This document shows, piece after piece, positions 1-41,395 of a DNA stretch of 41,395 nt. The first letter of the stretch is position 1, and every line of letters begins with the position of its first letter. The stretch is taken from contig JANWJE010000045.1 of the NCBI GenBank assembly GCA_025451995.1, positions 1-41,395 of the forward strand, read 5' to 3'. The position numbers were made by a program, and so were the translations under genes. The notes under the pieces were generated by a model that had not been told where the DNA came from, searched no databases, and saw nothing but the letters and a program-made list of their open reading frames with translations. Source of the stretch: Parachlamydiaceae bacterium. Lineage in GTDB: Bacteria; Chlamydiota; Chlamydiia; Chlamydiales; Parachlamydiaceae.

Positions 1-6
1 GAGAAT

Positions 7-175
7 ATATACTGCTTCCAGTTGAATATTGGAATTTTGGGCTAGCTTGAAAGCTCCCGGGGTTGAGAGATCGCAAGAGGCCTAGTATTAAATCAATAAA
101 ATTCCTCTTTCGATATCTCAACCCCGGGACTTTGAAGCAGCCCAAAAGTCCAAGATTCAGCTGGAAGCAGTATAT
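7..175. repeat. Long palindromic repeat, family A (outer arm ATATACTGCTTCCAG)
   Basis: The left half (ATATACTGCTTCCAG..., with GGGCTAGCTTGAAAGCTCC further in) is an inverted copy of the right half, ending CTGGAAGCAGTATAT. The core carries GGTTGAGAGATCGCAAGAGG opposed to a degenerate partner. A near copy lies at 37686-37856, a relative with different arms at 25653-25819, and an arms-only hairpin at 29851-29888. There is no coding capacity. It could be a MITE-like element or a structured RNA or terminator element. Confidence 0.9.
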
Positions 176-188
176 GAATAAACATGAT

Positions 189-240
189 CGCAAAATTTGG
201 CAATAAAGTCGCTAAAAAAATCTGTTTTAGCAACAACAGA
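189..240. repeat. Relic half of palindromic family B
   Basis: The stretch AAAATTTGGCAATAAAGTCG followed by an ATTTTAGCAA-like end resembles the right half of the family B palindromes at 28109-28274 and 28341-28681 (AAATTTGGCAATAAAGACGCC, then CCATTTTAGCAAGCAAA). The matching left half is missing, so this looks like a decayed copy. The region 176-336 holds no gene that I can support. Confidence 0.6.
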
Positions 241-336
241 AGTATACTTTTGCTCGATAAACGAACCAGTACTAACAAAATCCTTAGAGAATCCCTCATT
301 CACTCACATCCAAAATAGAAAAAAAATGATACAAAA

Positions 337-1689
337 TTATTGCTTTTTGCAAGCAGCTTCAACTCTTTTTAATAGCTTTTCCCATTTTTTGAAGATAAGC
401 TCTTTTCTTTTGATATTATGTTGTTTCATCTGATGACTAATTGTTTTAGTATCAACTATCAGGAGTAGCTCTTTCAGATGATCAAATGAATGAAAATATT
501 GGATATATGGCATATTTTTTTTGTCATAAAAATCGGCATGATCGATCCAAAATTGAATCACATTAGGATTGGACAAGCAGTTGAGATCATCTGAAGGCAA
601 TTGATCTTCATTGGCGTTATAAAGTGAGTGATAATATGAGCACTCTGATAGAATTTCAGGATGATTCTCCCGCAATTTGACTAAAAATTCCTTTGAAGGA
701 AAAAAAAGGGGAATATTGGCACTATATTGTTCAAAGAGCGACATGGTACTGATTTGATAAGGGAAATGAATAATGCCCCGATAACTATATAGATCTTTCC
801 AACTGTATGGTGATGGCAAAGGAGGATTGATTAATGTTGGATATTGTTTTTGAATATGTTCTGAGAGGCTTGTGTATCGATTTTGCGGATTGCAAATAAA
901 CGTACTCTTTTCTCTTGAATAACAACACCCAGGGTACAAACAAAGAGAGGGAATATGTTCGCTATGAATCCCTGTATAGTATCGCAAATATTCTTGGTCC
1001 CCTTTATTATTGGCAATAAGAAAAAGTTTATTTTCTTGAATTTTCCGGATAAGGAATTCATTCAACCAGGACCAGTATTGCGGATGAACAGTAAATGGAA
1101 GTTCATATCTACTGGCATTCATCGCGATGACAGGTTTACCCGTCTTTTCATAAATTGGCGCCATTGCAGCATTTAATGGAGCGATAAAGCAATCAAATTC
1201 GCTCAAGAAATCCTTGTATTTCTCAAAAAACTGATCGTACATTTGAAGAGTAGGCTTTGAAATCCAATCTTGAAATGTAAAGACTTCTATAGAATCTGGC
1301 GTTTTTCCAAAAACTATTGATGAATAAGGGGATCCAGGCATCATCCATATAACAACTTCGTGTCCCAATTCTTCAATGATATATTTAATATCTCTCGAAA
1401 CGGATCCATGAAAATCAAGAGCAAAAAACCTCATTTTCTTTTCTTCTTTCGCTTCAATGGCACACAATAGGACAAATATCAAATAAAAGAAGACTGTCAT
1501 TATCTTAAAAAGTGGTTGTAAACTCAAGATGTTGGTGACATCGAATCTTTTGGTCAATAATGAATGATATGCAAATTTGAGCACTCGACTTGAACAAGTC
1601 AAATACATATTTAAATCACTTTCTTTCAAAATATTAGCGTTATTAATCTTCAAGTTTTTCAACTGACTCTTAACTATTTTTGATATCAA
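337..1689 (-). CDS. Exported glycosyltransferase-like protein (hypothetical)
   Basis: This 450-residue frame contains a hydrophobic segment (MTVFFYLIFVLLCAIEA) followed by the start of a globular domain, MRFFALDFHGSVSRD. The rest, with KDFLSEFDCFIAPLNAAMA and KPVIAMNASRYELPF, has the alternating pattern of a GT-B-like glycosyltransferase, but I recognise no specific family. Two starts are possible. TTG at 1689 has a strong AAGGAG five bases upstream; ATG at 1500 would place the hydrophobic segment at the N terminus as a signal peptide. I list the long form because of its ribosome binding site, but the signal-peptide form is equally likely. The gene is divergent from the exported methyltransferase at 1881. 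The function is inferred from general look only. Confidence 0.7.
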   Translation of the reverse strand: MISKIVKSQLKNLKINNANILKESDLNMYLTCSSRVLKFAYHSLLTKRFDVTNILSLQPLFKIMTVFFYLIFVLLCAIEAKEEKKMRFFALDFHGSVSRDIKYIIEELGHEVVIWMMPGSPYSSIVFGKTPDSIEVFTFQDWISKPTLQMYDQFFEKYKDFLSEFDCFIAPLNAAMAPIYEKTGKPVIAMNASRYELPFTVHPQYWSWLNEFLIRKIQENKLFLIANNKGDQEYLRYYTGIHSEHIPSLCLYPGCCYSREKSTFICNPQNRYTSLSEHIQKQYPTLINPPLPSPYSWKDLYSYRGIIHFPYQISTMSLFEQYSANIPLFFPSKEFLVKLRENHPEILSECSYYHSLYNANEDQLPSDDLNCLSNPNVIQFWIDHADFYDKKNMPYIQYFHSFDHLKELLLIVDTKTISHQMKQHNIKRKELIFKKWEKLLKRVEAACKKQ

Positions 1690-1880
1690 TTGAGCTCCTT
1701 TTATTCTGAAATATCTGTAGGAAAATACCTAAATTTATCAATAGAAGTCAAATTTTTTTTGAAAGATCTAATATCTTCATTTTGGCAAAGACTAATTAAG
1801 AAAAGTATTGCTTTTTGTCAAAATTAATGCTATCAAATATTTCAAATAAATTATTTAAATCTATATAAAGGTATTTTTTT

Positions 1881-2585
1881 ATGAAAACATTTTTAGCAAA
1901 TTTTATATTTTCATTGCTCTTTATCAATGCCTGTTGGTCAGAATACCATAGCCAAGCAGGACAAGACAAATATGTGAACGAAAATTTTTTTAAAGGAAAA
2001 AAAGGTGGAGTTTTTGTAGACATAGGTGCCTATGATGGAATCAAAGTTAGCAATACTTTATTTTTCGAAAAAGAGTTAGATTGGAAGGGTATTTGCATAG
2101 AACCACTACCAGAACCTTTCGAACTATTAAAAGAAAATCGAAATTGCATTACCCTTAACTGTGCACTTGGAAAGAAAAAAGGAATTATAAATTTTATTCA
2201 TATGAACTGTCCCTCTTATCCAGATGTTGCTATGCTAAGTTGTGCTGCTGATTTGTTTACAGAAGATAAATTAAACCAGTTTAAAGAAGTATTCGATGCA
2301 TATCCAACTAATTATCAAACAATCTCCGTCAAAGCAAAAACTTTAAATAGTATTTTAAAAAAATATAAAATATTTAAAATTGATTTTCTTTCGATAGATA
2401 TTGAAGGAGGGGAACTAGAAGCATTAAAGAATTTTGACTTTAATCGATATAAAATACACATTATGACAATAGAAAATAATCAAAGAGAAGCAAATCAAAC
2501 AATTAGACGTTTTCTAGAAAAAAGAGGATTTCGATTTGTTACACGACTAGAACAAGATGAAATATATGAAAATAAATCTTGGTGA
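1881..2585 (+). CDS. FkbM-family SAM-dependent methyltransferase with signal peptide
   Basis: The 234-residue protein has the FkbM pattern: SQAGQDKYV near residue 24, the SAM-binding motif FVDIGAYDG (45-53), the acidic loop ICIEP, and DFLSIDIEGGE with its conserved Asp and Glu. Family members methylate small molecules or sugars, often in glycan biosynthesis clusters. Unusually, the protein begins with MKTFLANFIFSLLFINACWS, which looks like a signal peptide, so the enzyme may act outside the cytoplasm or be delivered to the host. The start is supported by AAAGGT upstream. It is divergent from a glycosyltransferase-like gene, which suggests a shared glycan substrate, but that is inference. Confidence 0.85.
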   Translation: MKTFLANFIFSLLFINACWSEYHSQAGQDKYVNENFFKGKKGGVFVDIGAYDGIKVSNTLFFEKELDWKGICIEPLPEPFELLKENRNCITLNCALGKKKGIINFIHMNCPSYPDVAMLSCAADLFTEDKLNQFKEVFDAYPTNYQTISVKAKTLNSILKKYKIFKIDFLSIDIEGGELEALKNFDFNRYKIHIMTIENNQREANQTIRRFLEKRGFRFVTRLEQDEIYENKSW

Positions 2586-2721
2586 AATAAGTAAAGCTAA
2601 TCAAATACCATCTTAATTAAATTTAAATGATATTTTAACTTTAAATTTAAAAATAAATTATTGATAATATAATTTTTTTATATTAATATGCTTATATTAT
2701 TTATTAATTTAAGAGGTTAAT

Positions 2722-4128
2722 ATGAGCGCTATAAATAATATGCCAATGATTTGGGGGAATTTGAATGGGGAAATTTCATCGGAAAGAAGCTGGGTTCTTG
2801 GAAAAATGGGAAGAACCTGGAAGGGTTTCTTTAAGGATTGGTTTGCGACATTTGGATGGACCAATGATCAAGAAGTTCGGGAAAAAAATTTTTCTGAGAG
2901 ATGGACTCTATTAAAGAATCGATCGATCACTATAGGGAGCGTTAAGTCAGGACATGATCATGTAGGTTATTATTTAACTGAACTGTTCGCTCGCGCTGAA
3001 GGGATTGATATTGACGGTGATAAATATGCCGAGATTGAACAGTTGAAAGGATATGTAAACAAAAAATCAACGGCAAATTTAAGAACAAATGTTGAAAGAA
3101 TAGTGGGCGCACTTTCTAAAATTTTTAATCAACAGCATCTTGATTCTAAAAAGGTAGAAAAGCTTTATTTAAAGGGCTCTGACCTTTTGATACGCAATCC
3201 TAAACTTCTCTCTATAACAAAACAATCCAAACTTGAGATTGAGCAAGAAGAACTATATGATATCATTGAATCTAAACTTGATACCCTACTCGATGGTGCA
3301 AATGATGAAGTGGCGCAAGCATATAAAATCCTAAGCGAGGCTATTAAGGGTTTTAATAATGTAAAAATGGCTAGATTTTTAAGAGCAAGCGTAGGAATTA
3401 AGAAAATTTTAAAATCATGGGTTCCTTATGTCAAAGAGCAAGTAGTAAAAATGAAAACAACAGGTGCTCTACCCCTTCCCCTTGCAAAAATTGAAACGAA
3501 AATTGATGACGATTTGACAGAGAGCTTAGATCTTTTTAATACATCAAAAGATTTGTCTGTAAGTGAATTAGAATTAGAAGCTAAAAAAGTAGAAGCTTCT
3601 GTTATGAAATCATTATCTCACTTAGATATGATAAAACAAGGTGATTTCAAATTAAAGAAAACTGAAGCTATTGAAATAGTTAAGGAAGATAAACCAGCTT
3701 TACCTTCTAAAATGAGTTTATTGGAACAGATTCAAAAGGGCGTTCCTCTTAAGAACATTAAATCGGCTGACACAAAGAAAGTTAAAGCGACTGATACAAA
3801 GGAAGTTAATGAAACAAAAAGCAAACAACCAGAAAAAGCAGAAAAACCAATTTCTATGATGGATGCACTTAAACGAAAGTTTAAAGAGAAAGAAGATAAA
3901 GGGATAACATACGCAAAAGATATTGAAAAGGTGAATGATAGTGATGACGATGTTAATGAAAAGGAATGGAATAATCTATTCAAAAGCCCAAAAGCAAAAA
4001 CAAAGAGCACTGTTAAACCTGTCTTTTTAAGAGAGACCAAACCAAAAGCAACTGATGAAAAGGTTGAGAAAAAAAATGAATTGGCAGAAGCATTTGCGAA
4101 GCGAAACAAAAAGAAAGAAATGGTCTAA
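2722..4128 (+). CDS. Hypothetical lysine-rich protein (possible secreted effector)
   Basis: I do not recognise this 468-residue protein. An aromatic N-terminal part (WGNLNGEISSERSW, WKGFFKDWFATFGW) is followed by a mostly helical middle. From about residue 320 there is a low-complexity Lys/Glu/Thr-rich tail with degenerate repeats (KSADTKKVKATDTKEV) and two similar short blocks, MSLLEQIQKGVP and SMMDALKRKFKEKE. There is no signal peptide or membrane segment. AAGAGG sits seven bases before the ATG. The upstream 130 bases are extremely AT-rich, and the stop codon runs into a hairpin. A type III effector or chaperone-bound protein is possible but unproven. Confidence 0.8.
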   Translation: MSAINNMPMIWGNLNGEISSERSWVLGKMGRTWKGFFKDWFATFGWTNDQEVREKNFSERWTLLKNRSITIGSVKSGHDHVGYYLTELFARAEGIDIDGDKYAEIEQLKGYVNKKSTANLRTNVERIVGALSKIFNQQHLDSKKVEKLYLKGSDLLIRNPKLLSITKQSKLEIEQEELYDIIESKLDTLLDGANDEVAQAYKILSEAIKGFNNVKMARFLRASVGIKKILKSWVPYVKEQVVKMKTTGALPLPLAKIETKIDDDLTESLDLFNTSKDLSVSELELEAKKVEASVMKSLSHLDMIKQGDFKLKKTEAIEIVKEDKPALPSKMSLLEQIQKGVPLKNIKSADTKKVKATDTKEVNETKSKQPEKAEKPISMMDALKRKFKEKEDKGITYAKDIEKVNDSDDDVNEKEWNNLFKSPKAKTKSTVKPVFLRETKPKATDEKVEKKNELAEAFAKRNKKKEMV

Positions 4129-4155
4129 ATTTTCCAGCTTAAAGCTGGAAAATTT
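4127..4155 (+). terminator. Hairpin at the stop codon of the lysine-rich protein
   Basis: AAATTTTCCAGCTT pairs with AAGCTGGAAAATTT with almost no loop, and the TAA stop lies in the left arm. No long T run follows, so intrinsic termination is plausible but not certain. The TTCCAGCT stem resembles the outer arm of palindrome family A. Confidence 0.5.
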
Positions 4156-4237
4156 AGAGTTGGCAATACGTGCATAACCCAAGTCGTCTCGACCTGCCTT
4201 TCTCCGTTTTTCCAGTTTTCAGCTGGGAAGACTGCAT

Positions 4238-4260
4238 ACCCAGAGCTTTTGCTCTGGGTT
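4238..4260 (+). terminator. Terminator-like hairpin
   Basis: ACCCAGAGC and GCTCTGGGTT form a nine-base-pair GC-rich stem with a TTTT loop, about 110 bases after the lysine-rich gene. The T run afterwards is weak. It may be a transcription barrier before the lptD region. Confidence 0.45.
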
Positions 4261-4269
4261 CCAAATCTT

Positions 4270-4436
4270 AGAACCTGTTCAAAATCTCAGGGTTCGTCGC
4301 TTTTCGGGATTATTTTGGCCGCTTTTCGATTAAAATTTCAGGGGTTATATTGTCAATATTACCCCTGAAATTTTAATCGAAAAGCGGCTCAAAAGAACCC
4401 GAAAATCGACTGAACCTGAGATGCTGAACAGGTTCT
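4270..4436. repeat. Long palindromic repeat, family C (AGAACCTGTTCA ends)
   Basis: The element begins AGAACCTGTTCAAAATCTCA and ends with the complement TGAGATGCTGAACAGGTTCT. The inner arms GCCGCTTTTCGATTAAAATT and AATTTTAATCGAAAAGCGGC pair fully around a short AT-rich loop near 4350. A half copy of the end (AGAACCTGTTCAGAATC) lies at 19873-19890 on the stop codon of the porin gene. The element lies in the 388-base gap before lptD, and I see no gene in that gap. Confidence 0.9.
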
Positions 4437-4516
4437 TAAATAACCTTGCCAACATCGTTGGTTTGACGTAAACTCCCCTTCCCATAAACGTATATTACAC
4501 TTCTCATATTCGACAC

Positions 4517-6775
4517 ATGAAAGATTTATATCTTAAATATTTAGATCTTAGGCTGGCACAGTTATTAAACCTCTTTCAAAACTCCTTTTGCTCGAAAAAA
4601 AGAATCTTTTTGGATAAATTTGTCAAAAAAATTGTTATTTTTTTGGCTAATGGATGTCTCTTTACCTCAATTTTGGGAACAGAACGTTTTGCTGAGGATT
4701 TTGAGGACATCTTTGAGTCTTCTACAAACGAAATCACACTCGATTTGAAGGATCCATACTATAGCGATGGAGTTCTTAGAACGGAGCACGGAGGGGTTTT
4801 ACAAGCTCCTTCCCTTCGCATTCAAGGAAGAAACATCCGTTATTCAAAAAAAAAAGGAACGTGTTGGACAATTGAAGCGGAGGGCGATTTAATCGTCGAA
4901 TTTGGCAAATATATTTTTGTTGGCGATACCATTTTTTACGATTTTCAGACTAGGGAAGGAACAATTCAAAGAGGCTTCACCTCGTTAGAGCCTTGGTTTT
5001 TTGGCGGTGAGCGCTTAGAGCTTAAATCTGATGGGAGCTATCGGATTCATCATGGGTATCTTTCGACATCGGAGCGCGAGCCACCGGATTGGGGGATTTA
5101 TGCTAATGACATCGAAGTTGAAAAAGATCGGTCTATTAAAGCCCATCAAATTTCCTTAAAAGCATTTGATTGGTGTCTCATTAAATTTCCCTTTTTAAGG
5201 GCGAGCTTAAGTTCTATCTACGACAATCCCATTCGCTATCGTTTTCGTTGGGGAGGAAGACAAGGGCCAAGAATTGGATTAACTTATGAAATTTTTTCAT
5301 GGGAACATTGGAAGACTTTTTTTCGGTTTGATTACAGATTGACACGCGGGCCAGGAGCCGGATTAGAAACATATTATCACTCCCAGGATCAAAAAACGCA
5401 GTTTGAAAATATTAGTTATTTAGCAAAAGATTCATCCATTTTACATCCCCATGAAAAGGCTCGCTATCGCTTTGAGGGTTCTTTTAAAAAATTAATGGAC
5501 CAAGATAAAACATCCATTTTGCTGACCTATGATAAAATTAGCGATAAGGATATGCCAAGTGTTTATTATGATCGCGATTTTGATTTTGATACCGCAGAAA
5601 GAACACAGTTAAAAGTACGGCGTCAGGAGGAAGATTGGATCGGAATATTTTATACGCGCGCAAGAATCAATAGTTTTCAAACAGTGAAACAAGAATTACC
5701 GACGATTGAAGCTCGCTTTAAACCCTATCTTCTACAGTATGGTTTAATCATCGATCAGTTCGCATCTGCTTCCTATCTCAATTTTGAATATTCAAAATAT
5801 CTTTTACATATACATAACTATTCATCTTCTAGATTACAGTATTTTCCGACCCTCTATCGGCCCATCATTTTTGGTCCTTTCTTAACTCTTACACCTGAGA
5901 TTGGTGGGGCCGGAATTTTGTATGGCGATAGCCAAAGAGGCGATTCCCAAGGGATTTTACAAGGACGAGGGGGTGTAGAATTACAGACCCAAGGTTATAG
6001 ATATTATGATACAATAAAACATATTGTTGAGCCTTATGCCATTTACCGCTATTTTACTTCCCCTACTTCTTCACCTAACGATCACTACATTTTCGACATT
6101 AGCGACGGGCTCACCCATTTAAATTATCTATCTTTTGGTTTAAGAAACTCTTTTTTTAAAAGGGAAGCGTCCCATTCAAACATTCGATTCTTAAGTGCCG
6201 ATTTTTATTCTTTTTCTTTTTTTGACACCCGAGAATTCCATCGCCCCCTCCCAAGGGTCTATAGCACTATCAGCTTCATCCCCTTTTCCATAGTAAAACA
6301 TACTTTAGAGACAGCGTGGAATTTGAAAAAAAGCCAAGTCGATTATTTAAATTTTAGAACGGATTGGACTCTAAGCGATGAGATAGCGATTGCGGCAGAA
6401 TATCGATATAGAGGCCCCTTCTGGTGGCGAAAAGTAGATTTTGAGAATTTTTTTCTAGATATCTACCATCCTGAACAGGTGTTGCTGCATTCTCAATTAT
6501 CGGACAGATCTGAAACCTTTCTTCTCCATCTATTTTATAGATGGCACCCCAATTGGGCTCTCGAACTGACCAGCCGCCATGGATGGAATCGAAGGAAAGA
6601 GCCAAGTTATACAGAATTTGAATGTGATATTCTAACAACTATCCAAACAGCGTGGAATGTTAGACTTTCTTATCAACATCAAGAGAATGATGATCGCATT
6701 GCTTTATTTATCAATGTAGGGTTAAAACGCCCTTCTATTCTAAAAGAACAACCCAAAAACATCACCTCTTTTTAA
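4517..6775 (+). CDS. lptD: LptD-like LPS-assembly outer membrane protein
   Basis: This 752-residue protein has a hydrophobic export segment (KKIVIFLANGCLFTSI, about residues 38-53). An OstA/LptA-like jellyroll follows around residues 75-160 (TEHGGVLQAPSLRIQGRNIR, IEAEGDLIVEFGKYIFVGDT). The rest is a long alternating-residue beta-barrel region to the C-terminal Phe. This is the layout of LptD, which inserts lipopolysaccharide into the outer leaflet. The long N terminus before the signal region suggests that translation might begin later; no clear Shine-Dalgarno precedes 4517. I did not find the disulfide cysteine pattern of E. coli LptD. The family call is good, the symbol less certain. Confidence 0.8.
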   Translation: MKDLYLKYLDLRLAQLLNLFQNSFCSKKRIFLDKFVKKIVIFLANGCLFTSILGTERFAEDFEDIFESSTNEITLDLKDPYYSDGVLRTEHGGVLQAPSLRIQGRNIRYSKKKGTCWTIEAEGDLIVEFGKYIFVGDTIFYDFQTREGTIQRGFTSLEPWFFGGERLELKSDGSYRIHHGYLSTSEREPPDWGIYANDIEVEKDRSIKAHQISLKAFDWCLIKFPFLRASLSSIYDNPIRYRFRWGGRQGPRIGLTYEIFSWEHWKTFFRFDYRLTRGPGAGLETYYHSQDQKTQFENISYLAKDSSILHPHEKARYRFEGSFKKLMDQDKTSILLTYDKISDKDMPSVYYDRDFDFDTAERTQLKVRRQEEDWIGIFYTRARINSFQTVKQELPTIEARFKPYLLQYGLIIDQFASASYLNFEYSKYLLHIHNYSSSRLQYFPTLYRPIIFGPFLTLTPEIGGAGILYGDSQRGDSQGILQGRGGVELQTQGYRYYDTIKHIVEPYAIYRYFTSPTSSPNDHYIFDISDGLTHLNYLSFGLRNSFFKREASHSNIRFLSADFYSFSFFDTREFHRPLPRVYSTISFIPFSIVKHTLETAWNLKKSQVDYLNFRTDWTLSDEIAIAAEYRYRGPFWWRKVDFENFFLDIYHPEQVLLHSQLSDRSETFLLHLFYRWHPNWALELTSRHGWNRRKEPSYTEFECDILTTIQTAWNVRLSYQHQENDDRIALFINVGLKRPSILKEQPKNITSF

Positions 6776-6815
6776 CAAAATGTAAATAATTATTTTTAAT
6801 TAATTATGGACGGTA

Positions 6816-6821
6816 TATAAT
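6816..6821 (+). promoter_or_regulatory. Candidate -10 box for the flp pilin
   Basis: TATAAT occurs about 97 bases before the pilin start in an AT-rich gap with no coding capacity. The -35 region is poor (TTTTTA-like). This is weak support only. Confidence 0.25.
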
Positions 6822-6917
6822 TAAATTGTTGGGAGTGGTGAATTAAAGGATGCTTTGATAAGTATTTCTATTAATAGTTAATAAAGTGAATTCTCTAATT
6901 AGAGATGGGGGGGTAAT

Positions 6918-7073
6918 ATGACACGCTATCAAATGAATAATATTAAAGGGGTTTCAATGGTAGAGTATGCGTTGCTTGCTGCTTTAATTGCTGTAGCGGC
7001 AATTGTTGCGACAACAAGCATTGGTACAAACCTTGCTGCTAAATTTACTACTGTTGCCACCAACCTTCAATAA
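6918..7073 (+). CDS. flp: Flp/Fap-type type IVb pilin
   Basis: This 51-residue gene encodes the structural pilin of a Tad pilus. It has a short basic leader (MTRYQMNNIKG), the Flp processing site G/VSMVEY with Glu at +5 and Tyr at +6, then a hydrophobic helix (ALLAALIAVAAIVATT) and a short polar tail. Cleavage is expected after Gly11 by the prepilin peptidase encoded at 15676-16473. A run of seven Gs lies just before the ATG and could act as the ribosome binding site. A clear terminator follows the stop, so the pilin appears to be its own transcription unit, as is common for the most abundant Tad product. Confidence 0.93.
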   Translation: MTRYQMNNIKGVSMVEYALLAALIAVAAIVATTSIGTNLAAKFTTVATNLQ

Positions 7074-7105
7074 ACGCTTAAAAAGATATTTTAAGTGAAA
7101 AAATT

Positions 7106-7142
7106 AGGCATTCAAAATCTTTTTTGGGTGCCTTTTTTTTTA
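7106..7142 (+). terminator. Rho-independent terminator of flp
   Basis: AGGCATTC pairs with GGGTGCCT (eight pairs including G-T) around a loop of about 12 bases, followed directly by a run of at least eight Ts. It sits 33 bases after the pilin stop, so the pilin is probably monocistronic. Confidence 0.85.
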
Positions 7143-7144
7143 AC

Positions 7145-7179
7145 CGTCTCGGTCTGGCAGGTGAGGCAGGGCGAGACGC
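7145..7179. repeat. Short GC-rich inverted repeat
   Basis: CGTCTCG and CGAGACG bracket about 20 bases in the gap between flp and the LRR gene. The fragment GTCGTCTCGACCTGCC at 4182-4197 is loosely similar. No function is visible. Confidence 0.45.
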
Positions 7180-7237
7180 CCCGATTAAGCACTTAATTAT
7201 CTTGAATAGTTTTTAAAAAATCAGTATATTACTCTTT

Positions 7238-8422
7238 ATGAATTCAATAATAAATTTTCCATATCAAAAATCTGAAAATAATCTAACATTATTACCTGAT
7301 GATGTTATGCAATTAACATTATCTTGTTTGCAAATAATAGATTTTAAAAACTTTATCAAAATCAACAAGAAAACTTGTTCTTTAATAAAAAAACCTCAAT
7401 TTAAAGCTATTCTTATAGAAGAAGAAGTATTTACATTCGTCAATAAAAATAGAAACGAGAAGCGAAATCACACTCTTTTTAATGAAAAGATTTTTTCGAA
7501 TGTAAAAAAAACAGGCTTGCATTTAAAAAAATTAAAGCTTTTGGCGAATCATCCAAATACCTCTGAAATTGAGAGAATCGATATTAAAACGAAAGAATTG
7601 TCTCAATTCTGTCCAAATATCCAAACTCTTCGCGTGGGTGCAACTGATCATTCTCATCCCCTATCGGATTTGTTTTTTTTAGTCCATTTTACATCATTAA
7701 AAAGCATTTCTATCTCTCATTCATTAACTGAATATACCTGTTCCCAAGTGTTGAACATTTCAAATTTAATCAAACTTGAACTTTTAGATTGCGACGACTT
7801 TAGAGAACAAAACTTTAAAGAGATTGGAAAATTGAACCGTCTGCGCTTTTTGCATTTGAATCGATGTGATAAAAATTTCAAACTTATTGACCTAGGTTCT
7901 TTGAAAGAATTGCAATTTTTAAAAATTGAAGGGCATCAATTAAAATTATCAGAGAGTGATGACTTAATCCCCATTTTTGGCAAGCTCCAAGGCTTTGATT
8001 TGTTTAGTCAAAAAACAAATAGCAGAAGTATTTTAGCTTTTTTAAAAAAACATCTAAATTTACATCATCTTTTTATAAATAGCGCTCGTTTATCCGACGA
8101 TGAAATCATATCTGTAGTAGAGCTTGAAACTTCTCTTCGGTCATTAAGCTTGAAAAATACGAGCACTATTCAAAAATTTACCATTATTGATGGCGTATGG
8201 GAATCTTTTGCACGTATGCTTCACTTAAAATCTTTAATTGTAGATATTGCAATTACAGAACGTCAACTAGAGTTGTTATCAAGTTCTACATCTCTAAAAT
8301 TGCTTGATGTTTCAAACTATGAGGTGGCAAAACCATATAAGTTTGCCATTCGGACTCTAACAAATGGCAATCGTCTTCTTTCACCAAATTTTGAGAATAT
8401 TTTTAACGCGAGTTTTGGATAA
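7238..8422 (+). CDS. F-box-like / leucine-rich-repeat protein (candidate host effector)
   Basis: The 394-residue protein starts with an F-box-like segment (LPDDVMQLTLSCLQIIDFKN, then INKKTCSLIKKPQFKAI, about residues 19-57). Irregular leucine-rich repeats follow from about residue 125 to the end (SLKSISISHS, LIKLELLDCDDF, RLRFLHLNRCD, LQFLKIEGHQL). F-box/LRR proteins recruit targets to eukaryotic SCF ubiquitin ligases, and amoeba symbionts encode many, so host ubiquitin subversion is the likely role by analogy. No signal peptide is seen. The last six residues (FNASFG) and the stop codon are encoded by the left end of the palindrome at 8405-8570, so the original C terminus may have been altered. 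It lies between pilus genes but is probably unrelated to them. Confidence 0.8.
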   Translation: MNSIINFPYQKSENNLTLLPDDVMQLTLSCLQIIDFKNFIKINKKTCSLIKKPQFKAILIEEEVFTFVNKNRNEKRNHTLFNEKIFSNVKKTGLHLKKLKLLANHPNTSEIERIDIKTKELSQFCPNIQTLRVGATDHSHPLSDLFFLVHFTSLKSISISHSLTEYTCSQVLNISNLIKLELLDCDDFREQNFKEIGKLNRLRFLHLNRCDKNFKLIDLGSLKELQFLKIEGHQLKLSESDDLIPIFGKLQGFDLFSQKTNSRSILAFLKKHLNLHHLFINSARLSDDEIISVVELETSLRSLSLKNTSTIQKFTIIDGVWESFARMLHLKSLIVDIAITERQLELLSSSTSLKLLDVSNYEVAKPYKFAIRTLTNGNRLLSPNFENIFNASFG

Positions 8423-8570
8423 GGAATGCAGCTCCTTCGAGAGAAATTTTCTTTCAGATTTGAAAATTTTTTCGAAGCCTATAGCCAAATGCCCTACAGG
8501 CGAGAAAAAATTTTCAAAGCTGGAAGAAAAGATCCTCGAAGGAGACCATTCCTTATCCAAAACTCGCGTA
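8405..8570. repeat. Long palindromic repeat, family D (AACGCGAGTTTTGGATAAGG)
   Basis: The terminal arms AACGCGAGTTTTGGATAAGG and CCTTATCCAAAACTCGCGTA pair, followed by further pairing of AAATTTTCTTTCAGATTTGA and the facing strand. A shorter copy in opposite relative orientation lies at 38923-39046. The element closes the LRR frame and ends four bases before the stop codon of the convergent secretin gene, so it may act as a two-way terminator. Confidence 0.9.
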
Positions 8571-8573
8571 TTT

Positions 8574-11237
8574 TTAGGGTCGTGCAGGCATGACGGTTTT
8601 TAGAGAACACTTTGGTCTGGTATCAATTCTCGGGTAATTGGTTCTAATATCCGGAAGGGGGCCTTCGGCGACTTGTCCGGGCAATACGGGCACAGGTTGA
8701 GAATTATCTCCCGGCATGCAGATTTCGCAGGCAGGGGCATCATTGATTTGGTTTCCAATCACCTCAGTATCATTGACTAAATAAGGTGTAACTATAAATA
8801 ACAATTCTTTTCGATGATCTTCATATCTATTTGAATTGAATAAAGCGCCGAGAACCGGGATTCGGTTTAAGCCATATAAATTATCATTGATGTTAAGCTG
8901 TTGATCGTAATAAAGTCCGCCAATCACATAGGTTTGTCCCGGCCACAATCTCACTTTTGTATCCGCACGGCGTGTTAATAACGCCGGGATAAGGAATCCG
9001 GAGATTTCAACAGAATTGGCCTTGTCCAAAGTGCTGACTTCAGGAATCACATGAAGTGTGATGAGCCCGTTCAAGCCAACATCCGGTGTGAAATCTAGCA
9101 AAACCCCATATTTTTTATATAAAACTGTTACCGTAGTAAGTCCAAGCAAACCTGTCCCTTGAGGGATTAATATTGGAAATTCCCCCCCTGAGAAAAAGTG
9201 GGCGGTTTGACCGGAGATTGTCGTGATATTTGGAGCTGCAAGAAGTGTAGCATCGACATCTTCTTCGAGCATGTCGAGCAAGGCTGTGAGATCATACTTG
9301 CCGAACTGCCCTCGTGCTGTCAAGAGATATTGAGGCGGCGGCGCGATGGGAAAAACCGAGCTTAAACCAAGCGCTTGCTTTGTGGTATCATAGAGAACGT
9401 CCCAATTAACCCCTATTCTAGAAATGATGTCTTTGGAAACTTCATACACTCTGACTTTCAGGAGAACTTGTTGTGGTTGGACATCCAAGAGATTGATGAT
9501 TGCTTTGTCAGCGCCGGGAACTAATTTTGCTAAAATCTCTAAGATTTTGTCAGCCATTTGAGGATCCGGTACTTTTCCTTCAACTATGACACCTCTTGGT
9601 GTGATGTCGACTTTTAAACAAACAGGAAAAATGGAACGAAGCATATAGGTGACTAAAATGGAGCGAAAATTTTCATAGGAATCACTTTCTAAAAGGAGGT
9701 CGACTAAATCTTCATAGTTAGAGGGGCGGTCAAGCTCCATCAATTCTCTTGAGTCGTCTCCATTGCATGCAGATAATTCCAGTGTAAGCAATCCCGAGTG
9801 CTCTGCAAAAGAGAAAATTTCAGCTTGGCGAGGTGTCATTTCTAAAAATACTTTAATAGGCGGTGGAATTTCAATGGGCATTGGCCCCGGTTTTAGTGCT
9901 GGATTGAAATTTGGGGGTGTATGTCTTGGGGGTTGTGCTAAAGCAGCAGCAATTGGCGCTTGGAGGACCGGTCTTATCGTTCCGGGATGAGGCGGCGGTG
10001 CAAGCTGTGGGGGTACTGCTTGGGGTCCTTGGATGGAAACGATGCGCATATTTTTAAACAAAAGCAAGCTTACAGGGGGCAGCCCAACATCCGGCAATGA
10101 AATAAAACGAGTATCCACTCGCAAACCTAACCCCAAAAATGGGACAATTGGTGAATCAGAGCTGATTTCAAAAGGAACGGCGACATGACAGGGCGCAAGG
10201 GGTAATTTTTCGGGCTTTTTTTGTGCTAAATTGCGAAATTCTTCCTCTAAAATCACATCGTGATGTGTGATAAAACTCCCTCGAGAAATCTCTTTCTTTG
10301 TTATGTAATCATTCACATTTTTTTCGGTTTCCGGACTTCGGGTGATGAGTTGAGGATTGAGTTGATCGGGTGGAATTTTTACCCATTGAAAATCATTTTC
10401 TTCTAGGTGACTGTGCCCTTTGATATTTCGTTTAGCAGTTAAGACTTCGTTACTTCCTAATCCCTCTTCAAGGAGATTCACCACCCCTTTGTTGGAACTG
10501 AGCATTGTCAAGATCTGGGAGATTTTCTCATTTGTTTGCTGATCCAGTACTTTTCCTGAAACAATAAATCCCTTCGGTGTCGAAATGATTTTCACTTCGG
10601 CTTTTTCCGGAAAAAGGGAGTTGATCATATAGGTCGCGATGATAGATTGGAAACTGTCGGGGGAGTGACTTTCCAAAAGTTGCTCCGCTAAAGTGCTATT
10701 TTGCGGGTAAGAATTAGAACCTTCAATGGCGATATTAATTAACCCTGATTCTTGTGCAAAGGTAAGGATTTCCGCTTCTCGAGGGGTCATTTCAAGCAAC
10801 ATTTCAATCGGTGTGTTTGGTTTTAATTCTCCCACCTCATTGTAAGGTTTACCCTCCGGCCCCCGGCCTATTTCTAACACTCGAATGTGATTGATTAATG
10901 TTAAAGTGATTGAGCCAAATCCCATACTGGCATCTGACGAATAGATGATATCGATAAACATCCCTGGGTTCAAGAATTGAACAATCGAGGATCTAGTCGT
11001 GAAAAGAATTGAGACGCCAATTTTGCCTGTCTCCGGGGGTGGAGTCTCAGGCTTAATGAATTCCGGTTTTTTATCTAGCGGTTTATTTTGAGCTGCCCCC
11101 CCTTCTTGTGCCGGCGCATTTCCGGGAACGGGCATTGTTGCAGGTGCAGGCCCCGTATCATGCCGAGTAAAAAGCATAATGGCTATGACTGCAATAAAAG
11201 CAAAGGAGAGAAGAAAAATTAAGCGATCTCTTGACAT
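8574..11237 (-). CDS. CpaB/RcpC - secretin (CpaC/RcpA) fusion of the Tad pilus
   Basis: This 887-residue protein merges two normally separate Tad proteins. In order: a membrane anchor (residues 6-23); a Pro-rich linker to about 70; a first RcpC domain (72-172, ending LEMTPREAEILTFAQESGL); a BON-like domain (185-258); a SAF-like domain (265-330); a second RcpC domain (349-490, with LEMTPRQAEIFSFAEHSGL) interrupted by a Pro-rich insert at 405-460; a second BON-like domain (508-585); and a secretin domain (588-820) with LLAAPNITTISGQTAHFFSG and the conserved end RIPVLGALFNSNR. CpaB is a periplasmic assembly factor and CpaC is the outer membrane channel, so a fusion would fix them in one polypeptide. 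AAGGAAG precedes the ATG. It is divergent from cpaF, 107 bases apart. Confidence 0.92.
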   Translation of the reverse strand: MSRDRLIFLLSFAFIAVIAIMLFTRHDTGPAPATMPVPGNAPAQEGGAAQNKPLDKKPEFIKPETPPPETGKIGVSILFTTRSSIVQFLNPGMFIDIIYSSDASMGFGSITLTLINHIRVLEIGRGPEGKPYNEVGELKPNTPIEMLLEMTPREAEILTFAQESGLINIAIEGSNSYPQNSTLAEQLLESHSPDSFQSIIATYMINSLFPEKAEVKIISTPKGFIVSGKVLDQQTNEKISQILTMLSSNKGVVNLLEEGLGSNEVLTAKRNIKGHSHLEENDFQWVKIPPDQLNPQLITRSPETEKNVNDYITKKEISRGSFITHHDVILEEEFRNLAQKKPEKLPLAPCHVAVPFEISSDSPIVPFLGLGLRVDTRFISLPDVGLPPVSLLLFKNMRIVSIQGPQAVPPQLAPPPHPGTIRPVLQAPIAAALAQPPRHTPPNFNPALKPGPMPIEIPPPIKVFLEMTPRQAEIFSFAEHSGLLTLELSACNGDDSRELMELDRPSNYEDLVDLLLESDSYENFRSILVTYMLRSIFPVCLKVDITPRGVIVEGKVPDPQMADKILEILAKLVPGADKAIINLLDVQPQQVLLKVRVYEVSKDIISRIGVNWDVLYDTTKQALGLSSVFPIAPPPQYLLTARGQFGKYDLTALLDMLEEDVDATLLAAPNITTISGQTAHFFSGGEFPILIPQGTGLLGLTTVTVLYKKYGVLLDFTPDVGLNGLITLHVIPEVSTLDKANSVEISGFLIPALLTRRADTKVRLWPGQTYVIGGLYYDQQLNINDNLYGLNRIPVLGALFNSNRYEDHRKELLFIVTPYLVNDTEVIGNQINDAPACEICMPGDNSQPVPVLPGQVAEGPLPDIRTNYPRIDTRPKCSLKTVMPARP

Positions 11238-11344
11238 AACTTCCTTAAATCAGGATGCAATCGAAGTCTTAAAACAAGAATTGTAATTAAATTTTTAATA
11301 AAGTACTTTTTTGAATTTTAAAGTGCAAGCTAAAGTGATTCAAT

Positions 11345-12661
11345 ATGACGATTCCAACCGACTTCGATGCAGAACGGACTGCTAATAAAGAATTTTTAGC
11401 GAAAGTATTAAAAATCCATGGAATGATGCTTGAGAATTTGGATTATGGAAAAGTAGATGCCTTGCAAGGAGATAAGAAGGGGTATGAGCAATATCTCAAT
11501 GACGAGATAAAAAACACCATTAATCGCATGAAAATTGCTAAATCTGAAGAAGAAGAAAATAGATTAGCAATCGCTGTGTATGATGAAGTTGCGGGCTTCG
11601 GTCCGGTAGAACCCCTACTGAGAGATAAAGTCATTACGGACATTTTTATCAACAGTCCTGATGCGATTTATGTAGAAAAAAGGGGCCGCGTAGAAAAAAC
11701 AAATCTTTGCTTTGTCGATAATGATCATATTTTTAGGCTTGTTCATAGAGTAGCATCAAAATCGGGACGACATCTCGATTTAAGCACCCCCTATTTTGAT
11801 GCTCAGTTACCCGATGGAAGTCGAATCCATGCCATCATTCCCCCATTGGCGATCGATGGCATTAAAGTTTCCATTAGAAAATACCTTTTCCAAAAGTTGA
11901 ATATTGACCGTTTAGTGGAAGGGGGAAGTTTAAGCCCTCCAATGGCCAAATTTCTTCAAATAGCGGTTCAGGCCCGTTTAAATATAGCCATCTGCGGAGG
12001 TACGGGATCCGGAAAAACAACTCTCATGAATTCGCTTCTCACCTCTATTGGCGCCGGAGAAAGAATGATTACAATTGAAGACACGCCCGAACTTGAACCT
12101 GCGCATCATCACGCAGTGCGCTTGTTAACCCGCCTCCCAAACCCTGAAGGCAAAGGCGGCGTGACTCAGGCAGATTTAATGATTAATGCTTTGAGAATGC
12201 GCCCCGATAGAGTGATTTTGGGAGAGTTGCGGGGCGCTGAAGCATTCAATTTACTCCACGCCATGAACACAGGGCAAGATGGAACGATGGCAACCCTGCA
12301 TGCCAGCGGTTCGGAAGAAGTTGTATCCCGCCTCCTCAATATGATCCTTATGGCGCGCTATAATATCTCGGCTGAAAGTGTTCGTCAACAAATTGCCGGA
12401 GCTCTTGATCTTATTATTTTTGTCACTCGCCTAGTCGATGGATCGAGGAGAATTATGACCATTTCTCAGGTTTCTGAAGAACAGCCCATGGGCTTAAAAA
12501 TCGAAGATGTTTTTAAGTTTGAAATTGAGAAAATCAGCCCAACAGAATTGAAGGGAAAATTTAAGACAATGCATTATGAACCTACTCGAAGGATATTAAA
12601 TAAGCTGGTTGTCTCCGGGTTAAAAGACGAATATTTCAAAATATTTAATGAAGAAAAATGA
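11345..12661 (+). CDS. cpaF: CpaF/TadA pilus-assembly ATPase
   Basis: The 438-residue protein is the hexameric secretion ATPase that powers Tad pilus polymerisation from the cytoplasmic face. The Walker A motif GGTGSGKTTLM is near residue 220, the Asp box ITIEDTPELE near 245, the Walker B region RVILGELRGAEA near 290, and the His box MATLHASG near 320. Length fits the family. The N-terminal part (KIHGMMLENLDYGKVD) matches the helical region typical of CpaF. The tadBC gene begins eight bases after the stop, so they are co-transcribed. No obvious Shine-Dalgarno precedes the ATG. Confidence 0.96.
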   Translation: MTIPTDFDAERTANKEFLAKVLKIHGMMLENLDYGKVDALQGDKKGYEQYLNDEIKNTINRMKIAKSEEEENRLAIAVYDEVAGFGPVEPLLRDKVITDIFINSPDAIYVEKRGRVEKTNLCFVDNDHIFRLVHRVASKSGRHLDLSTPYFDAQLPDGSRIHAIIPPLAIDGIKVSIRKYLFQKLNIDRLVEGGSLSPPMAKFLQIAVQARLNIAICGGTGSGKTTLMNSLLTSIGAGERMITIEDTPELEPAHHHAVRLLTRLPNPEGKGGVTQADLMINALRMRPDRVILGELRGAEAFNLLHAMNTGQDGTMATLHASGSEEVVSRLLNMILMARYNISAESVRQQIAGALDLIIFVTRLVDGSRRIMTISQVSEEQPMGLKIEDVFKFEIEKISPTELKGKFKTMHYEPTRRILNKLVVSGLKDEYFKIFNEEK

Positions 12662-12669
12662 GATAAATA

Positions 12670-14181
12670 TTGGATATTTCAAAATACAAACCGGAAGAGA
12701 CAGATAAAAGCTCTGCTGTTGGTAAGTTTATCAACGATTATTTTATAGAGCCGAGCTTTATCTCAGCTATTACATATTTAAATCTTTTTATTCTCTACTT
12801 TGTTTTAGCGATCGTTATTTTAGGAAGGGAGCCAAGCCCTTTTTTGATGTTTTTTTATCTTCCCGTGATCTACATGATTTCTATGATGAGAAAATCGCGG
12901 ATGGAAACAAACCGTTTGGAAATTGCCCATAGAATCCCCCAATTCGCAGATGCTTTGGCCAATGCATTATCTCTTGGACAAACGCTAGAAGCAGCCTTTA
13001 AACAAGCCACTTATTACCTCCGAGGGAAAATTCAAAAAGAGTTGAACTTGCTCGTTTTAAAAAATGCCCTTGGAAGAAATATTGGGCAATTATTAAGAGA
13101 TCTCGATTCCCGTTTTCCCAATACAGGGTTTGTCTATCTGATTTCTCTATTAGAAGCCTATAGCGAACTTGGTGTTGGGATTAGCCCCCTTTTAAAAAAA
13201 ATATCGATTACATTAGCCGAAAGAGAAAAAGCAGAATCGAAGATAAAAACCATTTTATCTGCCGGAAGCGGCTATGCAAAATTAACGATTGTCATTTTTT
13301 CTTTAATATTTGTAGTTTTAGGTTTTTTATTAAAAAAACAAATCGTTTTACTTTTTACACCCACGTTAGAGCCTATTTTAATTTTTCTCTGCATTTGGAC
13401 AGGCATCGGCATTCTAGTCGTTATGCGTATCACATCCCTTGAATTTGCTCGTAATTTTGCATTGGTTCCTCTCATAAAAAATTTCAAACAATCGGAAAAA
13501 ATGACTTTTGATGATTTCCTCAAATATTCCGGAGTGCAATGGACACCCTTTAAAAGAAAATTACTATTAGCGACTCCCCTCTTGGTGGGTTTTTTTGTTT
13601 CGTATTTGACATCCCGATTTAACGATGGACCGATCGCAATTCTCTTCGGTTTTATATTAGGCACAGCCATGTGCTGGGGTCTGATTAAATATATCATCAA
13701 GGGAATGTTTGAAGATCAATTGATCAAACTCATTGAAACGTTCCCTGATCTCCTCCAAATTTTTTCAATTGGATTAAACTCTGGGCTCAATGTTTACTTA
13801 GCGTTTGAATTTGCAGTGGATGCACTGAAAGAAAACTCACCTAGATTGTTGTTAGAAGAACTCACACGGACAAAATTTGCAATCGAGTGCGGCGAAAACC
13901 CTTCTGTGACATGGCAAAAACTTGCCGATAAATTGCCATTTGAGACAGTTGTGGATTTTAGCGACATCATGGTGATTGCTCCTATGCATGGTGAATCGAT
14001 TATCAATTCGATCAACCATATGATCCTAAGCTATCAAGAAAAAAAGCTCACTTTAATCGAAAAAAAAGCAGTCTCTTTAAGTCAAATCGTCATTCCATTG
14101 ATTATTGCAGCATTTTTTCCTCTCTTCGTCTTTGTCATTTTTGCTCCCCTCTTTATTCGAATTAGCGATGTCTTTCATTAG
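12670..14181 (+). CDS. TadB-TadC fusion, pilus inner-membrane platform protein
   Basis: This 503-residue protein contains two type II secretion F (T2SSF) domains in one chain. Membrane segments near residues 36-72 precede the first domain (ADALANALSLGQTLEAAF to YSELGVGISPLLKKIS). A membrane block follows (SGYAKLTIVIFSLIFVVLGF, LIFLCIWTGIGILVVM), then a middle linker and further segments, then the second domain (FPDLLQIFSIGLNSGLNVYL to INHMILSYQEKK) and a C-terminal segment (IPLIIAAFFPLFVFVIFAPL). In most Tad loci TadB and TadC are separate. Together they form the platform on which CpaF acts. The only available start is TTG, eight bases after cpaF, which suggests translational coupling. Confidence 0.92.
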   Translation: MDISKYKPEETDKSSAVGKFINDYFIEPSFISAITYLNLFILYFVLAIVILGREPSPFLMFFYLPVIYMISMMRKSRMETNRLEIAHRIPQFADALANALSLGQTLEAAFKQATYYLRGKIQKELNLLVLKNALGRNIGQLLRDLDSRFPNTGFVYLISLLEAYSELGVGISPLLKKISITLAEREKAESKIKTILSAGSGYAKLTIVIFSLIFVVLGFLLKKQIVLLFTPTLEPILIFLCIWTGIGILVVMRITSLEFARNFALVPLIKNFKQSEKMTFDDFLKYSGVQWTPFKRKLLLATPLLVGFFVSYLTSRFNDGPIAILFGFILGTAMCWGLIKYIIKGMFEDQLIKLIETFPDLLQIFSIGLNSGLNVYLAFEFAVDALKENSPRLLLEELTRTKFAIECGENPSVTWQKLADKLPFETVVDFSDIMVIAPMHGESIINSINHMILSYQEKKLTLIEKKAVSLSQIVIPLIIAAFFPLFVFVIFAPLFIRISDVFH

Positions 14182-14227
14182 ACAAAAAATCAAAATTAAT
14201 ATATGTATCAAATCAAAGGGAAGGTTT

Positions 14228-14653
14228 ATGGCTTGGGGAAAAATAAAAATCAGGGGAAATGCAATGATAGAATTTGCACTTGTTCTTCCTGCATTTTTAC
14301 TTTTAACGGCAGGAATGGTCGATTTAAGTGTCTTATACTATGATCAAGCTGTGATTACGAATGCGAGCAGGGAAGGGGCGCGTTATGGGGTAGCAGTCCT
14401 AACGCCTAGCTACCCAACGACAGCCCAAATCACAACTTATGTAAAAAATTATACAACTAATCATTTAATCAATTTCAGCACATCTCCTACTAATGTGACA
14501 GTGACAGCTACTCCATCAACATCACCCGCAGTATTCGGTTCAACCCTTAATGTAACTGTGAATTATACCTATACAGATTTACTCTTACATCATTTTATCA
14601 ACCATGGGAACCAATATAGTTTAAGCGCTACAACAGTGATGACTTATGAATAG
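14228..14653 (+). CDS. tadE: TadE-like minor pseudopilin
   Basis: From the ATG at 14228 the protein is 141 residues: a basic leader (MAWGKIKIRG), the prepilin-like site NAMIEFALVLPAFLLLTAGM, and a pseudopilin-like C-terminal domain with ASREGARYGVA and many Thr/Ser. TadE-like proteins initiate or stabilise the Tad pilus. An open frame runs back to 14105 inside tadBC, but AAGGGAAGG just before 14228 and the leader structure favour the shorter form. It is followed after six bases by the TadG-like gene. Confidence 0.88.
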   Translation: MAWGKIKIRGNAMIEFALVLPAFLLLTAGMVDLSVLYYDQAVITNASREGARYGVAVLTPSYPTTAQITTYVKNYTTNHLINFSTSPTNVTVTATPSTSPAVFGSTLNVTVNYTYTDLLLHHFINHGNQYSLSATTVMTYE

Positions 14654-14659
14654 GGAGGC

Positions 14660-15667
14660 ATGATGTATTGCAATTCTCATCATTCCATCAAAGGACAAAT
14701 GATGGTCTTATTTGCTGCAGCTATCGTTGCCTTGGCTGGATTGCTTGCTATAAGTGTTGAAGTGGGACATATTTTTGTGATTAAAAATGAATTGCAAAAT
14801 GCAGCTGATGCTGCTGCTCACGATGGCGCAGCTTATCTTTTTCCCTCAGCTTCAGGGACTGGACTTCCCAATTGGACAACAGCCCAAACAAACTCCCTTA
14901 CTGCGGTAAAACGAAATAAAGTGGGTGGTTTGGCATTAACCAATGGAACAATTGCTGGAGGTTGGTGGGATACAACGCGCACGACAACAACTTTAAAGCC
15001 AACAAGCAACACTCCCGGCCCGAATGATGTCCCGGCCATTCAAGTGACAATTTCAAGATCCGCAGGGCAAAATGGCGGACCCGTCAGTTTGTTCTTTGGC
15101 TCAATTTTGGGATTGAGCACCGTTAATTTATCTGCTAGTGCAGTGGCGGCTTCCGGATCCCCAAGCACAGTGAATGCAAACACACTTTTCCCCGTTGGAA
15201 TGGCACAAGGATTATATAACACTTACTGGGATTCAACAACCAACCAGCCTAAAATTGACCCCTCAACAGGTCAACCTTATATTTTTCAAATTAATTCCGG
15301 GCCTAATGGAGGTTGGTCAACCTTTTTAACTCAAACGAACAGCAGTCCGAGTATCATTAGTTTAATCAATAGCGGGAATCCGGCACAATTATCGATTGGT
15401 CAAAATATTTGGTTTCCTTCCGGTGTTAAAACTGATGTCTATTCCAACGTTCCAACCAATGTCAATGTGATGGTCGCCGTAGCCGCCCAAACGACCCCCG
15501 GAAACTGGTCCCCTATTGTGGCTTTCGCCCCATTGCATATCATCTCTGCTGCAGGAGGCTCTAGCAAATATATACAAGTGCAGTTTCTCAACAATTTTAA
15601 ATTTACTCAAGGAACGATGGGGGGTGGCTATTACGGCGCTTACATGCCTCCAAGAATCGTGGATTAA
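14660..15667 (+). CDS. TadG-like pilus assembly protein
   Basis: The 335-residue protein begins with a short polar leader, then KGQMMVLFAAAIVALAGLLA (the conserved TadG/TadE N-terminal helix) and NELQNAADAAAHDGAAYLF, the Ala-rich signature of the Flp pilus assembly TadE/G-like family. The remainder is a Gly/Ser/Thr/Asn-rich exported region with little charge. I see no von Willebrand MIDAS motif (DxSxS), so this is a short TadG-like form. AGGGAGGC precedes tandem ATG codons at 14660 and 14663. The gene ends eight bases from the end of the convergent prepilin peptidase gene. Confidence 0.88.
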   Translation: MMYCNSHHSIKGQMMVLFAAAIVALAGLLAISVEVGHIFVIKNELQNAADAAAHDGAAYLFPSASGTGLPNWTTAQTNSLTAVKRNKVGGLALTNGTIAGGWWDTTRTTTTLKPTSNTPGPNDVPAIQVTISRSAGQNGGPVSLFFGSILGLSTVNLSASAVAASGSPSTVNANTLFPVGMAQGLYNTYWDSTTNQPKIDPSTGQPYIFQINSGPNGGWSTFLTQTNSSPSIISLINSGNPAQLSIGQNIWFPSGVKTDVYSNVPTNVNVMVAVAAQTTPGNWSPIVAFAPLHIISAAGGSSKYIQVQFLNNFKFTQGTMGGGYYGAYMPPRIVD

Positions 15668-15675
15668 GAAATTAA

Positions 15676-16473
15676 TTAGATAAGAAAATAATAAAGAGCA
15701 GCCATGGCAACGACGCTCGCATAGCAACCAAATGATGCCTCCTTGCGAAGATATTCTTTATCAAGCTTACGGTGAATATAGATAAATTGAATAATAGTGC
15801 CAATGATCAATAACACCATCGAAATGGCTAAAACGATGAGAATTGCCTTATAACCGACACAGGCCCCAATTCCAGCGTTTAGTTTAAAATCCCCTGGAAA
15901 AATTCCATTTGTATGTCGAAAAAAACGATAAATCTCATTGATAAACCAAAAAATGGAATACCCCACAATTGCACCGATAATCGCTTCATGTGAATCAATG
16001 AACACATGATAAAGAGAAAAAAACAATCCAAGCCATAATAAAGTCAAAGTAAATTGATCGGGCAAAATGCAATATTCATAATCAGTCATAAAGCAGCAAA
16101 TGAGCAAAGCGCTGGATGATAAAACAAATAAGGTCATAGGCGTTAAAGAAAAGAAGAGAATGGTTAAACCAAAAAGTATTGCAAGGCCCACTTCAATCAA
16201 CCATTCTCTTTTTTTTATTTTCCGCTTACAATTTGGACAGTGCCCTTGAATGCTCAGATAGCCAATAATCGGGACATCCGACCATCCTAAAAAAGGGTAC
16301 TGGCACTGAGAGCAGTGACTGGTTGTAAAACAAGAGTGAAAAACATCGCGCAGCTCTCCCCCTTCTTTACACCCTTCTAATAGAAATACGGGAAGCTCCC
16401 TCGTCAATGAAGCAATAAATTTTCCAAGATAAGCCCCCACAGTTATTGCTACAATGACATAAAAAAACAACAT
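15676..16473 (-). CDS. pilD: Prepilin peptidase (type IV leader peptidase / methyltransferase)
   Basis: This 265-residue membrane protein has the two zinc-binding cysteine pairs C54-S-Q-C57 and C79-P-N-C82 of the N-terminal methylase-type domain. At least six hydrophobic helices follow, with catalytic Asp candidates in TDYEYCILPD (D131 and D139) and IFPGDFKL (D195). This large PilD form, rather than the small CpaA/TadV form, probably processes the Flp, TadE and TadG leaders here. The usual GxGD motif is changed to FPGD: the aspartate is kept, but the first glycine is not. AAGGGGAAAT precedes the ATG. It is convergent with the TadG-like gene and is the only leader peptidase in the locus. Confidence 0.93.
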   Translation of the reverse strand: MLFFYVIVAITVGAYLGKFIASLTRELPVFLLEGCKEGGELRDVFHSCFTTSHCSQCQYPFLGWSDVPIIGYLSIQGHCPNCKRKIKKREWLIEVGLAILFGLTILFFSLTPMTLFVLSSSALLICCFMTDYEYCILPDQFTLTLLWLGLFFSLYHVFIDSHEAIIGAIVGYSIFWFINEIYRFFRHTNGIFPGDFKLNAGIGACVGYKAILIVLAISMVLLIIGTIIQFIYIHRKLDKEYLRKEASFGCYASVVAMAALYYFLI

Positions 16474-16556
16474 ATTTCCCCTTTTACTGAATGAAAACGA
16501 AATCTTCTTTTTTTGTATCTATTTTTCTTTTATAAACAAAATAAAGAGGTAAAACC

Positions 16557-17108
16557 ATGAAAAAAAATATTTTATTTACCCAATTATGTTCTTGCCTCCC
16601 CTTATTTGTTGCTTTTTGTGAAGAGCCAGGAGTGTATATTCCACCCGGCAATGATGCAGATACTACGGGGACCTATTCTCAAATGAATGCGACATTGGAA
16701 AATTATGATTCGAATCGGGGCGATGAAAAACAAGTGGAGAACTGGTGGGAAGGAGCTTTGAATTTCGCCAGTGAATACATGCGGCGATTAGATGAGGGTG
16801 AATATGCTTCCACTTGGGGATCCAATGATAAAATCATTCAGGATATTATTGGAAAAGGAGAGTGGCAAAGAGGCCTGGCAAAAACACGATCGGAACTTGG
16901 ACCTGTCACCTATCGCGAGTTAGTAGATAAACGGATGGCTATTAATCCCAATGGCTTGCCCCAAGGTGTCTATGTCATTTTAACTTATAACACCACTTTT
17001 AAAAACACCGGTAATGGGCAAGAAGTTCTTGCCCTTCATCGCTATTCGGATGGCAGATGGAACACCTTAATTTATCAATCTTATCAGGACCCTAATCCAT
17101 CACCATAA
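16557..17108 (+). CDS. DUF4019-like exported protein
   Basis: The 183-residue protein has an N-terminal signal peptide (MKKNILFTQLCSCLPLFVAF, cut near FCEEP). A domain follows with the DUF4019 pattern: ASEYMRRLDEGEYASTWGS, WQRGLAKTRSELGPVTYREL, PQGVYVILTYNTTFKNTG and a closing DGRWNTLIYQSYQ. The function of this family is not known; members are small periplasmic proteins. It is divergent from the prepilin peptidase gene. A short TTCCAG/CTGGAA hairpin follows its stop at 17118-17136 without a proper T run. Confidence 0.8.
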   Translation: MKKNILFTQLCSCLPLFVAFCEEPGVYIPPGNDADTTGTYSQMNATLENYDSNRGDEKQVENWWEGALNFASEYMRRLDEGEYASTWGSNDKIIQDIIGKGEWQRGLAKTRSELGPVTYRELVDKRMAINPNGLPQGVYVILTYNTTFKNTGNGQEVLALHRYSDGRWNTLIYQSYQDPNPSP

Positions 17109-17180
17109 TGGATAATCTTCCAGTTGAATCCTGGAAAAAAAATTGGATCGCTCGATAAAGAAAGGGACATTTAGGGTAGC

Positions 17181-25848: not shown

Positions 25849-27216
25849 ATGAAAATTTTAATGATTGGCGTAGGCTACGTCGGTTTAGTGAGCGGGACAT
25901 GTTTTGCCGAAATGGGGCATACTGTGATTTGTTTAGACATTAACCCCTCGCGTATCAATCAACTCAATCAAGGCTTTATTCCTATTTATGAGCCGGGATT
26001 GGAAGAAATGGTCAAAAGAAATATTAAATCGAAACGCCTATCGTTTACAACGGATTACCCAAATAGCATTTCGCATTCAGATGTGTGTTTTATTGCTGTA
26101 GACACCCCCTCGAATGCTTTAGGCGAGGCCGACATCAGCCAGGTTGAATCAGTGGCAAAAATGCTCGGGTCTTATTTAGACCACGAATGCTTAATCGTCA
26201 CAAAATCAACCGTACCGGTAGGGACAACTTTTAGGGTGGCTTCTATTATCACGAGCGAATTAGAAAAACGTGAAGCGGCTATTGCTTTTGATGTGGTTTC
26301 AAACCCTGAATTTTTAAAAGAAGGGAATGCGATCCAAGATTTCATGAAACCCGACAGGGTCATTATTGGGGTGAACAACGCTCGGGCAGCGGCCATTATG
26401 CAAGACATTTACTCCCCTTTTATGCTCAATCATGATCGTCTCCTCGTCATGGACATTCCTTCTGCTGAATTGTCTAAATATGCGGCCAACGCGATGTTAG
26501 CAACCCGAATTTCCTTTATGAATGAAATGGCTGCTCTTTGTGAAAAATTAAATGCCAATGTGAATTGGGTGAGAAAAGCCATAGGGGCAGATGATCGGGT
26601 TGGAAATAAGTTTTTATATCCGGGTGTTGGGTATGGCGGGTCTTGCTTGCCAAAAGATGTGAAAGCATTGATCGCCCAAGGAAATGGCTGTGATACCCAA
26701 CTTTCAATCCTCGAGGCAGTTCAAAAGGTCAATCAAAACCAAAAAAAACTGATGGGATCGAAGCTTTCTGCTTATTTTGCTGACAAGGGAGGGCTTTCGG
26801 GAAAAACAATTGCCATTTTAGGACTTTCCTTTAAACCGGATACTGATGATATGCGAGAAGCTTCATCTCTCGTCCTTATTCAAGATTTATTAAAAAGTGA
26901 AGTCCTTTTGCGCTTATTCGATCCGATTGCAATGTCAAAAGCGCGCTCTCTGTTACCGGATTTAGTTGAAATCACTTGGTGCCAAGATGAATATGAAGCA
27001 GCTCAGGATGCTGATGCAATAGTACTTATGACCGAATGGAAACAATTTCGCTTCCTGGATTTCCATTTGATCTTGAAAAAAATGAAAGGAAATGTTCTTT
27101 TTGATGGTCGAAATCAATATCAACCTAAAGAAATGGCCAAAAAAGGACTAGATTATATCAGCATCGGCAGACAATCAGTCCTTGCGGAAACAGATGCAAC
27201 CATCCTACACAAGTAA
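25849..27216 (+). CDS. ugd: UDP-glucose 6-dehydrogenase
   Basis: The 455-residue enzyme oxidises UDP-glucose to UDP-glucuronate with NAD+. It has the N-terminal Rossmann motif GVGYVGLVSG, VDTPS and STVPVGT in the NAD domain, PEFLKEG, the catalytic Cys motif GYGGSCLPKD (near residue 265) and the C-terminal domain beginning LGLSFKPDTDDMREA. Length is normal. UDP-glucuronate feeds surface polysaccharide synthesis, which fits the sugar transferase 1.5 kb downstream. The stop lies seven bases before the preferred start of the polyprenyl synthase gene. Confidence 0.96.
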   Translation: MKILMIGVGYVGLVSGTCFAEMGHTVICLDINPSRINQLNQGFIPIYEPGLEEMVKRNIKSKRLSFTTDYPNSISHSDVCFIAVDTPSNALGEADISQVESVAKMLGSYLDHECLIVTKSTVPVGTTFRVASIITSELEKREAAIAFDVVSNPEFLKEGNAIQDFMKPDRVIIGVNNARAAAIMQDIYSPFMLNHDRLLVMDIPSAELSKYAANAMLATRISFMNEMAALCEKLNANVNWVRKAIGADDRVGNKFLYPGVGYGGSCLPKDVKALIAQGNGCDTQLSILEAVQKVNQNQKKLMGSKLSAYFADKGGLSGKTIAILGLSFKPDTDDMREASSLVLIQDLLKSEVLLRLFDPIAMSKARSLLPDLVEITWCQDEYEAAQDADAIVLMTEWKQFRFLDFHLILKKMKGNVLFDGRNQYQPKEMAKKGLDYISIGRQSVLAETDATILHK

Positions 27217-27223
27217 TTTTGCA

Positions 27224-28111
27224 ATGACCCTCGATATCGCACACTACATTCATGCCCAGGGTCAATTGATCGAGCAGCAACTCGAACATCTCGTCTCCCT
27301 CCATCATGGGTATCATCAAAAATTATTTGAATCTGCTCGGTATGCCTTATTGGGAGGAGGCAAGAGGCTCCGGCCCATTTTGGCCTTAGCCACTACCCAT
27401 ATCTTGCAAGGGGACTGCCATCTTGCCTTAACCCCTGCCTGTACTCTTGAACTCATCCATACTTATTCCCTCATCCATGATGATTTACCATGCATGGATA
27501 ATGACGACTTTAGAAGGGGAAAATTAACTGTCCATCGTCAGTTTTCTGAAGGGCATGCCGTGCTTACAGGCGATTATCTGTTGACTTATGCCTTTGAAGT
27601 TCTTGCAAATCATCCTCAATTACACCCAATAAAAAAAACGCAATTGATTGGAACTTTAGCTAAAAGAAGCGGGGGGGATGGGATGATAGGGGGACAAGTG
27701 ATGGATTTAGCGTTCGAAGGAAAACAAGTCACCCTTGAACAACTCAAAATGCTCCATCGAAATAAAACGGGTGCCCTCATTGTCGCAGCCGTTGAATTCG
27801 GGGGGATTATAAGCGATGCTAACCCTAACCAGATGAACCATTTGCGTCAATTTGGCGAAGCGATAGGCCTTGCCTTTCAAATTGTGGATGACATCTTGGA
27901 TGTGACCGAAGCCCAAGCAAAGCATGGTAAAGCAATCGCATCGGACGTTATCAATCGAAAAACAACCTACGCAAGCTTGCTCGGCGTTGAGCAAGCTCAA
28001 TCTTATGCTCAAAATCTTTATCAACAAGCTATCCTAGCGCTCAAGCAAATCCCCTATGACACTTCATTATTGGTTTGGTTAGCCGATTTCATTCTAAAAA
28101 GAAAATATTAG
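27224..28111 (+). CDS. ispA: Polyprenyl diphosphate synthase (farnesyl/geranylgeranyl type)
   Basis: This is a short-chain trans-prenyltransferase. It has the substrate-binding lysine/arginine region GGGKRLRPILAL, the first Asp-rich motif DDLPCMDNDD (near residue 86, with the two-residue insertion of bacterial farnesyl synthases), GQVMDL, and the second motif FQIVDDILD (near 220). ATG 27224 gives about 295 residues and avoids overlap with ugd; in-frame TTG 27182 and ATG 27194 also exist. The stop TAG is formed by the first bases of the palindrome at 28109. It supplies isoprenoid carriers used by envelope glycan enzymes such as the next gene. Confidence 0.94.
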   Translation: MTLDIAHYIHAQGQLIEQQLEHLVSLHHGYHQKLFESARYALLGGGKRLRPILALATTHILQGDCHLALTPACTLELIHTYSLIHDDLPCMDNDDFRRGKLTVHRQFSEGHAVLTGDYLLTYAFEVLANHPQLHPIKKTQLIGTLAKRSGGDGMIGGQVMDLAFEGKQVTLEQLKMLHRNKTGALIVAAVEFGGIISDANPNQMNHLRQFGEAIGLAFQIVDDILDVTEAQAKHGKAIASDVINRKTTYASLLGVEQAQSYAQNLYQQAILALKQIPYDTSLLVWLADFILKRKY

Positions 28112-28274
28112 ACATCTTGCATCATTCCATTTGCTTGCTAAAATGAGAGATTTTTGGATGGATTTATTGCCAAATTTTGAGAGCATATTGAATTTAATAT
28201 GGTCGAAAAATTTGGCAATAAAGACGCCAAAAAGATCCATTTTAGCAAGCAAATGGAATGATGCAAGATGTCTA
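28109..28274. repeat. Long palindromic repeat, family B (TAGACATCTTGCATC ends)
   Basis: TAGACATCTTGCATCATTCC pairs with GGAATGATGCAAGATGTCTA, and the inner parts AAATTTT/AAAATTT and GGATGG/CCAT also pair. The core (GGATGGATTTATTGCCAAAT) is shared with 28341-28681. The ispA stop codon overlaps its first three bases. Confidence 0.9.
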
Positions 28275-28289
28275 TTGATTTTTTTTGTT

Positions 28290-28323
28290 AAAAATTTTAT
28301 AAACAAACTTTTATAAAATTTTT
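28290..28323. repeat. AT-only hairpin between two palindromes
   Basis: AAAAATTTTATAAA and TTTATAAAATTTTT form a perfect 14-base-pair stem with a six-base loop. It separates the two family B copies. It could act as a weak bidirectional terminator. Confidence 0.6.
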
Positions 28324-28340
28324 GTTAAAATAGATTAGAA

Positions 28341-28681
28341 TAGACCTCTTTCGAAACTCGCTTTGCTTGAGAAAAGACAAGATTTTTGGATGGATTTATT
28401 GCCAAATTTTGAGAGCATATTGAGTGAAATCTGGTCGAAAAATTTGGCAATAAAGACGCCAAGACCCTGATTGCTACCTTAGAAGGGCAGTAGATTCGAG
28501 ATTATTTTCTCTCTAGGAGCTCGCACGGGCTGCCGAAAATAGTTGAGTCATATTGACTAATATGGCTCAACTATTTTTGCGAGCTTCTAGAGGAAAAGAA
28601 CTCGAATCTACCCGCTTATAAGGCAGCAATCAGGGTCAAAGATTCTTTTTATCAAGCAAATGGAGTTTCGAAAAAGGTCTA
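28341..28681. repeat. Family B palindrome interrupted by a second palindrome
   Basis: The outer element begins TAGACCTCTTTCGAAACTC and ends GAGTTTCGAAAAAGGTCTA. It shares the family B core with 28109-28274 up to GACGCC and resumes with AAGATT after 28637. In between, an unrelated palindrome is inserted. The right end lies two bases before the sugar transferase ATG and offers AAAAAGGT as its ribosome binding site. Confidence 0.85.
28463..28637. repeat. Nested palindrome inserted in the family B element
   Basis: GACCCTGATTGC pairs with GCAATCAGGGTC at the two ends. The inner arms TAGATTCGAG/CTCGAATCTA, CTAGGAGCTCGC/GCGAGCTTCTAG and AAAATAGTTGAGTCATATT/AATATGGCTCAACTATTTT also pair. The nested position shows that it entered an existing family B copy. 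No clear direct duplication of target bases is visible beyond runs of A. Confidence 0.85.
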
Positions 28682-28683
28682 AT

Positions 28684-29373
28684 ATGGAAGAAGTCAATCA
28701 CCTCCCCTCTTGTGCCCCAATCCTCACGATTAATTGGCCGTTAAATTGCACGATTAAGCATATTCCGGTTAAACGAGGTTTTGATATTTTCTTTAGTCTC
28801 CTAGGCTTCGTCATCTTTGCCCCTTTTTTTTTATTGATCGCTTTACTGCTCTTTATTACCTCACCCGGCAAAATCATTTATTCACATGAAAGGATTGGAA
28901 GGGGCGGCAAGCCATTCAAATGTTATAAATTTAGAACCATGTATTTTAATGCCGACAAAAGATTAAATGATTTGTTAGCGAAACATCCCGAATTAAAATC
29001 TGAATGGGAACAGTCATTTAAATTGAAAAAAGACCCCAGAATCACCCCTATAGGGAGATTTTTGCGCAAAACATCCCTGGATGAAATTCCTCAATTTTGG
29101 AACGTTTTAAAAGGTGATTTGAGCATCGTAGGCCCCCGGCCTGTCGTTAAAGAGGAATTAACCAAATATTACAATGTGAAAGCCTATAAAATTCTGTCGA
29201 TTCGCCCCGGATTGACAGGCGTTTGGCAAGTCTCTGGAAGAAATAACATTCGAACCTATGATGAAAGAATTGCTATGGATGAATTCTATATTGATCATCA
29301 ATCCCTTTTATTAGATATGAAACTGATAGCAAAAACCTTTCCCGTCATGTTGTTTTCTAGAGGAGCTTATTAG
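28684..29373 (+). CDS. Polyprenyl-phosphate sugar-phosphate transferase (initiating exopolysaccharide glycosyltransferase)
   Basis: The protein of about 229 residues has the bacterial sugar transferase fold: a basic start (VKRGFDIFFSLLGFV), a membrane helix (FAPFFLLIALLLFI), then HERIGRGGKPFKCYKFRTM, RITPIGRFLRKTSLDEIPQF, NVLKGDLSIVGPRP and RPGLTGVWQVSGRNN. Family members load the first sugar phosphate onto undecaprenyl phosphate to begin capsule, exopolysaccharide or O-antigen units. It lacks the large N-terminal membrane domain of WcaJ/WbaP, so it is the short single-helix form. ATG 28684 is preferred to in-frame ATG 28660 because the latter lies inside the palindrome arm. Confidence 0.93.
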   Translation: MEEVNHLPSCAPILTINWPLNCTIKHIPVKRGFDIFFSLLGFVIFAPFFLLIALLLFITSPGKIIYSHERIGRGGKPFKCYKFRTMYFNADKRLNDLLAKHPELKSEWEQSFKLKKDPRITPIGRFLRKTSLDEIPQFWNVLKGDLSIVGPRPVVKEELTKYYNVKAYKILSIRPGLTGVWQVSGRNNIRTYDERIAMDEFYIDHQSLLLDMKLIAKTFPVMLFSRGAY

Positions 29374-29463
29374 GTTCTGAAACTCTTTTTTTATACATTC
29401 GCACTTTCTCAAACCCTTCCCCTTTTTTTTCCTTTATGGCATCCCCTTTTTTTTGCCCCTTTT

Positions 29464-29871
29464 TTGATCATTTCACTGTTTCATTATTCTTTATCAGGAT
29501 GTTTATTATTAGGTTTTCTTTGTGGTTTTATTGTCGATTTATTTTCAGCAGAAACATTTTTTGGCAACACAATTATAAATTATACTCTTGTAACATGTGT
29601 TTTGTATCGATTTAAAAATTATCTTTTTCATGATGGATGGACCACTCTTTCAAGCTTCAGTTGGGTATTTCATAGCCTTTCTTTTTTACTGCAAATGCTC
29701 TCCTTTCATTTTACAGATCCGGAAAAGCTATTCTCTTGGCATTTATTTTATAATGAATGCCTCTACTTGCCATTACAAACTGCTGTGTATGCATTTATTT
29801 ACTTTACCTTCCCTAAGTATTTCTTTTCTTTTTTAAAGAGACATTATTTGGTATATACTGCTTCCAGTTGA
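29464..29871 (+). CDS. MreD-like integral membrane protein
   Basis: This hydrophobic protein has about five membrane segments. The block GFLCGFIVDLFSAETFFGNT resembles the MreD signature, in which MreD helps organise cell-wall synthesis. The start is unclear. The listed TTG has no good ribosome site, while the same frame stays open back to 29374 directly after the sugar transferase stop, with VLKLFFYTFALSQTLPLFF looking like a true N-terminal helix but offering only CTG or GTT codons. The stop TGA lies inside the hairpin at 29851-29888. The MreD assignment is a resemblance, not proof. Confidence 0.55.
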   Translation: MIISLFHYSLSGCLLLGFLCGFIVDLFSAETFFGNTIINYTLVTCVLYRFKNYLFHDGWTTLSSFSWVFHSLSFLLQMLSFHFTDPEKLFSWHLFYNECLYLPLQTAVYAFIYFTFPKYFFSFLKRHYLVYTASS

Positions 29872-29888
29872 AAGCTGGAAGCAGTATG
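29851..29888. repeat. Short hairpin made only of the family A outer arms
   Basis: GTATATACTGCTTCCAG, TTGAAAG, then CTGGAAGCAGTATG. This equals the outermost arms of the elements at 7-175 and 37686-37856 without their core, so it is either the founding hairpin or a deletion product. It contains the stop of the MreD-like gene and ends nine bases before the rarA ATG. Confidence 0.9.
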
Positions 29889-29897
29889 TAGGCATTC

Positions 29898-31160
29898 ATG
29901 AAGAAAATACCCCTAGCTGAAAAGTTGAGACCCCAAACCTTTGGCGATATTGTGGGCCAAGATCATATTCTTGGTGAAAATGGCATTATCACAAGGTCTA
30001 TTCAAACGGGCACACCCCTGTCCATTATATTATGGGGTCCTCCCGGGTGCGGAAAAACATCACTTGCGCGCTTGTATGCTCAAGCTTTTGATATGCGTTT
30101 TATTTCTTTAAGCGCAATCTTCAGCGGTGTAGCAGATCTAAAAAAGATTTTTAAAGAGGCACAAGAACAAACACTCTTCCAAAGAGGGACATTACTTTTC
30201 GTCGATGAGATCCATCGGTTTAATAAATCTCAACAAGATGCATTTCTTCCCTATGTTGAAAATGGAACCATTACACTCATTGGGGCAACAGCTGAAAACC
30301 CTTCTTTTTATCTCAATGCAGCTTTGCTTTCTCGCTTGCGCGTACTGCCGCTTTATCCCTTAGATCCTTTTTCTTTAGAGATGCTTTTAAAAAGATATGA
30401 ATCGAAATGCGGTTCGCTTGAGTTGAGTGAAGATTCTAGAGCATTAGTGATCCAGCTTGCCCAAGGCGATGGAAGGTATCTCTACAATCTGATCGAAAAT
30501 ATTGAAAGTGTTCCTGAAAAACCCATCGACAAGGAAAAACTCGAACAACTATTGCAAAAAAGGACTGCTCTTTTTGATAAAGGGGGCGATCAACATTACA
30601 ACTTAATTTCAGCCCTTCATAAATCTGTGAGGGGGTCTGATCCTGATGCAGCTATCTATTGGTTTTCTCGATTGCTCGAAGGGGGTGAAGAACCCCTTTT
30701 TCTCGCAAGGAGATTAATACGCATGGCCAGCGAAGATATCGGGCTTGCCGATCCCCATGCGCTTATCTTAGCAATCGCTGCAAAGGATGCCTACCAAATG
30801 CTTGGATCTCCTGAAGGGGAATTAGCTCTAGCAGAAGTCGTTATCTACTTAGCATTAGCTCCTAAAAGCAATGCCCTCTATGTTGGTTTAAACGAAGCGA
30901 GGGAACATGCTGCGAAAACAACCCATTTTACACCGCCAACTATTATTTTGAATGCGCCCACTCCTCTCATGAAAAAGATGGGATATGGGAAAGGTTATCT
31001 TTACGATCATGATGTCGATGATGCTTTTTCCGGCCAAAATTATTTTCCGGATGAAATGAAAAGAACGACTTTTTACACCCCTGTGGAAAGAGGTTTTGAA
31101 AGAGAACTCAAAAAAAGAGCCGACTATTTTAATAAACTGCGCAATAAAAAAAGCTCATAG
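29898..31160 (+). CDS. rarA: Replication-associated recombination protein A (RarA/MgsA)
   Basis: The 420-residue AAA+ ATPase is related to clamp-loader subunits and acts at stalled replication forks. It begins LAEKLRPQTFGDIVGQDHIL and has Walker A GPPGCGKTSLAR (near residue 46), Walker B FVDEIHRFNKSQQDAF (near 102), sensor 1 LIGATAENPSF, the arginine-finger region ALLSRLRVLPL, and the RarA-specific C-terminal part SVRGSDPDAAIYWFSRLLEG and RMASEDIGLADP. Length is normal. The start follows the family A mini-hairpin, and GTAGG before the ATG is its only ribosome-site candidate. Confidence 0.97.
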   Translation: MKKIPLAEKLRPQTFGDIVGQDHILGENGIITRSIQTGTPLSIILWGPPGCGKTSLARLYAQAFDMRFISLSAIFSGVADLKKIFKEAQEQTLFQRGTLLFVDEIHRFNKSQQDAFLPYVENGTITLIGATAENPSFYLNAALLSRLRVLPLYPLDPFSLEMLLKRYESKCGSLELSEDSRALVIQLAQGDGRYLYNLIENIESVPEKPIDKEKLEQLLQKRTALFDKGGDQHYNLISALHKSVRGSDPDAAIYWFSRLLEGGEEPLFLARRLIRMASEDIGLADPHALILAIAAKDAYQMLGSPEGELALAEVVIYLALAPKSNALYVGLNEAREHAAKTTHFTPPTIILNAPTPLMKKMGYGKGYLYDHDVDDAFSGQNYFPDEMKRTTFYTPVERGFERELKKRADYFNKLRNKKSS

Positions 31161-31244
31161 CACAAATAAGAATCAACATTTAAGTCATTTTAAATCATTT
31201 GCCATAAATATTCTTAGTATACAAACATCTAATAATTAAAATTT

Positions 31245-31675
31245 AACGCAAAGATGCAAAGATGCAAAGCGGGCATCATAAGGAATATTTTATATAGATC
31301 GTGCTTCAAGATTTTGCCTAATGTTCCATCCAAAGCAAAAATTAACGATGGAAATGATGGAACGATATAATGATTGAACAAAAGAGTTTTAAATTAAAGA
31401 ACTGCCATCGATTGCGTGTGTTGGTGCCCTTTGAAAAAAGCACTGAATACGCTCAATGTCTAAGCTCAGTGGCTTTTTTTAAAGGACACCAACACACGCA
31501 ATCGAGAAACTTTCCTGGTTTGAGCTTTGCTCAAATCAGGATTTAAAAACCTTATCATTATATCGTTCAATCGTTATCATCGTTGATTTAACTGTGAGAT
31601 AAACTTTGTTTGGCAAACTTTTGAGTTTCTTGTGTATTATGCGCCTTTGCACCTTTGCGTTTAATTTATTATCTT
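31245..31675. repeat. Outer imperfect inverted repeat with GCAAAGATG units
   Basis: TTAACGCAAAGATGCAAAGATGC near 31254 is opposed by GCGCCTTTGCACCTTTGCGTTTAA near 31650, enclosing the hairpin element at 31337-31588. The left arm contains a nine-base tandem unit (GCAAAGATG). A related ACAAAGACACGAAGATAC string occurs at 31808-31828. The 700-base gap after rarA holds only this structure and the small frame at 31699. Confidence 0.65.
31337..31588. repeat. Multi-hairpin palindromic repeat, family G, copy 1
   Basis: The ends AATTAACGATG and CATCGTTGATT pair together with the flanking ACGATATAATGATTGAAC and its facing strand. Inside lie a strong stem CGATTGCGTGTGTTGG / CCAACACACGCAATCG (31409-31504) and a small hairpin CCTGGTTTGAGC / GCTCAAATCAGG. 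A second copy in opposite orientation lies at 41122-41395. Confidence 0.9.
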
Positions 31676-31698
31676 AACTATCGGAAAAGGAAAATAGA

Positions 31699-31842
31699 AT
31701 GAACTTACAAGAAAGATTAGAGAAATATGATCCTGTTAAACATGGTGGTGAGGTAATGGTCTTTGAACCTGTAGGATTAGAAAATTTTGATGACTTAAAC
31801 ACAAAAACACAAAGACACGAAGATACAAAGAATGAATTTTAA
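31699..31842 (+). CDS. Small protein, possible antitoxin remnant
   Basis: A 47-residue frame preceded by AAAAGGAAAATAG. The segment LEKYDPVKHGGEVMVFEPVG resembles the tail after the DNA-binding part of small antitoxin-like proteins, but this is from memory and the DNA-binding part is absent. The C-terminal residues NTKTQRHEDTKNEF are encoded by the ACAAAGACACGAAGATAC repeat, so the frame may be truncated by it. No toxin gene is next to it. It is either a relic or a very small gene. Confidence 0.4.
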   Translation: MNLQERLEKYDPVKHGGEVMVFEPVGLENFDDLNTKTQRHEDTKNEF

Positions 31843-31858
31843 AAAGCCTTATCCTGGT

Positions 31859-32326
31859 CTATGGCTCTGTTGATGGCTGTTTACGGATGCATTCGATAAA
31901 AAGTTTGCTTCTTGCGTCTTGCAATTCATCCAATAATTGTTGAATTTTAGCCTCATCTTGGATGCCGTGTTCTTTGAGAACTTTTCCAAAAACTTCCAGT
32001 AGAGTTTCTCGATAAATTTTGACAGCTAATTCTCTCTGTGATGCATTTTTAAAGGGGTTGCTGTCTATTTCAGAAGATTTTTTTTCAACAATTTTTGCTA
32101 ATTCTTTATCTTTTTGAGCGAGTTCTTTGGATATCTCTTCTGCTTGATCTTTTGGAATATTTGCTTTAATTAAAGTCGATTGAACGAGTTGCTCAGGATA
32201 AAAGCGCATGAGTTCTTCTTTTGTACATTTCATTGAATTTGAAAGGACAACTTCAGTTGTTTCTGCATTAAGGCTACATAAAGAAAATGAGAAATAACAT
32301 AGAAAGGCGTAACATTTTTTTTTCAT
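31859..32326 (-). CDS. Exported hypothetical protein, tandem copy 2
   Basis: The 155-residue protein has a signal peptide (KKCYAFLCYFSFSLCSLNA) and a helical, charged mature part (YPEQLVQSTLIKANIPKDQA, ELAQKDKELAKIVEKK, KIYRETLLEVFGKVLKEHGI). I do not recognise it. It begins ten bases after its upstream neighbour on the same strand, with which it shares size, a signal peptide, and a similar run of features (F/Y-x-E-x-V near the N terminus, then an NP, then a K-I-x-x-E helix). This suggests a distant duplication. Two Cys (C34 region and near the end) could form a disulfide. Confidence 0.7.
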   Translation of the reverse strand: MKKKCYAFLCYFSFSLCSLNAETTEVVLSNSMKCTKEELMRFYPEQLVQSTLIKANIPKDQAEEISKELAQKDKELAKIVEKKSSEIDSNPFKNASQRELAVKIYRETLLEVFGKVLKEHGIQDEAKIQQLLDELQDARSKLFIECIRKQPSTEP

Positions 32327-32336
32327 AGATCCTCAT

Positions 32337-32810
32337 TCAAATTAAGTTCTTTGGTTTTAAAGAGAGTGCCTCAGGTCCAAAACAATTTAAATACTCAGGA
32401 AACTTTTGTAGAAAAATATATTGAAAAATCAATTCTGCATTTTGGTTTCCTTCAATCGTTGGATATGCTTTTAATGCCTCATAAAATAGTTCGAAGAGGA
32501 CTTCTTTTAAAATTTTAGCAGTGGGTCCTCTTTTAAGAGGATATTCTATGGGATTTGGCACCATAAAAGCTGTTCGAATTTTCATCCTTTCAGGAACTTC
32601 ACGATTTTTAACTTTCAGATATTGATTGATAGGCAACCACAATTCTTGACGGACATCATACATGCTTAAAGCTTGATTGACAACTGATTCTGTAAAAAAC
32701 TGAGTTTCCAATTGTACAAGACAGGGAATATTATCCGGGACAACTGTCGGAATTGCCTCTATTAATCGAAAAGAAAAAGATAAAATGAATAAAAATAAAT
32801 AGGTTGGCAT
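32337..32810 (-). CDS. Exported hypothetical protein, tandem copy 1
   Basis: The 157-residue protein starts with a signal peptide (MPTYLFLFILSFSFRLIEA). The mature part contains PCLVQLETQFFTESVVNQAL, PINQYLKVKNREVPERMKIR, and KILKEVLFELFYEALKAYPT. I do not recognise the family. It is the first gene of a two-gene minus-strand unit with the protein at 31859-32326, and its start faces folD across a short shared promoter gap. Periplasmic or secreted location is inferred from the signal peptide only. Confidence 0.7.
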   Translation of the reverse strand: MPTYLFLFILSFSFRLIEAIPTVVPDNIPCLVQLETQFFTESVVNQALSMYDVRQELWLPINQYLKVKNREVPERMKIRTAFMVPNPIEYPLKRGPTAKILKEVLFELFYEALKAYPTIEGNQNAELIFQYIFLQKFPEYLNCFGPEALSLKPKNLI

Positions 32811-32856
32811 ATCCTATTTGTTGCATAAATCATATTTTTATTGCAAAATTTATCAT

Positions 32857-32877
32857 GCTAATTACGCAAGAGGTCTA
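32857..32877. repeat. Half palindrome providing the folD ribosome binding site
   Basis: GCTAATTACGCAAGAGGTCTA is identical to the right arm of the palindrome at 33765-33820. AAGAGG lies six bases before the folD ATG. A small GCATAAAT / ATTTATCATGC inverted repeat lies just upstream at 32823-32858. Confidence 0.75.
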
Positions 32878-33756
32878 ATGTTAATCGATGGAAAAAAAAT
32901 TGCAGAAGAAATACAGCTTGAAATTCAGGAAAAGATTAAGCAATTGAAGTTTAGACCTCCTTCACTGGCTGTTGTACTCATTGGAAATCACCCCCCATCT
33001 CAAATTTATGTAAATCGTAAAACCCAGGCGTGTGAATCAGTGGGTATTCATTCTGTTAAAATTTCTTTGCCGGAAACAATCACTGAAGAAGAGTTGCTCA
33101 AAAAAATACATGATTTAAACGAAGATTACTCAATCGATGGTATTTTAGTCCAGCTCCCTCTTCCAGCTCACTTCAATCCCATGAAAATTACTCATTTTAT
33201 TGATCCCAAAAAAGATGTGGATGGTTTTAATCCCTATAATGTCGGGAAAATGCTTATTGGCGAAAGCGATGGGTTTTTGCCCTGTACCCCGCTCGGCATA
33301 AAAGTATTAATTGAAAAATATGGTATAGATATCACCGGACGTCATGCCTTAGTGATTGGGAGAAGCAATATCGTTGGCAAACCATTAGCGGCCCTTTTAA
33401 TGCAGGGCGCACCCGTTGGCAATGCCACTGTCACTGTCGCTCATCGCTATTCGACGGATCTTAAAAAGTTTTGCCTCCTCGCTGACATTATTATTGTAGC
33501 GATTGGACAACCAAAATTCATCACCGCCGATATGGTCAAAGATGGCGCCGTTATTATTGATGTAGGTATTAATAAAATTGAAGATAAAACAAAAAAAACC
33601 GGGTATAGAATAGTTGGGGACGTCGATTTTGACAATGTTGCCCCAAAATGCTCCTATATCACACCCGTACCGGGCGGGGTTGGCCCTATGACGATCGCGA
33701 TGCTTTTAAATAATACCTTGCATGCCTATCTATCCAAGAGAGTCGCAGGTGACTAA
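32878..33756 (+). CDS. folD: Bifunctional methylenetetrahydrofolate dehydrogenase / cyclohydrolase
   Basis: The 292-residue protein interconverts 5,10-methylene-, methenyl- and 10-formyl-tetrahydrofolate. It starts MLIDGKKIAEEIQLEI and has the substrate site YVNRKTQACESVGI with the catalytic Lys, DGILVQLPLP, DVDGFNPYNVG, the NADP region VIGRSNIVGKPLAALL and the closing PVPGGVGPMTIAML. The in-frame ATG at 32818 is not used in my call, because the extra residues are encoded by repeat sequence. The next gene, apbE, overlaps or abuts its end, as in the folD-apbE order I recall from Chlamydia. Confidence 0.97.
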   Translation: MLIDGKKIAEEIQLEIQEKIKQLKFRPPSLAVVLIGNHPPSQIYVNRKTQACESVGIHSVKISLPETITEEELLKKIHDLNEDYSIDGILVQLPLPAHFNPMKITHFIDPKKDVDGFNPYNVGKMLIGESDGFLPCTPLGIKVLIEKYGIDITGRHALVIGRSNIVGKPLAALLMQGAPVGNATVTVAHRYSTDLKKFCLLADIIIVAIGQPKFITADMVKDGAVIIDVGINKIEDKTKKTGYRIVGDVDFDNVAPKCSYITPVPGGVGPMTIAMLLNNTLHAYLSKRVAGD

Positions 33757-34801
33757 ATCTCTATTAGACCTCTTGCGTAATTACATTTTCTCAAGCAAAG
33801 CTAATTACGCAAGAGGTCTATTCTTGCTGTTCCCTTTAGTTTTCCTTGCAGCCGGCTGCAATTTCCAAAAAAAGGGGCCTATCCATCTCTGTGAAAATGT
33901 CATGACTATTGATTATCACATTACAATAGGTGACCCATTGACGGAGATACAAATTAAGAATGCGCAGAAAATAATTGCTCAAACTTTTGATGAAATAAAT
34001 GGGGTATTTAATAAATGGAACCCAGACTCTGAGATAAGCAGGCTAAACGATTTACCTGCTTTGACTCGCATTCAACTATCGCCTGCATTAGCCCAATTTT
34101 TTCATCGGTTGACTTATTTTGTGCAATTGTCGGAAGGACGCTTTGATCCAACCATTGAATCGATTCAAGAAGTATGGAAAAGGCATTTAAATGACGGCAC
34201 TTATCCAAGTGTTGCAGAATTAGATGAAATCAAAGCAACCCTTGGATGGAATAAAATCCATTTAGAAAATGACATTTTTTATAAAGAGGATAGCCGAACA
34301 AAACTAGATTTTGGCGGCGTTGCAAAGGGGTATGGGGTTGATTTAATTATCGAAAGATTACAATCGATAGGAATTAAAAATCTTTATGTGGAATGGGGCG
34401 GAGAAATTAGAACCATTGGAATCCACCCAGATCAACGTCCTTGGAGAGTTTTTATTAGTCGCCTAGGGAGCATGAATCCCAAAGATGCCATTGCAGAAAT
34501 TGATATCATTGACAAAGCATTAGCCACTAGCGGTGATTATTTTCAATATTGGGAAGCAACAGATGGCAAAGGAAATAAGAAAACGTTATGCCATATCATC
34601 AATCCCTTGACCTATTCTCCGATGGAAATCAAAGCTGGTTCGATCGCTAGCGCGAGCCTCCTGGCTTCAGATTGCACGATGGCTGATGCCTTAGCTAAGG
34701 TTTTGATGTTATTTGACTCCCCATCTGAAGCTCATGCTTGGGTATTAAGCTTACAATTAAAACATCCGGAAATTATCTGTTGGATCTCAACTAGGGAATA
34801 A
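33722..34801 (+). CDS. apbE: FAD:protein FMN transferase lipoprotein
   Basis: The protein attaches FMN covalently to Thr residues of target proteins, such as subunits of Na+-pumping NADH-quinone reductase. Motifs: FDPTIESIQEVW, KLDFGGVAKGYGVDLI, NLYVEWGGEIRTIG, ALATSGDYFQYW and CHIINPLTYSP. A lipobox FLAAGC marks lipid attachment. The start is uncertain. ATG 33722 overlaps folD by 35 bases and makes residues 15-33 from a palindrome; TTG 33824, seven bases after AAGAGGT in that palindrome, would leave only a dozen residues before the Cys. The longer form supplies the positive charges a signal peptide needs. Confidence 0.93.
   Translation: MPIYPRESQVTKSLLDLLRNYIFSSKANYARGLFLLFPLVFLAAGCNFQKKGPIHLCENVMTIDYHITIGDPLTEIQIKNAQKIIAQTFDEINGVFNKWNPDSEISRLNDLPALTRIQLSPALAQFFHRLTYFVQLSEGRFDPTIESIQEVWKRHLNDGTYPSVAELDEIKATLGWNKIHLENDIFYKEDSRTKLDFGGVAKGYGVDLIIERLQSIGIKNLYVEWGGEIRTIGIHPDQRPWRVFISRLGSMNPKDAIAEIDIIDKALATSGDYFQYWEATDGKGNKKTLCHIINPLTYSPMEIKAGSIASASLLASDCTMADALAKVLMLFDSPSEAHAWVLSLQLKHPEIICWISTRE
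33765..33820. repeat. Short palindrome inside the apbE start region (TAGACCTCTTGCGTAATTA)
   Basis: TAGACCTCTTGCGTAATTA and TAATTACGCAAGAGGTCTA form a near-perfect stem with about 18 bases between. The TAGACCTCTT end is shared with the family B element at 28341. The palindrome either contributes part of the ApbE signal peptide or supplies its ribosome binding site. Confidence 0.9.
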
Positions 34802-34976
34802 TTTCTTCAATTAAGCGCGAATACCCCTTTTCTAAGCAGCCGGTTAAATTTTCTGCATTCAAAAACCAATGCATCTGCAATTGATAAGCATATCTCTCTA
34901 TGGGATCTGCCAAATGTTGAGATTTATCTACAGTTCCCTCGATAATTAACCGAGATAGTGATTCAAGGTCATTCAT
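34791..34976 (-). CDS. Small hypothetical protein
   Basis: A 61-residue frame (MNDLESLSRLIIEGTVDKSQ... ending GYSRLIEEIIP) with protein-like composition, two predicted helices and no repeats. It overlaps the end of convergent apbE by 11 bases. No strong ribosome site precedes it. I do not recognise it, and it may be a lineage-specific small protein. Confidence 0.5.
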   Translation of the reverse strand: MNDLESLSRLIIEGTVDKSQHLADPIERYAYQLQMHWFLNAENLTGCLEKGYSRLIEEIIP

Positions 34977-35077
34977 AATATTTCTTTAAAATTGCATAAA
35001 TACTTTTTTCTTAATACAATAGCTATTAAACAATCGCCATTACCCCATAAGAACCTTGTTCTTTACCAAAGAAGTTT

Positions 35078-36421
35078 ATGAATTCATCATCTCTTGCAAA
35101 TCAAAAAAAGGCAAAAATCATTTTAGAGGACTATCCCTTCGAAAGAGATATTGAAATCAGAATATTTCTTTCACAGTTAAATACAACCGAAATTGACGTT
35201 CTGCGAGAAATTATCCATCATTCCCTTAAGATTTCTATCGAACAACTCGCTAATGAGCTGGGATTAACAACAAAACAAATCATCCCTATATTAGACAAAT
35301 TGGCGACAACTAAACTTTTCAAAAGACAACATCTATTGCTTATTGTCGATAAAGACTTAAGAAAATACTTTGAGTCTAAGATGGAAAAATTTGAAAATAA
35401 CTTCAAGCCAAATTTTCTTTTTTTACAAAATATTTTAAATAAAATCCCCATCCATTTATTGCCTCAATGGTATGCGCTTCCGAGGACAACTGATCATATT
35501 TTTGAAGCAATTATTGAGAAATATTTTTTAACTCCATCGATTTACCGACTCTACTTAAGCGAGCTTCAATTTGAAAATCCCCTTTTAAAGGCAATTATCC
35601 AAGAAGTCTTTCGCCCGCCAAATTTTTCTATCACTGTGGAAGAATTATTGGAAAAATTTAAAGAAATATCTCATGAGGACTTAGAAAAATATCTTTTACA
35701 ACTTGAATATCATTTTGTCTGCTGTTTAAGTTATAAAAACGAGGGGGACATCTGGAAGGAAGTGGTTACCCCATTTACGGAATGGGCAGAATTTTTAAAG
35801 TTTGAACATGCGCATAAACCAAAATCTATTCCAGAAGAAAAGATAAAAAAGGAATACGCAGATGAATTTTATTTTGTCAAACAACTCTCTGAAGCCCTCC
35901 ATCACTTTTCCAATAAAAAGCAAGAAGCAGGCAAGATCGATAAAGTGATTCAAAACAAACTTGTTCAACTTCAATTTGTTGAAGAAAAGGCTGCAGGAAA
36001 AATCGCTGCTACAAAAAAAGGCTTAGAGTGGCTTTCTAAACCCTTATATGAACAAATAACCACTCTTTCACATCATCCTTTGAATATTTTAAATGGTTTA
36101 GATCATTCTCATTTGTGGAATGCTCGCAATTTAAATTTAATAGAAAAGTCACTTAGGAGAATAGCCCCTAATCAGTGGGTGAGTTTAGAATCTTTTATTA
36201 CTGGAATGATCTTTCCAATCGGAGATCAAGAACCGGTATGCCTACAACAAAAGGGAAAGAATTGGCGGTATGTTTTGCCAGTTTATAATGATCTAGAGAA
36301 AAATTTTATAGAAAAAGTGATCATGGAAAGATTTGCTCAACTAGGAATCATTCAAACCGGTATGTACCAAAACCAGCCTTGTTTCTGTTTAACTCACTAT
36401 GGGCATCAAGCCATTCATTAG
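35078..36421 (+). CDS. Hypothetical winged-helix-like protein
   Basis: The 447-residue cytoplasmic protein begins with a helical region and a winged-helix-like segment (LREIIHHSLKISIEQLANEL, GLTTKQIIPILDKLATTKLF, residues 43-80). At least one more such segment is likely near residue 180-205 and near the C terminus (FIEKVIMERFAQLGIIQTGM). There is no signal peptide. I do not recognise the family. It sits between apbE and dnaN on the same strand, where Chlamydia, as I recall, has smpB. DNA binding or a replication link is only inference from the fold look and neighbours. Confidence 0.75.
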   Translation: MNSSSLANQKKAKIILEDYPFERDIEIRIFLSQLNTTEIDVLREIIHHSLKISIEQLANELGLTTKQIIPILDKLATTKLFKRQHLLLIVDKDLRKYFESKMEKFENNFKPNFLFLQNILNKIPIHLLPQWYALPRTTDHIFEAIIEKYFLTPSIYRLYLSELQFENPLLKAIIQEVFRPPNFSITVEELLEKFKEISHEDLEKYLLQLEYHFVCCLSYKNEGDIWKEVVTPFTEWAEFLKFEHAHKPKSIPEEKIKKEYADEFYFVKQLSEALHHFSNKKQEAGKIDKVIQNKLVQLQFVEEKAAGKIAATKKGLEWLSKPLYEQITTLSHHPLNILNGLDHSHLWNARNLNLIEKSLRRIAPNQWVSLESFITGMIFPIGDQEPVCLQQKGKNWRYVLPVYNDLEKNFIEKVIMERFAQLGIIQTGMYQNQPCFCLTHYGHQAIH

Positions 36422-36427
36422 ACCCTT

Positions 36428-36516
36428 TGCCCGTGCCCGAGCTTAGGTAAGAAAAAATATCTTTCGAATGATTTCCCTTTGTAGTACTATGCTACAACAA
36501 AACCCGGGCACGGGCA
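36428..36516. repeat. GC-rich inverted repeat between the winged-helix gene and dnaN
   Basis: TGCCCGTGCCCG and CGGGCACGGGCA form a perfect 12-base-pair stem enclosing 65 bases, which themselves contain GTAG/CTAC. The arms are much more GC-rich than surrounding DNA and begin seven bases after the upstream stop. It could be a terminator or another palindrome family. Confidence 0.8.
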
Positions 36517-36553
36517 CGAAAACGCACTTTCACGAAATTTTTAATGGTGAATT

Positions 36554-37684
36554 ATGAAATTTGTCATTTCTACTCAAGAATTAAATTACCTCATCAACAA
36601 AATCCAGAATATTATCCCTCTTAAACCTACGGTCCCTATTCTAACAAATTTTTTGATTGAAGCATCCAAGGAGGGACTGACATTGACTGCTACTGACTTA
36701 ATGGTCGGTATTCGCTGCAATACAGAGGTTAACATTTTAGAAGAGGGGTCGACCACTCTTCCCGCAAAAAAATTAGGGCAGCTAGTGAGAGAATTGACAG
36801 CGGCCAATGTAGAGATTTCTTCAAATTCAAATCAAATCACCACTGTTATTTCAGGAACATCTAAGTTTAAATTAAATGGAATAGGGAAGAATGAATATCC
36901 TGCCTTGCCCGATTTATCGCAAGGATGTCAATTCAATATCAAACAAAAAATATTGAAAGATTTGCTCTATCGGACCTCTTTTGCTGTTTCTAAAGAAGAT
37001 AGTCGCTATATTCTAACAGGACTTTGCATGCAAATCTCCAATGGAGTCCTCACTTTTATTGGCACTGATGGTAAAAAGCTTTCACGAGCGCATGTTTCGA
37101 TTGCCATCCCCTCAGATGTTGTCAATCAATCGGTGATTCCTTTGAAAGCGGTCGATGAAATCGTTAAGAACTTGATAGAAGATGAAGACGAAGAAGCCAC
37201 CATTTCTTTGGCTGACGAAAAAATAGCAATGACTACGAGCCAAATAACAATCATTTCTAAGCTTTTATCAGGAGATTATCCTGACATCACACGAATCATT
37301 CCGGAAAAATCTACTTTTGAACTTTCCTTGCATCGAAATGAATTAATTTCACTCTTACGCCAAGTCTCCCTTTTTATTCCAGATCAAAATCACCCAGTAA
37401 AATTTACCTTTGTGAATGGGGAAATGAGTATCGCAGCAAATTCAATAGATCTCGGCGAAGGACATGTCGGTATGCCGGTCAATTATCATGGGGACACCTT
37501 AGAGATCGCACTTAATCCAAACTATTTTCTTGATATTTTACGCCATTGCAAAGAAGAAACAATTACTCTAGGCCTTACCGATTCCTATAATCCTGGCATT
37601 ATAAGGGATGGCGAGAATGTTGATCATTTAAGTCAATCGAGCCCTCTCTATCTCATTATGCCGATGCGCTTATCACAAGATTAA
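36554..37684 (+). CDS. dnaN: DNA polymerase III beta subunit (sliding clamp)
   Basis: The 376-residue protein is the ring clamp that holds polymerase III on DNA. It begins MKFVISTQELNYLINKIQNI and carries the three-domain pattern: LTATDLMVGIRCNT, KLGQLVRELTAANVEIS, DSRYILTGLCMQISNGVLTF with TDGKKLSRA, ISKLLSGDYPDITRIIPEKS, and the conserved C-terminal LYLIMPMRL that forms part of the protein-binding pocket. Length is normal. GGTGA precedes the ATG. The palindrome at 37686 begins directly after the TAA. Confidence 0.97.
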   Translation: MKFVISTQELNYLINKIQNIIPLKPTVPILTNFLIEASKEGLTLTATDLMVGIRCNTEVNILEEGSTTLPAKKLGQLVRELTAANVEISSNSNQITTVISGTSKFKLNGIGKNEYPALPDLSQGCQFNIKQKILKDLLYRTSFAVSKEDSRYILTGLCMQISNGVLTFIGTDGKKLSRAHVSIAIPSDVVNQSVIPLKAVDEIVKNLIEDEDEEATISLADEKIAMTTSQITIISKLLSGDYPDITRIIPEKSTFELSLHRNELISLLRQVSLFIPDQNHPVKFTFVNGEMSIAANSIDLGEGHVGMPVNYHGDTLEIALNPNYFLDILRHCKEETITLGLTDSYNPGIIRDGENVDHLSQSSPLYLIMPMRLSQD

Positions 37685-37685
37685 A

Positions 37686-37856
37686 GTATATACTGCTTCC
37701 AGCTGAATCTTGGACTTTTGGGCTAGCTTGAAAGCTCCCGCGGTTGAGAGATCGCAAGAGGTATAGTATTAAACAATACAATGCCTCTTGCGATCTCTCA
37801 ACCCCGGGGCTTTGAAACAGCCCAAAAGTCCAAGATTCAACTGGAAGAAGTATATG
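37686..37856. repeat. Family A palindrome filling the dnaN-recF gap
   Basis: Begins GTATATACTGCTTCCAGCTG one base after the dnaN stop and ends CTGGAAGAAGTATATG, where the final ATG is the recF start codon. Core and arms match 7-175 in the same orientation. The whole 169-base intergenic gap is the element. Confidence 0.93.
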
Positions 37857-38924
37857 TACCTTCAGTCTCTTTACTTATTGCAATTCCGCAATTATGGAGA
37901 ATGCACACTTGAATTCAATCCTTCTTTGAATGTCATTTGCGGTCCTAATGCTCAAGGAAAAACAACCCTATTAGAAGCGATTCACTACCTAATGTTTGGG
38001 AGATCCTTCCGTCCGGGTTTGCATCCGGAAATGATTAAGCTGGGGAGTCATTATTTTTATATTGAATCTATTTTTTCTAAACATCAAGTGGATCAGAAAC
38101 TTCGGCTCACTCAAGAGACAAAAGATCGTAAGATTTTTCACAATAGCACTCTTTTACCCAGCATCTCTCATTTACTTGGGCTTATTCAAGGGATAGTGAT
38201 GACCCCGGATGACATCAATCTGATCAAGGGAAGCCCACTCATGCGCCGTCAATTCCTCGATACTCAATTGGCTCAAATCGACCCCTTATATGTCCATTAT
38301 CTCACTCGCTTCGTAAAAGGGATGAGGCAGCGGAATCAATTATTAAGAGAGAAACAAACAGATACTCTTGGATGCTGGGAGGATGAAATGGCTCAAGCTG
38401 CAAGCTATATCATCAAACAAAGGCGTACATTAGTAGAGAAACTTCAAGCGAATTCCCAGGGGTTTTATCACTATTTAACGGGAGAAAAGGAATCGATCCA
38501 GCTTAATTATATGTCGAGTGCTTCCGAATGCAAGACTGCTGATGAAATCAAAATTTTTCATTTAAATGCGTATAAAAAAAACCGCCAAAGGGAAATGTTA
38601 ATCGGTCATACCCTCATTGGCCCCCATAAAGATGACATTCGTATTTTAATTGGGGGAAAAGATAGCCGTTTTTATGCAAGCGAGGGACAGCAACGAAGCT
38701 GCGTTGCTGCATTGCATATTGGTAAATGGCATCATCTGAAAGAAAATTGCAATGAGACTCCCCTCTTTATGATTGATGACGTATGCATGAGTCTAGACAA
38801 TCAACGGAGAAGCCGTTTACTCGAACAACTCGAGTCGCTCGGCCAAGTTTTCTTAACAACAACAGAGAGCGATTTAGCTCAATCGTTCTCCGGTGCTAAA
38901 AAAGTATTCTCATTACCTATTTAA
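37854..38924 (+). CDS. recF: DNA replication and repair protein RecF
   Basis: The 356-residue SMC-like ATPase helps load RecA at gapped DNA. It starts MYLQSLYLLQFRNYGECTLE and has Walker A GPNAQGKTTLLEAIH, the RecF pattern FRPGLHPEMI, GPHKDDIRI, the signature SEGQQRSCVAALHIGKW, and Walker B PLFMIDDVCMSLD. An in-frame extension upstream to 37788 is encoded by the palindrome and is rejected. GGAAGAAG in the repeat arm, just before the ATG, could serve as the ribosome binding site. The TAA stop is completed by the first bases of the repeat at 38923. Confidence 0.96.
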   Translation: MYLQSLYLLQFRNYGECTLEFNPSLNVICGPNAQGKTTLLEAIHYLMFGRSFRPGLHPEMIKLGSHYFYIESIFSKHQVDQKLRLTQETKDRKIFHNSTLLPSISHLLGLIQGIVMTPDDINLIKGSPLMRRQFLDTQLAQIDPLYVHYLTRFVKGMRQRNQLLREKQTDTLGCWEDEMAQAASYIIKQRRTLVEKLQANSQGFYHYLTGEKESIQLNYMSSASECKTADEIKIFHLNAYKKNRQREMLIGHTLIGPHKDDIRILIGGKDSRFYASEGQQRSCVAALHIGKWHHLKENCNETPLFMIDDVCMSLDNQRRSRLLEQLESLGQVFLTTTESDLAQSFSGAKKVFSLPI

Positions 38925-39046
38925 CGCGAGTTTTGGATAAGGAATGGTCTCCTTCGAGGATCTTTTCTTCCAGCTTCGAAAAAATTTTCAAATCTGAAAA
39001 AAAATCTCTCTCGAATGAGCTGCATTCCTTATCCAAAACTCGCGTT
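38923..39046. repeat. Long palindromic repeat, family D, second copy
   Basis: AACGCGAGTTTTGGATAAGG pairs with CCTTATCCAAAACTCGCGTT at the ends. The arms are closely related to those of 8405-8570, but left and right are swapped, and the central part of about 30 bases present there is missing. The element lies between the convergent recF and the gene at 39055. Confidence 0.9.
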
Positions 39047-39054
39047 ATTTAAAT

Positions 39055-40911
39055 CTAAAGGTCAAATATTGCAGATAACCTTTGCGAAGAATTAAATTTG
39101 TTCATTTCTTCATGTAAATTCCCCAAATTCATACCAATAGGAGAAATCAATTGCCTATAAATTTTTAAACGTGAGTTTTCCTTATACTCATTTTGTGCAT
39201 AAGCGAAAGTCTCATCAAGAGTGCAATTTTTTCGCATCTCACCTAAGTAAAATAACTTTTCGGTATGAACTTTATCCAAAATATCAAATAACAATTGCCC
39301 TTTCTCCGGAATAATGGAATGACTGGGTAATTGCTTGATCAATGCTTGTATTAAACCATAATTAGATTTAATTTTAAGAAGGAGAGACCTCTTTGCGCTC
39401 TCTTTTGACTGTTGATTAAAAAATGCGATCCGATATGCAATCAATGAAGTCTCAGGAAATTGTTCTGCAATATTTAAAGCCGTAACAATTTCAAGAATTT
39501 CCTCTGCTTTCTTTACATTAAAATAAATGGATAAGGGATTTAAATGAAGAAATGCTTTTTCAAATAAAAATGGCGATTGCTTACTCCCTTCTTGGGTATA
39601 TTTATTTAGCTTTTCCATCGCCTGATCTTCTAACCCATTATTAATTAGCAATTTAATTAAAATAAGCTCAAAAGCTCTAAGTTCTTTTAAATTTTTAAAG
39701 CTTTCATTATCAAATAAATATTGAAGAGTTCCAAGTGCTTCATCTATTTCTCCCCCACGGATTAAAAAATAGAGATACTGTTCAATTTTTAAACAATTCA
39801 AAGGGTCATCATTTAAAAGAGATTGGTATTCTTGTTTTAAAAGAGAGTATGATTTTAATTGAAGGGCCTCATCATAGACTAAAGAATATGAAGTAAGAGT
39901 TTGCGTGCCCTTTTGAAAACCTTTTGTTTTTTTACGTAAAAAATCTTCATTCCTCAACAGAAACTCTTTAGAAATTTTATATAAAAATTGGGCATCTCCT
40001 AAATCAATAGACAACTTTTCCAATTCATTCAGTGCAAAATTAAATTCTTTTACTTCTAAATTTTCAACGATGCAAGTTTCTAATAAGTTAAAATATTGAT
40101 CTTTATTTTTATCGTTTAATAAATAGGCAAACTTTGCAAGTGTAATAAGAAATTTAATTTTAATTACAGGATCGAAGGCTATTTGTTTATAATAATTATT
40201 TTGAAAAAATTGTGTCAAATTTGATTTTACTGGAAATTCACTTAAAAGATTTTTTCTAGTTGGTTGTTTTAACTGTAACAAAAATTTAATCTCTAGATGA
40301 TGCAGGTGATCTGCTCTAAAATGACCGGAAGTTTCAAAGTATCTCATATATAAGTTTAAAAAAGCAGCAGCTTCTTCTAATTTATTTTCTGCTTCATGGA
40401 ATAAAAGATACCATTCTAAAAATTCATAAGGTCTCCAGTAAAAGGCAACGGAGTTTGCTTTTTCCCTAAATTGTTTTAAAAGCTCTCTTGAATGTTCAGG
40501 TTCGCCTTGAATCCAGAATTTCTTAGCTAATACAATTGTGTCTTTCAATTCTTTCGTTAGATCTTCTAATGAAGCTTGTGATGTATCCTTCGATTGAAGT
40601 AAAGATTGGCTACTCTCAATAATTTTTGAAGTCACTTGAGGCCGTGTTTTTGAAAATTGCTGCAAAGCGAATTCTTTTTCCTCAAATTTTTGTTCACATG
40701 AAGGTTGAAATTTAGATTGGGGAAAGTAGAAATGAACCGCTGCTGAAACTTTGGTTTCTTTTAAAATTTTCACCGAGCTATTGCTATACTGCCTGGGGGT
40801 TTCATTGGAATATTCTTTAGTCTCATTCTCATCCTTTAAAAGATCTTTTGGTAAATACCACCCTGTGCCTTGTTGGAAGTTTAAATTTGTTAAAGAATGA
40901 GTAAAAAACAT
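39055..40911 (-). CDS. Large hypothetical helical-repeat (TPR-like) protein
   Basis: I do not recognise this 618-residue protein by name. After a polar N-terminal region of about 110 residues it is almost wholly helical, with TPR-like pairs: AKKFWIQGEPEHSRELLKQF, WYLLFHEAENKLEEAAAFLN, LLNDDPLNCLKIEQYLYFLI, GGEIDEALGTLQYLFDNE and LINNGLEDQAMEKLNKYT. There is no signal peptide or membrane helix. TPR-like proteins are often scaffolds or secretion chaperones, but there is no direct evidence here. The coding DNA is AT-rich like the orphan genes. It is convergent with recF, separated by a family D palindrome. Confidence 0.75.
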   Translation of the reverse strand: MFFTHSLTNLNFQQGTGWYLPKDLLKDENETKEYSNETPRQYSNSSVKILKETKVSAAVHFYFPQSKFQPSCEQKFEEKEFALQQFSKTRPQVTSKIIESSQSLLQSKDTSQASLEDLTKELKDTIVLAKKFWIQGEPEHSRELLKQFREKANSVAFYWRPYEFLEWYLLFHEAENKLEEAAAFLNLYMRYFETSGHFRADHLHHLEIKFLLQLKQPTRKNLLSEFPVKSNLTQFFQNNYYKQIAFDPVIKIKFLITLAKFAYLLNDKNKDQYFNLLETCIVENLEVKEFNFALNELEKLSIDLGDAQFLYKISKEFLLRNEDFLRKKTKGFQKGTQTLTSYSLVYDEALQLKSYSLLKQEYQSLLNDDPLNCLKIEQYLYFLIRGGEIDEALGTLQYLFDNESFKNLKELRAFELILIKLLINNGLEDQAMEKLNKYTQEGSKQSPFLFEKAFLHLNPLSIYFNVKKAEEILEIVTALNIAEQFPETSLIAYRIAFFNQQSKESAKRSLLLKIKSNYGLIQALIKQLPSHSIIPEKGQLLFDILDKVHTEKLFYLGEMRKNCTLDETFAYAQNEYKENSRLKIYRQLISPIGMNLGNLHEEMNKFNSSQRLSAIFDL

Positions 40912-41121
40912 TTTTATAATCCTAATGTAAATTATTATTTAAATTTCTTGTTTTATTAATATATCAAATACAACAAAAAACAAACAATACTAAACAAAAT
41001 TATAAAAATTTAAATTTAAAATTTACTATTAGTAAACAAATTTTTTATTACTAACTTTATACACAAAAAAGTTCAACAGTTTGATAAAAACCATGATAAA
41101 AACAAGAGTTTGCCGTGCAGA

Positions 41122-41395
41122 AAAATCAACGATGGAAATGATGAAACGATATAACGATAAGGTTTTTAAATATTTTTAAACCTCTCATGCTTTGATCAAA
41201 GATCAAAGCATGAGAATTTCACGATTGCGTGCGTTGGCGCCCTTTGAAAAAAGCAACCAAACTTAGACATTGAGCATATTCAGTGCTTTTTTCAAAGGGC
41301 ACCAACGCACGCAATCGATGGTCTTTTGTTCAATCATTATATCGTTCCATCATTTCCATCGTTAATTTTTGCTTTGGAAGGAACTTTCATTAGGC
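41122..41395. repeat. Multi-hairpin palindromic repeat, family G, copy 2 (runs to window edge)
   Basis: The inverse of the element at 31337-31588: ends AAATCAACGATGG and CCATCGTTAATTTT, main stem CGATTGCGTGCGTTGG / CCAACGCACGCAATCG (41222-41317), and side hairpin CTCATGCTTTGATC / GATCAAAGCATGAG (41183-41214). The flank beyond it (GCTTTGGAAGGAAC ... TTAGGC) also matches the flank of copy 1. The preceding 210 bases after the TPR-like gene are AT-rich with no gene seen. Confidence 0.9.

Follow-up and report, generated by a model that had tools for sequence, protein, structure and literature searches.

A fused and internally duplicated CpaB/RcpC-CpaC/RcpA protein in the Tad locus of a Parachlamydiaceae bacterium

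The window analysed here, a stretch of 41,395 nucleotides from a Parachlamydiaceae genome (contig JANWJE010000045.1 of assembly GCA_025451995.1), contains a Tad pilus locus in which the alignment-ring protein CpaB (also referred to as RcpC) and the outer-membrane secretin CpaC (also referred to as RcpA) are encoded by a single gene. This gene lies at 8574..11237 on the minus strand, where translation gives an uninterrupted frame of 887 codons (887 aa), and the plus strand across the same positions has many stops. Divergent from it is the gene for the motor ATPase CpaF/TadA (11345..12661, plus strand; PF00437, E 1.2e-49), followed on the plus strand by a single-chain TadB-TadC platform protein of 503 aa (12670..14181; two T2SSF stretches), the minor pilin TadE (14228..14653; PF07811, E 4.2e-15; the reading frame opens at 14105, with a likely start at about 14228) and a TadG-like protein with Tad and Tad_C domains (14660..15667; PF13400, PF09977), and on the minus strand by an A24 prepilin peptidase (15676..16473; PF01478, E 5.5e-17). 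A 51-aa Flp pilin is encoded at 6918..7073 on the plus strand (PF04964, E 1.3e-12, above cut-off at 6936-7064); this short gene was missed by the length-limited list of open reading frames, and between it and the fused gene lies an F-box/LRR gene of a eukaryote-like effector type (7238-8422). A DUF4019 protein (16557-17108, plus strand; E 8e-21) adjoins the Tad genes at the opposite end. The GC content of the Tad stretch (8574-17108) is 0.41 compared with 0.37 in the rest of the window, and is highest in the fused gene (0.44) and tadG (0.45), which could reflect acquisition or a mere compositional difference.

From its N-terminus, the 887-aa chain is composed of a transmembrane helix, a proline-rich linker, RcpC, BON-like, SAF, RcpC, BON and secretin regions, all encoded on the minus strand. 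The hydrophobic helix (residues ~6-24; 11166..11222) has a Kyte-Doolittle maximum of 2.86 at residue 6, with all other segments of the chain at or below 1.6, and the linker behind it (residues 25-70; 11028..11165) has 11 prolines in 46 residues. These are followed by RcpC copy 1 (residues 69-169; 10731..11033), BON-like copy 1 (residues ~193-262; 10452..10661), a SAF domain equivalent to domain D1 of CpaB (residues 263-327; 10257..10451), RcpC copy 2 with a proline-rich insertion at ~405-460 (residues 350-491; 9765..10190), BON copy 2 (residues 521-588; 9474..9677), the secretin lead-in and PF00263 core (residues 589-820; 8778..9473) and a C-terminal tail (8577..8762).

The original prediction, made from the letters alone, had read the same succession of domains in one chain, and profile searches agree with it. 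With the whole chain as query, Pfam identifies Secretin at 656-820 (E 1.9e-35), RcpC in two stretches (the best at 69-169, E 2.9e-12), BON at 540-587 (E 1.7e-4) and SAF at 263-327 (E 0.002). Searched as isolated pieces, RcpC copy 1 (PF16976, E 5.2e-11, 42.9 bits) passes the curated cut-off of 28.8 bits, the SAF domain, which sits ahead of RcpC copy 2, passes its cut-off of 21 (PF08666, E 8.2e-6, 26.7 bits), and BON copy 2 matches PF04972 (E 5.8e-4). RcpC copy 2 of the window protein, searched alone, scores poorly (E 0.14, over its last 27 residues only) because of the proline-rich insertion within the domain, but is aligned by hhalign to the RcpC domain of CpaB; its counterpart in the orthologue described below scores above the curated cut-off (PF16976, E 7.8e-11, 42.3 bits). 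The best solved relative of the secretin part is the Tad secretin RcpA (PDB 8odn, E 1.4e-38), with GspD and PilQ behind. For BON copy 1, the Pfam BON profile matches in the orthologue copy alone (E 0.0077), and its assignment in the window protein draws on a structure model of the first RcpC-BON unit built from four repeat sequences (pLDDT 80, pTM 0.76), in which it has the helix-strand-strand-helix-strand order. The top Foldseek match of this model is the cryo-EM structure of RcpC (9gzr; E 1.6e-5, prob 1.00, with a modest TM-score of 0.39), followed by weaker matches to the BON proteins DolP and OsmY; a viral fold library yielded nothing meaningful. A full-length prediction from a two-sequence alignment reached a pLDDT of 30 and was left unused.

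The two RcpC-BON halves are also duplicates of one another, as had been proposed from a short repeat (residues 148-166 against 465-483), whose 14 of 19 identities are exact and which is part of a longer duplication: the two units of the window protein are 32% identical over 236 columns (E 4e-30), and 500 shuffles give z=45 for this match. The corresponding copies within the orthologue are 38% identical over 193 columns. Between the two genomes, identity reaches 48% for copy 1 against copy 1 and 42% for copy 2 against copy 2, compared with 32-38% for the copies within one genome, and the duplication is therefore older than the divergence of the two genera.

This orthologue was found when the same fusion was sought in other Chlamydiae, among 234 Chlamydiota genomes. 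It is encoded on the minus strand of the GenBank MAG contig JABDFJ010000015.1 (positions 7180-9408) as an intact frame of 742 aa, in a genome, here G015, that was assembled independently and belongs to another genus of the same family. It shares the domain order and is 44% identical to the window protein over residues 1-825, the alignment gaps showing that it is without the SAF region and the proline-rich insertion only, and in both genomes a Shine-Dalgarno-like sequence lies directly upstream of the aligned ATG. The two loci are also alike, with the fused gene divergent from cpaF, a single TadBC chain encoded after cpaF, genes for TadE, TadG and a prepilin peptidase close by, and a Flp-type pilin (PF04964 in G015 also). 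An assembly or sequencing artefact joining two genes, for which the draft state of both many-contig genomes might speak, is thus scarcely conceivable, since intact frames of the same order and 44% identity occur in independent assemblies of different genera and since a simple mis-join cannot create the duplicated RcpC-BON unit in the first half. The protein is a real fusion with an internal duplication inside a recognisable Tad system, and we found no earlier report of a CpaB-CpaC (RcpC-RcpA) fusion in the open-access literature.

Its distribution is narrow. RcpC matches occur in two of the 234 Chlamydiota genomes, the window genome and G015, in both cases as the fused gene, and this type of CpaF occurs in three, with identities of the window protein of 74% to G015, 62% to the third genome (G171, from another family) and at most ~43% in the best plasmid matches (the relatives are annotated as CpaF). 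The Tad contig of G171 ends before any secretin, and the other secretin frame of this genome lies beside GspE and GspF and is a GspD, so that G171 gives no information on the fusion. A search of 84,980 species genomes, with patterns too specific for distant relatives, returned only the G015 contig, and IMG/VR gave no match. The fusion is likewise absent from 72,556 plasmids, in which no single place covers 80% of the window protein; two plasmid matches that cover 84% of the orthologue were rejected as fusions, as they are the two separate genes of a Sulfitobacter cpaB-cpaC pair.

In the canonical loci that were compared, cpaB directly precedes cpaC on one strand as a separate gene, which upholds, for the loci compared (outside Chlamydiota, those on plasmids), the premise that the two are separate proteins in known Tad loci. 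The control locus, on an Azospirillum plasmid, encodes Flp, peptidase, CpaB (292 aa), CpaC (482 aa), CpaD, an AAA ATPase in the position of CpaE, CpaF, TadB and TadC. By hhalign, residues 243-491 of the fused protein (SAF and RcpC copy 2) align to residues 23-232 of this CpaB (E 2.9e-5), and residues 522-823 (BON copy 2 and secretin) to residues 115-418 of this CpaC (E 1.5e-40, 39% identity), an alignment that leaves out the signal peptide and N-domain of CpaC. Like CpaB/RcpC (P. aeruginosa RcpC, PDB 9gzr; PF16976), the fused protein has an N-terminal helix, SAF (D1) and RcpC (D2), but its RcpC is doubled, with a BON behind each copy and SAF between the copies (lost in G015), and instead of ending in a recognisable C-terminal hairpin the chain continues into the secretin. 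Like CpaC/RcpA (PDB 8odn; PF13629-BON-PF00263), it has BON and secretin domains that align along their length, but the PF13629 N-domain and a signal peptide of its own are replaced by the CpaB part, and the product of a separate gene is here in one frame with CpaB in two genomes. A related arrangement is seen on plasmids of Sulfitobacter sp. DSM 110093, where 24 bp separate cpaB from cpaC, the two genes share a reading frame, and the G015 protein aligns across both in a single tblastn match; order and frame are as in the fusion, but stop codons, the CpaC signal peptide and the N-domain lie in between, and there is no duplication.

The elements that are not recognisable at the junction are those through which the separate proteins meet. 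The RcpC of P. aeruginosa spans the inner membrane once and forms a dodecamer with a pore of ~5 nm, it binds the RcpA N-domain as judged by co-purification, and its C-terminal hairpin, modelled on that N-domain, is required for function; standard RcpC and RcpA already make a continuous complex from inner to outer membrane by docking (PMC12307814). In Caulobacter, CpaI has been proposed as a bridge between CpaB and CpaC (PMC13170226). In profile searches PF13629 was found neither in the 887-aa chain nor elsewhere in its genome or in G015, but is plain in the control CpaC and present in Caulobacter, and the seam of about 30 residues (~491-522) has no second signal sequence; the CpaC N-domain and the CpaB hairpin, the docking elements in Pseudomonas, are exactly what is unrecognisable there. 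The same facts bear on whether the product might be a polyprotein, cut after translation into CpaB-like and CpaC-like parts that work as an ordinary machine. Long flexible proline-rich stretches (the linker and the insertion) could be cleaved, but the second of these lies inside RcpC copy 2 and is absent from the orthologue, a released CpaC part would begin at a seam with no signal sequence, and the N-domain on which ordinary docking depends has no match in the genome; we regard such processing as improbable.

The rest of the genome, which is 97% complete, holds no RcpC match outside the fused gene in profile searches. It encodes two other secretins, a GspD beside GspE and a protein of ~1,200 residues, which we take to belong to type II (T2SS) and type III (T3SS) secretion systems, respectively, from their neighbours and from what is known of chlamydial secretins. 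With no other RcpC match and no other Tad-type secretin, the fused protein must therefore serve as both ring and secretin if the pilus is functional. The sparse occurrence of CpaF and RcpC among Chlamydiota would fit a relic locus from which pili are no longer made, as would the failure to detect TadZ/CpaE, for which the weak model PF16968 is unmatched in the window genome, G015 and G171 and stays below cut-off in Caulobacter too. However, every frame is intact in the two genomes, which retain the Flp pilin, peptidase, motor, platform and minor pilins, and decay of the system seems to us highly improbable.

How the chain sits in the envelope depends on its first residues. Canonical secretins such as RcpA carry a cleaved signal peptide (predicted for RcpA at residues 1-32, PMC10499894), and hydropathy alone does not distinguish such a peptide from an anchor; were the helix cleaved, the mature protein would lack an inner-membrane anchor and would be a long secretin of the outer membrane, extended in the periplasm by a part derived from CpaB. 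We consider this unlikely, as the conserved N-terminus (MSRDR in one genome and MAKDR in the other, then ~17 hydrophobic residues, R/K and the proline-rich linker) resembles the anchor of CpaB, a helix that holds RcpC in the membrane (PMC12307814). By inspection, the helix is flanked by R3 and R5 ahead and by R/K and proline behind, and neither genome appears to have an obvious AXA cleavage site after it.

We therefore favour, as the likely reading, that the alignment ring and the outer-membrane secretin of the Tad pilus have become one chain, in that adjacent cpaB and cpaC genes lost the boundary between them and RcpC-BON was then duplicated in tandem. The boundary would have been lost first, with in-frame neighbours like those of Sulfitobacter as the likely kind of pre-fusion state, and the duplication would have come second, because BON derives from CpaC and a BON trails each RcpC; the first SAF would have been lost or never copied, and the second lost also in G015. 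In the proposed model, the N-terminal helix would anchor each chain in the inner membrane and some 12-14 chains would form a single oligomer, in which inner-membrane anchors, flexible linker, a first RcpC-BON tier, SAF, a second RcpC-BON tier and secretin follow one another. The secretin domains would form the outer-membrane pore, two stacked periplasmic RcpC-BON rings would guide the Flp pilus to it from the CpaF/TadBC platform, and the covalent joint would take the place of the contact by which the CpaB hairpin docks to the N-domain of CpaC. Equal copy numbers (1:1) would then force one symmetry on ring and pore, unlike in Pseudomonas, where a 12-mer ring meets a 13-mer pore; RcpA particles have 13-fold symmetry, or 14-fold in a minority (PMC10499894). 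That the conduit is one covalent chain from membrane to membrane, without docking domains, with a stacked pair of guide rings and with a single rotational symmetry, is a proposal whose chances we judge to be evenly balanced. Several points weigh against the favoured reading: the TM-score of the Foldseek match to RcpC is modest, RcpC copy 2 of the window protein, with its weak profile match and proline-rich insertion, may have lost the ability to form a ring, and with an inner-membrane anchor the chain must still find its way to the outer membrane without a pilotin known here.

The different envelope-spanning architecture that the original prediction had foreseen thus holds for the covalent joint, the unrecognisable docking elements and the doubled guide-ring module, but the overall route across the envelope was already known from RcpC-RcpA docking. 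In type II secretion, GspB/OutB and the GspC-GspD link similarly connect the inner membrane with a secretin of the outer membrane, but non-covalently and through separate proteins (PMC9239104).

Still open in the Tad field, where structures were published only in 2023-2026, are the questions of how ring and secretin meet and of how a pore with 13- or 14-fold symmetry accommodates a ring with 12-fold symmetry. A natural fusion of the two offers a direct test, as the symmetry it adopts must serve both parts, and provides a ready-made construct for solving the whole trans-envelope Tad conduit. It also suggests that environmental chlamydiae, which are obligate intracellular bacteria, have a Tad pilus; we found no report of Tad pili in chlamydiae in the open-access literature.

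The C-terminal tail contains three of the six cysteines of the window protein, all behind the secretin core, and all four of those in the G015 orthologue. Disulfide cross-linking is a known property of chlamydial outer envelopes, and, speculatively, a cysteine-rich tail may stand in place of a pilotin contact.

The platform protein is probably a second fusion. Single-chain TadBC proteins of 503, 512 and 501 aa are encoded in three chlamydial Tad loci (the window gene, L004:10956-12494 and L032:3424-4929), with a TadC-like C-terminal half (E 1e-5 to 1e-8) and an N-terminal half that is slightly, and weakly, nearer TadB than TadC. Unsplit archaeal platforms have a TadC-like N-terminal and a TadB-like C-terminal half (PMC6668835); the chlamydial order is that of bacterial tadB-tadC and the reverse of the archaeal one, which makes re-fusion more likely than an ancestral state. 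On these comparisons, the Tad locus of these chlamydiae seems to have been condensed by two gene fusions. The L032 locus (contig C206 of G171), from the other family, has extra TadE-like genes on both sides.

Follow-up and report, generated by a model that had tools for sequence, protein, structure and literature searches.

A palindrome between dnaN and recF of an environmental chlamydia as a probable insertion of a high-copy palindromic MITE

The window, i.e., the whole analysed stretch of 41,395 nt (contig JANWJE010000045.1 of a Parachlamydiaceae bacterium), carries the DNA polymerase III beta clamp gene dnaN followed on the same strand by recF (Table 1). The gap between the two genes is occupied by a near-perfect palindrome (37688-37855), which overlaps the recF ATG. 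It consists of two nested inverted repeats forming a single stem-loop (37686-37856), with outer arms of 37 nt (37688-37724/37819-37855, 95% complementary) and inner arms of 34 nt (37737-37770/37775-37808, 91% complementary). The minimum free energy predicted for the RNA of 37660-37900 equals -132.2 kcal/mol versus a shuffled mean of -55.4 (sd 4.6, z -16.8), and 0 of 200 shuffles fold as well. According to the initial annotation, a strong hairpin fills the dnaN-recF gap, begins one base after the dnaN stop and ends with the three bases of the recF ATG. The extent of the palindrome and its fold bear out the filled gap, and a single base (37685) indeed separates the stop codon from the annotated start of the element at 37686. 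As for the ATG, its A and T lie inside the palindrome, but the G falls outside, since pairing ends at 37855; with the boundaries derived below from TA duplication, the right TA takes only the A. The sequence GGAAGAAG in the right arm is, as annotated, the only visible candidate for a ribosome site, and the hairpin covers both this candidate and the start codon.

Table 1. Features of the dnaN-recF region and related copies in the window
Feature	Coordinates	Strand	Details and basis
Second copy, same subfamily, at contig start	6..176	+	91% identical
Copy of a second subfamily (ends TATACCGAAACAA), same core, opposite polarity	25653..25819	-	Sequence comparison
dnaN (DNA polymerase III beta clamp)	36554..37684	+	376 aa, stop TAA 37682-37684; Pfam DNA_pol3_beta domains, ORF
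Left TA, inferred target duplication	37689..37690		Boundaries from 5 own-genome tandem junctions
Palindromic MITE, TAC...GTA, core motif polarity +	37691..37852	+	Own-genome matches, structure
Conserved core hairpin (model R1), conserved bulges and mismatches	37716..37828	+	Alignment, pair counts, CM search
Left core motif GAAAGCTCCCGCGGTT	37730..37745	+	Sequence pattern
Right core motif AACCCCGGGGCTTTG	37800..37814	+	Sequence pattern
GGAAGAAG, possible ribosome site, right arm	37843..37850	+	Sequence
Right TA, inferred target duplication	37853..37854		Contributes the A of the recF ATG
recF	37854..38924	+	356 aa, ATG 37854-37856; Pfam SMC_N/AAA_23; start conserved in relatives

Two large frames with no Pfam match (447 and 618 aa) lie beside dnaN-recF at 35078-36421 and 39055-40911. 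Inverted repeats of at least 20 nt are found in 10 of the 21 window gaps of at least 50 bases, and in 0 of 21 after shuffling. The palindromic repeats at 8406-8569 and 38922-39047 belong to another family, with arms ACGCGAGTTTTGGATAAGGAATG that are 100% complementary; each follows a gene, the second lying directly after recF. The window also contains two copies of a larger nested palindrome (31339-31589 and 41121-41370; outer arms AAATTAACGATGGAAATGATG, inner arms CGATTGCGTGCGTTGG) and an inverted repeat with 88-nt arms and one base between them (4265-4441).

A 173-base query finds at least 40 copies of the dnaN-recF palindrome at 91-100% identity in the 2.94 Mb (142 contigs) of its own genome: of 234 candidates, 40 were scored and all of them matched. 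Only some candidates per genome were scored in these searches (40, 17, or 25), so the counts are lower bounds. The terminal 20-mer with at most 3 mismatches has 251 matches in the genome versus 0 for the reversed-pattern control, and thus the true copy number may be near 125. The element is an inverted repeat of ~165 bp (copies of 162-168 bp) that encodes no protein and is dispersed, mostly between predicted ORFs. Being short, non-coding and multi-copy, with terminal inverted repeats that have constant ends and with a target-site duplication, it has the properties of a MITE. Several contigs end within a copy, and the contig of the window itself begins at one, which indicates that these repeats broke the assembly. 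As far as sequence can tell, the dnaN-recF palindrome is one of many such copies and not a device of recF.

The ends common to the copies are TATAC...GTATA, with A as the usual outer base at the left end and T at the right end. In all 5 tandem junctions (L084, L085, L086, L091, and L106) the neighbouring copies share exactly one TA, which argues for an element TAC...GTA that duplicates TA; the duplication is read from these tandem junctions, as in single copies it is indistinguishable from palindromic ends. Under the same reading, the copy at recF is 162 bp long, and the empty site is TAA-AGTAT-ATG (stop, five bases, start).

The gap was also compared in relatives, all of them from other genera rather than close strains, the nearest having a RecF 62% identical. 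Among 30 RecF loci (own and 29 relatives) dnaN lies upstream in 29, and both genes are present in 28 relatives. The distance from dnaN to the aligned RecF start is 0-17 nt in 20 of these 28 (e.g., TAA-AG-ATG), 31-62 nt in 5, and 161-252 nt in 3 (L047, L052, and L061). The longest gaps hold other inserted sequence, mostly unrelated, that of L061 being strongly palindromic, and the gap thus appears to have received inserts more than once. One further locus (L065) has no dnaN in the ~400 bases upstream of recF, but a same-core element is found there. The recF start residue is ATG in 23 of 29 relatives and GTG in 1, and 5 have no start at this position; a RecF starting at a conserved upstream codon was not seen. 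The annotated ATG at 37854 is therefore upheld as the likely start of recF. Together, the short gaps and the ATG at the same residue indicate that the start codon is old and that the hairpin is young and was inserted beside it.

Elements of other genomes align with the own ones in the inner region only, apart from those of G004, which match from end to end. According to an alignment of 18 elements, the inner ~113 nt have the form GAAAGCTCCCGCGGTT-N~54-AACCCCGGGGCTTTG with nearly fixed motifs, while the inner stem and the outer arms vary freely without losing their complementarity (92% of cells paired). Changes on both sides are observed for 29 of 50 pairs, with a covariation score of 0.421 versus 0.148 for shuffled alignments (0 of 500 shuffles). 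Certain interruptions of the core recur from element to element: one bulge and one bulged T, a G.G and usually also a C.C mismatch, and, before the apex, a 1x1 mismatch. The covariance model matches 51 of 151 Chlamydiota genomes including the own one (43 of 132 of good quality); it can score one place on both strands, so its match counts are up to twofold high. No core match was found among the genomes listed for genus g35 (1.0-1.2 Mb). The exact two-part core pattern, searched in 84,980 species, is present in at least 75 stretches, all chlamydial when two mislabelled genomes are allowed for. The motif is present in the 25 loci that were read (L129-L153), with 0-6 mismatches of 31 in 23 of them and 10 mismatches in two. 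Viral contigs have 0 exact core patterns, and plasmids gave no match. As for the two genomes in question (L175-L177 and L182), they are titled Verrucomicrobia SZAS-4 and Acidobacteria BOG_genome_mining.12; their DnaN proteins are 52% and 51% identical to the own one, respectively, and hence both look chlamydial and were read as mislabelled.

According to their ends, 110 distinct elements are divided into 38 with TATAC (TA-type), 20 with CTAGTRC, 14 of TNA-type, 28 other, and 10 without flank. TNA-type elements start with GG and have identical 3-base duplications in 10 of 14 cases; the remaining 4 are without identical 3-base flanks, at least one of them through misparsed ends. Total length is ~160-171 bp for most elements across the end classes, and a single genome (JABDEO) carries all three kinds of ends. 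Inner stems go with end types, which suggests old subfamilies rather than recent swaps. That end swaps do happen is nevertheless shown by two hybrids of the own genome (L094 and L096), in each of which a single core lies between one type-A and one type-B end. At L099 (1060-1440) a second element with ends GAGGCTGTGAAAA...TTTTCACAGCCTC lies inside the core of a copy, and its flanks read as a 3-base duplication TGA.

Regarding mobilisation, the own draft genome yielded no IS630 transposase (DDE_3, PF13358), and for DDE_Tnp_1 it contains one 73-aa scrap only. PF13358 is present in 10 of 28 genomes, a set that includes the own one. A relative carries a 1283-bp IS630-type transposon (L111) that has the ends TATACCGAACGTGATTCAAAAATTGG and is flanked by TA at either end; its open frame spans 353 codons, and the 352 aa scanned match DDE_3 (E 2.4e-32). 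The better end of L111 agrees at 27 of 28 bases with both ends of a core-bearing MITE from another genome (L039/L163) and at 21-22 of 28 with the own type-B ends; by comparison, the 685 28-mers of the fetched loci that begin with TATAC mostly score 9-15. The type-A ends of the recF copy differ from those of L111. In search of an autonomous element with type-A or CTAG ends, end pairs 400-3000 bp apart were sought in the fetched loci, and L111 was the one convincing transposon among the pairs inspected (L111, L161, and L016). The L161 pair was rejected as an autonomous transposon, since between its ends lie MITE copies and a 276-aa frame that is unrelated.

Based on these results, the palindrome very probably represents one copy of a high-copy non-autonomous palindromic MITE, which inserted into a TA that lay between dnaN and recF in an environmental chlamydia. 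The repeat family, its termini, the single TA in tandem copies, the short gap of relatives, and the ancestral ATG are the parts of this account that are read from sequence itself. The ancestral gap would have been ~5 nt long, with the recF ATG already present before the insertion. An IS630/Tc1-mariner-type transposase would have moved the element in trans, as suggested by the transposon of a relative, the ends of which match those of a sister subfamily, and any consequence for recF would be incidental.

Two other explanations tie the palindrome to the expression of recF. A dedicated cis-regulatory RNA hairpin, sequestering the ribosome site and thereby controlling recF translation, would agree with the very stable fold, with the largely paired SD-AUG region in it, and with a C-to-A change, private to this right arm, that creates the purine tract: among the 29 arms scored, the same site reads GGAAGCAG in 22, GGAAGGAG in 6, and GGAAGAAG in the recF copy alone, a form that could be due to chance or adaptation. 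The same element, however, stands at 40 or more unrelated places, and most relatives lack it between dnaN and recF. Its core polarity relative to the upstream gene is the same in 16 copies and opposite in 16 (32 of 36, tallied by hand on mechanically called ORFs, with the 4 copies that have no upstream ORF left out). Of the translational control proposed in the initial annotation, the geometry thus stands, as the ribosome site and the start are largely paired in the predicted fold, but the hairpin is a dispersed mobile repeat not specific to recF, and a dedicated regulator is rather unlikely. The second proposal, that the hairpin separates recF from dnaN transcription, found no support. That a strong, GC-containing hairpin immediately follows a stop codon would suit an intrinsic terminator; however, there is no U tract, 0 terminator-like sites are found in 37600-37950, and the orientation is independent of the genes. 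A terminator, which takes a hairpin together with a U tract, was therefore rejected, and we regard it as very improbable here.

The remaining explanations concern the family as a whole. In the case of a REP/RAYT-type repeat, a Y1 (IS200/IS605-like) transposase would move the element by acting on its single-stranded hairpin, the mismatches of which give it polarity. This is suggested by the conserved asymmetric mismatches, which confer strand polarity, and by two Y1_Tnp genes in the own genome. Neither of these genes, however, has element ends or the core nearby within the fetched loci, and a Y1/REP origin was rejected since no repeats flank them; moreover, TA or TNA duplications and inverted termini fit DDE transposition. 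Polarity with respect to the replication strand could be judged for G077 (two contigs), G135 offering too few places; by eye, core polarity alternates along the G077 chromosome instead of falling into two arcs, which speaks against a replication-strand rule. A REP/RAYT repeat is given very little probability. If the family were a conserved non-coding RNA gene multiplied by duplication, the covariation described above would be accounted for. RNA of one strand should favour G.U, however, whereas in a DNA palindrome G.T and A.C should be equally common, and arm mismatches in other genomes are 107 G.T versus 111 A.C (79 versus 93 in outer and 28 versus 18 in inner arms). The outer arms of the own genome show the opposite trend (53 G.T versus 14 A.C), which may represent one inherited site counted in many copies and is given little weight, because related copies share sites. 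No Rfam match reaches the gathering threshold (0 in the window), and permissive matches are mainly eukaryotic microRNA precursors, as expected of any long hairpin. An RNA gene family is accordingly judged distinctly unlikely. From the even polarity counts, the balanced G.T and A.C mismatches, and the alternation on G077 we conclude that the palindrome is probably kept mainly as DNA.

As for the consequences of the MITE insertion for recF, most of the GGAAGAAG...AUG segment is paired in the free predicted fold. If the presence of a ribosome at the dnaN stop is mimicked by keeping everything up to 37697 open, the AUG is predicted to be almost fully unpaired and the purine tract to remain largely paired. 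If transcribed from dnaN, the element may well affect recF, yet the effect could be mild, because a ribosome finishing at the dnaN stop is predicted to reopen the AUG. The hairpin would break the close stop-start spacing and cover the AUG; at the same time, the base of the hairpin would be opened by a ribosome that ends on dnaN, and the hairpin would itself keep stop and start close in space, so that coupling may partly survive. Judging from these predicted folds, the insertion most likely weakens dnaN-recF coupling and need not abolish it.

Rickettsia palindromic elements (RPEs) are known for in-frame insertion inside genes, whereas the chlamydial copies lie mostly between predicted ORFs. A MITE review (PMC10969869) describes RPEs as palindromic repeats of ~150 bp in an obligate intracellular bacterium, in which they resemble the chlamydial element. 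Correia elements (CREE/NEMIS) of Neisseria are described as multi-copy MITEs of 107-155 or 204 bp with TIRs, TA termini, and hairpin transcripts (PMC10969869, PMC2229807); the chlamydial element resembles them as a small multi-copy MITE with TIRs, TA at the termini, and a long hairpin, usually beside genes. Compared by description and not by sequence, it differs in being wholly a near-perfect hairpin and in its asymmetric core common to subfamilies with different ends; the promoter, IHF, or RNase III roles in these descriptions belong to the Correia side of the comparison. RUP of Streptococcus pneumoniae is likewise non-autonomous, targets TA, has ends that resemble IS630-Spn1, and is thought to be moved in trans (PMC2229807). 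In the chlamydial case the IS630-like match is through sister-subfamily ends and the matching IS630 (L111) is in another genome, and the passages on RUP report no internal conserved motif. IS630/Tc1-mariner elements such as ISY100 insert into TA and duplicate it (PMC2170065), in agreement with the TA insertion and duplication proposed here and with the matching ends of L111; in contrast, the window element encodes no protein. By analogy, the chlamydial element would work like Correia elements and RUP. The string "Chlamyd" is absent from the text of the MITE review (PMC10969869), the main text of a Rhabdochlamydia genome paper (PMC9723776) discusses transposases and contains neither "palindrom" nor "MITE", and no description of the chlamydial element was found in the literature searched. 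The element is of a known kind, a MITE, and what is new is the superfamily with its unusual conserved core.

Tentatively, the core and not the transposase ends could be the unit selected, as a structured DNA (or RNA) signal for a common chlamydial factor with ends exchanged around it. Put differently, and with the same reserve, one fold-defined, strand-polar core would be kept across Chlamydiota and carried by at least two transposition chemistries (TA and TNA). With the insertion reading, what looked like a regulator of recF becomes an element inserted into a conserved pair of replication and repair genes, and a phylum-wide hairpin family helps explain the fragmented assemblies of environmental chlamydiae. 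The polar core common to elements with different ends poses the question of which factor would recognise a hairpin that conserves its mismatches more strictly than its arms.
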